This document shows, piece after piece, positions 1 through 64,000 of a DNA stretch of 64,000 bases (positions are counted from its first letter, which is position 1; every line of letters starts with the position of its first letter). The notes below the pieces were generated by a model. The model was not told where the DNA came from. It did not search any database and saw nothing but the letters and a program-made list of their open reading frames with translations. The position numbers were made by a program, and so were the translations under genes. Source of the DNA: Bryobacterales bacterium (lineage in GTDB: Bacteria; Acidobacteriota; Terriglobia; Bryobacterales; UBA6623); assembly GCA_022826925.1 (NCBI GenBank), contig JAJDTX010000150.1:1-64000 (forward strand), given 5' to 3'.

Positions 1-140
1 CGACCGCGCCAAGGCTCCTGGGTGTGCTGTCGCATGCTCGCACGCCCCGCCGACTCGGCTTCCGGACGCCATCTCCCGAGCTCCGCGCACTCCAAGACAT
101 GCCTCAACCCCCGTTCGCATCAAACATTGAATTTGCCTGC

Positions 141-368
141 ATGAACGAACTCAAGGTAAGGAGGGTCGGCAACTCGCTAGGCGTCATACTGCCCAGAGAA
201 GTCGTCTGCCGCTTGCGCGCGACCGAAGGGCAGCGGCTCTTTCTGGTCGAGACACCAGACAGCAGCTATCGGCTGACACCGTACGATCCAGCGTTTGAAG
301 AGAAGATGGCCAAGGCGGAAGACATTATCAGCCGCTACGGCAACACGCTACACACATTGGCTGAATGA
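141..368 (+). CDS. AbrB/MazE-type antitoxin of a Doc toxin-antitoxin pair
   Basis: Small 75-residue protein whose first half (KVRRVGNSLGVILPREV) is a SpoVT/AbrB/MazE swapped-hairpin DNA-binding domain; the C-terminal part (about 50-75) would wrap the toxin. The ATG at 141 is chosen because the domain begins immediately after it; an upstream in-frame ATG at 24 would add 39 residues unlike the family. The stop overlaps the start of the downstream Doc-like toxin gene (ATGA), so the two are translationally coupled. As in other type II systems it should neutralise the toxin and repress its own promoter (family knowledge; no operator was identified). Confidence 0.82.
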   Translation: MNELKVRRVGNSLGVILPREVVCRLRATEGQRLFLVETPDSSYRLTPYDPAFEEKMAKAEDIISRYGNTLHTLAE

Positions 369-754
369 AGGAGCCGGTTTGGATCGACTACCGCGACGCT
401 CTCGCGTTGCATGATCGGGTTCTCGCTCTGTTTGGGGGTGCCGAAGGTGTTCAGGGCGACGGGTTGCTGGAGTCCTCTCTGGCCATGCCTCGACAATTCT
501 TGACGCGTACGGAATCGCCCGGGACCGTGGCGATCGCGGCCGCCCACACTGTGGGAATCGTTCGCAACCATCCCTTCGCGGACGGGAATAAGCGCACCGC
601 CTTCTTGGCCGGCGTCCTGTTCTTGGAGTTGAATGGGTGTCGCTTCAGCGCTAGCGAGGAGGAAGCCGCCAAGGCCGTGATCGACCTAGCGTCCGGTGTC
701 CTAAGCGAAGCGGGCTACATTGCGTTTCTCCGGACAAATGCGCGTCGGGCTTGA
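365..754 (+). CDS. doc: Doc/Fic-type toxin (death-on-curing family)
   Basis: 129-residue protein of normal Doc length. The Fic-fold signature HPFADGNKR lies at residues 69-77 with the catalytic His and the Asn-Lys-Arg phosphate-binding residues present. Characterised Doc proteins phosphorylate and inactivate EF-Tu; that activity is assumed from the family. The gene overlaps the upstream AbrB-type antitoxin by 4 nt. Doc from phage P1 is paired with Phd, so the AbrB/MazE-type partner is a different, though recurrent, combination. No frameshift or missing catalytic residue is visible, so the module looks intact. Confidence 0.9.
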   Translation: MKEPVWIDYRDALALHDRVLALFGGAEGVQGDGLLESSLAMPRQFLTRTESPGTVAIAAAHTVGIVRNHPFADGNKRTAFLAGVLFLELNGCRFSASEEEAAKAVIDLASGVLSEAGYIAFLRTNARRA

Positions 755-923
755 CAAGCGGCTGTCTGCCGAACGATGGCCCTGAATCAGTCAATTCGGC
801 CATTATTGCTTCGGACTTGCCGTGAACCGGGCCTGGCTTAGCTTGGTCAGGCCAGACCGCAAGGCGACCTCACGCCATCGCTCGCCCCCCTTTCCCTCTG
901 GCGTCGGATATCATTTGTGCGGC

Positions 924-2516
924 ATGGTGAATCGAACCACGTTGACCGCCTTGGCAGCCCTGTCCTGGCTTGCCTGCAGCAGCGCGCCCGACGGACCGGA
1001 AGGATCGTCTCGCCCGAATATCGTTTTGATGCTGACGGACGACCAAGGATGGCAGGACACTTCCGAGCCGTTCGCAGACGAGAGAACTCCCCAGAACGAT
1101 CTCTATCGCACGCCCAACATGGTGCGGTTGGCGTCCGAGGGGATGAAGTTCACGAGCGCCTACTCCAACGCTGTGTGCACGCCCACTCGGGTCGAGCTGC
1201 TGACAGGGCTGAACCAAGTTCGCACGCGCATCTCGAACTGGACCCACTTCCGCGACGAGGCCACCGACCGGCCGCACCCGGACCTGATCATCCCCAGATG
1301 GAACACGAACGGGCTCCAACCAGTTCCTGACATCCCGCTGTCGCTATACGCCAAGACGCTCCCGCAAGAGCTCCGCGCCGCTGGCTATCGCACGATTCAC
1401 ATCGGCAAGGGCCACTTCGGCACAAGGGGCACTCCGGGCGAGGATCCGAAGGCGCTCGGCTTCGACGTGCGGATCGGAGGCCGCTTTTCGGGTGCGCCCG
1501 GAAGCTACTACGGCACAGACAACTTTGCGTCCGGCGGCGATCCAGCTTCCACGCCCTGGAGAGCGTGGGACATGGAGAAGTACTTCGGCCAAGAAATCTA
1601 CCTGACTGAAGCGCTAACCCTCGAGGCCATCGCAGCCGTGAAGGAAGCGGTCGCCGACGGCCAGCCGTTCTTCCTTTACTTCGCCCACTTCGCGCCGCAC
1701 ACGCCGATCATGCCGGACCAGCGATTCGTCCAGCGCTACCTCGACGCCGGGCTACCGGACGGGGAGGCCGCCTACGCCTCGATGATTGAAGGCGTGGACA
1801 AGAGCTTGGGAGACGTCATGGACACACTTGAGGCATTGGGCGTAGTCAACAACACAGCGCTATTCTTCACCTCGGACAATGGCGGCGTGAGGAACATGAG
1901 CCGGAAGGACAGCGCGCCACACAGCCACAATGCACCGTTGAGCAGCGGCAAGGGCTCGACCTATGAGGGAGGCCTGCGCGTGCCGATGTTGGCCAAATTG
2001 CCGGGCGTCACCGAGCCGGGCAGCGTCAGCGACACGCCGATCACCATCGAGGACATGTTCCCCACGATCTTGGAAATCGCGGGCATTGAGTTCACCGGCC
2101 AGAGCGGCACGCTCTTCAATGACGATGGAATGATCCAGCTCGAGCCCGAGCTGGACGGAGAGAGCTTCGTCCCCCTGCTGCACGGTGAGGCCGGAGATCC
2201 TGAGAGGACGCTCTACTGGCACTTCCCGCACGCTTGGGGCGGACTTAACAGGCCCCGGGTGCAAGGGCCGGGGATCGGGGCCACGAGCACGATCAGGAGG
2301 GGCGATTGGAAGCTGGTCTATTGGCACGTAGACGGGCGCAAGGAGCTGTTCAACCTCCGGTCCGACATCGGCGAGACGAGCAACCTAGCCTCGGACCAGC
2401 CTGAGCTCGTTGCGGAGTTGTCCGCTTCGCTTGGCAACTTCCTGCGCGAAACAAATGCCATCATGCCGACCCGCGCGGCCACCAATGCCACTGTGCCGTA
2501 CCCGGACGAGCCCTGA
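924..2516 (+). CDS. Secreted arylsulfatase-family sulfatase (lipoprotein-like)
   Basis: 530-residue sulfatase. After an N-terminal hydrophobic signal ending near Cys18 (WLAC, possible lipobox) the domain opens with NIVLMLTDDQGW, giving the two metal-binding Asp (39-40). The formylglycine motif CTPTR is at 85-89, so maturation needs formylglycine-generating enzyme. Later metal-site residues are in FFTSDNGG. The ATG at 924 is chosen because it gives a signal peptide; the upstream in-frame ATG at 822 does not. There is no clear Shine-Dalgarno, but TATCAT lies 9 nt upstream, suggesting a very short leader. Substrate is unknown; context with an exported oxidoreductase downstream suggests sulfated carbohydrate use (inference). 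Confidence 0.9.
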   Translation: MVNRTTLTALAALSWLACSSAPDGPEGSSRPNIVLMLTDDQGWQDTSEPFADERTPQNDLYRTPNMVRLASEGMKFTSAYSNAVCTPTRVELLTGLNQVRTRISNWTHFRDEATDRPHPDLIIPRWNTNGLQPVPDIPLSLYAKTLPQELRAAGYRTIHIGKGHFGTRGTPGEDPKALGFDVRIGGRFSGAPGSYYGTDNFASGGDPASTPWRAWDMEKYFGQEIYLTEALTLEAIAAVKEAVADGQPFFLYFAHFAPHTPIMPDQRFVQRYLDAGLPDGEAAYASMIEGVDKSLGDVMDTLEALGVVNNTALFFTSDNGGVRNMSRKDSAPHSHNAPLSSGKGSTYEGGLRVPMLAKLPGVTEPGSVSDTPITIEDMFPTILEIAGIEFTGQSGTLFNDDGMIQLEPELDGESFVPLLHGEAGDPERTLYWHFPHAWGGLNRPRVQGPGIGATSTIRRGDWKLVYWHVDGRKELFNLRSDIGETSNLASDQPELVAELSASLGNFLRETNAIMPTRAATNATVPYPDEP

Positions 2517-2715
2517 GGAACGAGGCAGCCCACTGGCGGAGCCTGGGGCCACCGCTTCCCGTTTAGGCACTGGCGAACTCGCTCGCGACGCCTAGAAGCG
2601 GGAGTAAGCGCCCAAGCGCCGCTGCGATATCCTATTTGCGCGGCGCAACGCTTTCGATGTCGCGCTAGCCGGGCAGGCACGCGCGACCGAGGAATCCAGT
2701 CGGAGGATCTGATGC

Positions 2716-4020
2716 ATGAGTAACACAACCAGCAAGACCGCAACGCCAAGCCAAATCCCGAGGCGCAGGATATTCCAGGCGGCCGTTCCGCTATTCGTTC
2801 CCGGCGCTGTCCTGGGGCTGTCTGGCGCGGTGCCCCCTAGTGACCGGATCAACGTTGCCGGACTTGGCATCGGCGGACGGGGGGAGCGCGACCTCGAGTC
2901 GTTCCTTGCCCAGGACGATGTGCAGTTCCGGGCGATCTGCGACGCGCGCAACGAGCGCCGCGAAGCCATCAAGTCGAAGGTCGACAAGCATCACGGCAAC
3001 AACGACTGCGAGATGTACGGCGACATGTACGAGCTTTGGGAGCGCCGAGACATCGACGCCGTGCTGATCGCAACCGGGGACCGCTGGCATACGTTGCTGT
3101 CGATCCTTACCGCCAAGTCGGGCAAAGACGTCTATTGCGAAAAGCCCTGCTCGATGACGATCGCCGAGAGTCGGGCGCTGGCCGACACGTACCATCGCCT
3201 CGGCCGGGTCTACCAAGCTGGCACCCAGCGCCGCAACGGTACAAACTTCGAGTACTGCATCGATCTGGCGCGCAGCGGCAAGCTCGGCGAGCTGACGAAG
3301 CTGGAGGCCAATGCAGCGCCGGGAGACCGCTATACGCCCGCAACCACCCACGACTGGCTCCCGGCGGAACCTCAGCCGCCCAAGAGTGTCGTGGATTGGG
3401 ACCGCTGGCTCGGGCCTGCGCCCTGGCGGCCGTACAACTCGCTGTACGTCAAGAGTCGCTGGCGGGGCTTTTTCGACTTTCACGGCGGCGGAATCCTCGA
3501 GTGGGGATCGCACACGCTGGACCTGTGCCACGCGGCGGCCAGGCTGGACGAGACGGCGCCGGTAGAATTCACGCCCCACCTCGCGCAAGGGGTTACGCCG
3601 TACTCGGTCGACTGTCGCTATGCAAACGGGTTGGAGCTCGTCCTGCGCGACTCGGGATGGGAAGGCCTGGGCGCGTGCGCCGTGCGCTTCGAGGGCGAGG
3701 AGGGCTGGGTGCAGACCGGCGACGCGGGCATCGTGGAGACGTCGGACAGCCTGAAGCAGTACCGCAAGACCTTTGAGGATGCCCGCGAGGCTACGACGCG
3801 CCATGTGCGGGACTTCCTTAACTGCGTCAAGTCGCGTAATGAGACCCGCGCGAATGCCCTGGCGGCGTGTCAGACGCACGTGGCGTGCCACGCAGCGTAC
3901 ATCGCATACCAACTGGGAGAGACCCTAGAGTTCGATCCGGCGACCGACAGCTTCCCAGGCAGCGACGCCGCCAACCGAATGCGCTCGCGCGCCATGCGCG
4001 AGCCGTGGCGACTCGCGTGA
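2716..4020 (+). CDS. Tat-exported Gfo/Idh/MocA-family oxidoreductase
   Basis: 434-residue protein with a twin-arginine leader (PRRRIFQAAVPLF, residues 15-27), a Rossmann nucleotide-binding motif (GLGIGGRG, about 50-57) and the family motif EKP in YCEKPCSMT. The C-terminal half is the GFO_IDH_MocA substrate domain, with GGGILEWGSHTLDL carrying the usual catalytic-region His. A good ribosome site (GGAGG) precedes ATG 2716. Tat export of members of this NAD(P)-dependent family is typical of Acidobacteria and Planctomycetes, where the folded protein leaves with its cofactor. Followed 13 nt later by a small HEAT-repeat gene, probably one operon. Substrate cannot be deduced. Confidence 0.88.
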   Translation: MSNTTSKTATPSQIPRRRIFQAAVPLFVPGAVLGLSGAVPPSDRINVAGLGIGGRGERDLESFLAQDDVQFRAICDARNERREAIKSKVDKHHGNNDCEMYGDMYELWERRDIDAVLIATGDRWHTLLSILTAKSGKDVYCEKPCSMTIAESRALADTYHRLGRVYQAGTQRRNGTNFEYCIDLARSGKLGELTKLEANAAPGDRYTPATTHDWLPAEPQPPKSVVDWDRWLGPAPWRPYNSLYVKSRWRGFFDFHGGGILEWGSHTLDLCHAAARLDETAPVEFTPHLAQGVTPYSVDCRYANGLELVLRDSGWEGLGACAVRFEGEEGWVQTGDAGIVETSDSLKQYRKTFEDAREATTRHVRDFLNCVKSRNETRANALAACQTHVACHAAYIAYQLGETLEFDPATDSFPGSDAANRMRSRAMREPWRLA

Positions 4021-4033
4021 ACGGAGACCGAAA

Positions 4034-4552
4034 ATGTTGAGACGAACGTTCTTTGCCATCACGGCAGCGGCCGTGGCAGTCGGCAAGCGCTTGCGGGGCC
4101 AAAACCGCGGCGAACTGCAACGCATGACCGACGAGCAACTCGCGACAACGCCTCACAAGTCAGAGGAGATCATGGGCATGGCCTCGGCGGATCTCGTGGC
4201 CATTCTCGACGATTCCGATGCCACGGAGTTTGCCAAGGCCAAGGCCTGCCAGCGGCTGGCGCTGGTAGGCGACGACGCCGCTGTTCCGGCATTGGCGGGA
4301 TTGCTGGGCGACGCGCAGCTGTCTCACTATGCGCGAACTGCTTTGGAGCCGATGCCTCCCGGCGCGGCCGATCAGGCATTGCGCGACGCACTGGGCAAGC
4401 TACAGGGCAGTCTGCTGGTGGGCGTGGTCAACTCGATTGGCGTGCGGCGAGATCCCTTGGCGTTGGCGGGACTGGCACAGCTTCGCCAGAGCGACGACCA
4501 AGCCGTGCGCGACGCTGCGACTGCAGCGATCAATCGGATTCGTCGACCGTAG
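4034..4552 (+). CDS. Exported HEAT-repeat protein
   Basis: 172-residue protein with an N-terminal signal (MLRRTFFAITAAAVAVG) and a body of short amphipathic helix pairs such as DDAAVPALAGLLGDAQLSHY and DPLALAGLAQLRQSDD, the pattern of HEAT/PBS-lyase repeats (about 60-170). HEAT solenoids are protein-binding scaffolds. It starts 13 nt after the Gfo/Idh gene with a GGAG-like ribosome site and probably serves that protein, for example as a periplasmic partner (inference). No catalytic motif is seen. Confidence 0.72.
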   Translation: MLRRTFFAITAAAVAVGKRLRGQNRGELQRMTDEQLATTPHKSEEIMGMASADLVAILDDSDATEFAKAKACQRLALVGDDAAVPALAGLLGDAQLSHYARTALEPMPPGAADQALRDALGKLQGSLLVGVVNSIGVRRDPLALAGLAQLRQSDDQAVRDAATAAINRIRRP

Positions 4553-4737
4553 CTCCCCGCGGGCGGCGTGAGGCCACCAACTGGCCTGGCCCGATCATTG
4601 GGGGCTCCGGTGCTGTCCGGACCGAACGCCGGGGTGGCCTCGTCGCTGCAAGCAAGGCCAGCCTAGGGGCCAATCGCTACAACCTAAGCCGGTGGCGCGG
4701 GCGGGCGGGCCAGCCCAGCAGGGATGGAATCCGCAAT

Positions 4738-6249
4738 TCAGGCCGAAGGGTCGCTCGCGTCTCGCACGACATATGTGCCAGCAGCCCGGTCATGCCACGA
4801 CTGCCGCTTCTCGTCCCACGCCGCCCAGATCCAGCCCAACCCCAGAAATGCGACGGAGACCACGCTGGCAACGCCCCGAACGACCCCGTCCTGCGGGGTC
4901 AAGGCGCGGCCGTCCGTGCGGATCACACGCACTCGGCAGATCATGCCACCCACGGTCGTGCCTCTCCACGCCCACATCGCGGTGTTGTACACCAAGAACA
5001 TCAACAAGGTCAGCAGCGCGCCGATATCCAGCACTTGACCGATGATCACGAAAGGTGTGAAGTCCAAGACTACGGCACCGATTCGAGCGGGAAAGCTGGC
5101 CATGGGCAGGTCCACTGCCGCGCCGGGCTCGAGCGTCGGTTCTTCTCCCTCGCCGGTTTCGCCCCCAGGCTGGTCATCTCCCTCGGCCTCGGGTGTTGTA
5201 ACCACTGCAGTCTCACCGCTTCCCGCTTGGGCAGCCGCGACCACTGGAGCACGGGCCGGCACAGTCGCTTTCGGGTTTTCCCGGCGCAAGCTGGTGGCCA
5301 CGGTAGTGGTTGCGGCGCCCAACGCCAGAACACCCAGCACCGTCCATGCCGCAAATCCGAGCACAGGCACCATATAGGCAACGCAAACCACCCCAAACCC
5401 GATCGCGACCGACCTAGCGGCTTGGGCTCGGTCTCCCGGAAACTCCTCGGGAAGGACTCGCCCGCCAATCCAGCGAGTCACGCCAACCTTGCCCAAAATG
5501 AATATGAGGAAGGCTGCAAGCCAGAGCAGCGGCACAACAGGCAGACCGACAACAGACGAGACTAGCAGCAGCGAAACGGGTCCGATCAAGAGCACGACCA
5601 ACCCGCCTACGAGGAAGCATGTGAGCGGCTTGGATGCAAGTGCGGAGGCGACGTCGCGGACGGGACGCTCGAAGATCGAGTTCGTCGCTAGGTACAACAG
5701 GGCAAAGACCGCAACCAGGATCCACATCCAGAGAAGTTCGGGAACCAGCGGTCGCCCCCACAGTAACCCTCTGGTGAGCCATGCGAAGGCCGGCGCGAAT
5801 GCGTCAGTGGGGCCTACACCCACCCCAACAACGGCAAGCTCACCCCCTGGCGAGAATTCGGCTGGTGCGTCCAATGCGCCGCCAACGATAACCAAATCGC
5901 CCTCTGCAACTGCGCCCGGCAGAACCTCGATCGATCCACCCACAACAACCGCGTCCCCTTCAATCACGGACGTGCCGCCGAGCTCGAGCGATCCAAGCAC
6001 AACAACCACATCACCCTCGACCGTGCCGTTGATCGTGGCGGAACCCAGGATGACCACGATGTCTTCCGCACGATCCCCTGCCCGGAGTTCCAGAGATGAG
6101 CCGAATCTGATTTGGGGGGGCGCACCGGAATCCCGCGTTTGCGCTGGGGCGTCCGGGGCATCCGGGACGTCGGGCGTCTGGGCCGACGTGGTCGCAAAGA
6201 GTGCCAGAGCAATCGCAATCTTGCCCAATACCGTCCTAGAACGCTTCAT
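4738..6249 (-). CDS. Membrane protein with polymer-forming repeats and RDD domain
   Basis: 503-residue protein. After a signal sequence, residues about 45-150 carry repeated short beta strands (DIVVILGSATINGTVEGDV, then GDAVVVGGSIEVLPGAVAEGD) like the bactofilin/polymer-forming fold. Several strongly hydrophobic segments follow, then an acidic linker and a C-terminal RDD domain (about 385-495, including RVIRTDGRALTPQDGVVRG). ATG 6249 is chosen for its near-perfect GGAAGGAGG ribosome site. Its start lies inside the end of the upstream small membrane gene (14-nt overlap). Likely an envelope-stress or surface protein under the linked ECF sigma factor (inference). RDD domains have been tied to ion transport in some proteins; function here is open. 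Confidence 0.75.
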   Translation of the reverse strand: MKRSRTVLGKIAIALALFATTSAQTPDVPDAPDAPAQTRDSGAPPQIRFGSSLELRAGDRAEDIVVILGSATINGTVEGDVVVVLGSLELGGTSVIEGDAVVVGGSIEVLPGAVAEGDLVIVGGALDAPAEFSPGGELAVVGVGVGPTDAFAPAFAWLTRGLLWGRPLVPELLWMWILVAVFALLYLATNSIFERPVRDVASALASKPLTCFLVGGLVVLLIGPVSLLLVSSVVGLPVVPLLWLAAFLIFILGKVGVTRWIGGRVLPEEFPGDRAQAARSVAIGFGVVCVAYMVPVLGFAAWTVLGVLALGAATTTVATSLRRENPKATVPARAPVVAAAQAGSGETAVVTTPEAEGDDQPGGETGEGEEPTLEPGAAVDLPMASFPARIGAVVLDFTPFVIIGQVLDIGALLTLLMFLVYNTAMWAWRGTTVGGMICRVRVIRTDGRALTPQDGVVRGVASVVSVAFLGLGWIWAAWDEKRQSWHDRAAGTYVVRDASDPSA

Positions 6250-6643
6250 GATTTGGTCCTCCTTCCCTGAGGATGAATGCCAATGCGGCGAGGCACATGG
6301 CACTCGCCACGACCAACGCCGCTCCGAGGGCCGCCAAGTAGGCCGCGGCTGGCTGCACCAGAAGCCGCCACATAGCACCCGCGGTTACCACCACCTCATG
6401 TGAGAGGGCGAGTTCCATGGAATCCCATGCATAGGGCGCGAGCCAACCAAAGCCCACGCAGAGCACAGCGGTGGCGAACTTCAAGGTGGCGGGCCAAGCG
6501 CGCCACCCTCGGCGATGCCAGGGTTCGCCCCGGAGCTGCTCGACCGCGGCCAAGACTCGCGGAACGAGCGACCTTGGAGCCCTTGGGCGAGGCAACTTGG
6601 CAACCTCTCGTGCCACAAGCGATTCGAGTTCAGCGGGCGTCAT
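6236..6643 (-). CDS. Small membrane protein between ECF sigma factor and RDD protein
   Basis: 135-residue protein: a short charged N-terminal cytosolic part (LPRPRAPRSLVPRVLAAVEQ, about 17-36) and two or three hydrophobic segments (about 55-70, 85-125). Its position directly after an ECF sigma gene, with 14-nt overlaps at both ends, is where an anti-sigma factor would sit, but no zinc-binding anti-sigma motif (HxxxCxxC) is visible. It may act as a membrane-anchored anti-sigma factor or simply a co-expressed membrane protein; the sequence does not decide. Confidence 0.6.
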   Translation of the reverse strand: MTPAELESLVAREVAKLPRPRAPRSLVPRVLAAVEQLRGEPWHRRGWRAWPATLKFATAVLCVGFGWLAPYAWDSMELALSHEVVVTAGAMWRLLVQPAAAYLAALGAALVVASAMCLAALAFILREGGPNHEAF

Positions 6644-7172
6644 CGTTTTCTCCGATCAAATCGCGCAAAGCCTCGCGTCCGCGGTGGATGTCGGTCTTGA
6701 TCTTGCCTAGCGACACCCCCAGCGCATCTGCGATCTCGCGGTAGCTGCGCTCCTCAAAGTGGTACAGCACGATTGGGACACGCTGGTGCGGCGGCAGCAG
6801 TCGGATCCCACGTTCCAATCTGGCGCTCTGCTCAGCGCGCGCGAGATCTTCGCTCTGGTCGTCCTTGGCCACGAGCGTGTCCTCGTATGGGCGGTCGCGC
6901 CCCTCCTGTCCCGAACCCAACTGGCTGAAGAGTTTCCAGCGGGCACGAAACCTCGTTAGGTGGTTCAAGCAGAGGTTGGTCGTGACGGTCCGCAGCCAGC
7001 CGGCGACCGCAGGTGAGCTGCGTAGCGCGCTGAACCGCTCGTAGGCCTTGAGGAACACCGTCTGCGCGATGTCCTCGGCCTCGCTAGGGTCCCCCAGCAT
7101 CCGCACTGCCATGCCGAATACCATGTCCTGATGCCGCCGGACGAAGTTCTCAAACTCGACTGAGTCGGTCAT
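6630..7172 (-). CDS. ECF RNA polymerase sigma factor (RpoE-like)
   Basis: 180-residue sigma-70 ECF factor. Region 2 (FENFVRRHQDMVFGMAVRML through DPSEAEDIAQTVFLKAYERF, about 7-50) binds core polymerase and the -10 element; region 4 near the C terminus (LPPHQRVPIVLYHFEERSY and EIADALGVSLGKIKTDIHRG, about 125-170) is the helix-turn-helix for the -35 element. ATG 7172 begins right at the conserved region; an upstream in-frame ATG at 7211 adds an unlikely leader. First gene of a three-gene minus-strand operon. The signal it answers is unknown. Confidence 0.9.
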   Translation of the reverse strand: MTDSVEFENFVRRHQDMVFGMAVRMLGDPSEAEDIAQTVFLKAYERFSALRSSPAVAGWLRTVTTNLCLNHLTRFRARWKLFSQLGSGQEGRDRPYEDTLVAKDDQSEDLARAEQSARLERGIRLLPPHQRVPIVLYHFEERSYREIADALGVSLGKIKTDIHRGREALRDLIGENDDAR

Positions 7173-7324
7173 GCCACCCGCGCCGAGGCACCGCCCATGT
7201 AAGGGGAACACCGCGGGGCCTGGAAAGTTTCGGCCAGCCTGCGCCGCTATTCAGAGCCTTGATCTCGGTCCGGAAGCGCAGCGGAATTCGATACTTCGCT
7301 ATTATCAGTTTGGGCGGCCTGTAG

Positions 7325-10159
7325 ATGAATCCCCGAATGCTGTACGGTTGCGCTAGGTACTCGAAGGCCGCCATCCGAACGGGTTTGGTTGCGTTGCTGG
7401 CCTGCCTGCCCGTACTTGGCGCAGAGTCGGAATCGCTTGAGCATTTCGAGAAGCATGTGCGCCCGCTGCTGGTCGCGAAGTGCCAGGTCTGCCACAACGC
7501 TCAGCTGAAGAGCGGCAACGTCGACTTTTCGGACGTGCAGGGCTTCTTGAAGGCCCGCGACGAGGCTGCGCTGATCTCGATGCAGGATCCGGGGTCCAGC
7601 CGCCTGCTCGCGATCGTCGGCTACCAGGCTCGCATCAAGATGCCGCCCGGCGGCAAGCTTCCCGACGACGAGTTGGCGATCCTGCGCGACTGGGTGCTGC
7701 GGGGCGCTCCATGGCCCGGGGCAGAACAGCACGAGGCCATGATCCCGGAGGGCCAGCAAGGCATCTTCACCGACGAGCAGAAGAACTACTGGGCGTTCCA
7801 GCCGGTGGTTCATCGCGATCCGCCGACAGTGGACAATCCCGCCTGGAACCAGAACCCGATCGACCGCTTCGTGCTGGCCAAGATGCAAGAGCACGGCCTG
7901 CAACCCAACGCGCCGGCCGACAAGCTGACTTGGCTGCGCCGGGCGACATTCGACTTGACGGGACTGCCGCCGACTCCGGCAGAGGCGGAGGCGTTCCTCA
8001 AGGATGCTTCCCCGGGAGCTTACGAGCGCGTGGTGGAGAGCCTGCTCGCATCGCCGTCGTACGGCGAGCGCTGGGGCCGCCATTGGCTGGACGTTGCCCG
8101 CTATGCGGACTCGACCGGCAACGACGAGGATCACCGCTATCCGTACGCTTGGAAGTACCGCGACTACGTCATCGAGGCATTCAACAGCGACATGCCCTAC
8201 GACCAATTCGTGCGGGAACAGATCGCCGGCGATCTGCTGCCCGGCAGCGATCGCGGCAAGGTCAACCAACGCGGCATCGTCGCCACCGGCTTCCTTGCGC
8301 TCGGCCCGAAGGCCATCGCGCAGCAGGACAAGCAGCGCATGCTCTACGACGTGTACGACGAGCAGATCGAAGTCGTGTCCAAGAGCATGCTGGGCCTGAC
8401 GGTCGCTTGCGCTCGCTGCCACGACCACAAGTTCGACCCGATCCTGACCAAGGACTACTACTCGCTGGCCGGCATCTTCGCCTCGACCCGCAGTTTCAAG
8501 GACCCTACCAGACACGTCTCGGCACTGCTGTTCAAGCCGTTGGTGGAGCAGGATGTCTACAACCGCTACGAGGCTGAGCAGCGAGTCATCAAGAACAAGC
8601 GCATCGAGCTGGACAACTTGGCTGACATCGAACTCGAGCACTACGTCGACGGGGCTGCGGGCCGGATCGCAGACTACATGCTGGCGGCTCGCGAGGTCTA
8701 TGAAGATGGTGCCGACGAGGCCGAGCTCGCGGCGGAGCGCGACCTCGATCCGCCCCAGCTCGGGAAATGGATCGCGTACCTCAAGCCTGCAGACGTGCCG
8801 CGCGGGCAACTGGCCGCGTGGCGCGACGCAATGGCGTCGAAGCGTTCCGAGGCAGCGGCCGCTTACCAGCAGGCCTTTGCGAAGACGCTCGAAGAGTGGC
8901 ACCACACGATCCGACGCTGGCGGGAAAGTGCCATCGACTTGATTCGGACCGGCACCATGCCCCCGCCCCCGAAGCCGCGCCTTTTGCCGGGACGGGATCG
9001 CTTTTTCTATGACGTCTACCACGCCAAGAACGCGCCCTTGCGCTTCGCAGGCGAAGAGCGCAATGCAATCCTGAAGCCCGAAACCGTGGCCACGATCAAG
9101 CGGTTGCGAGTGGAGGTTGCCGAGCTCGAGGCCAACGCCTTGCCGGAGCCCCCGATGGCAAACGCCGTAGAAGAGGGCCAGCCGGTGGAGCAAAGAGTGT
9201 TCGTGCGCGGAGACTACAACGCCAAGGGCGAGGCAGCGCCAAGGGTCTTTCCAGCGATCATCGCCGGATTCGACCAAACGCCGGCCAGCAGCGGAAGCGG
9301 CCGCCTGGAACTGGCGGACTGGATCGCCTCGCCATCCAACCCCTTGACTGCCCGAGTCATGGCCAACCGCATCTGGCAGAAGCACTTCGGCGAGGGGATC
9401 GTGCGAACGCCAAGCAACTTCGGAAAGCTCGGCACGCCACCGACGCATCCGGAGCTGCTCGACTGGCTGGCCTCGACATTCGTGCGGGAGGGCTGGTCGA
9501 TCAAGGAAATGCACCGCAAGATCATGCTTTCGAGCGCATACCGCATGGACAGCGCGGCAAGCGCGGCGGCGGCCAAGAACGATCCGGGCAACCAGTGGCT
9601 GTCGCATTTCAACCGGCGCCGTCTCGATGTCGAGGAATTGCGGGACGGCATGCTCGCAATCGACAGCTCGCTCGACCTAACCACGGGCGGCACGCTGCAG
9701 TCTGGATTCGGGACAGACCGCGAGAACTCCAACTCCCGGCTCAGCATCGACCCGACCACCTCGGTGCGGCGCATGGTCTACCTGCCTCTGCGCCGGGCGA
9801 ACCTGCCGACCCTGCTGAACCTTTTCGACTTCGGCGACGCGGTCACGTCGTTGGGGAAGCGCCCAGTGACCAACGTGGCCCCGCAGGCCCTCTTTATGAT
9901 GAACAGCGAATTCGTGGCCTCGCGCGCCGGGAATCTGGCCGAGCAACTGCTGGCAGACCCCGCTTGGACGGAAACCGAACGCGCCCGCCGCGCTTACATG
10001 GCGGTGTTGACTCGGGAGCCGGACGCGGGCGAGATCGATACGGCCCTGTCGTATGTCGGCAACTACACGGCGCGTTTCGACGGCTCGACCTCGCAGGAGG
10101 CGTGGCAGAGCTACTGCCGCATCCTGCTCGCCTCGAACGACTTCATCTACGTGGACTGA
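7325..10159 (+). CDS. Secreted PSD1-type cytochrome (PSCyt1, DUF1549, DUF1553)
   Basis: 944-residue exported protein. A signal peptide (to about 33) is followed by a cytochrome-like domain with heme motif CQVCH at 53-57, then the DUF1549 region (NPIDRFVLAKMQEHGL, LRRATFDLTGLPPTP, about 178-380, including a second CARCH motif near 362) and a C-terminal DUF1553 region (LTARVMANRIWQKHFGEG onward, about 675-940). This architecture abounds in Planctomycetes, Verrucomicrobia and Acidobacteria next to DUF1501 genes, as here. Heme motifs imply periplasmic electron transfer; the substrate has not been settled for the family. Full length, no frameshift. Confidence 0.9.
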   Translation: MNPRMLYGCARYSKAAIRTGLVALLACLPVLGAESESLEHFEKHVRPLLVAKCQVCHNAQLKSGNVDFSDVQGFLKARDEAALISMQDPGSSRLLAIVGYQARIKMPPGGKLPDDELAILRDWVLRGAPWPGAEQHEAMIPEGQQGIFTDEQKNYWAFQPVVHRDPPTVDNPAWNQNPIDRFVLAKMQEHGLQPNAPADKLTWLRRATFDLTGLPPTPAEAEAFLKDASPGAYERVVESLLASPSYGERWGRHWLDVARYADSTGNDEDHRYPYAWKYRDYVIEAFNSDMPYDQFVREQIAGDLLPGSDRGKVNQRGIVATGFLALGPKAIAQQDKQRMLYDVYDEQIEVVSKSMLGLTVACARCHDHKFDPILTKDYYSLAGIFASTRSFKDPTRHVSALLFKPLVEQDVYNRYEAEQRVIKNKRIELDNLADIELEHYVDGAAGRIADYMLAAREVYEDGADEAELAAERDLDPPQLGKWIAYLKPADVPRGQLAAWRDAMASKRSEAAAAYQQAFAKTLEEWHHTIRRWRESAIDLIRTGTMPPPPKPRLLPGRDRFFYDVYHAKNAPLRFAGEERNAILKPETVATIKRLRVEVAELEANALPEPPMANAVEEGQPVEQRVFVRGDYNAKGEAAPRVFPAIIAGFDQTPASSGSGRLELADWIASPSNPLTARVMANRIWQKHFGEGIVRTPSNFGKLGTPPTHPELLDWLASTFVREGWSIKEMHRKIMLSSAYRMDSAASAAAAKNDPGNQWLSHFNRRRLDVEELRDGMLAIDSSLDLTTGGTLQSGFGTDRENSNSRLSIDPTTSVRRMVYLPLRRANLPTLLNLFDFGDAVTSLGKRPVTNVAPQALFMMNSEFVASRAGNLAEQLLADPAWTETERARRAYMAVLTREPDAGEIDTALSYVGNYTARFDGSTSQEAWQSYCRILLASNDFIYVD

Positions 10160-10206
10160 GCCCGGCCAAGAACGAGAACGAGCGACTTCAGGGAGCGGCG
10201 CGAGCG

Positions 10207-11664
10207 ATGGATTACAAGCAGATGATCGAGCACATGAACGCGGTCCAGCCGACGACCCGCAGGGGCATGCTGCGCGACTCGGCGTGCGGTTTCGGCATGC
10301 TGGCGCTCGGGAGCCTGTTCGAGCGCAACCGCGCCATGGCGGCGAATGTCGAACTCGACCCGGCCAATCCCCTGGCGGTGCGCGAGCCCCACTTCCAGCC
10401 GCGCGCGAAGCGCGTGATCTTCCTGTTCATGCACGGCGGCCCCTCGTCGGTGGACACCTTCGAGCACAAGCCCTACCTGGAGCGGCACCACGGCGAGCCG
10501 CTGCCGATCGAGCGCCCGCTGGCTTTCGATGACGAAGAGCCGGGACCGTTGATGAAGCCCCTGTGGGACTTCAAGCCGGGCGGCCAGAGCGGAATCAAGG
10601 TCAGCAATCTGTTCCCCCACGTGCGCGATTGCGTGGACGACATGTGCTTCGTGCACTCGATGGTCGGCGAGGGTGTCGACCACGGCGCGGCGCTGCTGCA
10701 GACTTTCACAGGTTCCAGCACATTCACCCGCCCGAGCCTCGGTTCGTGGACGGTTTACGGCCTCGGAACCGAGAACAAGAACCTCCCCGGCTACGTCACC
10801 ATCAAGCCTGCCCTGTCCCACGGCGGCGCCAAGAATTGGTCGTCGGCGTTTCTGCCGGGCTCGTTCCAAGGCACGCCGATCGGCCATGCCGGGCTGAACG
10901 TCTCGGACGTGCAAGGCGAGCCGATCGAATACTTGGTGAACAAGGGCCTGTCGCAGGAGAAGCAGCGGTACGAACTCGACATGCTGCGCAACGTCAATCG
11001 GCGGCACGCCGAGATGCGCAAGTTCGATCCGCGCTTGGAAGCGCGCATCCAGTCGTTCGAACTCGCGTTCCGCATGCAGGTGCAGGCTCCCGAAGCATTC
11101 GAGGTGGAGAAGGAATCCGAGGCCACGCGCAAGCTCTACGGCCTCGACGATCCCGTGACGGCAGACTTCGGCTGGCAGTGCTTGCTGGCCCGCAGGTTGA
11201 GCCAGCGCGACGTGCGTTTCGTGCAATGCACGCACTCCTACAAGTGGGACCAGCATTCCGATCTCTTCAACCGCCACAACGCCAATGCCGCGGAGGTCGA
11301 CAAGCCCATCGCCGGCCTGCTCAAGGACCTCAAGTCACTCGGAATGCTCGATGAGACATTGGTGATCTGGGCGGGCGAATTCGGCCGCACGCCGGTCAGC
11401 CAAGGAGGCGACGGCCGCGACCACAACCCTTACGGCTACACGATCTGGATGGCCGGGGCCGGGGTGAAGAAGGGCTTCCGGTACGGAGCCACCGACGAGA
11501 TCGGCTACCACGCGGAGGCGAACCGGATGCATATCCATGACTTCCACGCCACCGTGCTGCACCTGCTGGGACTGGACCACGAGAGGCTAACATACCGTTT
11601 CTCGGGCCGAGACTTCCGGCTGACCGACGTAGCCGGCCTGGTGCATCACGACATCTTGACGTAG
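10207..11664 (+). CDS. Tat-exported DUF1501 (sulfatase-fold) protein
   Basis: 485-residue protein with a twin-arginine leader (TTRRGMLRDSACGFGMLALG) and the DUF1501 body: IFLFMHGGPSSVDTFEHKP near the start, then the ending block WAGEFGRTPVSQGGDGRDHN. DUF1501 shares the alkaline-phosphatase/sulfatase fold but lacks the Cys nucleophile motif. ATG 10207 is used; the same frame is open far upstream through the PSD1 gene, but that part is a shadow. It sits 47 nt after the PSD1 cytochrome, the standard gene pair of this family, so the two very probably act together in the periplasm. Reaction unknown. Confidence 0.88.
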   Translation: MDYKQMIEHMNAVQPTTRRGMLRDSACGFGMLALGSLFERNRAMAANVELDPANPLAVREPHFQPRAKRVIFLFMHGGPSSVDTFEHKPYLERHHGEPLPIERPLAFDDEEPGPLMKPLWDFKPGGQSGIKVSNLFPHVRDCVDDMCFVHSMVGEGVDHGAALLQTFTGSSTFTRPSLGSWTVYGLGTENKNLPGYVTIKPALSHGGAKNWSSAFLPGSFQGTPIGHAGLNVSDVQGEPIEYLVNKGLSQEKQRYELDMLRNVNRRHAEMRKFDPRLEARIQSFELAFRMQVQAPEAFEVEKESEATRKLYGLDDPVTADFGWQCLLARRLSQRDVRFVQCTHSYKWDQHSDLFNRHNANAAEVDKPIAGLLKDLKSLGMLDETLVIWAGEFGRTPVSQGGDGRDHNPYGYTIWMAGAGVKKGFRYGATDEIGYHAEANRMHIHDFHATVLHLLGLDHERLTYRFSGRDFRLTDVAGLVHHDILT

Positions 11665-11700
11665 GATTTCGGTCTTCTCGAACAGGGGTCTCGCTCGCAC

Positions 11701-13008
11701 GTGCCGTCCGAAGTCGCCGTCCCGGCGGACGTCCCCCAAGAAGCCGACCTGCGCAAGTGCGTGCATTGCGGGCTCTGCCTCAATGCCTGCCCGACCTACC
11801 GGGAACTCGGCGTCGAAATGGACTCGCCGCGCGGGCGGATCTACCAGATGGTAGAAGTGGCCGAAGGCCGAAGCCCGATCTCGGACGACTACATCGAGCA
11901 CATCGAGCTGTGCCTGGCGTGCCGGTCCTGCGAAACGGCCTGCCCGTCGGGCGTTCAATACGGCCGCCTGATCGAAGGCGCCCTGGCGCAGATCGAGGGC
12001 GCCACTCGCCGGAGCATCCCCCAGCGCCTCGTGCGCTGGCTAGCGTATAGCAGGCTGCTCCGCAGCCCGCTACTTCTCAGAGCGGCCGGCCTGGGGCTGC
12101 TGTTCTACCAACGCAGCGGCCTCGACCAGATGATGCGAGCGTCGGGCTTCTTGGACTCACTTGGCAGGCTGGGAGAGCTCGCGCAGCTTGCCCCGCAGGC
12201 GCAGGCGCCATTCTTCTTTTCCAGCATCGGCAAGGTTTTCCCGGCCGAGGGCGTGACCAAGCACCGAGTAGCCCTGATGGCTGGCTGCATGCAGAACGTG
12301 TTCTTCAGCCGGCTGAACGAAGCGACGGTCCGGGTCCTGTGCAAGAACGGCTGCGAGGTCACCGTTCCGGCAGAGCAGGAGTGCTGCGGGGCATTGCAGG
12401 TGCATGCCGGCCTGCGCGCGATCGGCCGCGAGCAGGCCAAGAAGAACATCGCAGCCCTGGAATCCGGCGGTTTCGACGCGATCATCACGAACACAGCTGG
12501 CTGCGGATCGGTGCTGAAAGAGTATCCGGAGCTCTTCGAACACGATCCGGAATGGCACCGACGCGCCCAAGGCTTTTCCGAAAAGATGCGCGACGTGAGC
12601 GAGTTCCTAGCATCCATCGAGCTCAACACCGAATTCGGCCAGCTAGAGCGAACCGTCACCTACCAAGACTCCTGTCATCTCCTGCACGGACAGAAGATCT
12701 CGACGCCTCCCCGACAAATGATCCAAGCCATCCCCGGCGTCGAATTGCACGAGCTGCCCATGAGTGAGATCTGCTGCGGCTCCGCAGGAGTGTACAACGT
12801 GGAGCACACGGACATCTCCATGTCGCTGCTGGAAGACAAGATGCGCATGATCGAGTCGACAGGGGCCGACACGATCGTGACGGCCAACCCCGGCTGCATG
12901 CTGCAGCTGCAAGCCGGCACTCGACGCTTCTCGCGACCGCTGCCGGTCTTACACGTGGTGGAGTTGCTGGACCTGGCGTACAAGGCCGCGGCCAAATCGG
13001 TCAACTAG
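11701..13008 (+). CDS. glcF: Glycolate oxidase iron-sulfur subunit-like protein (GlcF)
   Basis: 435-residue protein with two 4Fe-4S ferredoxin motifs (CVHCGLCLNACPTY at about 20-33 and CLACRSCETACPSG at about 70-83) and two CCG domains (CCGALQ near 227 and CCGSAGVYN near 359) that bind a non-cubane cluster or heterodisulfide-type site. This is the GlcF/LutA-type arrangement; GlcF passes electrons from the FAD subunit (GlcD) oxidising glycolate or lactate to quinone. No glcD/glcE is adjacent, so the partner must be elsewhere. GTG start, 36 nt after the DUF1501 gene, so co-transcription is likely. Glycolate is the best guess for substrate. Confidence 0.85.
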   Translation: MPSEVAVPADVPQEADLRKCVHCGLCLNACPTYRELGVEMDSPRGRIYQMVEVAEGRSPISDDYIEHIELCLACRSCETACPSGVQYGRLIEGALAQIEGATRRSIPQRLVRWLAYSRLLRSPLLLRAAGLGLLFYQRSGLDQMMRASGFLDSLGRLGELAQLAPQAQAPFFFSSIGKVFPAEGVTKHRVALMAGCMQNVFFSRLNEATVRVLCKNGCEVTVPAEQECCGALQVHAGLRAIGREQAKKNIAALESGGFDAIITNTAGCGSVLKEYPELFEHDPEWHRRAQGFSEKMRDVSEFLASIELNTEFGQLERTVTYQDSCHLLHGQKISTPPRQMIQAIPGVELHELPMSEICCGSAGVYNVEHTDISMSLLEDKMRMIESTGADTIVTANPGCMLQLQAGTRRFSRPLPVLHVVELLDLAYKAAAKSVN

Positions 13009-13204
13009 CAGATAGGGCACCGAGTCGCCGGCCGGGGGCTCGACCGTCGGCGAACTTGCCGGAGAGATCGCGGGCAGCGACGGATCGGGCACTGGGCTTG
13101 AGTCCGTCGACATGGCGAAGATCTGGAGTCGTTGCCGCGGCCCCTGCCTGCAACGGACGGCCCGCCCGCGCAGTCCGCCACCATGGACCACCGCCGGACT
13201 GTCG

Positions 13205-14317
13205 CTAGTCCGGGGATCCGAACCACTCGGCACGGATCTGTCCGAACCTGCCAGACTCCTCGAGTTCCAACAGTGCTCGGTTCACGGCTTCCCGCAGTTC
13301 GCTTCCCGCCGGAAACGCGATTCCGTAGGACTGCGGCTCGAGCAATGGCCCCACGATCGTCACCGAGTTGTTTCCGTCCTCGACGGCAAAACGCATGAGC
13401 GGCACGGCATCGAACAAGATCGCATCGACCTCTCCCGCTTCGAGCAAGCGGTGCGCGGCTTCGATTCCCTCCACTTCATGCAGCCGGGCACCGTAGCGGA
13501 CGGCAACGGCGGTGCTGGTTGTCCCTGAGACGGTCGCGACAGGGCGTCCTGCGAGGTCTTCGGGGCCGGCAATATCGCTCTTGAGCGCCTGCATCATCAG
13601 TCCGGCCGACAACTGTGCGATGGCCATCCCGAACAGCGCGATGCCGATCAGCATGATGACTGCGGCCGCAAATCGTCCAAGCCAGCGCCGCGGCGCCACA
13701 TCGCCGTAGCCAACGGTCGTGATCGTTGCCAGGACGCACCAGCTGGCTTCCAAGATTCCCGGGAAGTACCGGTTGCTGATGTCGGAGTTTCCTCGCTCGG
13801 CGAGGAAGAGGATATGCGAGCAGATCAGGATAAACGCCACGAGGTAGCCAAGCATATCGACCGTTGCCGTCGCCACCAGAGACCGCAGCGACCGGAGCCA
13901 CCCGGGATCCTCGTCCACGGCGGTGAGAATCCGTAACCCGGTGTCCATGTAGGGGTGGCTGAAGTCCATTTCCCGCTCGCGATCATGCGTGATGCTGATC
14001 CCGGCCATCGCGGCGTCGACCTCGCCGGTCTTCAGTGCCTCCATGAGATCGGCGAACTGCATGAGCACGTAGGTTGAATCGACGCCGATCTCGTCTGCGA
14101 TCTCGTTCCAGATGTCGATATCGAAGCCTTCGAAGCTCCCGTCGGCCTCCATCACGAGCGGGGGGAAGTTGGCAATGCCGACGACTACCGCGTCCTCGGC
14201 AGGCAGGCCGATCGGGACGAGTGCCGCCGCGAACGCGACAATCGCAACCGCGAATCTGCGCAGCCGCGCGGTCGTGGGCACGAGGCCCTGCGGGCAGAGC
14301 GGGATGTTCTTGGGCAT
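13205..14317 (-). CDS. GluR0-like ligand-gated potassium channel
   Basis: 370-residue protein with the split architecture of prokaryotic ionotropic glutamate receptors: signal peptide (to about 41); first half of a periplasmic amino-acid-binding domain (VVVGIANFPPLVMEADGSFE onward, ending with the ligand-site type ITHDREREMDFSHPYMD at 109-125); membrane helix M1 (about 152-173); pore loop with the K+ selectivity filter TVGYGD at 201-206; helix M2 (about 214-236); and the second half of the binding domain (about 248-368). Arg113/115 would contact a ligand carboxylate. A simple solute-binding protein would lack the pore insert. Ligand unknown; neighbours give no hint. It ends tail-to-tail with glcF. 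Confidence 0.9.
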   Translation of the reverse strand: MPKNIPLCPQGLVPTTARLRRFAVAIVAFAAALVPIGLPAEDAVVVGIANFPPLVMEADGSFEGFDIDIWNEIADEIGVDSTYVLMQFADLMEALKTGEVDAAMAGISITHDREREMDFSHPYMDTGLRILTAVDEDPGWLRSLRSLVATATVDMLGYLVAFILICSHILFLAERGNSDISNRYFPGILEASWCVLATITTVGYGDVAPRRWLGRFAAAVIMLIGIALFGMAIAQLSAGLMMQALKSDIAGPEDLAGRPVATVSGTTSTAVAVRYGARLHEVEGIEAAHRLLEAGEVDAILFDAVPLMRFAVEDGNNSVTIVGPLLEPQSYGIAFPAGSELREAVNRALLELEESGRFGQIRAEWFGSPD

Positions 14318-14498
14318 GCAGGTTTAGCAGGGGCGCTGCGAGCTGCCTCCGCCCTCGGCAACCGCGTCAGCGTTGCGATCGGGATCGGCCCCTAAGCTGC
14401 CGTGCAGGTGCGGGAGGTTGGGCTCGACGTCCAGCGCGGCCTCGCCGCGACGCGCGGCGACGGAGGCGTCTACCTCGGCGCCAGCCTCTGGCGCAAGA

Positions 14499-15350
14499 TC
14501 AGGCCTGCCCATCCAGCACGCCACGCATGTACGAGAACGACTTCGCCATACCCAGCTGCGGATGGTCCGCAACCACTTCGTACTCCAAGCCCACCACGCC
14601 TTGGTAGTTGCGCTTCTTTAGCATCTCGAAGATCGCCGCGACGGGCATCTTGCCATCACCGACGTCCACCCGGCTTTCCTTGCTGGAGAAGTCCGACAGA
14701 TCCTTGATATGGAAATCGTAGACCCGATCCCAGGCCACATCGATCTCCTCGAGGATGTCGGCACCCGTTCGCACGGCGTGGCCCACGTCCACGCAGAGGC
14801 CCATCCGAGGGTCCATGTCCTTGACGCGCTTGATCACGTCGCTGGGAGCCGGGTAGAACTTGTCCTCCGGCCCGTGGTTGTGGATGGCCATCTTGCGGTC
14901 GTACTTGATAGCAAGCTTCTCGATCGCCCCGAGGTTGGAGTGCGTCGGCGCGCACACCATGATGGGCATCCCTGCCGCCACCGCGTACTTGAAGTAGTGC
15001 TCAAGTTCGCTGCTGTCATCGCTCTTGAGCGAGATGTTGCCGCCGGCGACGATCTCTAGGCCAGCCTTCTCGAATTCCTTCCGGGCGGCCTTGAGGTCAT
15101 CTTTCGAGAGGTAGTACGGCATGTGAAACGACTTCACGTTGACGTACTTCACCCCCAGCTGGCGGCAGATGTCGATCGCCGCCGACCGGCTGAACTTGCG
15201 CAGCGAATAGGTTGCAACCGCAAGCTTGAGGTCGTCCCAGTGGTGCGGGCCCCCGCCGTTGGCCGACCCTTGCGTCGAGGCCGCGGCCGCCGAGACCGCG
15301 GGCAGCGCGGCAGCCGTACCGAGGAACGAGCGTCTGGTCGTAGAGGTCAT
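14499..15350 (-). CDS. Tat-exported sugar phosphate isomerase/epimerase (TIM barrel)
   Basis: 283-residue protein with a twin-arginine leader (TTRRSFLGTAAALPAVSAA) followed by a xylose-isomerase-like AP2 endonuclease fold: LAVATYSLRKF, the barrel strands around MPIMVCAPTHSNL, and the metal-site segments MAIHNHGPEDKFYP, MGLCVDVGHAVRTG and VYDFHIKDLS, which supply His/Asp/Glu ligands. ATG 15350 has a GGGAG ribosome site; an upstream ATG at 15431 adds an unlikely extension. Exported members of this family are common next to Gfo/Idh oxidoreductases in Acidobacteria and probably epimerise or isomerise sugars outside the cytoplasm. Substrate unknown. Confidence 0.85.
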   Translation of the reverse strand: MTSTTRRSFLGTAAALPAVSAAAASTQGSANGGGPHHWDDLKLAVATYSLRKFSRSAAIDICRQLGVKYVNVKSFHMPYYLSKDDLKAARKEFEKAGLEIVAGGNISLKSDDSSELEHYFKYAVAAGMPIMVCAPTHSNLGAIEKLAIKYDRKMAIHNHGPEDKFYPAPSDVIKRVKDMDPRMGLCVDVGHAVRTGADILEEIDVAWDRVYDFHIKDLSDFSSKESRVDVGDGKMPVAAIFEMLKKRNYQGVVGLEYEVVADHPQLGMAKSFSYMRGVLDGQA

Positions 15351-15522
15351 GCTTGGATACTCCCGTGCCTGCCGTGCAGACGCTGAGATTCTAGCACGTT
15401 CGCCCCGAAAACACTGACCGCAACTCCCCAAGATTCGCTGCTGGCGCGAGGGCGCCAGAGCCTCCCTACAAGGACCTCGTGCCCTCGCAGTTCCGCGCCG
15501 CAGAGGCTCCGCCAGCGTCCTC

Positions 15523-15528
15523 TATAAT
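15523..15528 (+). promoter_or_regulatory. -10 box of the bacterioferritin gene (near-leaderless start)
   Basis: A perfect TATAAT lies only 6 nt before the bfr ATG at 15535. A transcript from it would start at or within a base or two of the ATG, and there is no Shine-Dalgarno sequence, so bfr is probably leaderless. No convincing -35 hexamer is seen at the normal distance. Confidence 0.5.
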
Positions 15529-15534
15529 CGGACT

Positions 15535-16023
15535 ATGCAAGGCGATGCCAAGGTCATCGAACACCTCAACCGCGTCCTCAAGGGGGAGTTCACAGCCATC
15601 CATCAGTACATCGTCCACGCAGAGATGTGTGACAACTGGGGCTACAGCAAGCTCGGGGGGTTCATAAAACAGCAAGCCATCGGTGAGATGCGCCACGCCG
15701 AGATCTTGATCGAGCGCATCCTGTTTCTCGAGGGAGTGCCCGGCATGGGCGAGCTCAGCCCGCTCGACGTGGGCCAGAACGTGCAGCAACAGCTCGCCAA
15801 CGATCTGCAGTTGGAGCACGACGCCGTGCGGATCCTCAACACGGCAATCAAGGACTCGGTCGCGGCCGGCGACAACGCATCACGAGAGCTGTTCGAGACA
15901 ATCCTCAAGGACGAGGAGGAGCACGTCGACTGGCTGGAGTCCCAGCTTCAGATGATCGACGACATGGGGCTGGGCATCTACCTGTCCCAGCAGCTCCCCG
16001 ATGCGGCCGGCGCCGCTGCCTAA
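15535..16023 (+). CDS. bfr: Bacterioferritin
   Basis: 162-residue four-helix ferritin. All ferroxidase ligands known from E. coli Bfr are at the same numbers here: Glu18, Glu51, His54, Glu94, Glu127, His130, and the heme-bridging Met52 is present in GEMRHAE. It therefore should oxidise Fe(II), store ferric mineral in a 24-mer shell and bind heme at subunit interfaces. The C-terminal tail is slightly extended with Ala/Gly. The stop overlaps by 4 nt the end of the convergent gene on the minus strand. The transcript seems to begin at the ATG (TATAAT 6 nt upstream). Confidence 0.95.
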   Translation: MQGDAKVIEHLNRVLKGEFTAIHQYIVHAEMCDNWGYSKLGGFIKQQAIGEMRHAEILIERILFLEGVPGMGELSPLDVGQNVQQQLANDLQLEHDAVRILNTAIKDSVAAGDNASRELFETILKDEEEHVDWLESQLQMIDDMGLGIYLSQQLPDAAGAAA

Positions 16024-16421
16024 TCGAGCACTACTTCCATCAGCTGGCTGATCAGCGGGTAGTACTGCACCCGCACCTTGGCGCCGACGGGGACCTCCTC
16101 CAGCCGCAGGCGCGACTTGCCGATGCGCTTGGCGGCCTTCTTGCCGGCCTTCACATGTTCTCGGCCCGGAGGCTGGGCGAACGATAGCTCGATCGCGCCA
16201 GTCTTCGCCAACGCCAGGTTGACAGTCCTCTGCTGCAGGTCGATCGAGGTCACAGTGCCCTTGGCCTTGACCACCTTGAGCACTTTCTCGGGGCGCGTTC
16301 CCTCGAGCGCGCCATCTGCGTTGTCGTTGACGCCCGGGCGCGTGCTCGAGCTGACAGTCCGCTGCTGCGCCAGCGCGGGGCAGACGCATAGCGCCAAGGC
16401 TAGGATCAGGCGCAGTGGCAT
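16020..16421 (-). CDS. Small exported protein of unknown function
   Basis: 133-residue protein with a clear signal peptide (MPLRLILALALCVCPALAQ) and a soluble domain rich in beta pattern: KVVKAKGTVTSIDLQQRTVNLAL, then a C-terminal stretch with VPVGAKVRVQYYPLISQ. The 'transform then tune' pattern of short strands (charge-rich, KG-TV-T-ID) resembles small OB-like or copper/calcium-binding periplasmic domains, but I cannot assign a family. ATG 16421 has a strong GGAGG ribosome site. It converges on bacterioferritin with a 4-nt overlap. Confidence 0.65.
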   Translation of the reverse strand: MPLRLILALALCVCPALAQQRTVSSSTRPGVNDNADGALEGTRPEKVLKVVKAKGTVTSIDLQQRTVNLALAKTGAIELSFAQPPGREHVKAGKKAAKRIGKSRLRLEEVPVGAKVRVQYYPLISQLMEVVLD

Positions 16422-16488
16422 GTCAAGACCTCCGTTGTATCTTGCGGCCAGCCGGCCGCGCGCGTCAAGTCCGCTCGGCTCAAGTCTC

Positions 16489-17010
16489 TCACAGGACAGA
16501 TCGCAGGTAGTTGGCAATCTCGGGCCGTTGCCAGTCCTCGGGGCCGACATACTTGCGCAGCACCCTGCCCTCTCGCGAGATCAGGTACGACTCCGGATAC
16601 TTCATCGTGCCGTACCGCACGCTGACGGTGCGCTCCGGGTCCCGGGCTGTCGGGAAGCTCACCCTCGAGCTCTCCAAGAATCTGCGGTACTGATCAGGGT
16701 CCTCATCGACGCTGATGCCGACCACGACGAAACCTTGGTCGCGTAGCTGCTGATAGACCGCATCGAGAGAGGGCATCTCCTGGACACAGGGCGGACACCA
16801 GGTGGCCCAGAAGTTTAGCAGCACCACTTTGCCGTCATAGTCTTCCAAGCTGACACCGACACCCTGGTCATCGGTCACGCTGAAGTCCGGGGCGCGGTCC
16901 CCGTCCGAGACGTCGTAGACACGGAGGTAACCCTGCACGCGATACACCATCACGATGGCCAGGGCCAGCGCCAAGCCGTAGACCACGGTCTCCCTGCTGA
17001 TGCGTGCCAT
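16489..17010 (-). CDS. Membrane-anchored TlpA/ResA-type thiol-disulfide oxidoreductase
   Basis: 173-residue protein: an N-terminal membrane anchor (VVYGLALALAIVMVYRVQG, about 8-26) and a periplasmic thioredoxin fold with LNFWATWCPPCVQEMPSL holding the redox pair CPPC, plus a cis-Pro near KYPESYLI. TlpA/ResA proteins reduce apocytochrome c or other exported thiols, consistent with the several c-type cytochromes in the window. ATG 17010 is used because it directly precedes the anchor; a start at 17106 would overlap the divergent pterin gene. Divergent from that operon. Confidence 0.9.
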   Translation of the reverse strand: MARISRETVVYGLALALAIVMVYRVQGYLRVYDVSDGDRAPDFSVTDDQGVGVSLEDYDGKVVLLNFWATWCPPCVQEMPSLDAVYQQLRDQGFVVVGISVDEDPDQYRRFLESSRVSFPTARDPERTVSVRYGTMKYPESYLISREGRVLRKYVGPEDWQRPEIANYLRSVL

Positions 17011-17067
17011 AATCAAGGTACAGTTCCACTCTATCCGCCGAGAGGGGTTCACGCCAAGTTCCCAGCG

Positions 17068-17487
17068 ATGCTGATCACGCGCAAGGCCGAGTTCTCGGCA
17101 TCGCATGTGTGTTCGAACGCAGAGCTGTCACCGGAAGAAAACGAACGCCTGTACGGGCTAGAGAGCCGTCCCAGCGGTCACGGCCACAACTACGTGCTCG
17201 AGGTCACCGTACGCGGAGATGTGAACCCGGTACACGGCATGGTCCTTGACCTGAAAGAACTCAAGGAAGTCATTCGAGAGAACGTTTTGGACATCTACGA
17301 CCATCGCTTCCTCAACCGCGAGGTCCCACCGTTCGACAGAGTCGTGCCGACCACAGAGAACATCGCCGGCGACATCTGGCGACGCCTTGATGAACCGATC
17401 GGCAGGCTGGGCTCGAAGCTGCATTCTATCCGCCTGCACGAGAGCGACGACCTGTTCGTGGAAGTCTGCGAGCCGCACGCGAAGTGA
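17068..17487 (+). CDS. 6-pyruvoyl-tetrahydropterin synthase paralogue with Glu at the Cys position
   Basis: 139-residue T-fold protein. Zinc ligands are His13 (SASH), His38 and His40 (GHGHNY). The catalytic pair Asp78-His79 (YDHRFLN) and the substrate-anchoring Glu125 are present. The residue aligned with the catalytic Cys of eukaryotic PTPS (GKC..NPxGHGH) is Glu32 (LESRPSGHGH). A Cys-to-Glu change is the hallmark of PTPS-III enzymes, which cleave the dihydroneopterin-triphosphate side chain to give 6-hydroxymethyl-dihydropterin and can replace dihydroneopterin aldolase (FolB). So a folate-branch role is likely (inference from family). Overlaps the next gene (GTGA). Confidence 0.85.
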   Translation: MLITRKAEFSASHVCSNAELSPEENERLYGLESRPSGHGHNYVLEVTVRGDVNPVHGMVLDLKELKEVIRENVLDIYDHRFLNREVPPFDRVVPTTENIAGDIWRRLDEPIGRLGSKLHSIRLHESDDLFVEVCEPHAK

Positions 17488-17927
17488 CCACACTCACCAA
17501 ACGGTACGGCTTCGCCGCCTCGCACCGGCTGTGCGCGCCCTCGCTGAGCGACCAGCGCAATCGCGAGATCTTCGGAAAGTGCGCCAACCCCTTCGGGCAC
17601 GGGCACAACTACTCCCTCGAGGTCAGCATCCAAGGCGAGCCGGACCCGCGCAGCGGCATGGTCGCGCAGCGGTCAGCCTTGGACCGCTGGGTCCAAGCCG
17701 CTGTCATCCGGCGCGTTGACCACACCCATCTCAACTCGGAAATCGCTGAATTCGGAGAGCTTGTCCCGACTTCCGAGAACCTGCTGGTTGTCATCGAAGG
17801 CTGGCTGCGCGCGGCGTGGCCCGACTATTTTCCCGGCCAGCCGATGTGCTTGGCCAGCCTGCGCTTGGAAGAGACCCCGCGCAACAGCTTTCGCAGCGTG
17901 CCGGCCGACACCACAGACTTGCCATGA
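17484..17927 (+). CDS. 6-pyruvoyl-tetrahydropterin synthase, Cys-containing paralogue
   Basis: 147-residue T-fold protein similar to its upstream neighbour but with the canonical catalytic Cys33 in [14 protein letters not shown], which closely follows the eukaryotic-type PTPS motif. Zinc ligands His14, His39, His41; catalytic pair Asp79-His80 (VDHTHLN); Glu129/130 near the C terminus. Expected to act on 7,8-dihydroneopterin triphosphate to form 6-pyruvoyl-tetrahydropterin or 6-carboxy-tetrahydropterin (QueD-type). GTG start inside the upstream stop, and its own stop overlaps the folE start (ATGA): three tightly coupled genes. No queC/queE is adjacent, so a queuosine role is not supported locally. 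Confidence 0.86.
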
Positions 17928-18550
17928 AACCTTTCAAACCGCACGGAGCCCCGGAAGGCTCCTTCCCAGAGCCCCGCTCCGAGTCGCAGGATCCAATTGT
18001 GGCCTGCGCAGAGCACATTCTTGGAAGCCTGGGCGAGGAAATTGACCGGGACGGCTTGCGCGAAACTCCCATGCGCTACGCGAAGGTGATGCGCGAGCTG
18101 ACCCAAGGCTACGGCCAAGACCCCGATGAAGTGCTGCAATCGGCCATGTTCGACGTCTCCTACGACGAGATGGTGATCGTCAAGGATATCGAGGTCTTCT
18201 CGCTGTGCGAGCACCACATGCTGCCGTTCTTCGGCCGCATGCACATCGCCTACATCCCCCAGAAAAAGGTCATCGGCCTGAGCAAGACGGCGCGGATCGT
18301 CGACATTTTCGCCCGCCGCTTGCAAATCCAGGAACGTCTCACGCAACAAGTGGCGGAAACAATCCAAGGCGCCATCCAGCCAGCCGGCGTCGGGGTGGTC
18401 TGCGAGGCCCAACACCTGTGCATGATGATGCGCGGCGTGGAAAAGCAGCACTCGGCAACGATCACCAGCGCCATGCTGGGCGTGTTTCGCGACAATCCGA
18501 AGACCAGGGAAGAATTCCTTGCGCTGGCCACCAACGGGGGCAGACGCTAG
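17924..18550 (+). CDS. folE: GTP cyclohydrolase I
   Basis: 208-residue FolE. Zinc ligands are Cys95 and His98 ([12 protein letters not shown]) and Cys166 (HLCMMMRG); the signature [18 protein letters not shown] and [12 protein letters not shown] are intact. It converts GTP to 7,8-dihydroneopterin triphosphate, the substrate of both upstream PTPS paralogues, so the three genes form a complete first part of a pterin pathway. ATG 17924 is chosen for the 4-nt overlap with the upstream stop; the frame is open further upstream but that part is not FolE-like. Confidence 0.96.
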
Positions 18551-18594
18551 CGCGGATTGCATCTTGGCCGCGCGAACGGCCACCATAGGTGGCG

Positions 18595-20493
18595 ATGGCC
18601 GCGCCGCTCACTCGCCGCGATTTCAACGCAAGCCTCGGAAGCGCCGTCGCGCTGGGTACTCTGTCCGCTTCTTGCAGCCAGTCCGGCAGCGGCGAGTGGC
18701 CCGAGTGGGGGCGCGAAGCCGGCGGGACGCGGCACAGTCCGTTGGCCCAGATCCACCGCGGTAATGTCTCTGAACTCCAACTGGCGTGGACACACCGGTG
18801 CGGGGAGGTCAGCGACGGCTCTCGCAACCCGACCCGCACGGCGTACGAGTGCACGCCGCTGATGGCGGACGGCTGCCTGTACGTCACCACGCCGTTCAAC
18901 CGGGTGCTCGCGCTAGACCCCGAGACGGGGAGCGAGCGCTGGGCGTTCGACCCGGGCCTCGATCTGGCCAAGCGCTACAACCTCTGGGCTAATCGCGGCG
19001 TCAGCCTCTGGCGGAGCGCCTCGGAGCGGCGGCTGCTGCACGGCACTCTGGACGGGCGCCTCATCGCCCTGGATCCGTCGACTGGAAGGCCATGCGCCGA
19101 CTTCGGCGACGGCGGCGAGGTAACTGTTGGCGTGCGCTTGACTTCCCCGCCCACGATCGTGGGCGACTTGGCGGTGATCGGCGGAAACACGCCCACCCTG
19201 CGAGCCTTCGATGTCTGCAGCGGCAAGCTGGTCTGGACCAGGCACAAAGTGCCGCCGGACGACGCGGCGGCTAGGCAGACATGGGAAGGGGACTCTTGGA
19301 AGCAACGACGTGGCGGAGTCGCTTGGACTCCGCTCAGCGTGGACACGGACCGCGGCCTATTGTTCGTGCCTACCGATTCACCGACCTATGACTATTACGG
19401 GGCCGACCGCGCCGGGGACAACCTGTACTCGAACTGCGTGCTGGCTCTGGATGCCGCTAGCGGGGAATACGTCTGGCACTTCCAAGCCACGCACCACGAC
19501 ATCTGGGACTACGACCTGTGCGCCCAGCCGGTGCTCTGCGACATCCGGCGCGACGGCGGCACCGTCCCGGCCGTGGTACAGACCAGCAAGCAAGGCTTCG
19601 TGTACGTGCTGCACCGCGAGACCGGAGAGCCGCTGTTTGACATCGAGGAAGTTCCCGCACCACAACACTGCGCTCCGGGCGAGCAGCCGGCAGCAACACA
19701 GCCCGTTCCGGCCAAACCAGCCCCGTTCGTGAGGCAGTCGATGTCTCCAGACGAACTGTCCACGGTAACGCCCGAACACCATCGGTGGGCGAAGGAACTT
19801 GCAGCTCGCTACCAGATCGCGCCGCTGTACCATCCGGGCACTGAGCGAGGAGTGATCATCTTTCCGTGCAACCAGGGCGGCGGAGAATGGGGCGGAGGCT
19901 GTTTCGATCCCGAAACGGGCCGCTTCTTTATCAACGGCACCAACCTCGCGGACATCGTCGTCATGGAGGCTCGAAGGGCCGAGCAACCCAGCCGTCCGGC
20001 CGGACGCGAGATCATCACGCGCGAAGGCTTGAGCGAATCAGTGACGTATCGCCGCAAGCGCATCGATGTGCGCCAGAACAAGTTCTGGGACCCACAGACG
20101 CTCTGGCCGTGCCAACAGCCGCCCTGGGGCGTGCTGAGCTCGATCGATCTCGCGACCGGCGACTACGACTGGCAGGTTCCGCTCGGCGAAGTCCCTGAAT
20201 TGACCGCCCGCGGAGTTCCCGTCACGGGCACGATCAACATGGGCGGACCGATCGTCACGGCGGGAGGCTTGGTGTTCATCGGAGGGAGCAACGACCGCCG
20301 CTTCCGGGCGTTTGACAAGGATACAGGCAGCGTGCTGTGGGAGGCCGAGCTCGACGGCAGCGGCCACGCCAACCCCATGACATACGAGGGACCCGACTCC
20401 GGGCGGCAGTTCGTGGTGATCGCAGCCGGCGGCGGCAACAAGCTGAGCCACAAATTCACGGACGCATTGCAGGCATTCGCTCTGCCAGCTTGA
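18595..20493 (+). CDS. Exported PQQ-dependent dehydrogenase (quinoprotein glucose dehydrogenase-like)
   Basis: 632 residues from ATG 18595 (a GTG two codons upstream is possible). A Tat leader (LTRRDFNASLGSA) ending near a Cys (LSASC) suggests export, perhaps as a lipoprotein. The body is an eight-bladed quinoprotein propeller with repeats such as NRVLALDPETGSERWAFDP, VLALDAASGEYVWHFQ and the HHDIWDYDL segment, resembling the periplasmic domain of membrane glucose dehydrogenase, without that enzyme's five-helix anchor or a cytochrome c domain. It needs PQQ, and electrons must go to a separate acceptor. Starts 44 nt after folE. Substrate could be a sugar or alcohol. Confidence 0.86.
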   Translation: MAAPLTRRDFNASLGSAVALGTLSASCSQSGSGEWPEWGREAGGTRHSPLAQIHRGNVSELQLAWTHRCGEVSDGSRNPTRTAYECTPLMADGCLYVTTPFNRVLALDPETGSERWAFDPGLDLAKRYNLWANRGVSLWRSASERRLLHGTLDGRLIALDPSTGRPCADFGDGGEVTVGVRLTSPPTIVGDLAVIGGNTPTLRAFDVCSGKLVWTRHKVPPDDAAARQTWEGDSWKQRRGGVAWTPLSVDTDRGLLFVPTDSPTYDYYGADRAGDNLYSNCVLALDAASGEYVWHFQATHHDIWDYDLCAQPVLCDIRRDGGTVPAVVQTSKQGFVYVLHRETGEPLFDIEEVPAPQHCAPGEQPAATQPVPAKPAPFVRQSMSPDELSTVTPEHHRWAKELAARYQIAPLYHPGTERGVIIFPCNQGGGEWGGGCFDPETGRFFINGTNLADIVVMEARRAEQPSRPAGREIITREGLSESVTYRRKRIDVRQNKFWDPQTLWPCQQPPWGVLSSIDLATGDYDWQVPLGEVPELTARGVPVTGTINMGGPIVTAGGLVFIGGSNDRRFRAFDKDTGSVLWEAELDGSGHANPMTYEGPDSGRQFVVIAAGGGNKLSHKFTDALQAFALPA

Positions 20494-20510
20494 TGCGCCG
20501 ACGCTTTGCG

Positions 20511-20867
20511 TTAGGCCGTCGCAGAGGCGGACTCGCCGCCGCCCTTGGGCTTGGCTGAAGCTGCGCTGGCTGAGTCGGAGGAGTTGTCCGATGACTTCGC
20601 CGGCTTTGATTCGCCCGACTTGGCGTCCTTCTTGGGAGAACCTTCTTCCCGGGCCTGGTCCGGCTTGTGCCCGCCCTTGCCGTAATCGGTGACGTACCAG
20701 CCGCTTCCCTTGAACTGGATCGCCGGAGCAGCGAGGAGCTTGCGCACAGCTCCGTCACACTGCGAGTCGCCATTCTGAGAGCACAGGGTAAGGGGCGCGT
20801 CGGAGAATTTCTGGATCAATTCAAAGCGCTCGCCGCACTTCAGACACTCGTATTCATAGAGTGGCAT
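20511..20867 (-). CDS. FmdB-type zinc-ribbon protein
   Basis: 118-residue protein starting with the typical MPLYEYECLKCGERFE; first zinc pair C8/C11, second pair from CSQNGDSQC (about 29-37), followed by VRKLLAAPAIQFKGSGWY, the standard FmdB ending. The remaining half (about 65-118) is a disordered, Lys/Ser/Ala-rich tail (AKSSDNSSDSASAAS). FmdB proteins are putative regulators; in actinobacteria such tails are common. Converges with the PQQ dehydrogenase. Confidence 0.88.
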   Translation of the reverse strand: MPLYEYECLKCGERFELIQKFSDAPLTLCSQNGDSQCDGAVRKLLAAPAIQFKGSGWYVTDYGKGGHKPDQAREEGSPKKDAKSGESKPAKSSDNSSDSASAASAKPKGGGESASATA

Positions 20868-21040
20868 GTTGGTAATCTACTCGCCGCCTCAGCATCGGCC
20901 CACCCCGGTAGCCGATTCCAATTGGTTCCATCCTACCAACAACAACCTATAGTGCGCGGTCACCGGGTGGCCGCAAGCGTCCCTGTGGCAGTCCTGCCAA
21001 GCCCCTACCTGGCGGGGCAGTTGCTGCCGCACGTCTGTCG

Positions 21041-21265
21041 GATCGCATCGCTAATCTCAGCGGTTGGCCGGCCGGGACTCACCAGCGGGTGAGCAGCACC
21101 CGCCGCGTCGACTACTACTTGGACGAGTGCAACTGCCGGGTCAACCGCAAGAAATCCCGTAGTTAAGGCAAGCTCTTCTACCGGCTGGTCCAGCCTGCAG
21201 CAGCCATAGAGCCGGCCCCTTGCCAGTCGGTCTTGGGAGGAAAGTCAGGTAGTCAGGCCCCGTAG
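21041..21265 (+). pseudogene. C-terminal relic of an IS1595-family (ISXO2-like) transposase
   Basis: Reading the plus strand in one frame from 21041 gives a peptide with NLSGWPAGTHQRVS, then YYLDECNCRVNRKKS, an in-frame stop at 21164-21166, then GKLFYRLVQ and AIEPAPCQSVLGG before a stop at 21263-21265. These match in order the end of IS1595-type transposases (NLKxWLxGTHHGVS, YLDEFxFRFNRR, LFYRLL, EPxPYxSL). The N-terminal catalytic part is missing, the key Phe of the YLDEF motif is Cys, and a stop interrupts it. No terminal inverted repeats were found. The rest of the 20868-21301 gap shows nothing else coding. Confidence 0.75.
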
Positions 21266-21301
21266 GTGCTCGCTTGCGGCGCGATCCAGTCGGTCAACGA
21301 A

Positions 21302-21330
21302 TTGGCCATCACAATAGTGTTAGATATAAC
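21302..21330 (+). promoter_or_regulatory. Promoter of the HipB-like regulator
   Basis: TTGGCC (21302-21307) and TATAAC (21325-21330) separated by exactly 17 nt form a good sigma-70 promoter; transcription would start near 21337. The -10 overlaps the left arm of the palindrome at 21323-21366, so binding there would block it. Confidence 0.6.
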
Positions 21331-21366
21331 AATCTCAATATTCAATTAATGAGATATGATTATATC
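21323..21366. promoter_or_regulatory. Imperfect palindromic operator
   Basis: A 44-nt AT-rich inverted repeat: left arm GATATAACAATCTCA (21323-21337), right arm TGAGATATGATTATATC (21350-21366), whose reverse complement GATATAATCATATCTCA matches the left arm apart from a 2-nt insertion. It covers the -10 box and predicted transcription start and ends 3 nt before the ATG at 21370. The surrounding DNA is GC-rich, so this AT-rich block stands out. Most likely the autoregulatory site of the encoded helix-turn-helix protein. Confidence 0.65.
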
Positions 21367-21369
21367 GCA

Positions 21370-21705
21370 ATGCCGAGACCTCACCGTCCTCCTCCAGCTT
21401 CCCGCCGCGCCGTCCGAAAGCTCGGCGCAGACATTCGGGCCGCGCGGCTCCGACGCAGACTTCCGATGGAAGTCGTCGCGCAGCGAGCCGCAACCTCGCG
21501 CATGACCATCGGGCGCATTGAGAGGGGGGACACTGGAGTTGGTTCCGGAATTATCGCCGCTGTCCTCCAAGCGCTCAACCTTCTGGATCGTTTCGAGAAC
21601 CTAGCCGACCCAAGCAGCGATGAGGTCGGCCTGAGGATTGCTTTGGAAGAGCTGCCCAAGCGTGCTAGGCTACCTCGCCTCAGTGGACCCGCAAATCATG
21701 GCTGA
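21370..21705 (+). CDS. HipB-like XRE-family helix-turn-helix regulator
   Basis: 111-residue protein with an N-terminal Xre-type DNA-binding domain (VRKLGADIRAARLRRRLPME then VVAQRAATSRMTIGRIERGD, about 14-55) and a tail ending DEVGLRIALEELPKRARLPR, the kind of tail seen in HipB-like antitoxins located before hipA kinases. ATG 21370 is preferred because the operator palindrome ends just before it; ATG 21349 lies inside the palindrome. No ribosome site is evident. It overlaps a small downstream frame by 8 nt, but no complete hipA follows. So it is either an orphan regulator or the remaining half of a toxin-antitoxin locus. Confidence 0.75.
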   Translation: MPRPHRPPPASRRAVRKLGADIRAARLRRRLPMEVVAQRAATSRMTIGRIERGDTGVGSGIIAAVLQALNLLDRFENLADPSSDEVGLRIALEELPKRARLPRLSGPANHG

Positions 21706-21919
21706 CATCGAAATGTATCTGGACTCGGAGGGTGGGCGCACGAAGACCGGCCTGCTTCGATCCGTGGCAGAGGAATTCTCGCTCGAACAGGAGAATGCCG
21801 ACGCGATTATTGCGGGCGTCTTATTGGCACACGCGATTGGCGAGCGGCAGCGATGCGACGAGGTGCTCCCCGAGGGGAGATCGACCGCTTGGCTGGGGCC
21901 TTCGAACACTCTGATTTGA
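21698..21919 (+). CDS. Small coupled ORF after the HipB-like gene, possible HipA remnant
   Basis: 73-residue frame from ATG 21698, overlapping the HipB-like stop by 8 nt. The first 20 residues (MADIEMYLDSEGGRTKTGLL) weakly recall the N-terminal strand region of HipA kinases; the rest (EEFSLEQENADAIIAGVLLA) is helical and not recognised. In the other frame the segment after 21877 stays open to 21951. HipA catalytic motifs are absent, so this is either a distinct small protein or the stub of a deleted toxin. I do not assign a function. Confidence 0.4.
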   Translation: MADIEMYLDSEGGRTKTGLLRSVAEEFSLEQENADAIIAGVLLAHAIGERQRCDEVLPEGRSTAWLGPSNTLI

Positions 21920-22171
21920 AGGATGCCCTCGCGCTATCGGTACGGGCATAACTCCGGCTCACGAATCCGGCCCGAAGGGCCGCTCGGTTCAGATACGGCT
22001 CCTGACCGCAAAGAGCGCTCTGCATCGACCAAGGGGTGACGACGCTATCGACGAGCTACCTAAATGCGCGCCGTAGTGGCGTATCGCGCACCGGCCTCAG
22101 ACGCGCGACCTGAAACCTTACACCGTCCCAGTTCGTTTCACTAGGTGAGTAGAATTGAACGGATGTAGCCA

Positions 22172-22184
22172 CCGCACAGTGCGG
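22172..22184. promoter_or_regulatory. Perfect short inverted repeat before the VirB10-like gene
   Basis: CCGCAC-A-GTGCGG, 6-bp arms with a 1-nt centre, lies 16 nt upstream of the ATG at 22201 and just before its GGGGG ribosome site. TAGAAT (22150-22155) upstream could be the -10 box. It might be an operator or a small leader hairpin; a chance palindrome of this size in GC-rich DNA is also possible. The rest of 21920-22200 holds nothing recognisable. Confidence 0.3.
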
Positions 22185-22200
22185 CTCTCCGGGGGCAGCC

Positions 22201-23037
22201 ATGAAACAGATCATTAAAACCATTCCTGCCATCGCGATATTCGCGGGCCTATGCTTGGGCGAATCCGTCGGCGCAGCCGATGCGCAAGCGGCGGAGGCTC
22301 CCGTCGAAGCCCAGGTAACCACGCCCGGAGTTGTTGTCCCGGCTGGAACGCGGGTTCCGCTGGTAATGATCAACAGCATCAGTTCCAAGCACTCGGAGCC
22401 GGGCGACCCGGTCTATCTCGAAAGCGTCTACCCCGTCGTCGTGGACGGCCGCATCATGATCCCGGCCGGAACTAACGTGTCAGGAACAGTGATTCACTCC
22501 AAACGCCCAGGGCGCGTGAAGGGGCGCGGACAGCTGCGCATTCGCCTCGAGCAGATGATCCTGCCGAACGGCGTCATCCGTGACCTGTCCGGCCGACCCA
22601 GTGCGCTCGATGGTCGGTCTCCCGACAACTTCGACCGCGAAACGGGCACCGTCAAGTCGCAGGGCACGAAAGGGGAAGACGCCACCGATATCGCAAATAC
22701 GACCGCGACGGGAGCTTCAATAGGCACCCTAGCCGGTGTGATCGGCGGCAGAACGGGCACCGGTCTCGGGGTAGGCTCCGCCGCTGGCGCGGGCGCAGGG
22801 CTGGCAAAGGTTTTGCTGACCAGGGGTCCAGACGCCCTGCTTGACCGCGGCACGCATATCGAGATGCTGCTCGAGCAGGACCTACACTTCTCGCAGGACG
22901 AGTTGCAAGACTGGGGTTCCGCAACAGGGTCGCGGTCAAACATCGGCTCGGGACCGGATCCGAGGCGCAATGAGCGCAACAACCGGGGCCGCGTCGGACG
23001 AGGCGTTCCGATCGGCATCGGTCGGCTTCCGCTCTAG
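22201..23037 (+). CDS. Secreted protein with TrbI/VirB10-like beta domain
   Basis: 278-residue protein with a signal peptide (KTIPAIAIFAGLCLGESVGA). The middle (about 45-145: VVPAGTRVPLVMINSISSK, VYLESVYPVVVDGRIMIPAG, GTNVSGTVIHSKRPGRVKGR, RIRLEQMILPNG) follows the TrbI/VirB10 beta-barrel pattern in which a 'mobile' inner and 'stable' outer copy of a value is compared. A Gly/Ala-rich stretch (about 175-200, GASIGTLAGVIGGRTGTG) looks like a glycine-zipper membrane segment. The basic C terminus (NERNNRGRVGRG) is disordered. Acidobacteria have many stand-alone proteins of this kind, with no conjugation genes nearby; role unknown. Confidence 0.7.
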   Translation: MKQIIKTIPAIAIFAGLCLGESVGAADAQAAEAPVEAQVTTPGVVVPAGTRVPLVMINSISSKHSEPGDPVYLESVYPVVVDGRIMIPAGTNVSGTVIHSKRPGRVKGRGQLRIRLEQMILPNGVIRDLSGRPSALDGRSPDNFDRETGTVKSQGTKGEDATDIANTTATGASIGTLAGVIGGRTGTGLGVGSAAGAGAGLAKVLLTRGPDALLDRGTHIEMLLEQDLHFSQDELQDWGSATGSRSNIGSGPDPRRNERNNRGRVGRGVPIGIGRLPL

Positions 23038-23141
23038 CAGCCCCCCGGCACTCGGACTGGCGGAGACGCCGCCGAGGGTCGATATCTGGCGCTTGGGCGC
23101 ATGGCTCATCGTCGCTGACGCGGCGGTCCGATCAGCGGCTA

Positions 23142-23993
23142 TTAACTCTCGCCGTCGCACTTAACGTCAATCAGCAGGCGGCAGTGATCGCTCGATCCCC
23201 ACTCCTCAATCTCATTCATCGCGCGCACTGATACCTTCTTGTGAAATCCACGCGACGCGAACGCGTAGTCCAACTGATTCAACGCGGTTTCCGGCCCGCC
23301 CCGGTGATAGTACGTCGGTACGTTCTTTGTCTCCGGCGGTACATCGTCTGGATCGGATTCCGCTTTACGACCGTGGGGCGCCTGCGGCCCCAGAAACTCC
23401 AGCCCAAGCGCCTGCATCCTATCCCACACCGTGCGCTCGCGATCCGGCAGCGACAATCTCCAACCGGTCGACCCGTAGAACATGTTCAGATCGCCCGCAG
23501 CCAAGATCCTGTGCTTCGCAGGGTCGGTGTGACCAATGAACGTGGACAAGTCTGAAATGATCCGATGTGCGGAGGCGTCCGAGTAGATCCAACTGCTGTT
23601 GGTAGACGGATGAACCGTCAGCCAGCTTGCGTACATCGAGACCGCCACAAAAGACTCTTCCTCGTTGCCGTGCGGGAGCACTCTCGCGGCGGCGATGGTA
23701 CCGATTCCACTGACTCCCATCAAGTCCTCACCGAGTTCGCCGGTCGGAGGCACTTGTCGGTACGGCTCGACGGTGACTCGGTCAGTCAGCTTCACGACCA
23801 GCGGCCAACGGTCATACAGCTGCCGGTTCCAGAACACCCCGTCCATGTGATCGATCTGATCCACCAACTCTCCGGGCGGGCTTCCCGCTTCCTGCAAGAG
23901 CGCCAAATCCGCCTCACCGTCACGAGCCATCTGCACCAGTTCGCGCCACGGTTCCAGCCGCCTGCCGATGTTCCAGCACACCACCTTGATCAT
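23142..23993 (-). CDS. Endonuclease/exonuclease/phosphatase-family hydrolase
   Basis: 283-residue protein of the EEP (AP-endonuclease/DNase I/inositol phosphatase) fold. Metal- and phosphate-site residues are visible: Asn in VVCWNIGRR (about 4-12), Glu in LALLQEAGS, the GDLNMFYGS pair Asp-Asn, and the catalytic SSDHCR near the end. Start at ATG 23993, overlapping the upstream gmhA stop by 4 nt, makes it the last gene of the five-gene operon. EEP enzymes act on nucleic acids, phospholipids or inositol phosphates; in this sugar-phosphate operon a small phosphodiester or sugar-nucleotide substrate is conceivable (inference). Confidence 0.8.
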   Translation of the reverse strand: MIKVVCWNIGRRLEPWRELVQMARDGEADLALLQEAGSPPGELVDQIDHMDGVFWNRQLYDRWPLVVKLTDRVTVEPYRQVPPTGELGEDLMGVSGIGTIAAARVLPHGNEEESFVAVSMYASWLTVHPSTNSSWIYSDASAHRIISDLSTFIGHTDPAKHRILAAGDLNMFYGSTGWRLSLPDRERTVWDRMQALGLEFLGPQAPHGRKAESDPDDVPPETKNVPTYYHRGGPETALNQLDYAFASRGFHKKVSVRAMNEIEEWGSSDHCRLLIDVKCDGES

Positions 23994-24553
23994 CCGACCA
24001 CTTGTCCGTCCATGAAGTGATAGCAGACCATGTGGCACACGACGAAGTGCGCGTCTTCCACCCGGCCCATGTGGTCGTCTGAGATGTGGACGCTGAGATC
24101 GACGCTAGGGCGCAGGCGCCCGCCGCTGAGGCCGCTCAGGCCGACGGTGTAGCAGCCGATCGAGTTGGCGTACTCGATCGCCTGCACCACGTTCTCCGAG
24201 TTTCCGCTCCCGCTGATGGCCATCGCGATATCGCCGGGCCGCGCGAAGTTCTTCAGGGGCTCGACGAATACGCTCTCGTAGCCCACATCGTTCGAATAGG
24301 CGGTCAGGGTCGGGATCTGCTCCGCCAGCGACATGATCTTGAAGCGCTTCTGCTGGCCGTAGCTCGCGCCTTTCACGATGTCGCAAGCAAAGTGGTTGGC
24401 GGTAGCAGCGCTGCCGCCATTGCCGAACACGAAGATCTGGCGATCCTCGTCGCGCGCTCTGCGGAAGACCTCGATTAGGGCCTCGACGCGATCCAGATCG
24501 ACCGTGTCCAACGCCGCCAGCAGCCGCTGCTTGTAGTCCTTAGCGAAGGCCAT
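23990..24553 (-). CDS. gmhA: SIS-domain sugar isomerase (GmhA-like phosphoheptose isomerase)
   Basis: 187 residues, the usual GmhA size. SIS phosphosugar-binding motifs are clear: FGNGGSAATANHFACDIVKG (about 43-62) and MAISGSGNSENVVQA (about 110-124), plus VGLSGLSGGRL. GmhA converts sedoheptulose-7-phosphate to D-glycero-manno-heptose-7-phosphate, the first step toward ADP- or GDP-heptose. It is 3 nt from the upstream PfkB kinase stop, which would phosphorylate its product. The substrate is assumed from the family and the kinase neighbour. Confidence 0.85.
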   Translation of the reverse strand: MAFAKDYKQRLLAALDTVDLDRVEALIEVFRRARDEDRQIFVFGNGGSAATANHFACDIVKGASYGQQKRFKIMSLAEQIPTLTAYSNDVGYESVFVEPLKNFARPGDIAMAISGSGNSENVVQAIEYANSIGCYTVGLSGLSGGRLRPSVDLSVHISDDHMGRVEDAHFVVCHMVCYHFMDGQVVG

Positions 24554-24556
24554 CGC

Positions 24557-25552
24557 TCACATGCCCTGATCCGCGGTCGCGGCCAAGGCGAGCACCTCGT
24601 CGGGGGTCGCCCTGCCCGTGCCTAGTTTGCCGACCGTAACGCCCGCTACGATTATCCCAAACCGAAGTGCCGCTTCAGTCTCCGCACCCGCCGCTAGAGC
24701 GAGTGCGAAGCCTGCAGAAAGACTGTCCCCCGCTCCGCACGGATCCACCGCCTTGGTAGCTTCCGACACCGGCAGCAACCGTTTCCCTTCACTGTCGAAG
24801 AGCCACGCTCCCTGGTCAGCCGCCGTGACCACAAGCGCCGGCCCTCCGATCGTCCGGCGCAGCCGCTCGAAGTCGACCACTCCGAATTGCCTCTGGCAGG
24901 CGGCCGCAGCCTCCGACTCGTTCGGCGTAACAATGACGTCGCGAAAGTGCTCTACACGCCGACGAGAATCGGCTACGAAGACGGCACGGCTGGCCACGGA
25001 CGCACTCCGACAAACGGCCTCCCGGATCGCATGCGTGACAGTCCCGCCGTGATCGGTCTCCGCTTGATCGGCCACGATCACGGCATCGAACTCGTCCAAG
25101 CACTCCTCCAGACTCGCAACGATCGCCCGCTCGGCATGAGCGCACAGCGGCGCTGTGTTGATGAAATCGACGCGAGGAAGATCCTCGATGCCTGTCTCGC
25201 AGTTGATCAGCTTCGTGTAGGTAAAGGTTTGCAACTCCTCGGACTCGACCAGTAGGTCATGCTCGATTGAGGCCCTCGCCAGCGCACGGCGCAAGTCGAG
25301 TCCGGCGCCATCCGCTCCGATGGCTCCGAGGACGCTGACCCGGCCAGCGCCCAAGGCTGCCAGGTTGCCGGCCACCGTGCCTCCTGCCCCGGGCGTCGAC
25401 ATGGTCTCCCGGACTGCGCACCGCGGGATTCCGGTCTCACGCGAGGGCTCTGCCAACGCAGGATCGTACTTGCACCACCGATCGAGGCAGATATCGCCGA
25501 TCACCAGCGCTCGGACGCTCGATGCACCTGCCAGGATTTCGGAGCAAGTCAT
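24557..25552 (-). CDS. PfkB-family sugar kinase (RfaE1/HldE kinase-like)
   Basis: 331-residue ribokinase-family kinase. The catalytic/anion-hole motif DPCGAGDSLSAGFALAL is near 268-284; the N-terminal glycine-rich motif is GAGGTVAGNLAALGA; VTPNESEA is the family's Asn-Glu segment. The opening (VRALVIGDICLDRWCKYDPALAEPS) follows the HldE/RfaE kinase pattern of heptose-7-phosphate 1-kinases. Only the kinase domain is present; the nucleotidyltransferase half of bifunctional HldE is missing and not supplied in the operon. Start overlaps the upstream gene (ATGA). Confidence 0.83.
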   Translation of the reverse strand: MTCSEILAGASSVRALVIGDICLDRWCKYDPALAEPSRETGIPRCAVRETMSTPGAGGTVAGNLAALGAGRVSVLGAIGADGAGLDLRRALARASIEHDLLVESEELQTFTYTKLINCETGIEDLPRVDFINTAPLCAHAERAIVASLEECLDEFDAVIVADQAETDHGGTVTHAIREAVCRSASVASRAVFVADSRRRVEHFRDVIVTPNESEAAAACQRQFGVVDFERLRRTIGGPALVVTAADQGAWLFDSEGKRLLPVSEATKAVDPCGAGDSLSAGFALALAAGAETEAALRFGIIVAGVTVGKLGTGRATPDEVLALAATADQGM

Positions 25553-26535
25553 TCCGCGCGGCTGTCAGCCGCCGCCAGGACTGCCTTGCGGAGCGCCGGA
25601 ACCGTCACGCGATGGTCTCCGCATACGTAGAGGCTTTGCCCGCCATCTGCGACCGTCCGCACGAGAATCGTCTTGTGCGGGCGGAAGTAATAGCCGGGGT
25701 CGGACTTGGGCAGCTCCGTGTGGACGTCGCCCTGGATCGGCACCAAGTCGAAGACCGCAGTCATGAAATCGGCGATTCGGCGGCCTTCTTGGTGGGCCAC
25801 GTTGCGCGCCATCGACAGCGCCTTGAGATAGACCTCAGGGCCCATGATCGCCGACCCGAGGCTAACCATGATGCCGCCTTCCAAGCTCTCAACCGCCTTG
25901 GTGTATACGAGAAAGTCCCGGTAGCTGGCCTGCCCGTAGGCTGCGCCATCGCAGTTGGGGTGCTCGTGGGTGATGTCGTAGCCGACACCCACGTGGACAG
26001 TGACCGGGATGTCCAACTCGTAGGCATTGGCGAGGATGCTTATGTCGCGATGCGGGAATTCCTCGGCCACGATGCGGCGCCCGAAGTTCTCGCCCAAGCC
26101 CAAGCCCAGCCGAGCCGCGTCCACTGCCCAATCGTTCAGGATCGAGGTCTCGTCCCAGAGCCCGAACTCCCCGGTGCGGATGTAACGCGCGACGCTCTCG
26201 GTTGTGGCGCCGATGCGCGCCAGCTCGAAATCATGAATGGCACCGGCACCGTTCATGGCCACGTGCGTGAACGCTCCGCGCCGCAGCAGGTCGATCACTT
26301 GTCGCGAGACGCCCGACTTGATCACGTGCGCGCCCATCATCAAGATCCGCGCACTGCGATCGCCGGCAACGAGCCTTGGCGCCACGACTTCGAGGGATTC
26401 CCGCAACCGCTGGTCAGCCTCCTCAACCTGCTGGTCAAGCTCCAGCAGATAACCGAGATCCATGTCGTGCGCGCGCTCGGCCAGCGGGCGGATGTTCAGA
26501 CGCGAACGGTCAAAGGCCGGGTATTTCGATTGCAT
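25549..26535 (-). CDS. Deoxyhypusine-synthase-like protein of unknown function in sugar-phosphate operon
   Basis: 328-residue soluble protein. The segments ILMMGAHVIKSGVSRQVIDL, HVAMNGAGAIHDFELARIGA and GIMVSLGSAIMGPEVYLKAL are Rossmann-like and resemble the NAD-binding core of deoxyhypusine synthases, but the bacterium has no obvious eIF5A-type target here. Other conserved-looking parts are HVGVGYDITHEHPNCDGAA and PIQGDVHTELPKSDPGYYF. It lies between a HAD phosphatase and a PfkB kinase with 38-nt and -4-nt spacings, so a role in the same sugar or sugar-derivative pathway is likely. Family assignment is from pattern memory, not a search. No Tat or membrane signal. Confidence 0.55.
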   Translation of the reverse strand: MQSKYPAFDRSRLNIRPLAERAHDMDLGYLLELDQQVEEADQRLRESLEVVAPRLVAGDRSARILMMGAHVIKSGVSRQVIDLLRRGAFTHVAMNGAGAIHDFELARIGATTESVARYIRTGEFGLWDETSILNDWAVDAARLGLGLGENFGRRIVAEEFPHRDISILANAYELDIPVTVHVGVGYDITHEHPNCDGAAYGQASYRDFLVYTKAVESLEGGIMVSLGSAIMGPEVYLKALSMARNVAHQEGRRIADFMTAVFDLVPIQGDVHTELPKSDPGYYFRPHKTILVRTVADGGQSLYVCGDHRVTVPALRKAVLAAADSRAE

Positions 26536-26573
26536 GTTGAAGAGCCACCGAGGCGGAACTTCGGGCAGTCCGG

Positions 26574-27458
26574 TCAGGAAGCGCCGAACAGGGCCGCCAT
26601 AAGTTCATTGTGCGCATTGAAGTTGGGCACGATCCAATCAGCGCCGACGGCAGCAAGCCGATTGCGCTTGACCTTGTCCACGTCCACGCAGTCGGGCTCA
26701 TCGGTGGCGACACCCACCGCGCTGCCGCCGACTGTCTTGACGACCTCGATCTCCACGAAGCCGTCGCCGAAGCCCAGGAACTCGGATCCCTCGTAGTCGC
26801 TTTCGCTGATGATGCGCTCCACCAAGATCTTCTTCGAGAAGTTCTTGTAGTCGTCCAACGCTCCGTGCATTCCGCCGGCAAAGTACGAGTCGATGCGCAA
26901 CAGGCGCGCCTCTTCCTGCATGTACGGCTGGTCCGTACCGCTTGCCAAGTACAGCCTCAAGCCGCGCTCCAGCATCGCATCCAGCAGGCGGCGCGCACCG
27001 GGCACCATCAATTCGTCAGCATCGACGTGTCCGGACCGCAAATCCTCGCGACGATGGCGGATCTTGTCCATCAAGAGGTCCAAGTAGACGTGCTTGTATT
27101 CCAGCGGATCCTTGGGCGTCCCGCCCCGCTTGGCAATCTGCTCGGCGAACTCGATCATCTGGTAAATCGTCTGCCGCCCTGTCAGGTGGCCGACATACCC
27201 CTCGACCAACTCCGTAAGCTCCTGCTCCGACTCGCCGGTGCGCAGATCGAGCAGCGTCTCGACCATCATCGGCACCATTACGTCGAACCATCCCGCACGG
27301 ATCAGGGATAGCGTCCCGTCGAAGTCGAAGAGGCCGACGCGGGCACCTGCCGCGCTCGATGCCGGGTCGAGGATTTCAAGGGGTGTGCAAGCCAAGCTCC
27401 AGTGTGGCAAATCCCGGTTGGAGGTACTGCAAGTCCGCTTCCCTCGGCCTCGCTGCAT
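26574..27458 (-). CDS. HAD-superfamily phosphatase of the sugar-phosphate operon
   Basis: HAD hydrolase with all four motifs: VGLFDFDGTLSLI (nucleophile and acid Asp), LYLASGTDQPY, Lys in YKNFSKKILVERI, and GFGDGFVEIE. A helical cap insertion (about 60-150) lies after motif I. The start is uncertain: the frame is open upstream to 27875, but that part overlaps the divergent Gfo/Idh gene; ATG 27458 (294 residues) is used here, and the real start could be nearer the domain at about 27340. First gene of the operon. In heptose pathways a HAD phosphatase (GmhB) removes the 7-phosphate; this one has a larger cap than GmhB, so the substrate may differ. Confidence 0.75.
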   Translation of the reverse strand: MQRGRGKRTCSTSNRDLPHWSLACTPLEILDPASSAAGARVGLFDFDGTLSLIRAGWFDVMVPMMVETLLDLRTGESEQELTELVEGYVGHLTGRQTIYQMIEFAEQIAKRGGTPKDPLEYKHVYLDLLMDKIRHRREDLRSGHVDADELMVPGARRLLDAMLERGLRLYLASGTDQPYMQEEARLLRIDSYFAGGMHGALDDYKNFSKKILVERIISESDYEGSEFLGFGDGFVEIEVVKTVGGSAVGVATDEPDCVDVDKVKRNRLAAVGADWIVPNFNAHNELMAALFGAS

Positions 27459-27725
27459 TTGGGACACCCAGTTCGCGTGCCAAGGGCAGGCTGGACCCGC
27501 AGCTCGATTCGGCCGCCTCCGCCCCGCCGACAGATGCACGCCCGCGGCGGCCCGGTACGAACGCAGCGGTTTGCTACACTGCCAGCGGCCTGCGGATGCG
27601 GGATTCGCGTCGGACGAGACCTCTCGCACACACGCCCAGGCCGCTCCAACAACGGCTAGCAGCCCCGTGGCTTGACGCTCTCGGCTGGGCATGGCTAGCA
27701 TTACGGAATCAGAGGAAATCCACTC

Positions 27726-28889
27726 ATGGCAAAAGAACTGCGCATCGGAATGATCGGCTACGGCTTCATGGGCCGCGCCCACTCGAACGCCTACAAGCGG
27801 CTCAATGACTTCTTCCCGGTCGAGCACCGCCCGGTGCTGCAGGCAGTCGCAGCCCGCAATCGGGACAACGCGCAATCATTCGCCGACAACTGGGGCTACC
27901 AGCGGATCGAGACCGACTGGCGCAAAGTGGCCACCGCCGATGACGTGGACTTGGTGGACGTCTGTGCCCCCAATCACCTGCACCTGGACATCGTTCTCGC
28001 AGCCGCCGAGGCGGGCAAGATGATCTGCTGCGAGAAGCCGTTGGCGATGTCCGTCGCCGAAGCCGAGCAGATGGTCGAAGCCGTCGAGAAGCACGGCGTG
28101 CCCAACATGGTCTGGTACAACTACCGGCGCGTGCCCTCGATTTCGCTGGCCAAGCAGATCGTTGACGAGGGTCGCATCGGCAAGCCGTTTCACTACCGCG
28201 CCACGTACTTGCAGGACTGGACCATTTCCGAGGACGTCCCCCAAGGGGGCGCTGGAACGTGGCGCCTAGATGTGGACGTGGCCGGCTCCGGCGTAACCGG
28301 CGACCTGCTCGCCCACTCCATCGACTCGGCGATGTGGCTCAACGGTCCCATCGCTCGGGTCGTCGCCAGCACGCGCACGTTCGTCACCGAGCGCATGCAT
28401 GCCGATACCGGCGAAGTGCAGCCCGTCGGTATCGACGACGCCTGCATGTTCCTAGCCGAGTTCGCAAACGGGTCGATGGGCACGTTCGAGTCCACGCGCT
28501 ATGCCCGCGGCCGCAAGAACTACAACACGCTCGAGCTCAACGGGGCGGACGGGTCGGTGTTCTTCGACTTGGAGGATCCAGAATACCTGCACTTCTTCGA
28601 GTACCAGCAAAAGCAGTCGGGGAAGAAGGTCGAGGATCACCTCACAGGCTGGCGCAAGATCCACGTGACGAATTCGGAGCACCCCTACATGGACAAGTAC
28701 TGGGTGCCCGGGACAACGATCGGATACGAACACACCTTCCTCAATGCCTTGGCGGACTTCGTGGCAGGCGTCGAGTCCGGCAACCACACCCAGCCCGATT
28801 TCAAGTGCGCGCTCCAGACGCAAAGGGTGTGCGACGCCGTGATCGAGTCCGGCCGCACCCGAGAATGGGTTGAGACAGGAGCACAGTAG
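27726..28889 (+). CDS. Cytoplasmic Gfo/Idh/MocA-family oxidoreductase
   Basis: 387-residue protein without export signal. N-terminal Rossmann motif MIGYGFMGRAHSNAY (about 9-23), the family motif CCEKPLAMSVAEAEQM (about 99-114), and the catalytic region GGAGTWRLDVDVAGSG, DLLAHSIDSAMWLNG, the latter with the usual His. It uses NAD(P) to oxidise or reduce a cyclitol or sugar; substrate unknown. Strong ribosome site (GAGGAAAT) before ATG 27726. Divergent from the minus-strand sugar-phosphate operon, sharing the 27459-27725 promoter region, so co-regulation is possible. Confidence 0.88.
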   Translation: MAKELRIGMIGYGFMGRAHSNAYKRLNDFFPVEHRPVLQAVAARNRDNAQSFADNWGYQRIETDWRKVATADDVDLVDVCAPNHLHLDIVLAAAEAGKMICCEKPLAMSVAEAEQMVEAVEKHGVPNMVWYNYRRVPSISLAKQIVDEGRIGKPFHYRATYLQDWTISEDVPQGGAGTWRLDVDVAGSGVTGDLLAHSIDSAMWLNGPIARVVASTRTFVTERMHADTGEVQPVGIDDACMFLAEFANGSMGTFESTRYARGRKNYNTLELNGADGSVFFDLEDPEYLHFFEYQQKQSGKKVEDHLTGWRKIHVTNSEHPYMDKYWVPGTTIGYEHTFLNALADFVAGVESGNHTQPDFKCALQTQRVCDAVIESGRTREWVETGAQ

Positions 28890-28912
28890 CTCCGGATAGC
28901 ACTCCCCGTCGC

Positions 28913-30082
28913 TCAGATCCGCACGATTTCGGCCTGGACCGCGCCGGTGGCCACCGCGCTATCCGCCTGAACGAAGCAGTCGATCTCGCTGCGGACGCCG
29001 AACTCGGGCAGGTACACGCCCGGCTCGATCGAAAAGCACGTGTCCGGGATTAGCGGGCGCTCGTCGCGCATCTCCAGGTTGTCCATGTTGGCACCGTTGC
29101 CATGGACCTCTTCACCGATGGAATGGCCGAGGCGGTGCACAAAGGCGTCGCCGTAGCCACTGGCCGCAATATGGTCCCGAGCGACCTTGTCAATCTCCCA
29201 GCCCTGGATCGCCCTTCCCTCGCGCATCGCCGCATCAGCGGTGTGCAGGGCCAGATCGCGGGCGCCGGTGACGACCTCGAAGATCCTTTGCATGTGCTCG
29301 GAGGGGCGCTCGCCGCAGAAGCCGGTCCACGTGATGTCGTAATACACGGCTCCGGGGGCATCCAGCTTGGCCCACAGGTCGATGAGGACGAAGTCTCCGG
29401 TCCGGATCGGCCGCGAGCGTTCGGGATCCGGTCCGTAGTGCGGATCGCCGCTGTTGGAGTTGACTGCGACGATCGGGCCGTCAGCCGTCACCATGCCAGA
29501 TTCCCGGAAGCGCCGAACGATGAACTGTGCGATGCGGTACTCGCCGCTGGCTCCGTCCGCGTCGATGTCGTGGCGGATCTGCTGAAACGCCTCCTTGAGG
29601 ATCGAGTCGACGCGACGGCCTGCCTCGAAGTGGGAGTCTCTCTGGGCCTCGCTCCAGCGCGCCTCAAAATACTGCACTAACGCAGCTGAGGACACAACCT
29701 CGGCCCCGAAGGAGCGCACCAAGTCGACCGTGCCCGCATCCACCAGCGAGACGACCGGAATCATGCACTGCGGCGAAAACTGCATGGCGACGCGGGCCTT
29801 GCCCGCCAAGATTGTTCCGAGGTGCTCATGATGCGACTGCCAACTGGAGTAGACGAGCTTGGAACCGGGCAAGCTGTCGAGCCGGGCGTCTTCGATGGCG
29901 TGCACGAGTTTGGTCGGCTCGCCGCTTGCGGGGATCCAGTAGTACCAGCGACGCGAGACATGCCCGCCGGAATCTAGCCCCAGCACGCGATAGGCGATGG
30001 GGTCGCGCACGTGGTGGTCGAACAGCAGCCAGCCGTCAAGCCCTTGGGCGCACAGCTGAGCCTGAATCTCGGAAACCTGCAT
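28913..30082 (-). CDS. M24 metallopeptidase (Xaa-Pro aminopeptidase-like)
   Basis: 389-residue creatinase/aminopeptidase-fold protein. An N-terminal domain (about 1-155) precedes the M24 catalytic domain whose five metal ligands are visible: Asp in FVLIDLWAKLD and Asp in VYYDITWTG, His in HRLGHSIGEEVHG, Glu in CFSIEPGVYLP, Glu in VRSEIDCFV. It should hydrolyse N-terminal or dipeptidic Xaa-Pro bonds with two divalent metals. ATG 30082 follows a GGGA ribosome site; an in-frame upstream ATG at 30130 would add 16 residues. Divergent from lexA. Confidence 0.88.
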   Translation of the reverse strand: MQVSEIQAQLCAQGLDGWLLFDHHVRDPIAYRVLGLDSGGHVSRRWYYWIPASGEPTKLVHAIEDARLDSLPGSKLVYSSWQSHHEHLGTILAGKARVAMQFSPQCMIPVVSLVDAGTVDLVRSFGAEVVSSAALVQYFEARWSEAQRDSHFEAGRRVDSILKEAFQQIRHDIDADGASGEYRIAQFIVRRFRESGMVTADGPIVAVNSNSGDPHYGPDPERSRPIRTGDFVLIDLWAKLDAPGAVYYDITWTGFCGERPSEHMQRIFEVVTGARDLALHTADAAMREGRAIQGWEIDKVARDHIAASGYGDAFVHRLGHSIGEEVHGNGANMDNLEMRDERPLIPDTCFSIEPGVYLPEFGVRSEIDCFVQADSAVATGAVQAEIVRI

Positions 30083-30137
30083 AAATCCCGATTGTAGCTT
30101 CAGAATTCGAACAGAAATAAGATATTTCACAATGGAG

Positions 30138-30166
30138 TTGCGTAATCATCGCCAGTGTTCTAGAAT
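30138..30166 (+). promoter_or_regulatory. lexA promoter with palindrome over the -10
   Basis: TTGCGT (30138-30143), 17-nt spacer, TAGAAT (30161-30166). The perfect palindrome TTCTAGAA (30158-30165) covers the -10, and half-site-like CGAAC lies upstream near 30108. This arrangement would suit LexA autorepression, but I do not know the LexA box of this lineage. Confidence 0.45.
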
Positions 30167-30191
30167 AAATGGCAAAGAAAGGGGGGGCATC

Positions 30192-30839
30192 GTGGCTCTA
30201 ACCAAAAGGCAGAAGCAAGTGCTGGACTTCTTGGCGGAGTTCATCGCCGAGAATCACTACAGCCCGAGCTTCGAAGAAATCGCTCAGAACATGAACCTGT
30301 CGTCCGTCGCGACAGTCCACAAGCACTTGCAGGTGCTGCAGGAGAAGGGCTACCTCGAACGTAGCTTCAATCGCAGCCGCGCGCTGGAAATCTCGCCGAA
30401 GTACTACGACGAGATGCGTGCCAACCGGCAGAAGCTCTACTCGTTCCACAAGGGGCGGGATGAGCTGACCGCTCCGCTCGTGGGCACGATCACGGCGGGC
30501 GCGCCGCTGCAGCAGTACCCGGAGCGCGAGACCCTGTCGTTCGCGCCGCTGCTCACCGTGGACAACGTCTTCGCATTGCGGGTGACCGGGCAGTCGATGA
30601 TCGACGACCACATCCTCGACGGGGACTACGTCCTGCTCGAGAAGACCCGTCACGCCCACAACGGCGAGATCGTGGTCGCGGTCGTGGACGGAGCGGAGTC
30701 TACGCTCAAGCGCTTCTATCTCGAAGGCGAAATGGTGCGGTTGCAACCGGCCAATGTCGAGATGGACCCGATCATCGTTCCAGCCTCGCAGGTGGAAGTG
30801 CAGGGCCGCCTCCTTGCGGTCCACAGGCGCTACCACTAG
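30192..30839 (+). CDS. lexA: SOS repressor LexA
   Basis: 215 residues from GTG 30192, chosen for the AAAGGGGGGG ribosome site; an ATG at 30169 is out of frame. The N-terminal winged helix (LTKRQKQVLDFLAEFIAEN, then FEEIAQNMNLSSVATVHKHL) is a LexA DNA-binding domain. The C-terminal S24 protease has the Ala-Gly cleavage site at 102-103 (TITAGAPL), catalytic Ser135 (GQSMIDDHI) and Lys173 (STLKRF). It represses DNA-damage genes and self-cleaves on RecA filaments. No umuDC or recA is in the window. Confidence 0.95.
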   Translation: MALTKRQKQVLDFLAEFIAENHYSPSFEEIAQNMNLSSVATVHKHLQVLQEKGYLERSFNRSRALEISPKYYDEMRANRQKLYSFHKGRDELTAPLVGTITAGAPLQQYPERETLSFAPLLTVDNVFALRVTGQSMIDDHILDGDYVLLEKTRHAHNGEIVVAVVDGAESTLKRFYLEGEMVRLQPANVEMDPIIVPASQVEVQGRLLAVHRRYH

Positions 30840-31057
30840 CCGCACCGCCGACAGTACATTCGAGGCGATCCGCCGGGCCCCTGCCCCAGCCTGGCCGCAC
30901 TGCGGTTTCGTGCCTGCACACCGGCATCGCGGCCAAGTAGGGCTCAGCGGTTCGATTCGGCGAGGGTGCAGCGGCACTCGGTCGTGATCTGGTCCCGGGC
31001 GACGGATCCTGCGACACCCAGCGTCGAAAGGCCGCAGGCCAGTCAGTCTTCCGGTCG

Positions 31058-34975
<3,918 letters not shown>

Positions 34976-34985
34976 CATAAGAAAG

Positions 34986-36140
34986 ATGGCGCGCCGGGCA
35001 GCGAACGCAACATTTCTAGTGGCACTGCTGGCAAGCTGCAGCGGCGACGAGCCCATGCCTTCTAGGACCAGTGACTCACAGCACATGATGTACGTCGGAA
35101 CCTACACTCGCGAGACGAGCGCGGGCATCTATGCCTATCGGTTCGACTCGGAATCCGGAACGGCGGAGCAAATCGGGCTGGTCGCGGAAATGCGGGAACC
35201 GTCCTTTCTCGCCCTGCATCCGACCGGAGAATTCCTCTACGCGGTGAGTGAGACTGACGACTTCGACGAAGACGGAAGTGGGTCGGTTGTGTCGTTTCGG
35301 GTCAGCGCGAACTCCGGGACACTGACCAAGCTGAACGAGGTCTCTTCCCGCGGAGGCTGGCCCTGCCATCTCAATGTCGACGCGAGCGGAAGCATGGTCA
35401 TCGTCGCCAACTACAAGGGCGGCAACGTAGCTTCGTTTCCGATCAATGAGGACGGCTCCCTAGGTGAGGCAAGCTCGTTCTTCCAACATGAAGGCAGCAG
35501 CGTGCACGAGCGGCAAGACCAGCCCCACGCCCACTCAGCCGACTTCTCGGCAGACAGCGGTTTCGCATTCTTCTCCGATCTCGGCTTGGATCAAGTCAAG
35601 ATCTACCAAGCCGATCCGGAGGCGGGCACGCTGGCACCGCACGACCCGCCCAGCGTGAGCGTCGAGGCGGGGTCCGGCCCGAGACACTTCGCTATTCACC
35701 CAAGCGGGCGGAGTGCCTACGGGGTGAACGAACTCGCGTCCACCGTGACGGTGTACGACTACGACGCTGAAGCCGGAGCGCTCAGCGTCGCACAAACAGT
35801 CTCCACTCTGCCGGAGGGATTCGAGAGCGAGAACTACACCGCGGAGATCTTCGTGCATCCCTCGGGCAAGTTCGTATATGCCTCCAACCGCGGCCACGAT
35901 TCCATCGCGGTCTTCGCCATCGACCCGTCCACGCATCGCCTAACGCCCAAGGAACAGGTGGCGACCAATGGCCAATGGCCTCGCAACTTCGCCTTCAGCC
36001 CCGACGGGCGTTACCTCCTTGTTGCCAATCAGAACTCCGACAACATCGTTGTCTTCGCTCTCGACGACGTGACTGGGGCGCTCACGCCGACCGGAATCGA
36101 ACTCTCGATCGACGCACCGGTATGTCTGCTTTTCTTATAG
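34986..36140 (+). CDS. Exported lactonase-family beta-propeller (6-phosphogluconolactonase-like)
   Basis: 384-residue lipoprotein: short signal with lipobox LLASC (Cys18), then a seven-bladed propeller with repeats such as MYVGTYTRETSAGIYAYRF, PSFLALHPTGEFLYAV, GPRHFAIHPSGRSAYGVNEL and NFAFSPDGRYLLVANQ. This is the YbhE-type (Pgl) lactonase fold. In the cytosol it opens 6-phosphogluconolactone; the lipoprotein signal here argues for a periplasmic sugar lactone instead, a good match for the PQQ dehydrogenase in the window (inference). Start is 10 nt after the lipid kinase stop. Confidence 0.86.
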   Translation: MARRAANATFLVALLASCSGDEPMPSRTSDSQHMMYVGTYTRETSAGIYAYRFDSESGTAEQIGLVAEMREPSFLALHPTGEFLYAVSETDDFDEDGSGSVVSFRVSANSGTLTKLNEVSSRGGWPCHLNVDASGSMVIVANYKGGNVASFPINEDGSLGEASSFFQHEGSSVHERQDQPHAHSADFSADSGFAFFSDLGLDQVKIYQADPEAGTLAPHDPPSVSVEAGSGPRHFAIHPSGRSAYGVNELASTVTVYDYDAEAGALSVAQTVSTLPEGFESENYTAEIFVHPSGKFVYASNRGHDSIAVFAIDPSTHRLTPKEQVATNGQWPRNFAFSPDGRYLLVANQNSDNIVVFALDDVTGALTPTGIELSIDAPVCLLFL

Positions 36141-36620
36141 GTCGCGTAATCCTGAGTCCAGCTACCGACTAGTCCGATCGACGGCGCTTACGTCCCTGAT
36201 TCTCGGGCAAAAAACCCGCTCTTGCGACCGGATCGACGCGGACTGCCACCAGCCGCGGGCGTACAACACGCCGTTGGATACGAAGACAAGGGTGAATCGA
36301 AGGTTCTTCGTTGGCGCGACCATCGGCACCAGACTGTGTGGTGACCACCTTCAGCGAGGTAGTTTTTGGCAACGGTAGGTGATCGGAACACGAGGCGCTT
36401 CGTCCTCGAGGCGGTCCTTATCGTCGATGCGGAGCGCCGGAACGTCGTATGCGGTGAGTTGTTAGGTTGGCCATCTCGGGCACGTCAAGTTTCCTTAGCC
36501 AAGCTCAATGACCCCCCAAAGATGTAGCGCGGTCGCCTACAAGTCCGGCACGTGGGGGACAACCCAACGAGGTATGGGTTGATTTATCGATGCCTTTCTG
36601 AACGATGCTAGGATGCGCTA
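36141..36620. other. Non-coding interval before vapB
   Basis: 480 nt with no complete gene. It contains a repeat relic on its minus strand (36169-36246, annotated separately). A 67-codon minus frame (36169-36372) covers that relic; its N-terminal part has no recognisable domain. Just before vapB, TAGGAT (36609-36614) lies 6 nt before the GTG and probably is its -10. Confidence 0.6.
36169..36246 (-). repeat. Repeat copy A (C-terminal gene relic)
   Basis: About 75 nt sharing two perfect blocks, GATTCTCGGGC and GCTCTTGCGACCGG, 9 nt apart, with repeat B at 37535-37609. On the minus strand both copies read the same peptide ending: here VAVRVDPVARAGFLPENQG then stop at 36169; in B the codons line up. 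So they are two copies of the end of one gene family. The family is unknown to me. Confidence 0.65.
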
Positions 36621-36896
36621 GTGAGAACAACACTCGCCCTGTCCGAAGACATAGTCCGAGATCTTAGGGCGCTAGCCCAGTCCAAGGGCGTTTCTCTTTC
36701 GAAGGTGGCCAACACCGTCTTGCGCGCGGGACTCGCAACCGTAAACGATTCCTCGCCGCGACCTCCTCTTTACGTTGAGGAAGTGGTTGATTTGGGCGTT
36801 CCGGCGGTGGATCTTGATCGAGCACTGTCGGTCGCAGCGAGCTTAGAAGACGAGCAAACGCTCGATAAGTTCGAACAGCACAAGTCAAGATCGTAA
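36621..36896 (+). CDS. vapB: VapB-like antitoxin (ribbon-helix-helix)
   Basis: 91-residue protein from GTG 36621. The start MRTTLALSEDIVRDLRALAQSKG is the usual ribbon-helix-helix opening of VapB/CopG antitoxins; the acidic tail (ASLEDEQTLDKFEQ) would bind the toxin. TAGGAT 6 nt before the start suggests a leaderless message. Its stop lies just inside the first bases of a VapC-like toxin whose reading frame is broken, so this antitoxin is intact but without a working partner here. Confidence 0.8.
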   Translation: MRTTLALSEDIVRDLRALAQSKGVSLSKVANTVLRAGLATVNDSSPRPPLYVEEVVDLGVPAVDLDRALSVAASLEDEQTLDKFEQHKSRS

Positions 36897-37343
36897 ACCT
36901 CAGTGTTTTCCTCTACGAATTAACCGTTCGGCGAAGCATGACCTGAAAGCACGGTCGTGCTGTGAAGCGACAAGCCCGTAGGATTCGCGTGGGACGTGAG
37001 CTTGGGATTCCTGCGCCTAACCGATCGGCCGTGGATTGTCCCAAGACCACTTGATGCCGGGGAGGCTTGCAAGTGGGTGGATCGGTGGTTCGCCCGTCCC
37101 AACGTTCGGATCGTCCCAGAAGCGGACGAGCACATGCAGCTTCTGCGGGGCTTGCTAAGGGAGACCGGGGGCGGCCGGTGCTTGACAATCGACTCGAACC
37201 TAGCAGCGCTTGCTCTTTCCGACGGGGCAACGCTGGTCTCATTCGACAACGACTTCGCCCGGATTCCCGCAACTGCAGTGAATCAATCCGCTCACAGACA
37301 AGGAGTTGTCTCAGGATCCATGATTCGTGTTGCTGTCCGATGA
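36890..37343 (+). pseudogene. vapC: Disrupted VapC PIN-domain toxin
   Basis: Three frames in a row read out one VapC: IVNLSVFLYELTVRR (from 36890), then HDLKARSCCEATSP (from 36937, next frame), then VGFAWDVSLGFLRLTDRPW (from 36978, third frame) continuing to the stop at 37343 with LTIDSNLAALAL and ATLVSFDNDFARIP. The order and spacing match intact VapC proteins (DVNVFLYAL ... WLEE ... LGFLR ... ITDAHLAALA ... TFDRDFARF). Two frameshifts and a first-motif Asn in place of the catalytic Asp (IVN for DVN) argue that the toxin is dead. An ATG-like start at 36996 would give only the last 115 residues. Confidence 0.82.
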
Positions 37344-37644
37344 AGCACACGACGAGCTGCGGACCACGTTCCCAAGGACTAGCGACAATCTGCTCGGATC
37401 GTGTGCCGAATTTCGACCGGTCTCAAGAAATCGGCCAGCTGCAGATTCGGGGCGGCGGGGCCTTTCGTTCCGGATGATTGTAAACGGTGCTCTTAAGTCA
37501 CGGGTCTATTCTTGACCCTAGCTGGGAACTTCGCTTAAGTTCGATGACGCTTGCCACTTAGATTCTCGGGCGGTAATCTTGCTCTTGCGACCGGCGCGAC
37601 TCAGACCGCAAGCAACTGCAGGCGCTCGAGGAGGGGCAGCGGGC
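37344..37644. other. Intergenic interval before the enolase-superfamily gene
   Basis: 301 nt containing repeat copy B (37535-37609, annotated separately) and nothing else recognisable. A GAGGGG ribosome site for the next gene lies at about 37630. Confidence 0.6.
37535..37609 (-). repeat. Repeat copy B (C-terminal gene relic)
   Basis: Partner of the copy at 36169-36246, in the same orientation and 1,366 nt away. The minus strand reads LAV-stop-VAPVARARLPPENLSGK then a stop at 37535, aligned codon by codon with copy A but with an internal stop. The vapBC remnants lie exactly between the two copies. Confidence 0.65.
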
Positions 37645-38955
37645 ATGAAGACAATACTAAATCGACGATCCTTCTTCCGTGCCGCGGTTGGGACAAGCCT
37701 CCTAGGCGGCACTACGGGCTTCGCTCCCCTGCGGTCCGCCGCCGCATCGATCGGCCTGCCGCTGCGGATCACTGATATCGAGACGCTGATCCTGCGGGAC
37801 CCGCCAGAACGCAAGCCTGAAGACCAGTTCGTCTCGATGACGCCGCTCGGTGCCACCACCGGCGGCCCCGGTCTATGGAATCGCCTCGAACGCGCCGAGA
37901 CCGTTCGGCAGGGCGGCTATCGGCAGACGCTGCTGGTCAAGGTCACCACCGACCAAGGCATTGTCGGCTGGGGAGAGTCCCATGCGGTGATGACACCACG
38001 CGTCGTTCAAACCGTCATCACGGATATGTTCCGGCCGATCCTGCTTGGCCAGGACGCTCGCCAGATCGAGGCGCTTTGGGAGAAGATGTACTCGACGCAG
38101 CGCCTGCGCGGCTATGGCAGCGGCTATTACACGCGTGCCATGGCAGGCATTGACATCGCCCTGTGGGACATCGTCGGCAGGGCGGCCGGCATGCCCGTGT
38201 ACCAACTGCTGGGAGGCAAGTTTCGGGACAGCATTCCCACCTACCAAGGCGTTGGCGGCGGATCGCCGGAGGAAGTGCGCGACAATGCCCAAGCACTGCT
38301 CGAGCGCGGCTTTCCGAACCTGAAAATGAGCCTCGCGAAGGGCCGGGGAGAGCAGGCCCGCGACGTCAATCGAGTCTTCGCCGCAGGCGAGGTGCTCTTG
38401 GGCAAGGGACAGATATTGGTCGATTCGCTCGCGGGCTACACCCTCGCCGAAGCCACCAGGGTCGGGCGCAAACTTGACGAGATCGAGAATCTGGGCTGGT
38501 GGGAGGACGTGCTCATGCCCGAGGACTACGACGCCTATGCCATCTTGGCGGACCGCATGGACGTGCCGATCTGCGCCGGCGAGCAGTACTCGAATCGATT
38601 CCAGTTCCGTGACCTGTTCGAGAAGCGCGCTTGTGACATCGTCAACCCCGACACGTCACGGGTCGGCATTACCGAAACCAAACGGATTGCAATCATGGCC
38701 GATGCGTACAACATCCTGTTCTCACCGCACTCTTCAATGGGCTCAGCACCGTACCGCGCTTCTGCGATCCACCTCTGTGCCGCAACTCCCAACGCCGTCA
38801 TCTTGGAAGGCGGAGAGTCCTACTTGCAGGCCTTCGGCAATGCCATTCTCAGCGTGCCGCTACCTTATAAGCCGGGGCATGTGGAGGTGCCGGACAGGCC
38901 CGGCCTGGGATTTGAATTCGACGAAAAAGAGCTGGCCAGGTTGGTGGTGGGCTGA
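37645..38955 (+). CDS. Tat-exported enolase-superfamily (mandelate racemase/MLE-like) protein
   Basis: 436-residue protein with a Tat leader (LNRRSFFRAAVGTSLLGG) and the MR/MLE fold. The N-terminal capping domain (about 40-165) precedes the barrel with the Lys-containing FPNLKMSLAKG, metal ligands in QILVDSLAGYT (usual D-x-N is DSL here), WWEDVLMPEDYD and ICAGEQYSN, then NPDTSRVGITE and the FSPHSSMGS His loop. Members dehydrate or epimerise acid sugars or amino-acid derivatives. Export by Tat and the altered DxN motif are unusual for this family, so activity is uncertain. Strong GAGGGG ribosome site. The 38956-39216 gap to the next gene shows nothing. Confidence 0.85.
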   Translation: MKTILNRRSFFRAAVGTSLLGGTTGFAPLRSAAASIGLPLRITDIETLILRDPPERKPEDQFVSMTPLGATTGGPGLWNRLERAETVRQGGYRQTLLVKVTTDQGIVGWGESHAVMTPRVVQTVITDMFRPILLGQDARQIEALWEKMYSTQRLRGYGSGYYTRAMAGIDIALWDIVGRAAGMPVYQLLGGKFRDSIPTYQGVGGGSPEEVRDNAQALLERGFPNLKMSLAKGRGEQARDVNRVFAAGEVLLGKGQILVDSLAGYTLAEATRVGRKLDEIENLGWWEDVLMPEDYDAYAILADRMDVPICAGEQYSNRFQFRDLFEKRACDIVNPDTSRVGITETKRIAIMADAYNILFSPHSSMGSAPYRASAIHLCAATPNAVILEGGESYLQAFGNAILSVPLPYKPGHVEVPDRPGLGFEFDEKELARLVVG

Positions 38956-39216
38956 CCGTTGCCGGCCGCAGAAGCTGTACGTCGATCAGTGGACCGAGAG
39001 CGGTCTCTGACGGCCGGCTTCCGGGCCGAGTTCCAGTTCGATGATCTTGCACACTAGCTGCTCGATTGGGCCTGCGGCATCGACCGATCAGAGCGGCTCG
39101 AACACGGTGAGGCTCGTTCCCAAGTGAGGCGGGGGAAGTCGTCCGAATCACTTCCGGCAGGGCGCTCCCGCTGTGGTACCGTTGGAGTCTGAGGGGCTCG
39201 CTGCTCCCGATTCCCC

Positions 39217-39495
39217 GTGCAAGCTCTGGGCATGATTGAGACTCTGGGGATGGTGTCGGCTGTCGAAGCCTCCGACGCCATGGTCAAGGCGGCCGAGGTC
39301 ACGCTGGAAGGGAAGCGGTTGATCGGCGCCGGGCACGTGACGATCACGTGTCGCGGCGATGTCGGCGCGGTCAAGGCCGCCACCGACGCGGGTGCTGCCG
39401 CGGCCCGTCGGTTGGGCGAACTCATTAGCGTCCATGTCATCCCAGCGCCCTATGCAGAGGTGGCACTGGTGCTGCCCGAGGGTCCGGACGACTAG
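39217..39495 (+). CDS. Bacterial microcompartment hexamer shell protein (BMC-H)
   Basis: 92-residue single-BMC-domain protein starting with [24 protein letters not shown], followed by [20 protein letters not shown], matching EutM/PduA almost residue for residue in the hexamer-forming region. Hexamers of this type tile the flat faces of a protein shell and have a central pore for metabolites. The pore loop between strands 2 and 3 (about 35-42, IGAGHVTI) sets what passes. It is 9 nt before an acylating aldehyde dehydrogenase. No pentamer (EutN/CcmL) vertex gene is found in the window. Confidence 0.93.
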
Positions 39496-39504
39496 CCAAG
39501 CGCG

Positions 39505-41343
39505 ATGCTGGAAGATCGCGATCTGCGTTCCATTCAAGAGGTACGCACCAAGGTCGAGGCCGCCTACGCTGCTTTCCAGGCCTTTGAGAACTTCAGCCAA
39601 GAGCAGGTGGACGCCATCGTCGCCGCCATGGCGCAAGCGGCGCGGGAGCACTCCGAACGCTTGGCACGCATGGCGGTCGAAGAGACCGGCTACGGCAACG
39701 TACGGGACAAGATCGCCAAGAACCTGCTCAACTCCGACCTGCTGCACCAGAAGATCGCCCCGCTGAAGACAATCGGCGTGCTGGGCGAAAAACCGGAACT
39801 GGGTGTGACCGAATTGGCCGTGCCGGTGGGCGTGGTGGCGGCCGTGCTGCCCACCACGAACCCAACTTCGACGGCCTTCTTCAAGTGCTTGATCGCGGTC
39901 AAGGCGGGCAACGCCATCGTCAACAGCCCGCATCCCCGCGCGCGCAACTGCACGTGCGAGTCAGCGCGCATCCTCGCCGAGGCCGCCGAGGCGGCAGGGG
40001 CGCCGAAAGGCTTGATCCAATGCGTGGACGAGGCCACTATCACCGGCACCAACGAGTTGATGCAGCACAGGCGCGTCGGCATCATTCTCTCCACCGGCGG
40101 CGCGGGCATTGTCAAGGCCGCCTACTCAAGCGGCAAGCCCGCGCTGGGCGTGGGTTCCGGGAATGTGCCCGTGCTTGTGGATGATTCAGCCGATATCGAG
40201 GCTGCGGTCGCATCCATAGTGGACGGCAAGTCGTTCGATTTCGGCACGGTGTGCTCGAGCGAGCAGACCCTCGTCGCCCACCGCAAGCACAGCGATCGGA
40301 TCTGGGCGGCTCTCGAAGCCAACGGCGCCCACCGCTGCGACGAGGCGCAATCCGAGCTGCTTGCAGCCCGCTTGTTCACGGAGTCGTTTCGCATCCATCC
40401 GGATTGCGTGGGACAGTCGCCGCAGAAGATCGCCCAGATGAGCGGCTTCGAAGTGCCGCAGTCGGCCCGGATCCTCGCGCTGCAGATCGATGGGGTCGGC
40501 CGGGAGCACCCCCTGTCGGCCGAGAAGCTCTCGCCCGTGCTGTCGGTGTATTTCGTCGACAGCTTCGAGGAAGCGGTCGATGCCTGCGTCGCCGTCCTCA
40601 ACTTCGGCGGGCGCGGGCACACGTGCGTGATCTACTCCGAGGACGACGAGCACGTCCGCGAGTACGGCCGTCGAGCGCCCGCGTTCCGGGTGCTGGTCAA
40701 CACCCCGGCGCCCCAAGGGTCCACGGGCATCACAACCGGCATCGAGCCCTCGATGACCTTGGGCTGCGGCGCAATCGCCGGCAATTCCACCGGCGACAAC
40801 ATCGGCCCGACTCACCTGTTCCACGTCAAGCGGATCGCCCGCCACGTGCGCTCGGCCGAAGAAGCGTTCGTGAGCGAGGAGGCCAAGCGCTATTTCGCGG
40901 CGGTCGCCAGCGGCAGTGACTTCGGAGGCGGACCGGCCGACTCCGCTTCCGCCGCATCGTCCGAGAACGGCAGATCCGGGGTCGCGGCACGCGTAGACCA
41001 GTACCTGGCCAGCCGCGGGGAGCAGACGCCTGCCGGCGCACCGGCCGCGGCAGCTTCCCCCGTCGCGGCCGTTGTAGACCGGTTCCTACAACGAAGAGCG
41101 GCCGCGGCGCCCGGCCCGGAGCCTACGGTTCCGGCTGTTGCGCCTCCAGCGCCAACGGCCACAACAGCTGACCCGCCGCCGCCGGCACCGAAGATCCGGC
41201 CGGTGGCCTTCGTGTGCGAGGGAGACATGCGCAAAGCCATGCACACGGGCGCGAAGATCTACGTTTCCAAGAGCACGATTGTGACGCCGGCGGCTCGGGA
41301 TCTCGACAACGGCGGTGACATCCTGGTCCAGACCGAGGCTTAG
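39505..41343 (+). CDS. Acylating aldehyde dehydrogenase of a microcompartment, with targeting helices and C-terminal tail
   Basis: 612 residues. The first 480 are a CoA-acylating aldehyde dehydrogenase of the EutE/PduP type, with the substrate-binding IVNSPHPRARN region and the catalytic Cys in DFGTVCSSEQTLV; product is acyl-CoA and NADH. After a Gly/Pro/Ala-rich linker come two near-identical amphipathic helices, VAARVDQYLASR (about 493-504) and VAAVVDRFLQRR (about 520-531), like microcompartment encapsulation peptides, then a conserved tail (about 563-612: DMRKAMHTGAKIYV, TIVTPAARDLDN) resembling the EutT/EutQ-type AARDL motif. Co-transcribed with the shell gene 9 nt upstream. Confidence 0.88.
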   Translation: MLEDRDLRSIQEVRTKVEAAYAAFQAFENFSQEQVDAIVAAMAQAAREHSERLARMAVEETGYGNVRDKIAKNLLNSDLLHQKIAPLKTIGVLGEKPELGVTELAVPVGVVAAVLPTTNPTSTAFFKCLIAVKAGNAIVNSPHPRARNCTCESARILAEAAEAAGAPKGLIQCVDEATITGTNELMQHRRVGIILSTGGAGIVKAAYSSGKPALGVGSGNVPVLVDDSADIEAAVASIVDGKSFDFGTVCSSEQTLVAHRKHSDRIWAALEANGAHRCDEAQSELLAARLFTESFRIHPDCVGQSPQKIAQMSGFEVPQSARILALQIDGVGREHPLSAEKLSPVLSVYFVDSFEEAVDACVAVLNFGGRGHTCVIYSEDDEHVREYGRRAPAFRVLVNTPAPQGSTGITTGIEPSMTLGCGAIAGNSTGDNIGPTHLFHVKRIARHVRSAEEAFVSEEAKRYFAAVASGSDFGGGPADSASAASSENGRSGVAARVDQYLASRGEQTPAGAPAAAASPVAAVVDRFLQRRAAAAPGPEPTVPAVAPPAPTATTADPPPPAPKIRPVAFVCEGDMRKAMHTGAKIYVSKSTIVTPAARDLDNGGDILVQTEA

Positions 41344-42052
41344 GTTCCTGCAGGCGCTGTCGGCGGCGGCTCTTGCAGCAGCCGGCCTGCATCTGGCGCC
41401 CGTGGCAGCTCAGGCGCCTCCCGGCCCGATTCCCGCGAGCGAGGAGCTGCGCTATTCCATCCATTGGCCGAGCGGGCTCAGCTTCGGCTCAGCGCTGTTC
41501 AAGGCGCGCTTCACCGATCCGGGTTGGCGCTTCGAATTCGATCTCAAGGCCAGCCTGCCCAAGATCGAGATCAACGACCGGGCCGTCTCGCGCTCCGATG
41601 AGCAGATGTGCGGACAGGAGTTCACGAAGCATATCCTCCACGGCAACAAGCGAGCCAACGAACTGCTGCGCTTCCGACCGAACGCGGTCGAGCGCATCAA
41701 CTTGGAGCAGGCCGAGGAAGCGCGCCCCGGCGTGACCCCGGTCCAAGACTGCGCCCGGGACGCCTTGGCCTTCCTGTACTTCCTGCGGACCGAGCTCGCG
41801 GCCGGGCGCATCCCGCCCCCAAGCACGGTCTTCTTCGGCGCGGGCTATCGAGTCCGGCTCGAACATGCCCAGACCCGCTGGCTGATATGGGACGGCCAGC
41901 GCCAGCTCGCGGACGAGATCCGGGTTTCCGTGCGCGGGCCGGGATCCCAGCATGAGCTGTCGGCATATTTCGGCCGCGACGAGTCGAGGGCGCCGCTGCT
42001 GTTTCGCATGCAATTCGACGCCGAGAGCTTCACCATGCGCCTGCAGGAGTGA
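41315..42052 (+). CDS. Exported DUF3108-like protein
   Basis: 245 residues from GTG 41315, which overlaps the end of the aldehyde dehydrogenase by 29 nt. A signal peptide (FLQALSAAALAAAGLHLAPV) precedes a domain with the DUF3108 layout: ELRYSIHWPSGLSFGSALFK near the start, then RDALAFLYFLRTELAAG and the ending FRMQFDAESFTMRLQ. DUF3108 proteins are periplasmic lipocalin-like barrels of unknown role. Placement after microcompartment genes may be fortuitous. Confidence 0.62.
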   Translation: MTSWSRPRLRFLQALSAAALAAAGLHLAPVAAQAPPGPIPASEELRYSIHWPSGLSFGSALFKARFTDPGWRFEFDLKASLPKIEINDRAVSRSDEQMCGQEFTKHILHGNKRANELLRFRPNAVERINLEQAEEARPGVTPVQDCARDALAFLYFLRTELAAGRIPPPSTVFFGAGYRVRLEHAQTRWLIWDGQRQLADEIRVSVRGPGSQHELSAYFGRDESRAPLLFRMQFDAESFTMRLQE

Positions 42053-42088
42053 CAGCTGCGCCGCGCTGGTGCCAGCTTGCAGGCCCGG

Positions 42089-44749
42089 TTACCAGAACAG
42101 TTTCAGCTGGAACCGGAACGTCCTTCCGTCGTTGAGCGTGTTGTTGATCTGCCCAAAGCTGGGAGAGGTCAGAGTCTTGCCCGGCTCCGCGAATTGCGGA
42201 GTGTTGAGGAAATTTATCGACTCGGCCCGTAATTCCATCGAATTGTCCGATCCCAGCGCGAAGCGCCGCGAGAGCGATGCATTGACATTGGCGATCTTGC
42301 CCTTGCGAAAGGTGTTGCGGCCGAGGTCGCCCGCCTGTTCGAGCGGGGCGTTGACGAAGCGAAAGGCGCTGCCAGGCAGCAACGCTTCGGAAGTGTCCGG
42401 CGAGCCGATGACGCGACCCAGCACAGACGGATCCAGCAGCATCGGTCGGTCGCCGCTGCGCCCGTCGACATTTCCGAAGTCGGGGCCGTCCGATCCCGAC
42501 TCGACGGTAAACGGCGTGCCGGACTTGAGCAGCGAGACCGTGGAGACCATCCACCCACCGAAGAGCTTGCCGGCCCAGCCGCCCAAGGCCTTCCGCGGCA
42601 CCGTGTAACCGGCCTGCAACAGGAAGGCGTGCGGCTGGTCGAAGTCACTGAGGGCTTTGAGGTCGCGGTGCGAATCGAACTCGGTCTGAGAAACCGCGAC
42701 CCGCGCGTCCGGACCGGAAGCAGTGTTGGTGTAAGAACCGCCAAGATCGAGGGACTTGCTCAACCAATACGAGGAGTTGAGCGTGAAGCCCCGCCAATTC
42801 GGGGTCGTGAGCGTGACCCTGCCCGCATCAAAGTAGGCGCGCGAGCCGTTGTGGATGAACAGGTGCTCGTAGATGCTCTGGTCGGCGCGCCGATCGTTCA
42901 GATTGGCGACGGTAGACAGCATGCCCGGCACCTCGCGGCCGCGATTGAGGAAATAGGTGATGATCAGCTTGTGGGCGCGGCTGCCGACATAGCCCAGCTG
43001 CAGCCTCCAGTCCGAGCCAAGCCGCCGCTCCCAGCTGAAGTTGTACTGGTGGGAGTATGGCACGGCTAGGTCCGGCCCAGGCTCGATCTTGCTCGAGCGG
43101 CCGCCCGGCTGCCGCTTGGAGTGGTCGAGCAGCGAACGATACGTGGCGAGGTCGGGCCGGAGGATCACCGATGTGACGGTGTGCGGCGGGTTGAGCCGAT
43201 CCTGCCCGTAAGTTACCGGGAATATGTCGCCGTAATGCGTGCCGTAGGCGGCACGAATCACGCCCGCCTCTCCCGGCAGTCGGTAGGCGAATCCGAACGT
43301 GCCCGCGAAATTGTTCAGGTCCGAGCCCATGGCCAGCTCGCTCCGGCCGGTCACATCGATCGGGCGCGTGAACGGCTGGTAGCGCAGCCCCAGATGGAAC
43401 GTGAGTCGGTCGCTGGCCTGCCAGCGGTCGCCGAGGAAGAAGCTGTTGTGCCAGTTGCGGAAGCCGCGGTACGTGGATCCGAGCGAAGCGATCAACCGAC
43501 TAGGCAGCCCGAAGCGCACGTTGGTGATGGCATCGTTGCCGAAATTGGGGCGGAATACCAAGATGCCCCGCGCTCCGTCAGGCTCCTCGCCGTTGTACTG
43601 CAGTCGCGTCAGCGCGAATCCGGCGGTGATCTCATGCTTGCCACGGGTGTGCCGCAGAGTGGCGGCTTGGCGGAAGCGATTCTGGGCACGATCCAGCGGG
43701 ATGATCGGGAACGGCCCGAGATTGGTTAGCGCGCGGCCAATCATGATCGGGCCCAGCGCCCCCTCCGCCGGGAGCAGCAGCGACCCGAGGCGATCCAGCC
43801 CCGCCGAAAGCTCCAAGATCGTGGAAGGCGTGAATGAGCGGCTCCAAGTGATGCGCGCGGCATGCGACTTGGTGTCCGTATCGGGATTCTGTCCAACCAC
43901 AAGCTGGAAGGCATCGACGTTTTGCGCGGTCCACGCGTAGCGCAGCGCCAGATTGCCGCCAAGCGGCCCCGCGCGATCGAGTTGGATCCGGGCCGAATCC
44001 GTATTGATGCTCTGCAAGCTGTTCGTGTTCAGCGCGCGGTCGGCGATGTCCGGACGGTTCGGCGCATCTTTCGGATACGCTCCGAGGATCCGCTCAACTG
44101 CGGCGCGGGCGGCCGGATCGCGAGCCAGCGGCGTGCGCTCCTCGGGCAGCGGCACGAGCACGTTGCCGTTGACGTTGCCGCGAATCTTGTTCTGCGAGGC
44201 GCTCAGTGTGAGCGCTCCTAGCGGGCCGGCGGGAGCGCTGAGATTGAGGCCGTAGAAGTTCTCGCGGGCCGGCTTGACCGGGCCGACTTGGAAGAACGAG
44301 CGGGCCGAGAAGACGCTGTTGTTGTGGCGCCAGAACGCATCGCCGTGAAACCCGGACCCTCGCGCGGGCCCGGCATGCACCGGCGGGGTAGGCGGCTTGC
44401 CGTACTCGGAGCCGAAATAGCCGCGATCCACGGCGAACTCCGAGACGATCGTGGCGGTCGTGCCTAGGCGGATGTTGAGTTCCTTCAGCGCGTTGTTATC
44501 CACCAGATTGAACTGGACGTTCTCGTTGCGCCGGCTCTCCCCTGCTTCGGAGGAAGTCTCCCCGAGCAGGTTCATGTCGGTGCGGTCCGACCCTGCGAGC
44601 GGCTCCGTCTCGCCTGCCTCGCCCTCCGGCTCGGTCGCGGCGGGTTCGGGAACCTGCTCTGCCGGCTCGCCGGCCGCCGCAGGAAATGCGAGAGCGAGCG
44701 TCGCAACGGCCACGACGGCCCACAGGCGACTCTGCCTCGAGCTAGACAC
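42089..44749 (-). CDS. TonB-dependent receptor-like outer membrane barrel (Oar-type) 1
   Basis: 886 residues from GTG 44749. Signal peptide (LWAVVAVATLALAFPAAAG), a short acidic region (PEPAATEPEGEAGETEP), then NVQFNLVDNNALKELNIRLG and a long beta-barrel ending NTLNDGRTFRFQLKLFW with the terminal aromatic needed for insertion. Repeats such as RLQLGYVGSRAHKLII and FGFAYRLPGE are typical of Oar-like TonB barrels. The CarboxypepD_reg domain that most Oar proteins carry at the N terminus is absent, and the plug looks shortened. Close paralogue of the plus-strand barrel at 49486. It is 89 nt downstream of a Slam-like gene. Confidence 0.82.
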   Translation of the reverse strand: MSSSRQSRLWAVVAVATLALAFPAAAGEPAEQVPEPAATEPEGEAGETEPLAGSDRTDMNLLGETSSEAGESRRNENVQFNLVDNNALKELNIRLGTTATIVSEFAVDRGYFGSEYGKPPTPPVHAGPARGSGFHGDAFWRHNNSVFSARSFFQVGPVKPARENFYGLNLSAPAGPLGALTLSASQNKIRGNVNGNVLVPLPEERTPLARDPAARAAVERILGAYPKDAPNRPDIADRALNTNSLQSINTDSARIQLDRAGPLGGNLALRYAWTAQNVDAFQLVVGQNPDTDTKSHAARITWSRSFTPSTILELSAGLDRLGSLLLPAEGALGPIMIGRALTNLGPFPIIPLDRAQNRFRQAATLRHTRGKHEITAGFALTRLQYNGEEPDGARGILVFRPNFGNDAITNVRFGLPSRLIASLGSTYRGFRNWHNSFFLGDRWQASDRLTFHLGLRYQPFTRPIDVTGRSELAMGSDLNNFAGTFGFAYRLPGEAGVIRAAYGTHYGDIFPVTYGQDRLNPPHTVTSVILRPDLATYRSLLDHSKRQPGGRSSKIEPGPDLAVPYSHQYNFSWERRLGSDWRLQLGYVGSRAHKLIITYFLNRGREVPGMLSTVANLNDRRADQSIYEHLFIHNGSRAYFDAGRVTLTTPNWRGFTLNSSYWLSKSLDLGGSYTNTASGPDARVAVSQTEFDSHRDLKALSDFDQPHAFLLQAGYTVPRKALGGWAGKLFGGWMVSTVSLLKSGTPFTVESGSDGPDFGNVDGRSGDRPMLLDPSVLGRVIGSPDTSEALLPGSAFRFVNAPLEQAGDLGRNTFRKGKIANVNASLSRRFALGSDNSMELRAESINFLNTPQFAEPGKTLTSPSFGQINNTLNDGRTFRFQLKLFW

Positions 44750-44838
44750 GGCGGATTCCCATGCTACCAACGCACCTCGCAGGCGGCCGAGCAGAGTTGG
44801 CGGACCGCGCCTGCGCGGACCGCGCCGGGGGACTACGC

Positions 44839-46395
44839 TCAGAACACCCGCACGACCCCGCCCTCGGCGCGGTAACGCTGGTACTGGTAGAGCGTGAGAT
44901 TCGAGGACCTGTTCTCGCGGATGAGAGAAAGCGAGGGGGAGAAGCCCATGACTTGGATCTTCCGGTTGTGCAGAGCGGCCCGCGTGAACCACAGCCGCGT
45001 GTGCGGCGGCTCAGGGCTGAAGAGCGCATTCGGCTGATCGAAATCGGTCAGGAAGTACTGCTGTGCGCCAGTCAACGTGAAGCCGAACGGCAGGTCATAG
45101 GTGCCCATCACGCCCAGCCATCGCGAGCGGTGCCGCGTCGCCAGGCGGTCGGTGTTCTCCCGGCCCGAGCCCGCCATGAAGCGCACGTTCAGCGATGGCA
45201 GCACGGCGAAGCTCGCGAACGACTGGGCGTTCCAGCTGAATCCCGGCCCGCCGATCGCACCCTGCGTGCCAAGCGCCGTCTGGCGGGAACCTTCCACGCT
45301 GCCCCCCACCCATAGCCGTCGCGTGACAAGTCGCACGCCTTCGAAGCGCAACCCGTATTGGCGGCTGTAAGGACGGCCGTTGACGGCGCGCTTGTCAGCT
45401 TGGAACAGAAGGCTCATCTGGCCCTTGGATGTGATGAAACGAGGGCCGGCATACAGGCCGTAGTTGTAATCGTCGAACTCTCCGCCGGAGTACTCGCGGC
45501 GAAAGACCGAGCCGCCCACGCGAAGTCGGACTGCCGCGCCAGGCATCCACTTGAACTTCGGAATCGGCCTCTGGATCTCGGAGCCGAACGCGGCGACGAC
45601 CCCGATGCCGCTGGTAGCGCGGGCTTGGTCGTCAAGCTGGAATGGCAAACCGAAGATGTTCACCGTCTGCGCCGAGGTGGATGTGTTCACGTTGGTGTCT
45701 GGCGCCAACGCCAGGCTGAGGCTGCCGGTCGCGCGCTTGCGAGCGCGGCAAATCTGAATGAATCGCCGGACATTGAAGGCGACCTGCGGCGGCACATCGG
45801 CGCCCAGCACGCGTATAAAGTGCTGCTCGGCCGCCCAGCAGTCGTCACCTAGCAAATGCTTGAACAGGTTGGATGGAGGCTGGATGCAATTGCCCCGAGA
45901 AAACAGGGCGCGCGCCAGTTCCAGCCGGACGCGCAGTTGGGAGGGATCCGCGACGAGCATCCCGCGAAACGCCCGGACGGCGAGGTTGTAGTTTTCCTTC
46001 ACCGCCGAATCCGTGTGCTTGATGCCCTTCCCGACGGCGACATCGGCCGCGGCCAGCGCCGCCAGTCCCGTCGTGAAGGCTGCCTGTTGCGAGTCCGGCC
46101 TGGCGTCGGCCACCGGCCGGATCAGCGTCAGCGCCTCCTCTCCGCGTCCCATTTCGAGCAGCCTCTCCGCGGCTGCGAGAGCTGCCCCAAGTTGCTGGTC
46201 AGTAGGGGCGTTGGCGGGCGGATCGGCGCCACGCGCACCTGCCGGGTTCCAAAGCAGGACCGAGACGATAAAGAGCGCAGACGCCAGCTTGGGCGCTCGG
46301 CCTGCGAATGGTGCATCCCGCCGCGCGCCCGTCGGCGCTCCGCTGGGGCAGCGGCTAGACACCGGGCCGGGCCCGGCGTCGGGGTGGACTTCCAT
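44839..46395 (-). CDS. Slam-like surface lipoprotein assembly modifier (DUF560)
   Basis: 518 residues with a strong AGGAGAA ribosome site before ATG 46395. Signal region (SALFIVSVLLWNPAGARG), then a TPR-type helical part (about 60-175: LLEMGRGEEALTLIRPVADARP), and a C-terminal beta-barrel beginning GSLSLALAPDTNVNTSTSA and IFGLPFQLDDQARATSG, a characteristic DUF560/Slam segment. Slam proteins help surface-exposed lipoproteins cross the outer membrane in Neisseria and relatives. A cognate lipoprotein is expected nearby; the only candidate here is the TonB-receptor barrel 89 nt downstream. The 46396-46674 gap is the promoter region, with no other gene. Confidence 0.82.
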   Translation of the reverse strand: MEVHPDAGPGPVSSRCPSGAPTGARRDAPFAGRAPKLASALFIVSVLLWNPAGARGADPPANAPTDQQLGAALAAAERLLEMGRGEEALTLIRPVADARPDSQQAAFTTGLAALAAADVAVGKGIKHTDSAVKENYNLAVRAFRGMLVADPSQLRVRLELARALFSRGNCIQPPSNLFKHLLGDDCWAAEQHFIRVLGADVPPQVAFNVRRFIQICRARKRATGSLSLALAPDTNVNTSTSAQTVNIFGLPFQLDDQARATSGIGVVAAFGSEIQRPIPKFKWMPGAAVRLRVGGSVFRREYSGGEFDDYNYGLYAGPRFITSKGQMSLLFQADKRAVNGRPYSRQYGLRFEGVRLVTRRLWVGGSVEGSRQTALGTQGAIGGPGFSWNAQSFASFAVLPSLNVRFMAGSGRENTDRLATRHRSRWLGVMGTYDLPFGFTLTGAQQYFLTDFDQPNALFSPEPPHTRLWFTRAALHNRKIQVMGFSPSLSLIRENRSSNLTLYQYQRYRAEGGVVRVF

Positions 46396-46674
46396 TGTGC
46401 TTCTCCTGCGCGGCGGCCCCAAGCAAGGTGTTCCGGGATCGCGCCCGGCGAGCACCCGCCACGAATCACTGTGTGCTGACAGATTCCATTATCGCCCGTA
46501 AGCAGTGCGTCGTGCCGGATCCGTACCACCAGATGTTGAGGCTCGGTTCCGTTGGCAGGGCTGGCACGACCGTCGCGCAACAGGCGGCTGACACTCAATT
46601 GGACGCACGGGGGCGACGGTTCGTGACGTTTCCGAAGCGTTCCAGTCCGCCGATGCCGCGAGGGAGGCCTAAAT

Positions 46675-49284
46675 TCACCGAGCGGCTTCCTCTGCCCTCT
46701 GGACAAGGATCGCCCGAGCTTCCTCGAATTGCGCCAGTACGTGCTCGCGCTCGCGCTCCGAACGCCACCCCGGATGGGCGCTGGCCTGCCGCGTTATGTC
46801 ATCGATCCATCGAACGAAGTACTCGGCGTCGTCGCGGGAGCGGATCTGCTGATCGCCGCAGTACACGTAGATCGGTCCGGTCTCGGCATACAAGCGGCTG
46901 TCGTCAACGGGCAGCACCGGGCCCGAGGTCGATGCCCGCAACGTGTACCACCCGCTGTCCTCGACCCGGATCCGTTTGCGCAGCATGCCCGAGAGGCCGC
47001 CGTCATCCAGCGGGATCTGCTCCACCACGTTGCCTTTGTGGATCAACTCGAGCTTCTCGGCGGGAAATGCGGAATCCATGCGCGCGACCACCTCGACGCT
47101 CCCGCCTTCGGCCGGCAGCAGGATTTCGCCGCCCGGAATGTGCCCGTCGATGGCCAGCTGGAGCAGAGGGCCGTTCGTCACAAAGGTGCGCCCCGCTCGG
47201 ACCGCCTCGACCCAGCGGCCCCATTCGAGCCTGTCGCCCAGGTAAGCGTACATGCGGGCCGCTCCGATGAGGGGTGTGCGGTGGAGGTCCGTGATCGAAT
47301 CTTCCCCTCCCGACGCCGTAACCTTGAAGCCGCAATTGAGGGCCCGGTGCCAGACGAGAGCCGTGTGTTCCGCATGCCGCGCGCTGGTCATCACCTCGAG
47401 ATACGCAAAGCTGCCAAGGGCCAAATCGACGGGAAAGCCGCGGGCCCCCGCGTAGCCCGCCGATTCGGGGTCGGCCGAGAAGGGATGCACGTAGCCGCCC
47501 ACCGCGCCCTGGTTCCGAGCCAAGCGGAAGAGATCGGTGTTGCTCGGATACAGGCTCTCGATGGCAGTGCCTTCGTAGCCGGTGGTGTAGGGAGAGAGCA
47601 GGTGCTCGGTGAGGTTGATGAAGTTGATGTGCCCGTAGAACGGCGGCCGGTACTCTTGCCCCCAGGACAGCATCTGCTCAGCCGTCGAGCGCCGTGCGTC
47701 GAATGGCCCCCGGTAGAAGTGGTGGTCGAAGATGCGGTTGTCCTTGTTGGCGATCTTCTCGCCGACCATGTCCAGATCCTCGGCCGCGGCCATGAAGAGG
47801 AGGTTCTCGGGAGTGTTGCGCAGGTTGCCGCCGTAGTTCATGTGCACGTGGTCGCTGCCGCTGTACCATCCCAGCTCGCCGAAGTCCGTGAATTGCTCGA
47901 GATCGATCGTCACCGAGGCCACGGCTCCCGGTTCGATCTGAGCGGTCCGCTGCACCGGATAGCGCTCGAAACCCTTCATCGCCAGCAGCGACACCTCGCC
48001 CACCGGCAGCTTCAGCGCGAACTCCCCGGTGGTGTGAAAGGCATCCATGTGCAGGGCGCGTGCCGCGACCCTGTGAAAGGCGTCGGCGGGCGCATACGCC
48101 TTGCCGTCGGACGCGCGCAATTGGATTCTGGCCTCCGTCGACTGGCCGGACCCCGCATCCCTGACCCGGACGCGAAGCGTGCCCATCGGTCGGCGGTACA
48201 CCCGCCTGCGGATCTCGACCGGCCGGTCCTCGCCGCCGAAGGTCTGCAGCAACCGCAGCTCTGAGAGTCCTCCGCGATTCGAGACGTAGGCGATCCGCTG
48301 GCCATCCGGCGACCAGCGAGGATCAAACCGATCCCATTCACCGAACGTCAGCTGGTAGGGCTCGCCGCCCTTGACCGGGAGCACAAAGAGATTGCTGTAT
48401 TGGCTGCCGCGGTGGGAGCTGTAGAGGATGCGTGCGCCGTCCGGCGACCACTGGGGGCGGGTGCGGTAAAGGGTTTCTTCGCGCAGTATGCGGGTTGCGC
48501 CGGACATCGCATCTGGTTGTATCGGTGCGCGCCACAACGCCCCCGAGCCGAGCGGGATGCCTCGATTGGACACTAGGATCATCGCGCTGCCATCCGGGGA
48601 AATCGTCGGCTGGATGTGCAGGTCATGAGACCCGAAGTACAGCCGCTCATTGGCGTAGTCGTGGTTCTCGGTCAGCCTGAGCGGCTGGCCCGGAACGCCG
48701 TTCTCAATCGGCATGGAGTAGACGTGGTACCAGCCGTCCGGCGCGGTCGACACGTACAGCAAGGCCGAGCCATCCGGGGACCACACTGGGTCGAGATTGA
48801 GGTCGTCGCCTTGCGTGAGCCACGAACTCTCCCCCGTGAGCGTGTCTAGCAAGCGCAAGTTCACGCTTCGGTAGCCTTCGTCTGCCGTGTACGCGATCCA
48901 GCGCCCGTCAGGGGACCACGCAGGAGTCGAGTCGTAAGTCGAGTTGGCCGTGAGCTCGTGGGCGTCGCCGCCCTCGACGCGGACCTTCCAGATCGATCCC
49001 GACATCGAGAACGCGATCCACTCGCCGTCTGGCGAAAAGCACGGCCGCCAAGGCGTGCTCGCAACAGGCGGCAGATAGTAGTTGTGCATGTAGTTGCCGC
49101 CCGTGAGGGCCGCCGGGTACGCCCTCCGCGGTGTTGGCGGTTCGGCCCCGAGCCCTGCCTCTCGCGCCGTGTCCGGGCGTGGCGGAGCCTGGCCGAAGCC
49201 AAGCGTGGCCATGCCGCCCTCGATCGCGAGGAGAGCCGCGAGGGTCAGCAGCGGCAAGAATGTTTGACGCGGCGTTGCGAGCAT
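46675..49284 (-). CDS. TolB-like propeller fused to CehA/McbA (PHP-type) metallohydrolase
   Basis: 869 residues from ATG 49284 (ribosome site AGGGG). N-terminal signal, then a WD40/TolB-type propeller (about 70-350: PCFSPDGEWIAFSMSG, TPAWSPDGRWIAYTADEG, DPRWSPDGQRIAYVSNRGG), a beta region, and a CehA/McbA metallohydrolase domain (about 450-750) with metal-site clusters YSGSDHVHMNYGG, NRIFDHHFYRG, HINFINLTEH, GGYVHPFSAD and ASGGEDSIT. CehA enzymes hydrolyse carbaryl-type esters. Propeller-plus-hydrolase proteins are usually exported and may act on bulky substrates. Divergent from the second TonB barrel. Confidence 0.8.
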   Translation of the reverse strand: MLATPRQTFLPLLTLAALLAIEGGMATLGFGQAPPRPDTAREAGLGAEPPTPRRAYPAALTGGNYMHNYYLPPVASTPWRPCFSPDGEWIAFSMSGSIWKVRVEGGDAHELTANSTYDSTPAWSPDGRWIAYTADEGYRSVNLRLLDTLTGESSWLTQGDDLNLDPVWSPDGSALLYVSTAPDGWYHVYSMPIENGVPGQPLRLTENHDYANERLYFGSHDLHIQPTISPDGSAMILVSNRGIPLGSGALWRAPIQPDAMSGATRILREETLYRTRPQWSPDGARILYSSHRGSQYSNLFVLPVKGGEPYQLTFGEWDRFDPRWSPDGQRIAYVSNRGGLSELRLLQTFGGEDRPVEIRRRVYRRPMGTLRVRVRDAGSGQSTEARIQLRASDGKAYAPADAFHRVAARALHMDAFHTTGEFALKLPVGEVSLLAMKGFERYPVQRTAQIEPGAVASVTIDLEQFTDFGELGWYSGSDHVHMNYGGNLRNTPENLLFMAAAEDLDMVGEKIANKDNRIFDHHFYRGPFDARRSTAEQMLSWGQEYRPPFYGHINFINLTEHLLSPYTTGYEGTAIESLYPSNTDLFRLARNQGAVGGYVHPFSADPESAGYAGARGFPVDLALGSFAYLEVMTSARHAEHTALVWHRALNCGFKVTASGGEDSITDLHRTPLIGAARMYAYLGDRLEWGRWVEAVRAGRTFVTNGPLLQLAIDGHIPGGEILLPAEGGSVEVVARMDSAFPAEKLELIHKGNVVEQIPLDDGGLSGMLRKRIRVEDSGWYTLRASTSGPVLPVDDSRLYAETGPIYVYCGDQQIRSRDDAEYFVRWIDDITRQASAHPGWRSEREREHVLAQFEEARAILVQRAEEAAR

Positions 49285-49485
49285 TTCGCCCCTTTTAGTT
49301 TCTCGCATTTGCCGGGCTGGCAGAAGCCAAAGTTGGCGGACGCCGCGACGACGCATCCCCCGAGAGACCGGTGCGTGGGCCCGCAGCCCGGATACCTTCG
49401 CGATGTCGGATACGTCATTGAAGAGTAGACATCAAAGGCGCTCCCGGCGAGTTCGACTGCGGGCGCGAGGAGCTATCCCGATTCC

Positions 49486-52206
49486 ATGGCCCGCACTGGA
49501 TTGAAGCGCTGCTTACGTTCGGCACTCGCTGTTGCATGTATTACTGCCTGGCCGATCGCGAAGACCGCAGGCCAAGACCCAGCGAATTCGGCCGAGGAGG
49601 CGCCGAATCCGGCTGCCGAGCCAGAGCAAGACAGCACGGAGCAGACCCCAGATGAAGCCACCGATTCCGAGGACAGCGGGGCCGCTGCCGAGCGCACCAA
49701 CTTGAACTTGCTCGGCCAGGAGGACACAAGCTCCGGCGAAGCGCGCCGCAACGAGAACGTTCAGTTCAACTTGGTCGATACGAACACCCTGCAGGAGCTC
49801 AACATCCGCTTGGGCGCGACCGCCACGATCGTCACGGACTTCCAGCCAGGCCGCGATTACTACGGTGCCGAATACGGCCGGCGGCCGCGCCCGGGCCTGC
49901 ACCTGCCGCCTGCGCGCGGGCAGGCAGTCCACGGCAATGTCTTTTGGACCCACGGCAACAGCGCGTTCTCGGCCCGCTCGTTCTTTCAAGTCGGGGATGT
50001 CCAGCCTGCGAACGAGAACCGCTACGGATTCCGCGTCGGACTGCCGGCATGGAAGGGGGCTCGCCTGACGATCAACGGCTCCCAGCAAAAGATCCGGGGG
50101 CAGGTCAACGGCAACGTCCTTGTGCCGCTGCCTGAGGAACGCACGCCCCTGCTAATCGACCCCTCCAGCGGCGAACGCACCAGCGATGCCACTCGCGAGA
50201 TCGTCCAACAGCTGCTTGGGGCCTACCCAACTGAACTGCCGAACCGGACCGACATCGCACCCCGGGCGCTCAACACGAACGCGCCCCAGCGAGTCGACAC
50301 CGACTCGGCCAACCTGCGCCTTGACCAAGGCTTGGCCGACCACGGAAAGCTCGGCTTCAGCTATGTCTTCACATCACAAAGCGTGGATGCGTTCCAGTTC
50401 GTGCGCGGGGCAAACCCAGACACCGAGATCAAGAACCATCGTCCCCGCGTGACTTGGACGAAGGATTGGTCAGCACGGACCGTGACAGACTTTTCGATCG
50501 GATTCGATCGAATCGGCTCGCTGCTGATCCCCGAACCGAACAACTTCGGGCCGACGGTGGGTGTCGGCAGGGCGATCGACGGGCAGGGTCCATCGCCGCT
50601 AATCCCGGTGGACCGGGCGCTGAACACGTTCCGGGGCGCCGGGCAGGTCGCGCGGGAGACCGGCAGGCACAGCCTCAAGGCCGGGTTCCACCTCGGCCGC
50701 ATCCAGCTCAACGGCGTGGAGCAGCAGGCCATTCGGGGCAACACCCAGTTCTCGGACAACTTCGGCAACGACGCGATCACCAACTTCCGACTGGGCAAGC
50801 CCACCCGCTTGCTCAAGACCGTTGGCAGCTTCCATCGCGGTTTCCGCCAGTGGGTCAGCCAGTTGTACGTAGCGGACACATGGAAGCCCCTGCCCGACCT
50901 GACCCTAAGCCTTGGCCTGCGCTACGAACTCGTTACCACGCCTCAGGAGGTGAACGAGTTCGAGACCCTGCCCTACGGCTGCGACTGCAACAACTTCGCG
51001 CCGCGTTTCGGCTTCGCATATCGACTTGGCGACCGCATGGGCACCTTGCGCGGCGCTTACGGCCTCTCCTACGGCGAAATCTACCCGGTCACCTACAGCC
51101 AGTACCGCATCAATGCCCCCAATGTCGTGCGCCTCGTGGTGCTGCGGCCGGAGCTGGTGGACATCATCAGCGGAGCGGCCTTTGCCAACGTGACGCCGGG
51201 GTCCCGGTCGACGCTGTTCGACATCTCGGACAACCTGGTCGAACCCTACAGCCACCAGTACAGCCTGAGCTGGGAGTTCGGGCTTTCGCGGACCATGAAC
51301 CTGCAGCTGGGCTATGTCGGCAGCCGGACTCACAAGGTGTTCCAAGCCTGGTTTCTCAATCGCGGGGAACGCCCGCCGGAAGTGCCGGTCACGGTGCGCA
51401 CCACCAACGTCCGGCGGCCAGACTCCCGCTACAACGACGTGTTGCGACTGCACAACGCCTCGCGGGCATATTTCGACGCGGCCCGGGCGGCCTTCGTGAT
51501 GCGGAACCTGAAGGGATTCACGATCGACGCCGCGTACTGGTTCAGCAAGTCGATCGACCTGGGCAGCGACTATACCAACACGATGAACGGCGGCGACGCC
51601 CGCAGGGCGGTCAGCCAGACCGCGAACAACATCCATTCAGACGTCAAGTCGCTGAGTTTCTTCGACCAGCCGCACGCTCTTCTACTGCGCGCGGTCTACA
51701 AGTCGCCGGCCGGCCGGAGCTGGGCCGGCCGCATCTTCGGCAACTGGGAGGTTTCGACCGTGACGCTGCTCAAGACGGGCACGCCTTTCACGGTACAAAC
51801 CGGATCGGACGGCCCGGGCTTCGGAAACGTCGATGGCGCGATGGGCGACCGCCCGCACCTGCTCGACCAGTCGCTGCTGGGCCAGATCGTCGGCGATCCC
51901 GACACTTCTCGGCAGATCCTCTCCCTAGACAAGTTTGCATACCAATCCGTCGGGGACTTGGCCGGCGATCTGGGACTGCGCACTTTCCGCAAGGGCAAGA
52001 TCGCTAACGTCAACGCCAGCCTCTCGCGCAGCTGGACCGTCAGCGGGGAGAATCGCCTCACGTTGAGGGCCGAGTCGGTAAACTTCTTCAACACCCCTCA
52101 ATTCGCCGACCCCACCACAAGCATGACCTCGCCCAGCTTCGGGCGCATCACCAACACGCTCAACGACGGGCGCACCTTCCGTTTTACGCTGCAGATCGAT
52201 TTCTGA
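49486..52206 (+). CDS. TonB-dependent receptor-like outer membrane barrel (Oar-type) 2
   Basis: 906 residues, paralogue of the barrel at 42089: the block RNENVQFNLVDTNTLQELNI is nearly identical, both have an acidic N-terminal linker (here EQDSTEQTPDEATDSEDSG) and both end NTLNDGRTFRF. Signal peptide LRSALAVACITAWPIAKTAG. No CarboxypepD_reg domain. Expected to take up a large substrate with TonB/ExbBD energy. ATG 49486 starts 201 nt from the divergent TolB/CehA gene, so the two may share control. Confidence 0.82.
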   Translation: MARTGLKRCLRSALAVACITAWPIAKTAGQDPANSAEEAPNPAAEPEQDSTEQTPDEATDSEDSGAAAERTNLNLLGQEDTSSGEARRNENVQFNLVDTNTLQELNIRLGATATIVTDFQPGRDYYGAEYGRRPRPGLHLPPARGQAVHGNVFWTHGNSAFSARSFFQVGDVQPANENRYGFRVGLPAWKGARLTINGSQQKIRGQVNGNVLVPLPEERTPLLIDPSSGERTSDATREIVQQLLGAYPTELPNRTDIAPRALNTNAPQRVDTDSANLRLDQGLADHGKLGFSYVFTSQSVDAFQFVRGANPDTEIKNHRPRVTWTKDWSARTVTDFSIGFDRIGSLLIPEPNNFGPTVGVGRAIDGQGPSPLIPVDRALNTFRGAGQVARETGRHSLKAGFHLGRIQLNGVEQQAIRGNTQFSDNFGNDAITNFRLGKPTRLLKTVGSFHRGFRQWVSQLYVADTWKPLPDLTLSLGLRYELVTTPQEVNEFETLPYGCDCNNFAPRFGFAYRLGDRMGTLRGAYGLSYGEIYPVTYSQYRINAPNVVRLVVLRPELVDIISGAAFANVTPGSRSTLFDISDNLVEPYSHQYSLSWEFGLSRTMNLQLGYVGSRTHKVFQAWFLNRGERPPEVPVTVRTTNVRRPDSRYNDVLRLHNASRAYFDAARAAFVMRNLKGFTIDAAYWFSKSIDLGSDYTNTMNGGDARRAVSQTANNIHSDVKSLSFFDQPHALLLRAVYKSPAGRSWAGRIFGNWEVSTVTLLKTGTPFTVQTGSDGPGFGNVDGAMGDRPHLLDQSLLGQIVGDPDTSRQILSLDKFAYQSVGDLAGDLGLRTFRKGKIANVNASLSRSWTVSGENRLTLRAESVNFFNTPQFADPTTSMTSPSFGRITNTLNDGRTFRFTLQIDF

Positions 52207-52355
52207 TAACCGCCCGGGACCGGTCGGAATTCAGCGCGCCGGGGAATCGGCGCTCGGTCGTGCCCCGGCGGTTGGCGCCCCCTTGCAGCGGTGCGCTGGC
52301 GCGGGCCTTGTGCCCAGCAGGTGCCGGCTCGGCATGCGCTAGACTCACTCCAACC

Positions 52356-54125
52356 ATGCGTCTCCGCTTCTTGCTGCTCCTTGTCGCCGGCGTCTCTTGC
52401 CTGCAGGCTCGCGTCGAGGAAAACGTCGTATACGCCATGCGCGGCGGGCTGGCGATGCTGCTCGACGTTCACTACCCCGAACGCTCCAACGGGTTCGGAA
52501 TCGTCTTCATCCCCGGCAGCGGCTGGCACGCGCCGCTGACGTACGATGCGGCACCGCTGAAGGCCTCGGGCTTCGCGAAGCTCTACGTTCCGCCCCTGAC
52601 CAAGGCCGGCTTCACCGTCTTTGTGATCAATCACCGCGCTGCCCCGCGCTACTCCTACCCGGCGCCGGTCGAGGACGCCCAGAGAGCCGCGCGCTTCGTG
52701 CGCCACAACGCGGACCGGTTCGGCATCGACCCCGATCACATCGGCGGCGTGGGCGGTTCCTCCGGAGGACACCTCATCAGCATGCTCGGCGTGCTGGACG
52801 GGGGCGGCGATCCAGCCAGCCCTGATCCGGTCGAGCGCGCGAGCGCCAAGCTGCAAGCCGTCTTCGCCAGAGCGGCCCCGTTCGACCTGACACGCGTTCA
52901 GGGACGGTTTTCGAGCGGATCGGTCTCGTCGCTCCTAGGGATGCGCCTAGGGGCGCGCGACGCGCCGTCTTCCACCGAGCACCGCACCTATTGGGCGGCC
53001 TCGCCAGCAGCCCACGTGTCGCCTGACGACCCGCCGTTCTTGCTGATGCATGGAACTGCCGATGACCGGGTGCCGCACAGCCAGTCCAAGAGGTTCCTTG
53101 GGCTCTTGGAGACAGTCGGAATCGAAGCTGAGCTGGTCATAATCGAAGGCGGCGGGCACGGAGCGAGCTTTCCCGGCGCGACCGACCCTCCGGACTATCT
53201 GGGGGCGATGGTGAGCTTCTTCGAGAGGAAGCTGTCAAGCGAAGCGAAAGCGGACGCCTCTCCGCCAGAGCCTTTGCAGCGAGACGCCCGCGTCGAACGC
53301 GACGTCCCGTTCGGCATGGTCTCCGGCGGCGCGTTGCTGATGGACGTATATCGTCCCGACCGGCCGAACGGAATTGGGATCGTTCACATCACCGGGAGCG
53401 GCTGGCACTCCCCGCTCGCCGCCAACGCGCCGCAACAGAAGGCCAGCCGCCAAGTGGAGGTCTTCGGTGCGCCACTGGTAAAGGCCGGCTACACGGTGTT
53501 CGCGGTAAACCACCGCACGGCGCCTCAGAACAAGTATCCCGCCCAACTCGAGGATGTCGAGCGAGCCGTGCGGTTCATACGCGCTCACGCCGCGCGCTGG
53601 GGCATCGACCCGGCCCGCATGGGCGGCGTTGGCGGTTCGTCCGGCGGCCATCTCACGCTGATGCTCGGAGTGTTCTCAGCGACGGGCGACCCGGACGATC
53701 CCGACCCGGTCAACCGCGAGAGCGCACGGCTACAGGCCATCGTGCCGTGGGCACCCCCGACGGACCTAGTAATGCACAACGGCGAGTACGGCCAGGGCAC
53801 CTTCGGTTCGCTCTTCGGGTTGCGCCTCATGGCGCGCGACCCGCAGAGTTCGCGCCAGTTCAAGGCATATCGGGATGCATCGCCGATCCACCACGTCTCG
53901 CCCGACGACCCGCCCACGCTGCTTATCCACGGCGATGCGGACACAGTGGTCCCGCTCCAGCATGCCGAAATGATCGCCGCTCGCATGCGCGCCGCCGACA
54001 TCGCGGTGGAGATGCTGGTCATCCCGGGCGGAGGACACGGAGCATTGTTTCCCGGCAAGAGCGCGGACGCGCCGGACTACCCGCAAGCCACGGTGGACTG
54101 GTTCGACCGCCACCTGCGCGATTGA
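52356..54125 (+). CDS. Exported protein of two tandem alpha/beta-hydrolase (esterase) domains
   Basis: 589 residues. A signal peptide (LRFLLLLVAGVSCLQA) precedes two copies of one esterase domain: residues about 20-305 and 315-589. Each has the HG-type oxyanion region (GSGWHAPLTYDA and GSGWHSPLAANA), the nucleophile elbow GGVGGSSGGHL and an Asp/His end (MHGTADDRVPHS, IHGDADTVVPLQ; then GGGHGASFPG, GGGHGALFPG). Copies differ enough to be an old duplication. TAGACT lies 10 nt before ATG 52356. Related to BD-FAE-type feruloyl/carbohydrate esterases, so hemicellulose or lipid-ester cleavage is possible. Confidence 0.86.
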   Translation: MRLRFLLLLVAGVSCLQARVEENVVYAMRGGLAMLLDVHYPERSNGFGIVFIPGSGWHAPLTYDAAPLKASGFAKLYVPPLTKAGFTVFVINHRAAPRYSYPAPVEDAQRAARFVRHNADRFGIDPDHIGGVGGSSGGHLISMLGVLDGGGDPASPDPVERASAKLQAVFARAAPFDLTRVQGRFSSGSVSSLLGMRLGARDAPSSTEHRTYWAASPAAHVSPDDPPFLLMHGTADDRVPHSQSKRFLGLLETVGIEAELVIIEGGGHGASFPGATDPPDYLGAMVSFFERKLSSEAKADASPPEPLQRDARVERDVPFGMVSGGALLMDVYRPDRPNGIGIVHITGSGWHSPLAANAPQQKASRQVEVFGAPLVKAGYTVFAVNHRTAPQNKYPAQLEDVERAVRFIRAHAARWGIDPARMGGVGGSSGGHLTLMLGVFSATGDPDDPDPVNRESARLQAIVPWAPPTDLVMHNGEYGQGTFGSLFGLRLMARDPQSSRQFKAYRDASPIHHVSPDDPPTLLIHGDADTVVPLQHAEMIAARMRAADIAVEMLVIPGGGHGALFPGKSADAPDYPQATVDWFDRHLRD

Positions 54126-54153
54126 GCCCGCCTCGGCCTGGCTCGGAAGCGGC

Positions 54154-55437
54154 TCAATCCACGAGCGCTTGGTAGGTCAGGGTCTGGAAGTCCTGCCGTA
54201 TGTTGAGGTGCGTGTACGGACGGACCTGCGTCATCAGGATTCCGATCACCTCGTCCTCAGGATCGACCCAGAACACCGTGCAGTAAGCGCCGCCCCAGCC
54301 GTAGGTGCCCTCGGCGCTCGGCACCGCGCTGCGGCCCAGATCCATGGTCACCGAATAGCCCAGGCCGAAGCCGAAGCCCTCGCCGCGCAGCCAGATCGCG
54401 CGGTCCCCCGTGTGGTTCACAGTCATCAACCGCACCGTGCGCGGGCCCAGGATGCGCACGCCGTCGAGTTCCCCGCCGTTGAGCATCATCTGGTGGAAGC
54501 GGAAGTAGTCGCTGGTGGTCGAAACGAGTCCGCCGGCACCGCTGAAGTAGACGTGCGGCTTCTTCACCCAGCGACTCTGCTCGTTGGGCGCTTCCTGAAG
54601 CACGATCTTCCCGGCGTCGTCTGGCTCGTATAGCGCGGCGAAGCGCGGAAGCTTCTTGCCCGGCATGTAGAAATGCGTGTCCTGCATGCCAAGGGGGCCA
54701 AAGATCTTCTTGCTGAGATACTCGTCCAAGGTCCTCCCCGAGAGCACTTCGACCAGTCTTCCGACGACATCGGTGGCGGGTCCGTACTCCCAGCGCTCTC
54801 CGGGCTCGAAGTTCAACGGCAGCTTGGCCAAAGCTGCGACGTAATCGCCCACCGTGCCATCGGGCTTGCGGCTCTGGCGGAGTTCGTTGTAGAGGCCGCG
54901 CGTGACGCCGCGGTAAGGATTGGCGAGGCCGGCGGTGTGCGTGAGCAGGTGCTGGATCGTGATCGGGTTCTCGGCTCTAGCCGTCTTGTAGGGACCGCGC
55001 GCGGAATCGCCAGGCTCCACCGGCACGGCTACCTCCATGTCGGCGAACTCTGGCAGATATTTCGCAACCGGATCGCGGAGCAGGAAACGCCCTTCCTCCC
55101 AAAGCATCATTAGGGCCACGGAGGCGATCGGCTTGGTCATCGAAGCGATCCGAAAGATGACGTCGTTGGACATCGGAGCACTGGCTTCAACGTCCCGATG
55201 GCCGAAGCTCTTGTGATAGACGATCTGGCCGCGCCGGGCGATCAGTGCCACGATTCCAGGTACTTCGCTGCGGTCTACGTACCCTTGCAGGCTCTTGTCG
55301 ATGCGGACCAGTCGGTCGGGGGCGAATCCAGCTGTCGCGGGATCGGAAATCGTGGCGGAAGCGCCTGAGAGTCCAGGAACCAGCAGGGCGGCGGCAACCA
55401 GCCCGACAGCGAACGCATGCCTCGAGTGATGTCTCAT
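54154..55437 (-). CDS. Exported class C beta-lactamase-like serine hydrolase
   Basis: 427 residues with a signal peptide (FAVGLVAAALLVPGLSGA) and AAGGAG ribosome site before ATG 55437. The SxxK motif is SMTK in IFRIASMTKPIASVALM; the second motif is YGP in RWEYGPATDVVGRL (usual YxN); the third region is near GTYGWGGAYCTVFWVD. Broad family: esterases, DD-peptidases, beta-lactamases. The YxN change suggests esterase-type activity. Converges with the double esterase gene. Confidence 0.85.
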   Translation of the reverse strand: MRHHSRHAFAVGLVAAALLVPGLSGASATISDPATAGFAPDRLVRIDKSLQGYVDRSEVPGIVALIARRGQIVYHKSFGHRDVEASAPMSNDVIFRIASMTKPIASVALMMLWEEGRFLLRDPVAKYLPEFADMEVAVPVEPGDSARGPYKTARAENPITIQHLLTHTAGLANPYRGVTRGLYNELRQSRKPDGTVGDYVAALAKLPLNFEPGERWEYGPATDVVGRLVEVLSGRTLDEYLSKKIFGPLGMQDTHFYMPGKKLPRFAALYEPDDAGKIVLQEAPNEQSRWVKKPHVYFSGAGGLVSTTSDYFRFHQMMLNGGELDGVRILGPRTVRLMTVNHTGDRAIWLRGEGFGFGLGYSVTMDLGRSAVPSAEGTYGWGGAYCTVFWVDPEDEVIGILMTQVRPYTHLNIRQDFQTLTYQALVD

Positions 55438-55607
55438 AGATGACTCCTTAGTGCCGATCCCTCCTGACACGAGAGGCGACCGATAGGAACGTACCTTATA
55501 GGTTGTACCAAGACGGCTCTCAAGCTGTCGCCAGCATTCTCGGACTGCTACCATGCGACCGCGCTTGGTCGCGTCGCGCTTCGGCACGCGTTTGAGCCCA
55601 CAGATCC

Positions 55608-56951
55608 ATGCACGAGCAACAAACTACTCCAGGCCAGGCTCCCCGCTCCGATTCTCCGCAGGCGGACCGCTTGAACGTGTCTCGGCGCAGCCTGCTGGCA
55701 GGCCTGCCGGCTGTCGCGCTGCGGGCGCAGCAGCGGCAGCCAAACTTCCTGGTAGTTGTCGCTGACGACCACGGCTGGAACGATCTCGGCTGTTACGGGC
55801 ACCCGGTTGCGCGCACGCCACACTTGGATCGAATGGCAGCTGACGGCGTGCGCTTCACGCACTGCTACACCACCGCGCCGCTGTGCAGTCCAGGGCGTGG
55901 GGCGGTGATGACCGGCCTGTACCCGCACGTCTCGGGAGTCACGCGGCTGGTGCAGGGCGAGGACGCGCCCCGCCTGTCCCTGCGCCCGGACCTGTGGACC
56001 TTTGCCAAGGGGCTCGAGGAAATGGGATACGTGAACGCCGCGGCGCGCAAGTGGCATCTGTCAACGGCTGGCGCGCTGCCGCACGGCTTCCATCACGAAT
56101 TTCCTTCCAGACAGACCTATCTGGAGCAAGCGGAAGCCTTCTTGGAGCAGCGCCATGACCGTCCATTCTGCCTGTACTTCTGCCCGAACCACACCCACCG
56201 TCCCTTTCGCAGCCATAGCGGATTCGAGTATTCGCCCGACGATGTCGCGCACTGCCTGCCACCTTACCTGAGGGACACGCCCCAGGTGCGCGAGCACTAC
56301 GCGTGGTACCTGTCGGAGACCAGCAAGATGGACGACGAGATCGGACGGCTGATCGCCGCCTTGGAGCGGACCGGGGAGTTGGATCGGACCGTGGTGGCGT
56401 ACCTGACCGATCACGGGCCGTCGCTGCACAGGGCCAAGTTCTCGCTGTACGACTGGGGTACCCACTCCAGCCTCATCATGCGCGGCCCCGGCGTCGCTGG
56501 CAGCGGCAGAGTCGACACCGGGCTGGCGTCCACCATCGATGTTGGCCCGACGCTGCTGGGCCTGGCGGGCGGCGCAGCGCCGAGTTCGTGCCAAGGTATG
56601 GATCTCGGCCCGCGCCTTGCAGAGCGGGATCGGAAGGCCCGGAGCCTTGTCTTCTCCGAGCATCACGAGAACAACCACCTCACGGCGGTGCGCGGAGAAC
56701 GCTTCAAACTGATCCGCAATCACACCAAGGACGAGCCGCTCGTGTCGGCGCGAAATGTCCGCAACTGGCAGGGCATGGGCGCGGACACGCTCCGCCAGCC
56801 CTACCCGCTGCCGCGGCCGGACCGCGAGTTGTTCGATCTGGCCGCCGACCCGCTGGAGAGCCGCAATCTCGCGGACGACCCCGCCTACCGCGATCAGCTG
56901 GCGAAATTGGAGGGCGAACTAGACCGGTGGTCTGCCCTGCCCCTGCAGTGA
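55608..56951 (+). CDS. Tat-exported sulfatase
   Basis: 447 residues with a Tat leader (VSRRSLLAGLPAVALRA) and the sulfatase fold: NFLVVVADDHGWNDLGCYGH (metal Asp pair 53-54), formylglycine motif CSPGR at 93-97 (APLCSPGRGAVMTGL), and YLTDHGPSLHRA carrying the later metal Asp/His. It needs formylglycine maturation, but Tat export means the folded cytosolic protein is modified before transport. No clear ribosome site. Second sulfatase of the window; substrate unknown. Confidence 0.88.
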   Translation: MHEQQTTPGQAPRSDSPQADRLNVSRRSLLAGLPAVALRAQQRQPNFLVVVADDHGWNDLGCYGHPVARTPHLDRMAADGVRFTHCYTTAPLCSPGRGAVMTGLYPHVSGVTRLVQGEDAPRLSLRPDLWTFAKGLEEMGYVNAAARKWHLSTAGALPHGFHHEFPSRQTYLEQAEAFLEQRHDRPFCLYFCPNHTHRPFRSHSGFEYSPDDVAHCLPPYLRDTPQVREHYAWYLSETSKMDDEIGRLIAALERTGELDRTVVAYLTDHGPSLHRAKFSLYDWGTHSSLIMRGPGVAGSGRVDTGLASTIDVGPTLLGLAGGAAPSSCQGMDLGPRLAERDRKARSLVFSEHHENNHLTAVRGERFKLIRNHTKDEPLVSARNVRNWQGMGADTLRQPYPLPRPDRELFDLAADPLESRNLADDPAYRDQLAKLEGELDRWSALPLQ

Positions 56952-56999
56952 CCTGCGCTGCGGGCGGCAATGGTTCGGCACACAGCGCTGGCCGGGACT

Positions 57000-57824
57000 C
57001 TACGAACCGCTGGCGGATTCGCTGAGGTAGGTTGCGATGTCGGCGATCTCGTCGGTCGTGTACACCGAGTCAAGGTCGGCAGGCATCGACGAGCGCGCCC
57101 GAGTCTGCTGTCGCTTGACGTCCGCCTTGGCGAACGAGCGCAGGGGCGGCGGCACCGATGCCGCATCGAAAACGCGGATGCGCGTCTCGGTCTCCTCCGC
57201 CAGAACGCCTACCAGCGTCTCGCCGCTGAGCAGCTCAACTTGAACTTGCTCGAAGCCGAAGGCGATGCGCCCACCCGGCTCCAGCACATCAAGTTCCAAC
57301 TCCTGCGGCGTCTTTCCCTTCGCTGCGATCTTTAGGTTGGGTCCGATCGGAGTGCCCAATCCGTCGAGTTGGTGACAAACGCTGCAGCGGCGTTCGCGGG
57401 TCAGGTCAAAGAAGAGTTCCTTTCCGCGCAACGCTCCTGCCGACAGTTCCGGCGACTCGGGGGAGTCGAACGCTACCCCAAGCTCAACGATGGCGGCCGC
57501 GCCTGTCGGCGGTTCGCTGGACAGGCTCATCACATACGCGGTGACCGCCCAGACGGCCTCCGCGGTGAGCACGTCCTCCCAGCCCGGCATGCTGGTACCG
57601 GGCAAGCCCTCCGCGGTGATGCGAAACAGCTCGCTGGGATCCCACACACGGTCGCGCAATGCGGGCCCACGCGCCGACCGGCCCTCCGAGCCGTGGCAAT
57701 AGCCCACGGCGCAGCTCTTGGCGAACTGTGCGGAGCCCTCTGCGATCAGGCTGTCGGAAGCCAAGTCGACTGTATCCGCCGCTTGCAACCCAACGACACA
57801 CAGCAGTGCGACAGCTAGCCTCAT
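57000..57824 (-). CDS. Exported diheme cytochrome c with Pirellula-type heme domain
   Basis: 274 residues. After a signal peptide, a first heme site with four residues between the cysteines (Cys38-AVGY-Cys43-His44, CX4CH instead of CX2CH) followed by GTSMPGW (axial Met); then a second domain with the normal CSVCH and the layout of the 'Pirellula/Verrucomicrobium-type' putative heme-binding family (GTPIGPNLKIAAKG, GRIAFGFEQVQVELLSGETL, SSMPADLDSVYTTDEIADIA). Likely a periplasmic electron carrier. It ends 48 nt from the sulfatase end. Confidence 0.82.
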   Translation of the reverse strand: MRLAVALLCVVGLQAADTVDLASDSLIAEGSAQFAKSCAVGYCHGSEGRSARGPALRDRVWDPSELFRITAEGLPGTSMPGWEDVLTAEAVWAVTAYVMSLSSEPPTGAAAIVELGVAFDSPESPELSAGALRGKELFFDLTRERRCSVCHQLDGLGTPIGPNLKIAAKGKTPQELELDVLEPGGRIAFGFEQVQVELLSGETLVGVLAEETETRIRVFDAASVPPPLRSFAKADVKRQQTRARSSMPADLDSVYTTDEIADIATYLSESASGS

Positions 57825-58033
57825 CAGCGCTTCCCCTCAGGGCGAGACTTCCAGGTCATGCCTGCGCGCGATTCATAACGGGCAGCTCGCTGCCCGTGCG
57901 CCGACCATGTCTCGCTAGGTATACCCCATTCTTGCAGTTGCACCGCCTAGCGGACGAAAACTCGCTCTAAGCAGGTGGCCGTTGAGTGCGGGAAGGCCAA
58001 CGCCGCCAGATGCCGAATCGAGGAAGCGCCGAC

Positions 58034-58267
58034 TTACTGAATCCGACTCCGCCCCACAAGGCGGAGCGCTGAGGAGACGAGCGCGCCGCCGAGAAAGCCC
58101 GCAATCGCCAGTACCGGAGGCCAGACATCGAAGAGCGACGCCAGAGGCAGACCTCCGGGCGACATGTCGTTCAGCAGTTCTACAAGCGCTCCGGCGAGCG
58201 CGCCTAGAACCGCCCAAGTCAAGGCCATCCGGACCGTGCCGCGTAAGTGCCTGTGCCACTTCTTCAT
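58034..58267 (-). CDS. Small membrane protein
   Basis: 77 residues with a GGGAGG ribosome site. Two hydrophobic segments (MALTWAVLGALAGALVELLN, about 14-33, and VLAIAGFLGGALVSSALRLV, about 52-71). The start MKKWHRHLRGTVRMALTWA is typical of a common family of small to medium membrane proteins in Acidobacteria and Gemmatimonadota, of which this may be a short member. Function unknown. The 58268-58467 gap to the next gene holds nothing clear. Confidence 0.6.
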   Translation of the reverse strand: MKKWHRHLRGTVRMALTWAVLGALAGALVELLNDMSPGGLPLASLFDVWPPVLAIAGFLGGALVSSALRLVGRSRIQ

Positions 58268-58467
58268 AACCGCCTCCCTACGATTCCGTTCGGCAGGTTC
58301 TCCTCCGTGGGGTTACTCGAGCCCGGTCGCGATGGCAATGCCGAAACTCGACCGCGAACGCCATTCCCGCGAGAGCGCGCAACCAAAGGTCGCGATCAGA
58401 CTCACTTGCTGCTGGGAACGGCCAACGTGCTTGCATCAACACCGAATAGTCCCTGACTGTCGCCGCC

Positions 58468-59853
58468 TCACACAAAGCCGAACAGCGGAGGAAAGGCAAC
58501 GACGACGAAGGCCGCCCACACGGCGTATACCGGCAAATAGGCTGTTTGCCAGCGCTCAAGAGCGGAGAACGGGCCACGGCCCGCAAGGAACCGCGCGTAC
58601 AGCCAGGCCGACCACGATAGGTTAACTAGCAGAACCAAGTTTTCGCCTAGGGCCGCCGCCCGATTCGGACTCAGACCGAACTCGGAGATCCGCCCAGCTA
58701 TGGCGGAAAGCGCGACGGCATCGACTACCAGAGCGCAGGCGACAAGCAAGAGCTGAAGTGCGTCAAATGCACCCGGAGGGGCCTGCATGTCACGCGCCGA
58801 AATCGCATAGAGCAGCAGGCCGAGAACGACCGCCAAGAGCAGGTCGAAGCCGATCAGCACCTCTCGTTCCATGTCGATGCCGCTCCCGGTCCACGCCATC
58901 GTTACTAGCAAGGCGAGCAGGGCCGCCGCGAACAGCGGCGTGAACAGGCGCGTCAGAACGGGCGCCATGTTCTCGACGACGCTCTGCTTTGCTTCTACGA
59001 GCCACGCCCCGACGATGACAGCCCCCATGGCCCCGCACGGGAGCATCCACTGCTGCGCGAACCACTCCACGTCTGCACCGATGGCGGCGAAGCTGACTGC
59101 GGTGAATCCCGTGAGGACACCGCCGCCCAAGGCCATGAGCACGTAGTAGATGAACAGCTCTCCGGAGAAGCGGACAAAGTCCATTCGGCGGCTTCCGTCG
59201 AACCAGCGTCCACCTGAGTAAGCGATGCCTACGGCGAGCCACAGGGCAATCGGCAGGTGCAGCGCGGCGAGCGTTTGCGTGTGGCCTCCCGCGGTGAATG
59301 GGAGGGCGTTGATGGCGACCGCGGCCGTGGCGAATATCAGTGCCAGTCGGACGCACCCAACCCGGTCGAGCCGACGCTTCCATGCAAAGTAGCCGGCCAA
59401 GAACGGGAGCACGAAGAAGCTGACGTTGGGAAAGTAGAACGTACCGGAATCAAAGAAGCCGTCTCCCGACCCTATCTGCGGATAGCCGAACAACTCGGGC
59501 AGTTTGATGGCCGCGGCTGCGGCCGCGGCCAGAGCGATCACGACGGTGCCCTCGCGCAGAGGGCTCCCGCTTGCCTTGCCGTCCGCGTCCTTGGCCATCA
59601 CGAGCTGTTTCCACAGCCGCTCGGAGTGCTCGCGCGCAAACTCGCGCGAGACAGCGTCGAGGTCGCCCAGCCGCTTGACGGCGACTAGGAACGCCTCGTC
59701 GGCGGCGAGGCCTGCAGCGCGCAGGTCGGTGACCAGATCGCGCAGGTGGCCTTCGAGCTCCTCCACATCCGCATCGCGGATGGCCGGGCGCCGTCGCAGC
59801 CAGCTCCGCCACTGGGTGATCTGCGCTTCGAGCGCGTCGTCGTGGGTCAACAT
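58468..59853 (-). CDS. Membrane protein with permease prefix domain
   Basis: 461 residues. The N-terminal 75 residues (QITQWRSWLRRRPAIRDADV, EELEGHLRDLVTDLRAAGL) are the 'permease prefix domain 1' that in Acidobacteria precedes ABC permeases (ADOP). The rest has about nine to ten membrane helices but no MacB-type permease domain, so it is a stand-alone prefix-plus-membrane protein. It overlaps the PadR gene by 7 nt and is presumably controlled by it, a pairing seen repeatedly in Acidobacteria. Confidence 0.75.
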   Translation of the reverse strand: MLTHDDALEAQITQWRSWLRRRPAIRDADVEELEGHLRDLVTDLRAAGLAADEAFLVAVKRLGDLDAVSREFAREHSERLWKQLVMAKDADGKASGSPLREGTVVIALAAAAAAAIKLPELFGYPQIGSGDGFFDSGTFYFPNVSFFVLPFLAGYFAWKRRLDRVGCVRLALIFATAAVAINALPFTAGGHTQTLAALHLPIALWLAVGIAYSGGRWFDGSRRMDFVRFSGELFIYYVLMALGGGVLTGFTAVSFAAIGADVEWFAQQWMLPCGAMGAVIVGAWLVEAKQSVVENMAPVLTRLFTPLFAAALLALLVTMAWTGSGIDMEREVLIGFDLLLAVVLGLLLYAISARDMQAPPGAFDALQLLLVACALVVDAVALSAIAGRISEFGLSPNRAAALGENLVLLVNLSWSAWLYARFLAGRGPFSALERWQTAYLPVYAVWAAFVVVAFPPLFGFV

Positions 59854-60233
59854 GCCGCCTCAGCTCTCCGATGCGGGAGCGGCGGCCATTCGACGGGGAG
59901 CGACGAAGCCGCCATCCAGATCTCGCGGAGCGTGGCGTCTACTACCTGCCACTGCCGCCTCTGTGCCTCCAGGTGCGCTTGGCCCGCCTTGGTGATGCGG
60001 TAGTAGCGCCGCCGCCGTCCGCTCTCCGATTTCGCCCAGCGGGCTTCGACGTATCCGAGCCGCTCGAGACGATGGAGCACCGGATAGAGCATTCCGTCAG
60101 TCCACCGAAGATGTCCGCCCGACAGCTCGCCGACTCGCTTGATGATCGCGTAGCCGTAGCTGTCGCCGTCCGCCAGAATCGCCAATACGAGCGGCGCTGC
60201 CGAAGCGGCCACTAGATCCTTGCTGATGTCCAT
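59847..60233 (-). CDS. PadR-family transcriptional regulator
   Basis: 128 residues. The winged helix (LVLAILADGDSYGYAIIKRV, about 16-35; WTDGMLYPVLHRLERLGYVE, about 45-64) and the wing GRRRRYYRITKAGQAHLEAQ are the PadR hallmark. PadR regulators repress a neighbouring membrane gene and are released by small molecules; here the membrane protein starts inside its end (7-nt overlap). ATG 60233 is used. Confidence 0.9.
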   Translation of the reverse strand: MDISKDLVAASAAPLVLAILADGDSYGYAIIKRVGELSGGHLRWTDGMLYPVLHRLERLGYVEARWAKSESGRRRRYYRITKAGQAHLEAQRRQWQVVDATLREIWMAASSLPVEWPPLPHRRAEAAC

Positions 60234-60617
60234 TTTCGCTCCCGCCCTCGGCCTCCAAGCAACCCCATCTAATACATAGCATAACAATGCATGGAAGTGC
60301 AATGTAATGAAGCCCGCCGAGCAATGCGTGGCTGAGTCTGACCGACCGCGCCTCTCCGGCCCGACGGACCAAGGTGACGTAGAGCCTACCTCCTGAGAGC
60401 CATCCTCGCCGTGCGAGGCGCGATGCTGCGAGCACGAGTAACACTCGGGAATCTGGGCGATCTCAGTCCGGGACGTGAGAATGGCGAACCGGAACGCGTC
60501 ACGGGCGCACCGAGATTACCTGCTCGCGTTCTCGGCCAAGCCAGCCCGCTCAGTCGACCCTCTCGCGGATACACACAAGCTGGGCCGACCACGTACGGGC
60601 CGGAGGCGCGCCCGAAT
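60234..60617. other. Intergenic interval upstream of padR
   Basis: 384 nt between padR (start at 60233) and the OMP-barrel stop at 60618. The part next to padR is AT-richer (around 60275-60310) with TTGCAC on the minus strand as a possible -35 and ATGCAT-like palindromic bits, suitable for a PadR operator, but no clear promoter can be fixed. No gene is seen. Confidence 0.45.
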
Positions 60618-61511
60618 TCAGAACCAGTACTTAAAGCTGAGGCTCAAGCCCCAAAACCTGGTGTCCTGAGTCGTCATCTGGTACAGGATCGTCTCGCCGC
60701 GGCCAACGCTCGATTCATGGCTGCGAAGCTGATTCCAAGGCGTCGGCTCGCTCACGAACTCACCGAGGTCCGCCCAGCGGAACTTCATGCCCAGCGTGAC
60801 CGTTTCACGGAGTCGATAATCCACGCCGGCCAGCAGTTGGTAGCCCACCGTGACATCCGTCAGCCGGGCGTCGCCGATCGTTGTCGTGCCGGCAACCTTG
60901 GCACGCAGAGCGGGGTCCACGAAGGTCGCGATCCGCTCCGGATCGTCGTTACGCTTCCAAATGGTGCCGTAGTCGAGCGCTGCCCGTCCCAGACCAATGC
61001 CAGCGCCTACGTACGGGATCCAAGCAGACGAGGACCCGAAGTCGTAGTACACGTTTGCAAAGAGGTTGTGCGACCGCAGGTCATCGACGGCGCCGACCGC
61101 CAGCTCGATTTCCTGCTCGCGTTTGTCCAGCGTGACGTCGTCGAAGATGCCCAAGTCCGTTTGGGCGTTATAGGCCGTGATCCGGTGGAAGTACTCTCCT
61201 TCGAGTCTGATAGCTCCCCAGTCGTAGCCGAGCGCTGTCCCTGCCCCGAATCCCGCGGCACCATTGAAGTCGTTCGTCCACGAGGTACGCGGAGGAGCAG
61301 TGTCGCACTCGCTGCCGGTCTCCAAGCCAAGCGGATTGATGATCAGGTCGCACTTGGTGCTCCAGTCATTGTCGGACCCTTCTACCCTTAGCTGCGGGGC
61401 CATGGTGGCTCCCATGTCCATCTGGAGGTACACCCCGGTCTGCGCCGCAGATTCACTGGCATACGCTGTCAGGATCATCACAACCGCCAAGGCAAACAGT
61501 CGTCCCCGCAT
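60618..61511 (-). CDS. Small outer-membrane beta-barrel protein (OMP_b-brl type)
   Basis: 297 residues with a signal peptide (LFALAVVMILTAYASESAAQ) and alternating beta strands: LGYDWGAIRLEGEYFHR, LFANVYYDFGSSSAWIPYVG then GAGIGLGRAALDYG, and the C-terminal RFWGLSLSFKYWF ending in Phe. This fits the opacity/P44-Msp2 barrel family. It has two Cys in an extracellular-type loop (TKCDLI and SECDT) that may form a disulfide. No enzymatic motif. Confidence 0.8.
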   Translation of the reverse strand: MRGRLFALAVVMILTAYASESAAQTGVYLQMDMGATMAPQLRVEGSDNDWSTKCDLIINPLGLETGSECDTAPPRTSWTNDFNGAAGFGAGTALGYDWGAIRLEGEYFHRITAYNAQTDLGIFDDVTLDKREQEIELAVGAVDDLRSHNLFANVYYDFGSSSAWIPYVGAGIGLGRAALDYGTIWKRNDDPERIATFVDPALRAKVAGTTTIGDARLTDVTVGYQLLAGVDYRLRETVTLGMKFRWADLGEFVSEPTPWNQLRSHESSVGRGETILYQMTTQDTRFWGLSLSFKYWF

Positions 61512-61970
61512 CGCCGCGTTCGCGCATGGCCTATCGATCCGGCCAGCGGCGGATTCGCCTTCATCGGCTCCCCTCCGCGGGACCTGAACCACGATGCAGC
61601 TGCGGAACTCGGGAGTGGAGCAAGCGACGTGCTGGCGGCGGCGGGCTGGTTGGCGGATGCGATAGGGACCCATCTATGTCACTCGGCGATCAATCGCTGA
61701 CGATTGTAAAGAACATTATATGCGATGGGGGCTATACGTGCCCGATAGTTCAACTTCTGTTAGCTTGGTGTTTGATCATAGCGGCTGCCAAAGCTCAGCC
61801 CACGCCTTGGTGCGAAGCCGAGGGAATCAGTTCCAGTGGTATCACCTCAGGGCGCGACGTCAAGCGTGGCACGTGCAAATTCGTTCCTTAGATCGCAAGG
61901 TCGGGCCTGACGGCTTCGAGGATTGGTACTCAACCGGGCGCAGGCCAGTGACTAGGATCACTTCGTAACG
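61512..61970. other. Intergenic interval before the NCS2 permease gene
   Basis: 459 nt with no supportable gene. Short plus-strand frames run through it in two phases, but none has a ribosome site or recognisable domain. TAGGAT (61953-61958) lies 12 nt before ATG 61971 and may be the -10 of the permease. Confidence 0.5.
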
Positions 61971-63722
61971 ATGGAATCCACAGCCAACAACGTTCAGGAC
62001 GTCCGCTACGAACCGGACGAGAGGCCGCCGCTCCCCGTCTCTGTCGGGCTCGGGTTGCAGTACGTGGCGATCACTGCGGCCAGTATCGTGTTGACGCCGG
62101 CACTGCTGGTCGGAGCCGTCGGCGGTAGCGACGACTATCTCAGTTGGGTCGTGTTCTCGGCCCTCGTTGTGAGTGGAGTGACCACGGTGATTCAGGTCGT
62201 CCGCGTCGGACGCCTGGGCTCCGGATACATCCTGCTGATGGGCAGCAGCAGCGCTTTCCTCGGTGTCTGCGTTCCTGCACTCGAGCAGGGCGGCGGCGAA
62301 CTCCTTGCGAGCCTTATCGTCATCTCGTCGCTTTGCCAGTTCGTTCTGGCGGCCAAGCTCTCCCTGTTCCGGAAAATCTTCACGCCGACTGTGGCGGGCA
62401 CAGTGCTAATGCTGATCCCCGTGACGCTGGCCCCGATCATCGTGCGCAGGCTAACCGACGTGCCGGCTGAGGCTGCGTCGGCCGCCGCGCCGGTCACAGC
62501 CGGGGTGACTCTGGCAGTGATAGTCGCCATCTCGATGCGTGCCAGCGGAGCCTTTCGGCTCTGGGCCGCGGCGGCGGGGTTGGTCGCGGGCAGCCTAGTG
62601 GGCGGGGTGTCCTTCGGAATCTACGACAGCAAGCGCGTCTTGGAAGCGGCGTGGGTAGGGCTGCCGGCGCTTGCGTGGCCCGGCATCGACCTCAGCCTCG
62701 GTCCCGACTTCTGGGCCTTGCTACCCGCATTCGTCATCGTGACGCTCGTCGGCGCGCTGGACACGATCGGGGACGGGATCGCCATCCAGCGGATCTCCTG
62801 GCGAAAGCCGCGCGCCATCGACTTCCAGTCCATTCAGGGCGCGCTTGCCGCCGACGGCCTGGGCAACCTGTTGTCCGGGTTGCTAGGTACAGTGCCGAAC
62901 ACGACTTACGCGAGCAGTATCGCGGTCGCCGACCTCACTCGGGTGGCGGCGCGTGTCGTCGGCGTGTGTGCTGGGGTGATGTACGCAGGGCTGGCGTTTC
63001 TCCCAAAGCTTGTCGCCATCATCATCGCGATTCCCGGTCCGGTAGTCGCAGCGTACTTCATCGTATTGATGGCGTTTCTCTTCATCCTCGGCGTCCGGAT
63101 CCTTGTTCACGACGGTCTCGACTATCGCAAGGGCTTCGCCGTGGGCCTCGGATTCTGGCTGGGGCTCGCCTTTCAGATGGACTGGATATTCCCTGAGTAC
63201 TTCCAAGGCGCGTGGAGCGAGCTACTCGGGAACGGGATGACGGTCGGCGGTCTGACGGTGATCATCCTGATGCAATTCGTGGAGCTGACAGGGCCTCGGC
63301 CCCGGCGCCTGAAGACAGAACTGACGTTCGAGAATTTCACGGAGGTCGACGACTTCCTGTCCGACTTCGCCGCACGCGGGAAGCGTACCCCGGAGATGAC
63401 AGACCGGATCCGGGGCGTCGGCGAAGAGATGCTGGTCACCCTGTCCCGGCCACAGGCAGACGACGGGCCGAAGGCAGGGCGACATCTGCTGGTGGTGGCG
63501 CGCAACGACGGCGATGCGGTCAATCTCGAGTTCGCGGCGGCAACAGACGACACCAACCTGGAGGATCGATTGGCTCTACTCGGCGAACGCGTTGCCGGTC
63601 CGCCGGTCGAGGAGGAGATCTCCCTGCGCCTGCTGCGGCACTACGCTTCGTCCGTGCGCCACCAGCAGTTCCACGATACGGACGTGATCACGGTGCGGGT
63701 GGGTCCGGCCGCCTCTCTGTGA
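61971..63722 (+). CDS. NCS2-family (xanthine/uracil) permease with extra cytosolic domain
   Basis: 583 residues. Residues about 20-440 form a 12-14 helix NCS2 transporter: LQYVAITAASIVLTPALLVG at the start, GSSSAFLGVCVPALEQGGGE, LDTIGDGIAIQRISWRKP and the characteristic GLLGTVPNTTYASSIAVADL. After the membrane part, about 140 residues (EVDDFLSDFAARGKRTPEMT, IRGVGEEMLVTLSRPQ, GRHLLVVARNDGDAVNLEF) look like a cytosolic HATPase/RsbW-type or regulatory domain; standard NCS2 proteins stop soon after the last helix. Substrate probably a nucleobase. The next gene starts within 3 nt or 60 nt. Confidence 0.82.
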   Translation: MESTANNVQDVRYEPDERPPLPVSVGLGLQYVAITAASIVLTPALLVGAVGGSDDYLSWVVFSALVVSGVTTVIQVVRVGRLGSGYILLMGSSSAFLGVCVPALEQGGGELLASLIVISSLCQFVLAAKLSLFRKIFTPTVAGTVLMLIPVTLAPIIVRRLTDVPAEAASAAAPVTAGVTLAVIVAISMRASGAFRLWAAAAGLVAGSLVGGVSFGIYDSKRVLEAAWVGLPALAWPGIDLSLGPDFWALLPAFVIVTLVGALDTIGDGIAIQRISWRKPRAIDFQSIQGALAADGLGNLLSGLLGTVPNTTYASSIAVADLTRVAARVVGVCAGVMYAGLAFLPKLVAIIIAIPGPVVAAYFIVLMAFLFILGVRILVHDGLDYRKGFAVGLGFWLGLAFQMDWIFPEYFQGAWSELLGNGMTVGGLTVIILMQFVELTGPRPRRLKTELTFENFTEVDDFLSDFAARGKRTPEMTDRIRGVGEEMLVTLSRPQADDGPKAGRHLLVVARNDGDAVNLEFAAATDDTNLEDRLALLGERVAGPPVEEEISLRLLRHYASSVRHQQFHDTDVITVRVGPAASL

Positions 63723-63781
63723 GCACGACTCGAAGTTCCGGACCGGAGGTGACCGAGGGGAGCGACCTCGGGAGTGGTGCG

Positions 63782-64000
63782 ATGCTGATCGCACTGGGCG
63801 GTCTGCCGGGCGTGGGCAAGTCGACCATCGCGACATCACTGGCCCGGAGGATCGGGGCGGTGCATCTGCGCATCGACACAATCGAGCAGGCGATGCGGAA
63901 CGCGGGCCAGAAGGTGTCGGGGCCAGAGGGTTATCTCGCAGCTCGCAATCTCGCCGAGGAAAACCTGCGCCTCGGCCACACCGTCATCGTCGACTCGGTC
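63782..64000 (+). CDS. P-loop kinase, partial (cut by window end)
   Basis: 73 residues of an open frame: LIALGGLPGVGKSTIATSLA is a Walker A motif, followed by VHLRIDTIEQAMRNAGQKVSG and a second helix-strand with VIVDSV. It resembles AAA-type or APS-kinase/gluconokinase-like kinases. ATG 63782 is preceded by GGGAG at a good distance; a GTG at 63719 overlapping the permease stop is in frame and also possible. No stop is reached before the window ends, so family assignment is limited. Confidence 0.75.
   Translation, partial: MLIALGGLPGVGKSTIATSLARRIGAVHLRIDTIEQAMRNAGQKVSGPEGYLAARNLAEENLRLGHTVIVDSV

What the first reader, a model, noticed from the sequence alone, without database searches (positions are those of the whole stretch)
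23142..27458. Five-gene sugar-phosphate operon with a deoxyhypusine-synthase-like gene
Seen: a tight minus-strand operon in the order HAD phosphatase, Rossmann-like 'NGAGAIHDFE' protein, PfkB kinase, GmhA-type isomerase, EEP-fold hydrolase (gaps 38, -4, 3-4, -4 nt). Known: GmhA, HldE-type kinase and a HAD phosphatase are the heptose pathway. Here the nucleotidyltransferase is absent, and a protein recalling deoxyhypusine synthase plus a phosphodiesterase-like EEP protein take the remaining slots. Inference: a heptose-derived or other sugar derivative pathway with NAD chemistry may be present. It is the most enzyme-rich unknown locus of the window.
Basis: partly seen in the sequence, partly recalled or inferred. 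Interest (0 to 1): 0.8.

Follow-up and report, generated by a model that had tools for sequence, protein, structure and literature searches.

The report
Sugar-phosphate operon with unknown NAD-fold enzyme
This is a small bacterial operon that probably builds an unusual heptose-like sugar phosphate, and its puzzling gene belongs to a widespread, uncharacterised enzyme family shaped like deoxyhypusine synthase that may be an unrecognised sugar epimerase.

Summary
The operon is real: five minus-strand genes with the stated spacings. Four (HAD phosphatase, the 328-residue protein, PfkB kinase, SIS isomerase) belong to a conserved module; the fifth (EEP hydrolase) looks like a local passenger. The 328-residue protein is a member of NCBIfam's uncharacterised GSU2086 family. 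Its confident model has the deoxyhypusine-synthase/ArgZ-AgrE fold, whose solved members include NAD+ complexes, but it does not look like deoxyhypusine synthase itself. Gene fusions link the family to the isomerase and to the phosphatase. Its canonical branch lies beside GmhA and is almost mutually exclusive with HldD, the heptose 6-epimerase (0 of 89 genomes in Acidobacteriota; 9 of at most 119 in a second phylum). I propose hydride-borrowing epimerisation of a heptose-type sugar phosphate. The window belongs to another branch that shows no HldD association, and its isomerase has two of GmhA's four zinc ligands exchanged (16 of 16 isomerases compared from that branch, 0 of 47 others), so its sugar is probably different and is unknown. 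No biochemistry turned up in my searches. Verdict: a new variant of the heptose-type pathway around an uncharacterised enzyme family; function inferred, not shown.

The parts
26574..27458 (-). HAD phosphatase with a helical cap domain; true start probably some 25-30 codons further in
   Evidence: PF00702; HAD motifs invariant in 29 aligned sequences, window included; model pLDDT 90, nearest folds Rv3400, YniC, also CbbY and beta-phosphoglucomutase; no GmhB model hit
25549..26535 (-). GSU2086-family protein, deoxyhypusine synthase/ArgZ-AgrE fold; proposed hydride-borrowing sugar-phosphate epimerase
24557..25552 (-). PfkB sugar kinase, nearest to heptose-7-phosphate kinase
   Evidence: PF00294; best PDB match by sequence 4e84, D-beta-D-heptose 7-phosphate kinase, E 3.9e-15
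23990..24553 (-). SIS sugar-phosphate isomerase, GmhA-like, with H54, D58, E166, H174 at the zinc-ligand positions; the only match to itself in its genome
   Evidence: SIS_2; GmhA 5i01 E 5e-22; ligand comparison; single match
23142..23993 (-). EEP-fold hydrolase, overlapping the SIS gene by 4 nt but not part of the conserved module
   Evidence: PF03372; near 1 of 151 family copies; homologues in 4 of 297 phylum genomes, own included

Best explanation
A four-enzyme route to a heptose-type sugar 1-phosphate. The SIS protein interconverts a ketose phosphate (sedoheptulose 7-phosphate or a close relative) and its aldose phosphate; the GSU2086-family protein inverts one carbinol carbon by taking a hydride onto a bound cofactor, most likely NAD+, and giving it back to the other face; the PfkB kinase phosphorylates C1; the HAD phosphatase removes the terminal phosphate; an HldC-like transferase elsewhere in the genome may activate the product. 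In the family's canonical branch the same enzyme, next to GmhA, does the job that HldD does elsewhere, but at the sugar-phosphate stage. Shown: operon, fold, recurrent module, fusions, mutual exclusion. Inferred: cofactor binding, epimerisation, the carbon, the sugar. My odds: one pathway for the four genes 0.85; hydride-borrowing sugar-phosphate enzyme 0.55; C6 epimerase in the canonical branch 0.4, in the window 0.25.
Against: No cofactor or activity has been tested. Nine genomes of the second phylum carry both canonical GSU2086 and HldD. The window branch shows no relation to HldD: 2 of 9 Acidobacteriota genomes, 2.0 expected. The exclusion weakens as relatives are merged: by genus 2 shared (73 and 19 of 167, p 0.002), by family 3 shared (41 and 10 of 81, 5.1 expected, p 0.19), so shared descent explains part of it. 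A heptose nucleotidyltransferase-like hit is present in 90 of 93 family-bearing Acidobacteriota at E 1e-45 or better, but such genes are common anyway (190 of 297 over cut-off), so this says little. Insertions in one Geobacter operon can have polar effects. The window's SIS and kinase fall below the curated heptose cut-offs, and the SIS has two zinc ligands changed, so the sugar may not be a heptose. The window HAD is not GmhB by its models. 18 of 59 window-branch copies have none of the searched partners nearby. HldE in the canonical branch would have to accept the epimer.
Confidence: 0.45

Rival explanations
1. The window branch makes a sugar that is not a heptose (hexose, pentose or octose series) by the same logic: isomerase, NAD-type enzyme, 1-kinase, phosphatase.
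For: At the four zinc-ligand positions, H-D-E-H in 13 and Q-D-E-H in 3 of 16 window-branch isomerases compared, H-E-Q-H in 47 of 47 others; scores below heptose cut-offs; members in Clostridia; no tie to HldD.
Against: Best solved relatives of SIS and kinase are still GmhA and heptose-7-phosphate kinase; some window-branch copies sit beside an HldE-type transferase (10 of 59) or GT9 (2 of 59).
Confidence: 0.25
2. GSU2086 works directly on the nucleotide sugar like HldD, and its closeness to GmhA only reflects a shared pathway.
For: Mutual exclusion with HldD.
Against: The fusions found are to the isomerase and the phosphatase, none to a nucleotidyltransferase; an HldE-type transferase lies near only 10 of 59 window-branch copies and 0 of 20 of the Clostridia-type branch.
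Confidence: 0.1
3. GSU2086 is a helper or regulator of GmhA with no chemistry of its own, marking species that use only D-glycero heptose and so lack HldD.
For: Adjacency and fusion with SIS; HldD absence fits a D,D-heptose chemotype.
Against: 36 positions, with several His, Asp, Glu, Arg and one Lys, are at least 95% conserved in all three branches, as in an enzyme; 11 Poribacteria copies stand without SIS nearby.
Confidence: 0.15
4. GSU2086 is a polyamine enzyme (deoxyhypusine or homospermidine synthase type).
For: Shared fold and weak hits to deoxyhypusine synthase and homospermidine models in relatives.
Against: Lysine is not among the four commonest letters at the recalled catalytic position in any branch; sugar-phosphate neighbours and fusions.
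Confidence: 0.03

Closest known systems
GSU2086 family (NCBIfam NF052581), named after Geobacter sulfurreducens GSU2086
   Same: Member by curated score (355 bits, cut-off 250); same kind of neighbours (kinase, SIS isomerase)
   Different: Window protein is in a separate branch, 35-42% identical to 22 other Acidobacteriota members aligned, with a capped HAD and a single-domain PfkB beside it
ArgZ/AgrE ornithine cyclodeaminase domain and LOR/SDH proteins (6lrg, 6juy, 3c2q)
   Different: AgrE and ArgZ act on arginine and ornithine and carry a further dihydrolase domain; identity 12-18% in the structural alignments
Deoxyhypusine synthase (PF01916)
   Different: No lysine at the recalled catalytic position; no polyamine or eIF5A context seen
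ADP-heptose pathway GmhA-HldE-GmhB-HldD
   Same: Isomerase, 1-kinase, phosphatase logic; SIS and kinase nearest to GmhA and heptose-7-phosphate kinase
   Different: Phosphatase is a capped HAD, not GmhB; no HldD over cut-off in the genome (genome 93% complete); transferase not in the operon; SIS zinc ligands changed; extra enzyme of deoxyhypusine-synthase fold

Membership tests
GSU2086 family (NF052581) | Score over curated cut-off 250 bits | tested here: met
   355.2 bits, E 3e-106
Deoxyhypusine synthase | Deoxyhypusine synthase fold | tested here: met
Deoxyhypusine synthase | PF01916 match over gathering score | tested here: not met
   No hit for the window protein up to E 1; 21 of 23 aligned members hit weakly, best E 3e-6
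Deoxyhypusine synthase | Catalytic lysine (human K329; its place in the sequence recalled, counted back from the C-terminal Pro without a gap) | tested here: not met
   Position 303 is Tyr in the window; Y, H, S, A and F lead elsewhere, Lys is not among the four commonest letters of any branch. No structural overlay was made
ArgZ/AgrE C-terminal domain | NAD+-binding domain of this fold | tested here: inconclusive
   Fold matches; cofactor binding cannot be tested here
GmhA | TIGR00441 over 209 bits | tested here: not met
   102 bits
GmhA | Zinc ligands His, Glu, His and a neighbour's Gln (PMC5387315) | tested here: not met
   His54, Asp58, His174, Glu166 at these positions
HldE/HldA heptose kinase | TIGR02198 over 345 bits | tested here: not met
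   151 bits, still the best NCBIfam model
GmhB | TIGR00213 or PRK08942 match | tested here: not met
   Neither among the hits up to E 0.01; model has a helical insert after the first strand
HldD function | Epimerises C6 of the heptose unit | not testable with these tools
   Only indirect: mutual exclusion of the canonical branch

The most novel reading that the evidence does not exclude
The GSU2086 family is an unrecognised class of sugar-phosphate epimerase on the deoxyhypusine synthase/AgrE fold, a non-orthologous replacement of HldD that sets heptose stereochemistry before nucleotide activation; the window branch is a sister enzyme serving a second, still unnamed activated-sugar pathway found in bacteria from Acidobacteriota to Clostridia.
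Probability: 0.35. Interest if true: 0.82.

Novelty: new variant of a known kind. Interest (0 to 1): 0.6.

Why it matters
The family is over its cut-off in 93 of 297 sampled Acidobacteriota genomes and 121 of 198 genomes of a second phylum, yet carries only a locus-tag name. If it replaces HldD, many genomes now read as lacking a step of heptose synthesis would be complete, and a fold known from polyamine and amino-acid chemistry would gain a sugar branch. The claim can be tested with two purified proteins and one sugar phosphate.

Tried and rejected
Rejected: EEP as a pathway enzyme. Rejected: long GSU2086 ORFs of the second phylum (L184, L186-L188) as GmhA fusions; the ORF runs through the neighbouring gmhA in another frame, and Pfam finds no SIS in the two scanned, L184 and L186. 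Rejected: the window as an HldD replacement in the same sense as the canonical branch, because its branch shows no exclusion. The full five-gene order was found only in the window among 151 copies. The two Acidobacteriota exceptions to HldD exclusion (G024, G050) carry only the window branch. No relative of EEP or HAD among solved structures by single-sequence search. The 328-aa protein's peptide patterns match no IMG/VR contig, and EEP has no match in the plasmid collection. No defence model (PADLOC) hits the 328-aa protein or EEP.

Literature: ten searches of an open-licence library gave one paper naming GSU2086, PMC5585712 (passages read). PMC5387315, PMC11056994 and PMC7705670 were seen as passages, all other papers as search listings. 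No paper of that library holds deoxyhypusine synthase, heptose, lipopolysaccharide and operon together, or hypusine and GmhA together; subscription journals are mostly missing from it.

Of 233 loci held, 150 plus the window entered the tree and context counts; left out were first-look loci (L001-L031, L164-L183, L204-L224, the last range holding also L219 and L220, stretches of the own genome), L142 (same place as L229), L157 (the G024 copy) and loci without the gene or extra flanks (L151, L153, L154, L156, L163, L200, L225-L227). Branch membership was typed from the tree; the third group is everything outside the other two, L105 and L096 included. In the second phylum all 11 genomes with both genes were assigned to a branch, and some low-scoring others, but not all 121; so 119 canonical is an upper bound. 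In one search I sent 50 of the 80 loci. My notebook says 17 of 18 loci with GmhA; the recount is 18 of 18. The 15 of 15 isomerases became 16 of 16 after L160 was added.
Full report
On the minus strand five genes lie head to tail: HAD phosphatase, a 328-residue protein, PfkB kinase, SIS isomerase, EEP hydrolase, with gaps of 38, -4, 3 and -4 nt. HAD motifs are invariant in 29 aligned sequences and the PfkB GAGD motif in 21, the window included in both. A consensus scan found two promoter-like sites and one terminator-like site in the region, all on the other strand.

The module. The one scan of genome contigs gave 80 loci. A tree of 151 domains shows the window's branch (59 rows, support 100), a branch of Clostridia, Chloroflexota, archaea and others (20 rows, support 91, drawn open), and the remaining 72 rows, mainly the canonical branch. 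HAD, GSU2086 and PfkB stand in that order on one strand within 4 kb in 27 of 59 window-branch copies, in 7 of them followed by SIS; 18 of 59 have none of the searched partners, 11 of these being Poribacteria. In the second branch HAD is near 15 of 20 and PfkB near 16 of 20. In the rest SIS is near 38 of 72 and this HAD near none. Proteins that fuse GSU2086 with SIS (L080, L084, L085), HAD with GSU2086 (L087) and SIS with HAD (L054) tie three of the enzymes to one pathway. EEP is near only the window's copy; in the three other phylum genomes that have it, none of the searched pathway genes lies in the stretch read, and in one it lies beside an AbiE pair.

Sugar. The best solved relatives by sequence are GmhA (5i01, 5e-22) for SIS and heptose-7-phosphate kinase (4e84, 4e-15) for the kinase. 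Both score well under the curated heptose cut-offs. In 5i01 zinc is held by H61, E65 and H183 and by Q175 of a neighbour, and E65 and H183 matter for LOS synthesis (PMC5387315, passages). The window has His54, Asp58, His174 and Glu166 there. The pattern follows the branches: H-D-E-H in 13 and Q-D-E-H in 3 of 16 window-branch isomerases compared, H-E-Q-H in 47 of 47 others, one of these (L153) from a genome with HldD and no GSU2086 over cut-off. The isomerase thus changed together with its GSU2086 partner, which argues for a related but different substrate. The HAD has a helical cap, like beta-phosphoglucomutase, CbbY and YniC, and no GmhB model hits it.

Link to HldD. In 297 Acidobacteriota genomes GSU2086 is over cut-off in 93 and HldD in 66, together in 2 (20.7 expected, p 4e-10); by genus 73 and 19 of 167, together in 2 (p 0.002); by family 41 and 10 of 81, together in 3 (5.1 expected, p 0.19). 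The two genome-level exceptions carry only the window branch, so the canonical branch and HldD overlap in 0 of 89 (19.8 expected). In 198 genomes of a second phylum (Desulfobacterota by inference) the numbers are 121, 45 and 11; two of the 11 are window-branch only, leaving 9 of at most 119 (27.0 expected). One family shows the swap: L152 has GmhB, GSU2086, HldE, GmhA in a row, while the two sampled genomes of another genus of that family have HldD. In genus g44, G105 has GSU2086 and no HldD, ten sister species have HldD, and one (G149) has neither over cut-off. Among 50 named genomes that carry the family, 4 have HldD, and all 4 carry the window branch only. The window branch shows no exclusion in Acidobacteriota (2 of 9, 2.0 expected). 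Shared ancestry inflates the genome-level p values.

Function in a living cell. In G. sulfurreducens, transposon insertions in hldE, GSU2086 and gmhA gave log2 ratios of -3.1, -3.2 and -3.7 after growth on electrodes (PMC5585712, passages). This fits a shared role with heptose enzymes, though polar effects within one gene cluster are possible.

The window genome (93% complete) has one copy of the family, one match to its SIS, no HldD over cut-off, and a stand-alone HldC-like transferase, 176 bits against a cut-off of 181.5, between a putative RNA ligase gene and mfd (these two named by eye). The simplest reading is a route from ketose phosphate to activated sugar with GSU2086 as the stereochemistry-setting step. 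Which carbon is inverted, and whether the sugar has seven carbons, is open.

Novelty. The family is named but has no assigned function in the sources searched. The pathway logic is known; the enzyme and its place are not. I rate it a new variant of a known kind.

Noticed in passing
window 27726-28889: Divergent GFO/IDH/MocA oxidoreductase, nearest to levoglucosan dehydrogenase (332 bits, cut-off 650); it falls in a cluster seen in 12 of the loci compared, window included, but this family is common and no background was measured.
   Followed up: partly
window 23142-23993; L225, L226, L227: Rare EEP protein in 4 of 297 phylum genomes; 3 of the 4 also carry the window-branch GSU2086 (two of them one genus, on other contigs), and in the fourth it lies beside an AbiEi/AbiEii pair.
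   Followed up: partly
L069-L072, L074-L079: Poribacteria keep a window-branch GSU2086 gene, mostly right after an SMC-type gene, with no kinase, phosphatase or isomerase of this kind nearby.
   Followed up: no
G174, G150, G106, G053, G087, G205, G027: HldD matches in these seven genomes of one genus (g37) hold one in-frame TAG or TGA within the matched stretch; may be an end effect or something odder.
   Followed up: no
L098, L109: Woesearchaeota with GT9, GmhA-type SIS, GSU2086, PfkB, GmhB-type and HldE-type transferase hits in one stretch, a heptose-like set in small archaeal genomes.
   Followed up: no
NCBIfam TIGR00300, hit by L084 and L152 GSU2086 proteins: This relative of the fold is described as nickel-pincer-nucleotide-dependent ornithine cyclodeaminase, so the hydride carrier of GSU2086 need not be NAD; a paper search for the two terms found nothing.
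   Followed up: partly
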